Shown here one piece after another: positions 1 to 5,810 of a stretch of DNA of 5,810 nucleotides (positions within the stretch are counted from its first letter, which is position 1; each line of letters opens with the position of its first letter). The translations under genes were made by a program, and so were the position numbers. The notes beneath the pieces are model-generated. The model ran no database searches. It was not told the DNA's origin and saw only the letters and a program-made list of their open reading frames with translations. Origin of the DNA: Lentzea sp. (lineage in GTDB: Bacteria > Actinomycetota > Actinomycetes > Mycobacteriales > Pseudonocardiaceae); the NCBI GenBank assembly GCA_030146905.1, contig JASLAV010000375.1, positions 1-5,810 of the forward strand. The letters run 5' to 3'.

Positions 1-98
1 CCGCCCAGCAGCCACCAATCCGCAGAATAGTGCACACCGGGCTTTGCGCAGCCTTCTTTGGGGTTTTTCCTAAAGTCGAACGCACGCTCGCCGCGTCG

Positions 99-128
99 TT
101 GACACGGCCGGAGAGGGTCGTTCAGGAT
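99..128 (+). promoter_or_regulatory. Putative sigma-70/HrdB-type promoter of the operon
   Basis: A perfect -35 consensus TTGACA lies at 99-104. After an 18-base spacer comes CAGGAT at 123-128, which resembles the TAGGAT-like -10 boxes of actinomycete housekeeping promoters. Transcription would start near 135 and leave a leader of roughly 95 bases before the first gene at 232. The whole 1-231 stretch has no credible coding sequence on either strand, so a promoter is expected here. The call rests on pattern matching only; the 18-base spacing and the C in the first -10 position are slightly off consensus. Confidence 0.45.
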
Positions 129-217
129 GGTCGAGGCCGACCCACGAATTCCCGGCGCCGATCGAGAATCGGATTGCGCGCAGATCGGGAGCCGACGAGT
201 TTTCGGTGTTCAATTCC

Positions 218-224
218 GGAGGAG
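218..224 (+). promoter_or_regulatory. Strong ribosome binding site for the polyprenyl synthase gene
   Basis: GGAGGAG sits 7 bases before the ATG at 232 and is a near-perfect complement of the 16S rRNA 3' end. It decides the start of the first gene. An in-frame ATG at 127 would add 35 residues that look nothing like a prenyl synthase N-terminus and would start inside the putative -10 box. Confidence 0.8.
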
Positions 225-231
225 AATCCCG

Positions 232-1269
232 ATGAGCACACTCGACACCTCGTCGACCGGGCTCGCAGCCCTGCTGTCGCCGGGGGCGGTGCGGTCCACG
301 GTGCTGCCCGTCGTGCGGCAGCGGGTCTCCGACCTGGAGCCGACCCTGGCCAGGATCTGCCTCTACCACCTCGGCTTCACCGACGAACGCGGTGACCCCG
401 GCGGTGCGGGGAGCGGCAAACTGACCCGCGCGGCCCTGATGACGGCGGCGGCGCAGGGAGTCGGCCTGCGTCCGGAGGACGTCCGGTACCAGGCGGCGGC
501 GCTGGAGCTGCTGCACAACTCGACCCTGGTCCACGACGACATCATCGACGCGGACGAGCTGCGGCGAGGCCGGCCGGCCGCGTGGAAGGTGTTCGGCACC
601 GACCTGGCCATCCTGGCGGGGGACGCGTTGCAGGCCCTCGCGCTGCAGGTGGTCGTCGACGACCCCGGCCCCGGCCGCGCGGAGATCTCCAGCGCGTTCG
701 CGGAAGCCCTCCGCCTGGTGCTCGCCGGACAGTCCCGCGAGTTCACCGTCCGGCTGGGACCGGGCGGCGGCATCGCGGAGTACGTCCGGATCGTGGAGGA
801 GAAGACGTCCGCGCTGCTGGAGTGCGCACTGGTGACGCCGGCACTGCGGGCGGGCAGCCAGGAGCACGTCCTGGCCGCCCTGCGCGGTGCGGGCAGGCAC
901 CTGGGCCTCGCCTTCCAGATCGCCAACGACGTCGAGGACATCTGGGGCGACCCCGCGGTGACCGGCAAACCCGTCCGCGGCGACATCCAGCGGCGCAACC
1001 CGTCGTTCCCGGTGCTGGCGGCGTTCTCCGCCGACGGCCCGGCAGGCGAGCGGCTGCGCGAGCTGTGGCACGCCGACGGCACCACGACCGCACACCTGCA
1101 GGAGATGGCCGACCTCACCGAGGAGACCGGCGGCCGCCACACGGCCGAGCAGCGGTCCCGCGGCCATCTCGGCACGGCTCTGGAGCACCTCGGACGAGCC
1201 GGGCTGTCCCCGGCCGCGTCCGCCGAACTGACCGCCCTGTTCGACCGCATCGTCAACCGCACGGCATGA
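232..1269 (+). CDS. trans-Polyprenyl diphosphate synthase (isoprenoid chain elongation enzyme)
   Basis: A 345-residue protein of the all-alpha trans-isoprenyl diphosphate synthase family, which condenses isopentenyl diphosphate with an allylic diphosphate in the cytoplasm to make GPP, FPP, GGPP or longer chains. The first Asp-rich motif, HDDIID (D102, D103, D106), is intact and followed by the usual RRGRPAAW segment and an AGDAL motif near 129-133. The second motif reads NDVED at 232-236, where the family normally has DDxxD, so its first Asp is Asn. The downstream GKPVRGD is present (245-251), but the lysine usually found about five residues after that Asp is N256. The residue five before the first motif is small (S97), so it is not the bulky Tyr/Phe of short-chain farnesyl synthases; chain length cannot be read with confidence. 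As first gene of an operon with an aromatic prenyltransferase it most likely supplies the prenyl donor. The start at 232 is set by GGAGGAG at 218-224. The ORF ends with TGA overlapping an alternative ATG of the P450 gene. Confidence 0.94.
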   Translation: MSTLDTSSTGLAALLSPGAVRSTVLPVVRQRVSDLEPTLARICLYHLGFTDERGDPGGAGSGKLTRAALMTAAAQGVGLRPEDVRYQAAALELLHNSTLVHDDIIDADELRRGRPAAWKVFGTDLAILAGDALQALALQVVVDDPGPGRAEISSAFAEALRLVLAGQSREFTVRLGPGGGIAEYVRIVEEKTSALLECALVTPALRAGSQEHVLAALRGAGRHLGLAFQIANDVEDIWGDPAVTGKPVRGDIQRRNPSFPVLAAFSADGPAGERLRELWHADGTTTAHLQEMADLTEETGGRHTAEQRSRGHLGTALEHLGRAGLSPAASAELTALFDRIVNRTA

Positions 1270-1281
1270 CCCGTGACTCCC

Positions 1282-1286
1282 GGAGG
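1282..1286 (+). promoter_or_regulatory. Ribosome binding site deciding the GTG start of the P450 gene
   Basis: GGAGG lies 6 bases before GTG at 1293, an ideal spacing. The competing in-frame ATG at 1266, which overlaps the preceding stop as ATGA, has no purine-rich sequence at a suitable distance upstream and would put this GGAGG inside the coding region. The GTG is preferred. Confidence 0.65.
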
Positions 1287-1292
1287 TCGTCA

Positions 1293-2462
1293 GTGAGTAC
1301 CCCGGCTCAACTGCCTTTCGACCAGCCGAACGTGCTGCAGCTCGCGCCGCGGTTGCGCGAGTTGCAGTCCCAGGGCTCGGTCCACCGGGTTCGCACCGCC
1401 GACGGCGGCGACGCCTGGCTGGTCACCGGTCACGCCCAGGTGAGGCAGTTGCTCGACGACGACCGGCTCGGCCGCTCCAACCCCGATCCGGAGGCGCCGA
1501 AGGACGGCGGTTCGGCGCTCCTCGCCAGCCTCCTGGGGAGTTTCGCCACCGACCACGCCCGGATGCGCGCCCTGCTGGAGCCGCACTTCTCACCCGAGCG
1601 CATGGCGGAGCTGCGACCGTACGTCGAGAAGCAGACCGGGCAGCTCCTGGACCAGCTGGCCGAGCGGACGCCACCGGTGGACCTGCGCGAGGCGGTGGCG
1701 CTGTCGCTGCCGATCCAGGTGATGTGCGAGTGGCTGGGCGTGCCGCAGGAGGACAAGGACCGGTTCGGCGGCTGGACCCGGGACGCCGCGAACGTCAGCG
1801 ACCCGGTCCGATCCAAGCAGGGGCTCGGCGGGTTGTTCGGCTACTGCAAGCAGCTCATCGCCGACAAGCGGCGGAATCCGGGCGACGACGCGATCTCCAG
1901 GATCTGCGCGACCGGGGGGATCACCGACGACGAGGCCCTCGGACTGACGGCGTTGCTGCTGTTCGGCGGATATGAGACCACGGTGGCCCGGATCGGCACC
2001 TGTGTGTTGCTGTTGCTGGCCGACCTCGACCAGTGGCGGGCGCTCGTGGACGACCCCGGGCTCGTTCCCGGCGCCGTCGAGGAGACCCTGCGGAGGTCCA
2101 TGCCGAACCCGCACAACGGCGGCATGCCCCGGTACGCGCTGACGGACTTCGAGATCGACGGGGTCGCCATCACCACCGGCGACTTCGTGCTGCTGAACGT
2201 CATCGCGGCCAACCACGACGAGAAGGCCTTCGCCGGTGCCGACCGGGTCGACGTCACGCGCGACACCGCGGGCAGCCTCGCGTTCGGGTACGGCGCGTAC
2301 GACTGCGTGGGCGCGGCGCTGGCGCGGATGCAGCTGCAGGTGGTGCTCACGCAGCTCGTCACGCGGTTCCCGGCGATGCGCCTGGCCGTCGGTGTGGACG
2401 AGCTGGAACTGCGCCGCGACACGCTGATCGGCGGACTGGTCGAACTCCCCGTGACCTGGTGA
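1293..2462 (+). CDS. Cytochrome P450 with an atypical heme-binding loop
   Basis: A 389-residue soluble bacterial class-I-type P450 that would need a separate ferredoxin and reductase; neither is in the window. C-helix HARMR (H88, R92) would contact heme propionates. The I-helix oxygen-activation motif is GGYETT (225-230): Ala to Gly and the common His to Tyr, but the acid-alcohol pair E228-T229 is kept. The K-helix ExxR is E264-T-L-R267. The heme loop is FGYGAYDCVG (331-340) with C338 as axial ligand. The family pattern FGxGxHxCxG normally has His where Y336 stands, and D337 directly before the cysteine is unusual. The gene lies between prenyl synthase and aromatic prenyltransferase, so the substrate is probably the prenylated aromatic acid. 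By analogy with BezE of benzastatin biosynthesis it may cyclise an activated N-oxy arylamine onto the prenyl olefin instead of acting as a plain hydroxylase; that is inference. The ATG at 1266 (nine more residues) is the alternative start. No frameshift or truncation is visible. Confidence 0.95.
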   Translation: MSTPAQLPFDQPNVLQLAPRLRELQSQGSVHRVRTADGGDAWLVTGHAQVRQLLDDDRLGRSNPDPEAPKDGGSALLASLLGSFATDHARMRALLEPHFSPERMAELRPYVEKQTGQLLDQLAERTPPVDLREAVALSLPIQVMCEWLGVPQEDKDRFGGWTRDAANVSDPVRSKQGLGGLFGYCKQLIADKRRNPGDDAISRICATGGITDDEALGLTALLLFGGYETTVARIGTCVLLLLADLDQWRALVDDPGLVPGAVEETLRRSMPNPHNGGMPRYALTDFEIDGVAITTGDFVLLNVIAANHDEKAFAGADRVDVTRDTAGSLAFGYGAYDCVGAALARMQLQVVLTQLVTRFPAMRLAVGVDELELRRDTLIGGLVELPVTW

Positions 2463-2473
2463 TTGGGAACCTG

Positions 2474-3370
2474 ATGCTGCACAAGATATCCGCGGGCGTC
2501 GTCACGAGGAGCCCGCACTCGATCCGCTCGTACCTGCTGCTGATGCGGCTGGACAGGCCGACGGGGTACGTCCTCTACCTGCTGCCGGGACTGTGGGCCG
2601 TCGTCTTCGCCTCCGGGACGCGACCGGACCTGCTGTCGGTGGCGGCCGTCGCCGTCGCCGCGGTGCTGATCCGCGGCTTCGCCTGCGCGAGCAACGACGT
2701 CACCGACAAGGAGATCGACGCCCGCGTCGCCCGCACCGTGGGGCGGCCCGTCGCGGCGGGGACGATCAGCGTGCGGAACGGGATCCTCTGGGCCGCCGCG
2801 CAGGCCCTCGTCGCACTGCTGGTCCTCGCGGTGGCGAACGTCGGGACGGCCTTGGTCGCGCTGGCCACGTACCCGCTGATCGTCGCGTACCCCTTCATGA
2901 AGCGCTTCTTCGTCTGGCCCTCGGCGTTCCTCGGGCTGGTGATGAGCACCTACGTGTTCGTCGGCTGGACGGCGGCGACCGGGAACGCCGACTACCCGCT
3001 CCCGGTGTACGGCCTGTACGCGGCGGGAGCCTTCTGGACCATGATCCACGACGCGATCTACTCCCACCAGGACAAGGAGTACGACCGGAAGATCGGGGTC
3101 AAGTCCTCCGCCCTGCTGTTCGGCGGGGCCACCAAGGCGTGGCTGTCGGTCTTCATCGTCCTCAGCGTCGCCGGCGTGGTGTGGGCCGGTTCGCTCACGC
3201 CGATCGGGTGGGCCTTCTACGTGGTCGTCGTGCTGGCGGCGAGCTACCTGTCCTACCTGGTCTTCCGGGTGGACCTGGACGATCCGAAGGCGTGCTGGGA
3301 CACGTTCGTCGCCAACACCAACTACGGCTGGATCGTGCTCGCGGCCGTGATCGCCGGGCAGTTCACATGA
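2474..3370 (+). CDS. UbiA-family membrane aromatic prenyltransferase (4-hydroxybenzoate/PABA type)
   Basis: A 298-residue, very hydrophobic integral membrane protein with several probable transmembrane helices (for example about 33-47, 54-70, 107-137, 150-167, 180-195, 222-238, 243-264, 284-296). It has both Mg-diphosphate binding motifs of the superfamily: NDVTDKEID (N74, D75, D78, D82; NDxxDxxxD) and DKEYD (D200, D204; DxxxD), followed by KIGVKSSALLFG. It closely follows the 4-hydroxybenzoate polyprenyltransferase subgroup: LRLDRP-like opening (MRLDRPTGY, 24-32), GRPVAAG, YPFMKR (139-144). These enzymes attach a prenyl chain to the aromatic ring ortho to the hydroxyl or amino group. Actinobacteria make menaquinone, not ubiquinone, so a UbiA subgroup member here suggests specialised metabolism. 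The adjacent PabAB gene makes p-aminobenzoate the best acceptor guess. Start: ATG 2474 has a weak GGGA 5 bases upstream; GTG 2459, overlapping the P450 stop as GTGA, would add five residues and is possible. Its stop overlaps the NAT start. Confidence 0.94.
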   Translation: MLHKISAGVVTRSPHSIRSYLLLMRLDRPTGYVLYLLPGLWAVVFASGTRPDLLSVAAVAVAAVLIRGFACASNDVTDKEIDARVARTVGRPVAAGTISVRNGILWAAAQALVALLVLAVANVGTALVALATYPLIVAYPFMKRFFVWPSAFLGLVMSTYVFVGWTAATGNADYPLPVYGLYAAGAFWTMIHDAIYSHQDKEYDRKIGVKSSALLFGGATKAWLSVFIVLSVAGVVWAGSLTPIGWAFYVVVVLAASYLSYLVFRVDLDDPKACWDTFVANTNYGWIVLAAVIAGQFT

Positions 3371-4197
3371 GCGGCTCGATGTGGCAGGGGAGCGGCGTCG
3401 ACCTGGACGCCTACCTGACCCGCGTGGGTTACGAGGGCGACGTGGCCGCGGACCTGTCCACGTTGCGGCGCCTGCACACCGCCCACGTCGACGCGATCCC
3501 GTTCGACAACCTCGACGCGCTGCTCGGGCGAGCGGCGGTGCCGCTCGACCTGGACAGCGTCCAGGAGAAGATCGTGCGGCAGGGCCGCGGAGGCTGGTGC
3601 CTCGAACAGGTCGTGCTGATGGCGGCCGTGCTGGACCGCATCGGGTTCACGTTCACGGCGTTCGCCGGCAGGACGCGGATCCGCACCGGGAACAGGTTCG
3701 GTCCCGCCCTGCACGTCGCGCTCCTCGTCGACGTGGAAGGCGAACGCTGGCTCCACGACGTGAGCTTCGGTGCCCACGGGCTGCACGAGCCGATCCGGTT
3801 CGCCGGGAACGCGCGGCTCGACGGCGACTTCTCGTTCGACCTCGTGCGGGAGCCGAGCGGTGAGCACGTGCTGCGGTTCCTGCGGCCGGAGGGACCGGCG
3901 GAGCTCTACGGCTTCACCACGGACGTGCGCTACCCGTCGGACTTCGAGCTCCTCAACCACTTCTGCCTCACGCACCCGCGCTCGCCGTTCAACCACCGCA
4001 TGATCCTCCAGCGCACGAGGCCCGAGGTGAGGCACCTCCTCGTCGGCACCTCGCTCACCGAACTCCGGCCGGGAGCACCGGCGACGGTCCGCGAGCTCGA
4101 CGAGACCGAGGCGCTGTCCGCTCCCGAGCAGATCTTCGGGATCACGGTGGAACCAGGCGACATCCAGACACTCCGGAAGACCTTGGCCGGCCCATGA
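3367..4197 (+). CDS. Arylamine N-acetyltransferase (NAT) family acyltransferase
   Basis: A 276-residue cytoplasmic protein of normal NAT length. NATs move an acetyl group from acetyl-CoA via a cysteine thioester to arylamines, hydrazines or N-arylhydroxylamines. The catalytic triad is intact: C78 in RGGWCLEQ, H116 in FGPALHV, and D131 in HDVSFG. The spacings of 38 and 15 residues equal those of the Salmonella enzyme (C69, H107, D122). An IPFDNLD segment near 44-50 is another family hallmark. Minor departures are DVSFG for the usual DVGFG, and Val in place of Asn after the CxEQ segment. RifF-type amide synthases share the fold, but no polyketide synthase is seen here. In this operon the likely substrate is the amino or hydroxylamino group of prenylated PABA. 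O-acetylation of a hydroxylamine would prime it for N-O cleavage by the P450, as described for BezG/BezE in benzastatin biosynthesis. Plain N-acetylation is the alternative. The ATG overlaps the UbiA gene stop (ATGA) and has no clear own ribosome binding site, so it is probably translationally coupled. ATG 3379 is a minor alternative start. Confidence 0.94.
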   Translation: MSGSMWQGSGVDLDAYLTRVGYEGDVAADLSTLRRLHTAHVDAIPFDNLDALLGRAAVPLDLDSVQEKIVRQGRGGWCLEQVVLMAAVLDRIGFTFTAFAGRTRIRTGNRFGPALHVALLVDVEGERWLHDVSFGAHGLHEPIRFAGNARLDGDFSFDLVREPSGEHVLRFLRPEGPAELYGFTTDVRYPSDFELLNHFCLTHPRSPFNHRMILQRTRPEVRHLLVGTSLTELRPGAPATVRELDETEALSAPEQIFGITVEPGDIQTLRKTLAGP

Positions 4198-5810
4198 CGC
4201 GCACACTGCTGGTGGACAACTACGACTCGTACACCTTCAACCTGTACCAGCTGATCGCCGAGATCAACGGCCAGGAGCCGGTCGTCGTGGTCAACGACGA
4301 CCCCGCGCTGCTCGACCTGCGGCTGGAGGAGTTCGACAACATCGTCGTCTCGCCCGGTCCCGGCCGGCCGCAGAACTCCCGCGACGTCGGCCTCGTCGGG
4401 GAGCTGTTGCGGCGCACCACGTTGCCGGTGCTGGGTGTCTGCCTCGGCCACCAGATCATCGGGCACCTGGCGGGCGCGACCGTGTCCTCCGCGCCGGAGC
4501 CGCGGCACGGTCACCTCGCCAAGGTCTCCCACGACGGGGACCCGCTGTTCGCCGGGGTGCCTCGTGAGTTCGTCGCGGTGCGGTACCACTCGCTGTGCGT
4601 GCAGGAGCCCCTGCCGGAGGAGCTCGTCCCGATCGCGTGGGCGGACGACGGCGTGCTGATGGCGTTGCGGCACAAGGACCTGCCGCAGTGGGGCGTGCAG
4701 TTTCACCCCGAGTCGGTCGCCTCCGGGTACGGCAGGGAGATCCTGCGGAACTTCGCCGAGCTCACGCACCGGGCTCGCGGGTCCGGGGAACTGGGGCTCA
4801 TCAGCACCGTCGTCCCGACCGCCGCCGACGCCGAGTCCGTCTTCCTGGAGCTGTTCGGCGAGAGCCCCGACTGCTTCTGGCTCGACAGCAGCCGGGTCGA
4901 GGAAGGCCTGTCCCGGTTCTCGTTCCTGGGCGACACGTCCGGCCCGCTCAGCGAGGTCGTGACCTACCGCACCGGCAGCGGGGTGGTGCGGGTGCGCGAC
5001 GCCGCCGGCGTCCGCGACGTCCCCGGCACCGTGTTCGACTTCCTGGAGCGGCGGCTGCGCGAGCGGCGGGTTCCCGACACGACCCTGCCGTTCAACCTGA
5101 CCGGCGGGTATGTCGGCTACTTCGGGTACGAGCTCAAGGCCGAATGCGGTGCCACGGCCGGCCACACCGCCGAAACCCCGGACGCCGCTTGGATGTTCGC
5201 CGACCGGATCGTCGCGGTCGACCACCAGGAGGGGCTGACCTACCTGGTCGCCGTGCACGAGGAGGCGACCCGGCGCGACGCCCGGGAATGGGTGGACCGG
5301 ACGGCGACCGTCCTCACCGGACTGCGCCCAGCCGGGGACGAGGTCCCCGGCGACGAACCCTGCGCGCCTCCTGACGCCGAGGAACACCTGGTCCGCGACC
5401 GGGACCAGTACCTGGCGGACATCGCGGAGTGCCAACGCCAGCTGCGACTGGGCGAGAGCTACGAGATCTGCCTGACGAACAAGCTGCACCTGCCGTTCCG
5501 CGACGACGACACCTCGTTCTACCGGCGGCTGCGCCGGGCGAACCCGGCGCCGTACGCCGCGCTGGTGCGCCTCGGCGACATGACGGTCTTCTGCTCGTCA
5601 CCGGAACGCTTCCTGCGCATCGAGCGGGACGGCGCGGTCACCAGCAAGCCGATCAAGGGCACCGCTCCCCGCGACGCCGACCCCGTGCGCGACGCCGAGA
5701 TCGCCGCCACCCTCGCCTCGAGCGCCAAGACGCAGGCCGAGAACCTGATGATCGTCGACCTGCTGCGCAACGACCTGGGCAGGGTGTGCGAGGTGGGCAG
5801 CATCGACGTC
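4194..5810 (+). CDS. pabAB: Fused aminodeoxychorismate synthase PabA-PabB, 3' end cut by window
   Basis: The first 539 residues of a fused two-domain enzyme (full family length is roughly 670-720) that makes 4-amino-4-deoxychorismate from chorismate and glutamine. Residues 1 to about 195 are a class I glutamine amidotransferase: VDNYDSYTFNL at 7-17, SPGPGRP at 53-59, nucleophile C83 in GVCLGHQ, and H171/E173 in QFHPES. A short linker near 195-205 leads into the chorismate-binding PabB domain: SRFSFLG near 240-246, NLTGGYVGYFGYE near 301-313, ESYEICLTN at 421-429, FCSSPERF at 466-473, PIKGT at 486-490 and the metal/chorismate segment ENLMIVDLLRNDLGR at 516-530. K488 in PIKGT is the signature of aminodeoxychorismate synthases; anthranilate and ADIC synthases have Ala there (PIAGT). 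The final metal-binding and C-terminal part lies beyond 5810. The ATG overlaps the NAT stop as ATGA, so it belongs to the same operon and acts as a pathway-dedicated PABA supply gene. PabC, the lyase that finishes PABA, is not in the window and may follow or come from primary metabolism. Confidence 0.96.
   Translation, partial: MTRTLLVDNYDSYTFNLYQLIAEINGQEPVVVVNDDPALLDLRLEEFDNIVVSPGPGRPQNSRDVGLVGELLRRTTLPVLGVCLGHQIIGHLAGATVSSAPEPRHGHLAKVSHDGDPLFAGVPREFVAVRYHSLCVQEPLPEELVPIAWADDGVLMALRHKDLPQWGVQFHPESVASGYGREILRNFAELTHRARGSGELGLISTVVPTAADAESVFLELFGESPDCFWLDSSRVEEGLSRFSFLGDTSGPLSEVVTYRTGSGVVRVRDAAGVRDVPGTVFDFLERRLRERRVPDTTLPFNLTGGYVGYFGYELKAECGATAGHTAETPDAAWMFADRIVAVDHQEGLTYLVAVHEEATRRDAREWVDRTATVLTGLRPAGDEVPGDEPCAPPDAEEHLVRDRDQYLADIAECQRQLRLGESYEICLTNKLHLPFRDDDTSFYRRLRRANPAPYAALVRLGDMTVFCSSPERFLRIERDGAVTSKPIKGTAPRDADPVRDAEIAATLASSAKTQAENLMIVDLLRNDLGRVCEVGSIDV

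Follow-up and report, generated by a model that had tools for sequence, protein, structure and literature searches.

Probable core of a benzastatin/virantmycin-type biosynthetic cluster in a Lentzea-clade actinobacterium

The original paper on the benzastatin (bez) cluster reportedly appeared in JACS in 2018, and BezF is presumably the name of the UbiA-type prenyltransferase of this cluster. In the review PMC11213898, bezG of Streptomyces sp. RI18 is listed as an O-acetyltransferase gene in the benzastatin cluster BGC0001529, and BezG, an arylamine N-acetyltransferase homologue (NAT), is said to possibly O-acetylate p-hydroxyaminobenzoate. In two further papers, the nitrenoid mechanism of BezE is set out (PMC11843346; PMC10646976), and the enzyme is presented in one of them as the first natural nitrene transferase known among P450s (PMC10646976). 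Streptomyces argenteolus is given as the source of BezA in a review (PMC10881772), whereas strain RI18 is given for bezG in PMC11213898, and virantmycin from S. nitrosporeus is mentioned in PMC8510958. In the papers searched, benzastatin occurred together with 2-methyl-GPP only in the review PMC10881772 and together with carbamoyl only in a synthesis review. Literature joining benzastatin with Lentzea was not found in the papers searched.

The window, i.e., the whole stretch of 5,810 nucleotides that was analyzed, very probably carries the central genes of a biosynthetic cluster of benzastatin/virantmycin type whose host is a Lentzea-clade actinobacterium; we infer from sequence comparison which steps are catalyzed and in what order, how long the chain is and which product results. 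As proposed in the initial annotation, five adjacent and coupled genes could be identified, all with strong Pfam matches (Table 1). Four-base overlaps (ATGA) were read from the sequence at the UbiA/NAT and NAT/PabAB junctions, and the GTG start codon of the P450 gene was positioned by homology. The region upstream of the synthase gene could be aligned to the related locus L001 from position 7496 on, where a divergent P450 gene starts at 7420 according to the gene call, and in relatives its counterpart stands between this divergent P450 gene and the synthase gene. The proposal that the window encodes exactly the steps needed did not hold, as no N-oxygenase, PabC or methyltransferase gene is present among the genes of the window and these were found only in relatives.

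Table 1. Features of the window; stop codons are included in the gene coordinates.
Feature	Position	Strand	Domains and motifs
Intergenic region, upstream of synthase gene	1..231	no strand	
Polyprenyl diphosphate synthase	232-1269	+	PF00348 (2.7e-49); HDDIID and NDVED
Cytochrome P450, presumed BezE-type	1293-2462	+	PF00067 (4.1e-18); FxxGxxxCxG
UbiA-family prenyltransferase, presumed BezF-type	2474-3370	+	PF01040 (1.9e-51); RI18 homologue P0286
Arylamine N-acetyltransferase homologue (NAT), presumed BezG-type	3367-4197	+	PF00797 (Acetyltransf_2; 8.2e-54); RI18 homologue P0038
Fused PabAB, aminodeoxychorismate synthase	4194-5810, cut by window end at 539 aa	+	PF00117, PF04715, PF00425

For comparison, 80 related loci were retained, 25 were checked for gene content and 20 of these (L001-L020), which have a UbiA identity of at least 61%, were analyzed further. 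The other 60 retained loci showed UbiA identities of at most 39%, a limit that also applied to the proteobacterial loci, and the five examined loci from this group were without P450 and NAT. Because gene calls in the relatives relied on simple codon models that missed or merged some genes, gene presence was recounted by tblastn; a carbamoyltransferase match in L013 with 16% query coverage was not counted as present, and 27-37% matches to the extra P450s were attributed to cross-hits on other P450s and left uncounted. P450, UbiA and NAT genes occurred together in all 20 loci, which stem from records named Lentzea, Umezawaea, Nocardia, Streptomyces, Kitasatospora and Actinoplanes. Four Lentzea loci (L001-L003 and L005) and L004 from Nocardia sp. 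NRRL S-836 share the five genes of the window in the same order, with 87.8-90.4% DNA identity across essentially the whole window, far beyond chance. The whole five-gene order is conserved in 12/20 relatives and is therefore no mark of a new ring system. PabAB of the window's type was found in 15 of the 20 loci, as was BezA, so that the suggestion that gene order, fused PabAB and motif changes point to another chain length or ring system had to be abandoned. The candidate motif change in the P450, a Tyr two residues before the heme Cys, was likewise rejected as an indication of this kind, since it is common to other P450s among the matches listed, where it alternates with His.

The UbiA protein showed 74% identity over 298 aa to P0286 and the NAT 83% identity over 276 aa to P0038, both from Streptomyces sp. 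RI18, the strain of the bez cluster. P0286 is taken to be BezF and P0038 to be BezG, an equation drawn from strain and family. The initial call for a comparison with the Bez proteins was borne out for these two proteins, and they are presumed to be a BezF-type PABA C-geranyltransferase and a BezG-type O-acetyltransferase acting on the hydroxylamine, respectively. The Cys-His-Asp triad of the NAT is present (motifs RGGWC and LHDVSFG, with the His read from the sequence).

PABA supply by an aminodeoxychorismate synthase, as in the bez pathway, is represented by the fused PabAB, with Pfam domains GATase (3.8e-44) and Chorismate_bind (1.4e-35) and the motifs TSKPIKGTAPR and GVCLGHQ. The PIKGT motif, which marks PabAB as aminodeoxychorismate synthase, was found in the window and in 20/20 related loci. 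The polyprenyl diphosphate synthase is presumed to be a geranyl diphosphate synthase, with a predicted chain length, and a related gene is present in the locus of 16 relatives. Asn opens its second Asp-rich motif in the window, as it does in 13 of these 16 relatives, and the pattern was unmatched in L015-L017. The synthase also matched the NCBIfam family 2 encapsulin cargo model with 299.8 bits, below the cut-off of 450; a link to encapsulins gained no support from L001, where no encapsulin family was identified in the 15 genes called.

When the flanks of the relatives were searched for an N-hydroxylase, a GPP methyltransferase and PabC, as the initial annotation had advised, all three could be identified. 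An AurF-like N-oxygenase gene is present in every one of the 20 loci, a BezA orthologue (GPP C6-methyltransferase) in 15 and a PabC-like gene in 14; the BezA orthologue of L001 reached 576 bits against the BezA structure (PDB 7fbh). Five relatives lack BezA in the locus, one of which (L012) carries it elsewhere in the assembly. The synthase gene is missing in 4/20 loci and BezA in 5/20, which indicates that these parts vary.

The P450 is presumed to be a BezE-type nitrene-transfer cyclase. Among the 120 P450 matches listed, of 983 relatives, none carried the name of strain RI18, and orthology to BezE therefore rests on synteny: a P450 of one family adjoins UbiA and NAT in 20/20 loci. The FxxGxxxCxG motif was found in 119/120 of the matches listed, the window's own included.

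In the proposed mechanism, PabAB together with a PabC encoded outside the window would yield p-aminobenzoate, and the polyprenyl synthase would provide GPP, probably C6-methylated by a BezA from outside the window. An AurF-like N-oxygenase, also from outside, would convert the amine to the arylhydroxylamine, which the NAT may O-acetylate, turning acetate into a leaving group. The UbiA enzyme would attach the (methyl)geranyl chain at the ring position adjacent to the nitrogen. The P450 could then expel acetate to give an iron nitrenoid that would aziridinate the chain, and opening of the aziridine by water or chloride would lead to an indoline or tetrahydroquinoline.

NATs are usually N-acetyltransferases, and the same genes might instead lead to a prenylated aminobenzoate that the NAT converts to a stable N-acetyl amide; the P450 would then act as an ordinary hydroxylase or epoxidase, and no ring closure of the chain through nitrogen would take place. 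The top-scoring relatives of the P450 with solved structures do include ordinary oxidative P450s, with pentalenolactone synthase first, and the I-helix motif GGYETT was observed in 114/120 of the P450 matches listed. Nevertheless, this is improbable: the NAT closely resembles the RI18 NAT, which according to PMC11213898 may O-acetylate p-hydroxyaminobenzoate, and the AurF-like N-oxygenase found throughout the 20 loci would serve no evident purpose in a pathway with plain acetylation of the amine.

It appears highly improbable that the genes deliver a prenylated aminobenzoate for incorporation into a larger scaffold, for instance a polyketide, in which case the NAT would serve as amide synthase. 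Ansamycin polyketides are acted on by NAT homologues such as GdmF (8ot2), which was detected as a distant match of the NAT (58.5 bits). However, ketosynthase searches in the genomes of three relatives (64, 39, and 23 matches) identified none within 200 kb on the cluster contig in two of them (G001 and G005) and none on the 65 kb cluster contig in the third (G003), so that the polyketide synthase named beforehand as a possible counter-indication was not found near the cluster. It is just as hard to credit a quinone-type pathway of the ubiquinone or xiamenmycin kind, in which UbiA would prenylate 4-hydroxybenzoate. The NCBIfam model matched best by the UbiA protein is that of 4-hydroxybenzoate octaprenyltransferase, but the 251.8 bits reached fall under the curated cut-off of 275.45, and UbiA is far closer to the RI18 protein than to those of the proteobacterial loci. 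Such pathways need a chorismate lyase, whereas the operon carries PabAB with PIKGT, and by family no chorismate lyase was identified in the set of 15 L001 gene calls.

The benzastatin/virantmycin-type assignment is supported by the RI18 identities, the flanking genes of relatives and the ketosynthase searches. Of more interest are two features outside the window, a carbamoyltransferase and P450 pair and the replacement of BezA by a C2-methyltransferase-like gene. The former two genes occurred together in 7/20 loci, including L001, L002, L003, and L005. L004 differs from these in being without carbamoyltransferase, for which no match was found in its genome, and no PabC-like gene was found in its locus. 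Since the pair is present in four of the five loci grouping with the window, the Lentzea-type branch, including the window, might tentatively make a new 6-methylgeranyl benzastatin congener, with a hydroxyl group introduced by the extra P450 and an O-carbamoyl group added by a NodU-type carbamoyltransferase, which is less likely than not. In L015-L017 (S. lanatus, S. ureilyticus, and Actinoplanes sp. RD1), a GPP 2-C-methyltransferase-like gene lies between synthase and P450 in place of BezA, and no BezA match was found in the three genomes; synthase, P450, UbiA, NAT, AurF-like and PabAB genes are present. The 20 loci offer many natural variants of the BezE nitrene transferase and show where tailoring seems to differ, one set standing out by its carbamoylation module and another by its type of GPP methyltransferase.

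Compared with the bez cluster of Streptomyces sp. RI18 (BGC0001529), the likeness lies in UbiA, NAT and the BezA orthologue of most related loci, while the host belongs to the Lentzea clade instead of Streptomyces, the direct comparison covering UbiA and NAT. The pathway is already described, and what is new here is a Lentzea-clade member of it, a modest novelty.

The claim of five coupled genes was confirmed in the window of 5810 bases (see table): the three at the right-hand end, for UbiA, NAT and PabAB, are coupled by four-base overlaps. The same families were indicated by NCBIfam, with only one of the 74 hits shown, TIGR00566 (PabA/TrpG amidotransferase), passing its curated cut-off, an outcome that would not be surprising for a specialised pathway. 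The synthase scored 299.8 bits against a model for family 2 encapsulin cargo polyprenyl transferases, below its cut-off of 450; no encapsulin was found among the genes called in L001, a related Lentzea locus.

The lysine of the PIKGT motif separates aminodeoxychorismate synthase from anthranilate synthase, and the motif was present in PabAB of the window and of all 20 relatives. The NAT carries RGGWC and LHDVSFG; in the first 92 NATs listed, the window's included, the Cys and Asp patterns both occurred in 90, and the Asp pattern was not found in two. The cysteine heme motif was present in 119 of 120 P450s among the matches listed, including that of the window, and both Asp-rich motifs in the window UbiA protein.

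Features in the window and in related loci (L numbers)
Feature	Position	Strand	Remark
Polyprenyl diphosphate synthase	232-1269	+	Pfam above curated cut-off
P450	1293-2462	+	Pfam above curated cut-off
UbiA prenyltransferase	2474-3370	+	Pfam above curated cut-off
NAT	3367-4197	+	Pfam above curated cut-off
PabAB, truncated	from 4194	+	Pfam above curated cut-off
ispG, dxs, ispH (MEP pathway), adjoining the cluster	L001:1042-3880; L090:6-269
NodU-type carbamoyltransferase and extra P450	L001:16593-19516		counterparts in L002, L003, L005, L007, L012, L020
GPP 2-C-methyltransferase-like gene	L015:7830-8708		between synthase and P450; matching genes in L016, L017
DAHP synthase and P450 in a single open frame	L012:12272-14878; L020, ending 18367		no stop between; 903 aa in L020

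The genes of the window fit the benzastatin route, each catalytic step of which is predicted for this organism. In that route BezA is described as forming 6-methyl-GPP (PMC10881772). The P450 BezE is described as removing acetate from geranylated p-acetoxyaminobenzoate to give an iron nitrenoid, which leads through a three-membered ring to an indoline or tetrahydroquinoline (PMC11843346), the three-membered ring being opened by hydroxide or chloride (PMC9866866).

Bacterial genomes were scanned with the window UbiA protein, and 80 of 152 relatives were kept. UbiA identity was 61-95% in L001-L020, all actinobacterial by record title, and at most 39% in the other 60. P450, UbiA and NAT occurred together in 20 of the 25 loci examined, namely all of L001-L020, and this grouping was absent from L021-L025 (0/5). 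By tblastn, L001-L020 contained the synthase gene in 16 loci, a divergent P450 in 16, and PabAB of at least 75% identity in 15, the remaining five having solely a more distant PabAB (50-52%). This distant PabAB co-occurs with a second AurF-like type in L008, L011, L015, L016 and L018; L004 has both PabAB types. The five-gene order of the window, with every gap at most 310 bases, was kept in 12 of 20 loci. In L014, 1.4 kb separates NAT from PabAB, in L017 a methyltransferase gene is interposed between synthase and P450, and the six other order-breaking loci lack the synthase gene or the window's PabAB type. NAT was found in 6 of 24 genomes of the genus of L001. In the UbiA and NAT tree, the window falls within the L001-L005 clade (ultrafast bootstrap 100) with L004 as its neighbour (91), and support is mostly weak among Streptomyces loci, RI18 included; DNA identity to the window is higher for L001 (90.4%) and L003 (90.3%) than for L004 (87.8%).

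Candidates for the N-hydroxylase, GPP methyltransferase and PabC that the initial annotation proposed to seek in the flanks were found in the relatives, as AurF-like (20/20; two types, 15 and 5), BezA-orthologous (15/20) and PabC-like (14/20) genes. Left of the core, L001, the relative studied in most detail, encodes in order Dxs, IspH, a BezA orthologue, a second methyltransferase and the divergent P450, with an IspG gene at its left edge (family scan on the L010 copy); the five genes are followed by a PabC-like aminotransferase, an AurF-like N-oxygenase, class II DAHP synthase, carbamoyltransferase and P450. Genes for both halves are thus present there, from the MEP and shikimate pathways, and the MEP genes suggest a dedicated isoprenoid supply. 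The DAHP synthase-P450 frame of two Streptomyces loci (L012, L020) possibly encodes a fusion protein. Beyond ispG, three of the genes scanned are LuxR-type regulators; on the other flank, the four L089 genes scanned (methyltransferase, solute-binding/VWA protein, GMC oxidoreductase, reductase with carrier domain) were taken as outside the cluster. A polyketide synthase nearby, which would make the genes a sub-pathway for another scaffold, was looked for in three relatives' genomes: of 64, 39 and 23 ketosynthase matches, none lay within 200 kb on the cluster contig in G001 and G005 or on the 65 kb cluster contig of G003.

There is little novelty within the window; two variations stand out in the relatives. 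Seven of the 20 loci (tblastn) have a NodU-related carbamoyltransferase (618 bits, below the cut-off of 1000), and in all seven a single extra P450 accompanies it. The match covers 90% of the protein in L012; in L013, which is not among the seven, a match covers 16%. Of 10 genomes searched, 6 have one copy each. Of the five loci in the window's clade, four carry the gene and one, the tree neighbour L004, lacks it, so that its presence in the window's own cluster is uncertain.

In L015-L017 (S. lanatus, S. ureilyticus, Actinoplanes sp. RD1), the GPP 2-C-methyltransferase-like gene product gave 233 bits to 4f84 and 327.2 bits against a curated cut-off of 400. BezA had no match in these three genomes; the same search, used as a control, found it in five of six other genomes, the query's own among them, the sixth being that of L014, whose locus has neither methyltransferase. 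A second homologue of the GPP 2-C-methyltransferase-like protein, 45% identical to it, lies elsewhere in the L015 genome. A swap of the methylation position in the benzastatin pathway is possible; should the enzyme encoded in the cluster act at C2, an extra methyl group would be predicted on the alkene attacked by the P450.

The bez cluster BGC0001529 is assigned to Streptomyces sp. RI18; its bezG is given as an O-acetyltransferase, with p-hydroxyaminobenzoate as a possible substrate (PMC11213898). One RI18-named NAT was present in 103 NAT homologues and one RI18-named UbiA among the best 120 of 195, and no RI18-named P450 among the best 120 of 983. From strain and family, the two proteins were taken as BezG and BezF; their identity to the NAT and UbiA proteins of the window is 83.3% (276 aa) and 74.5% (298 aa), respectively.
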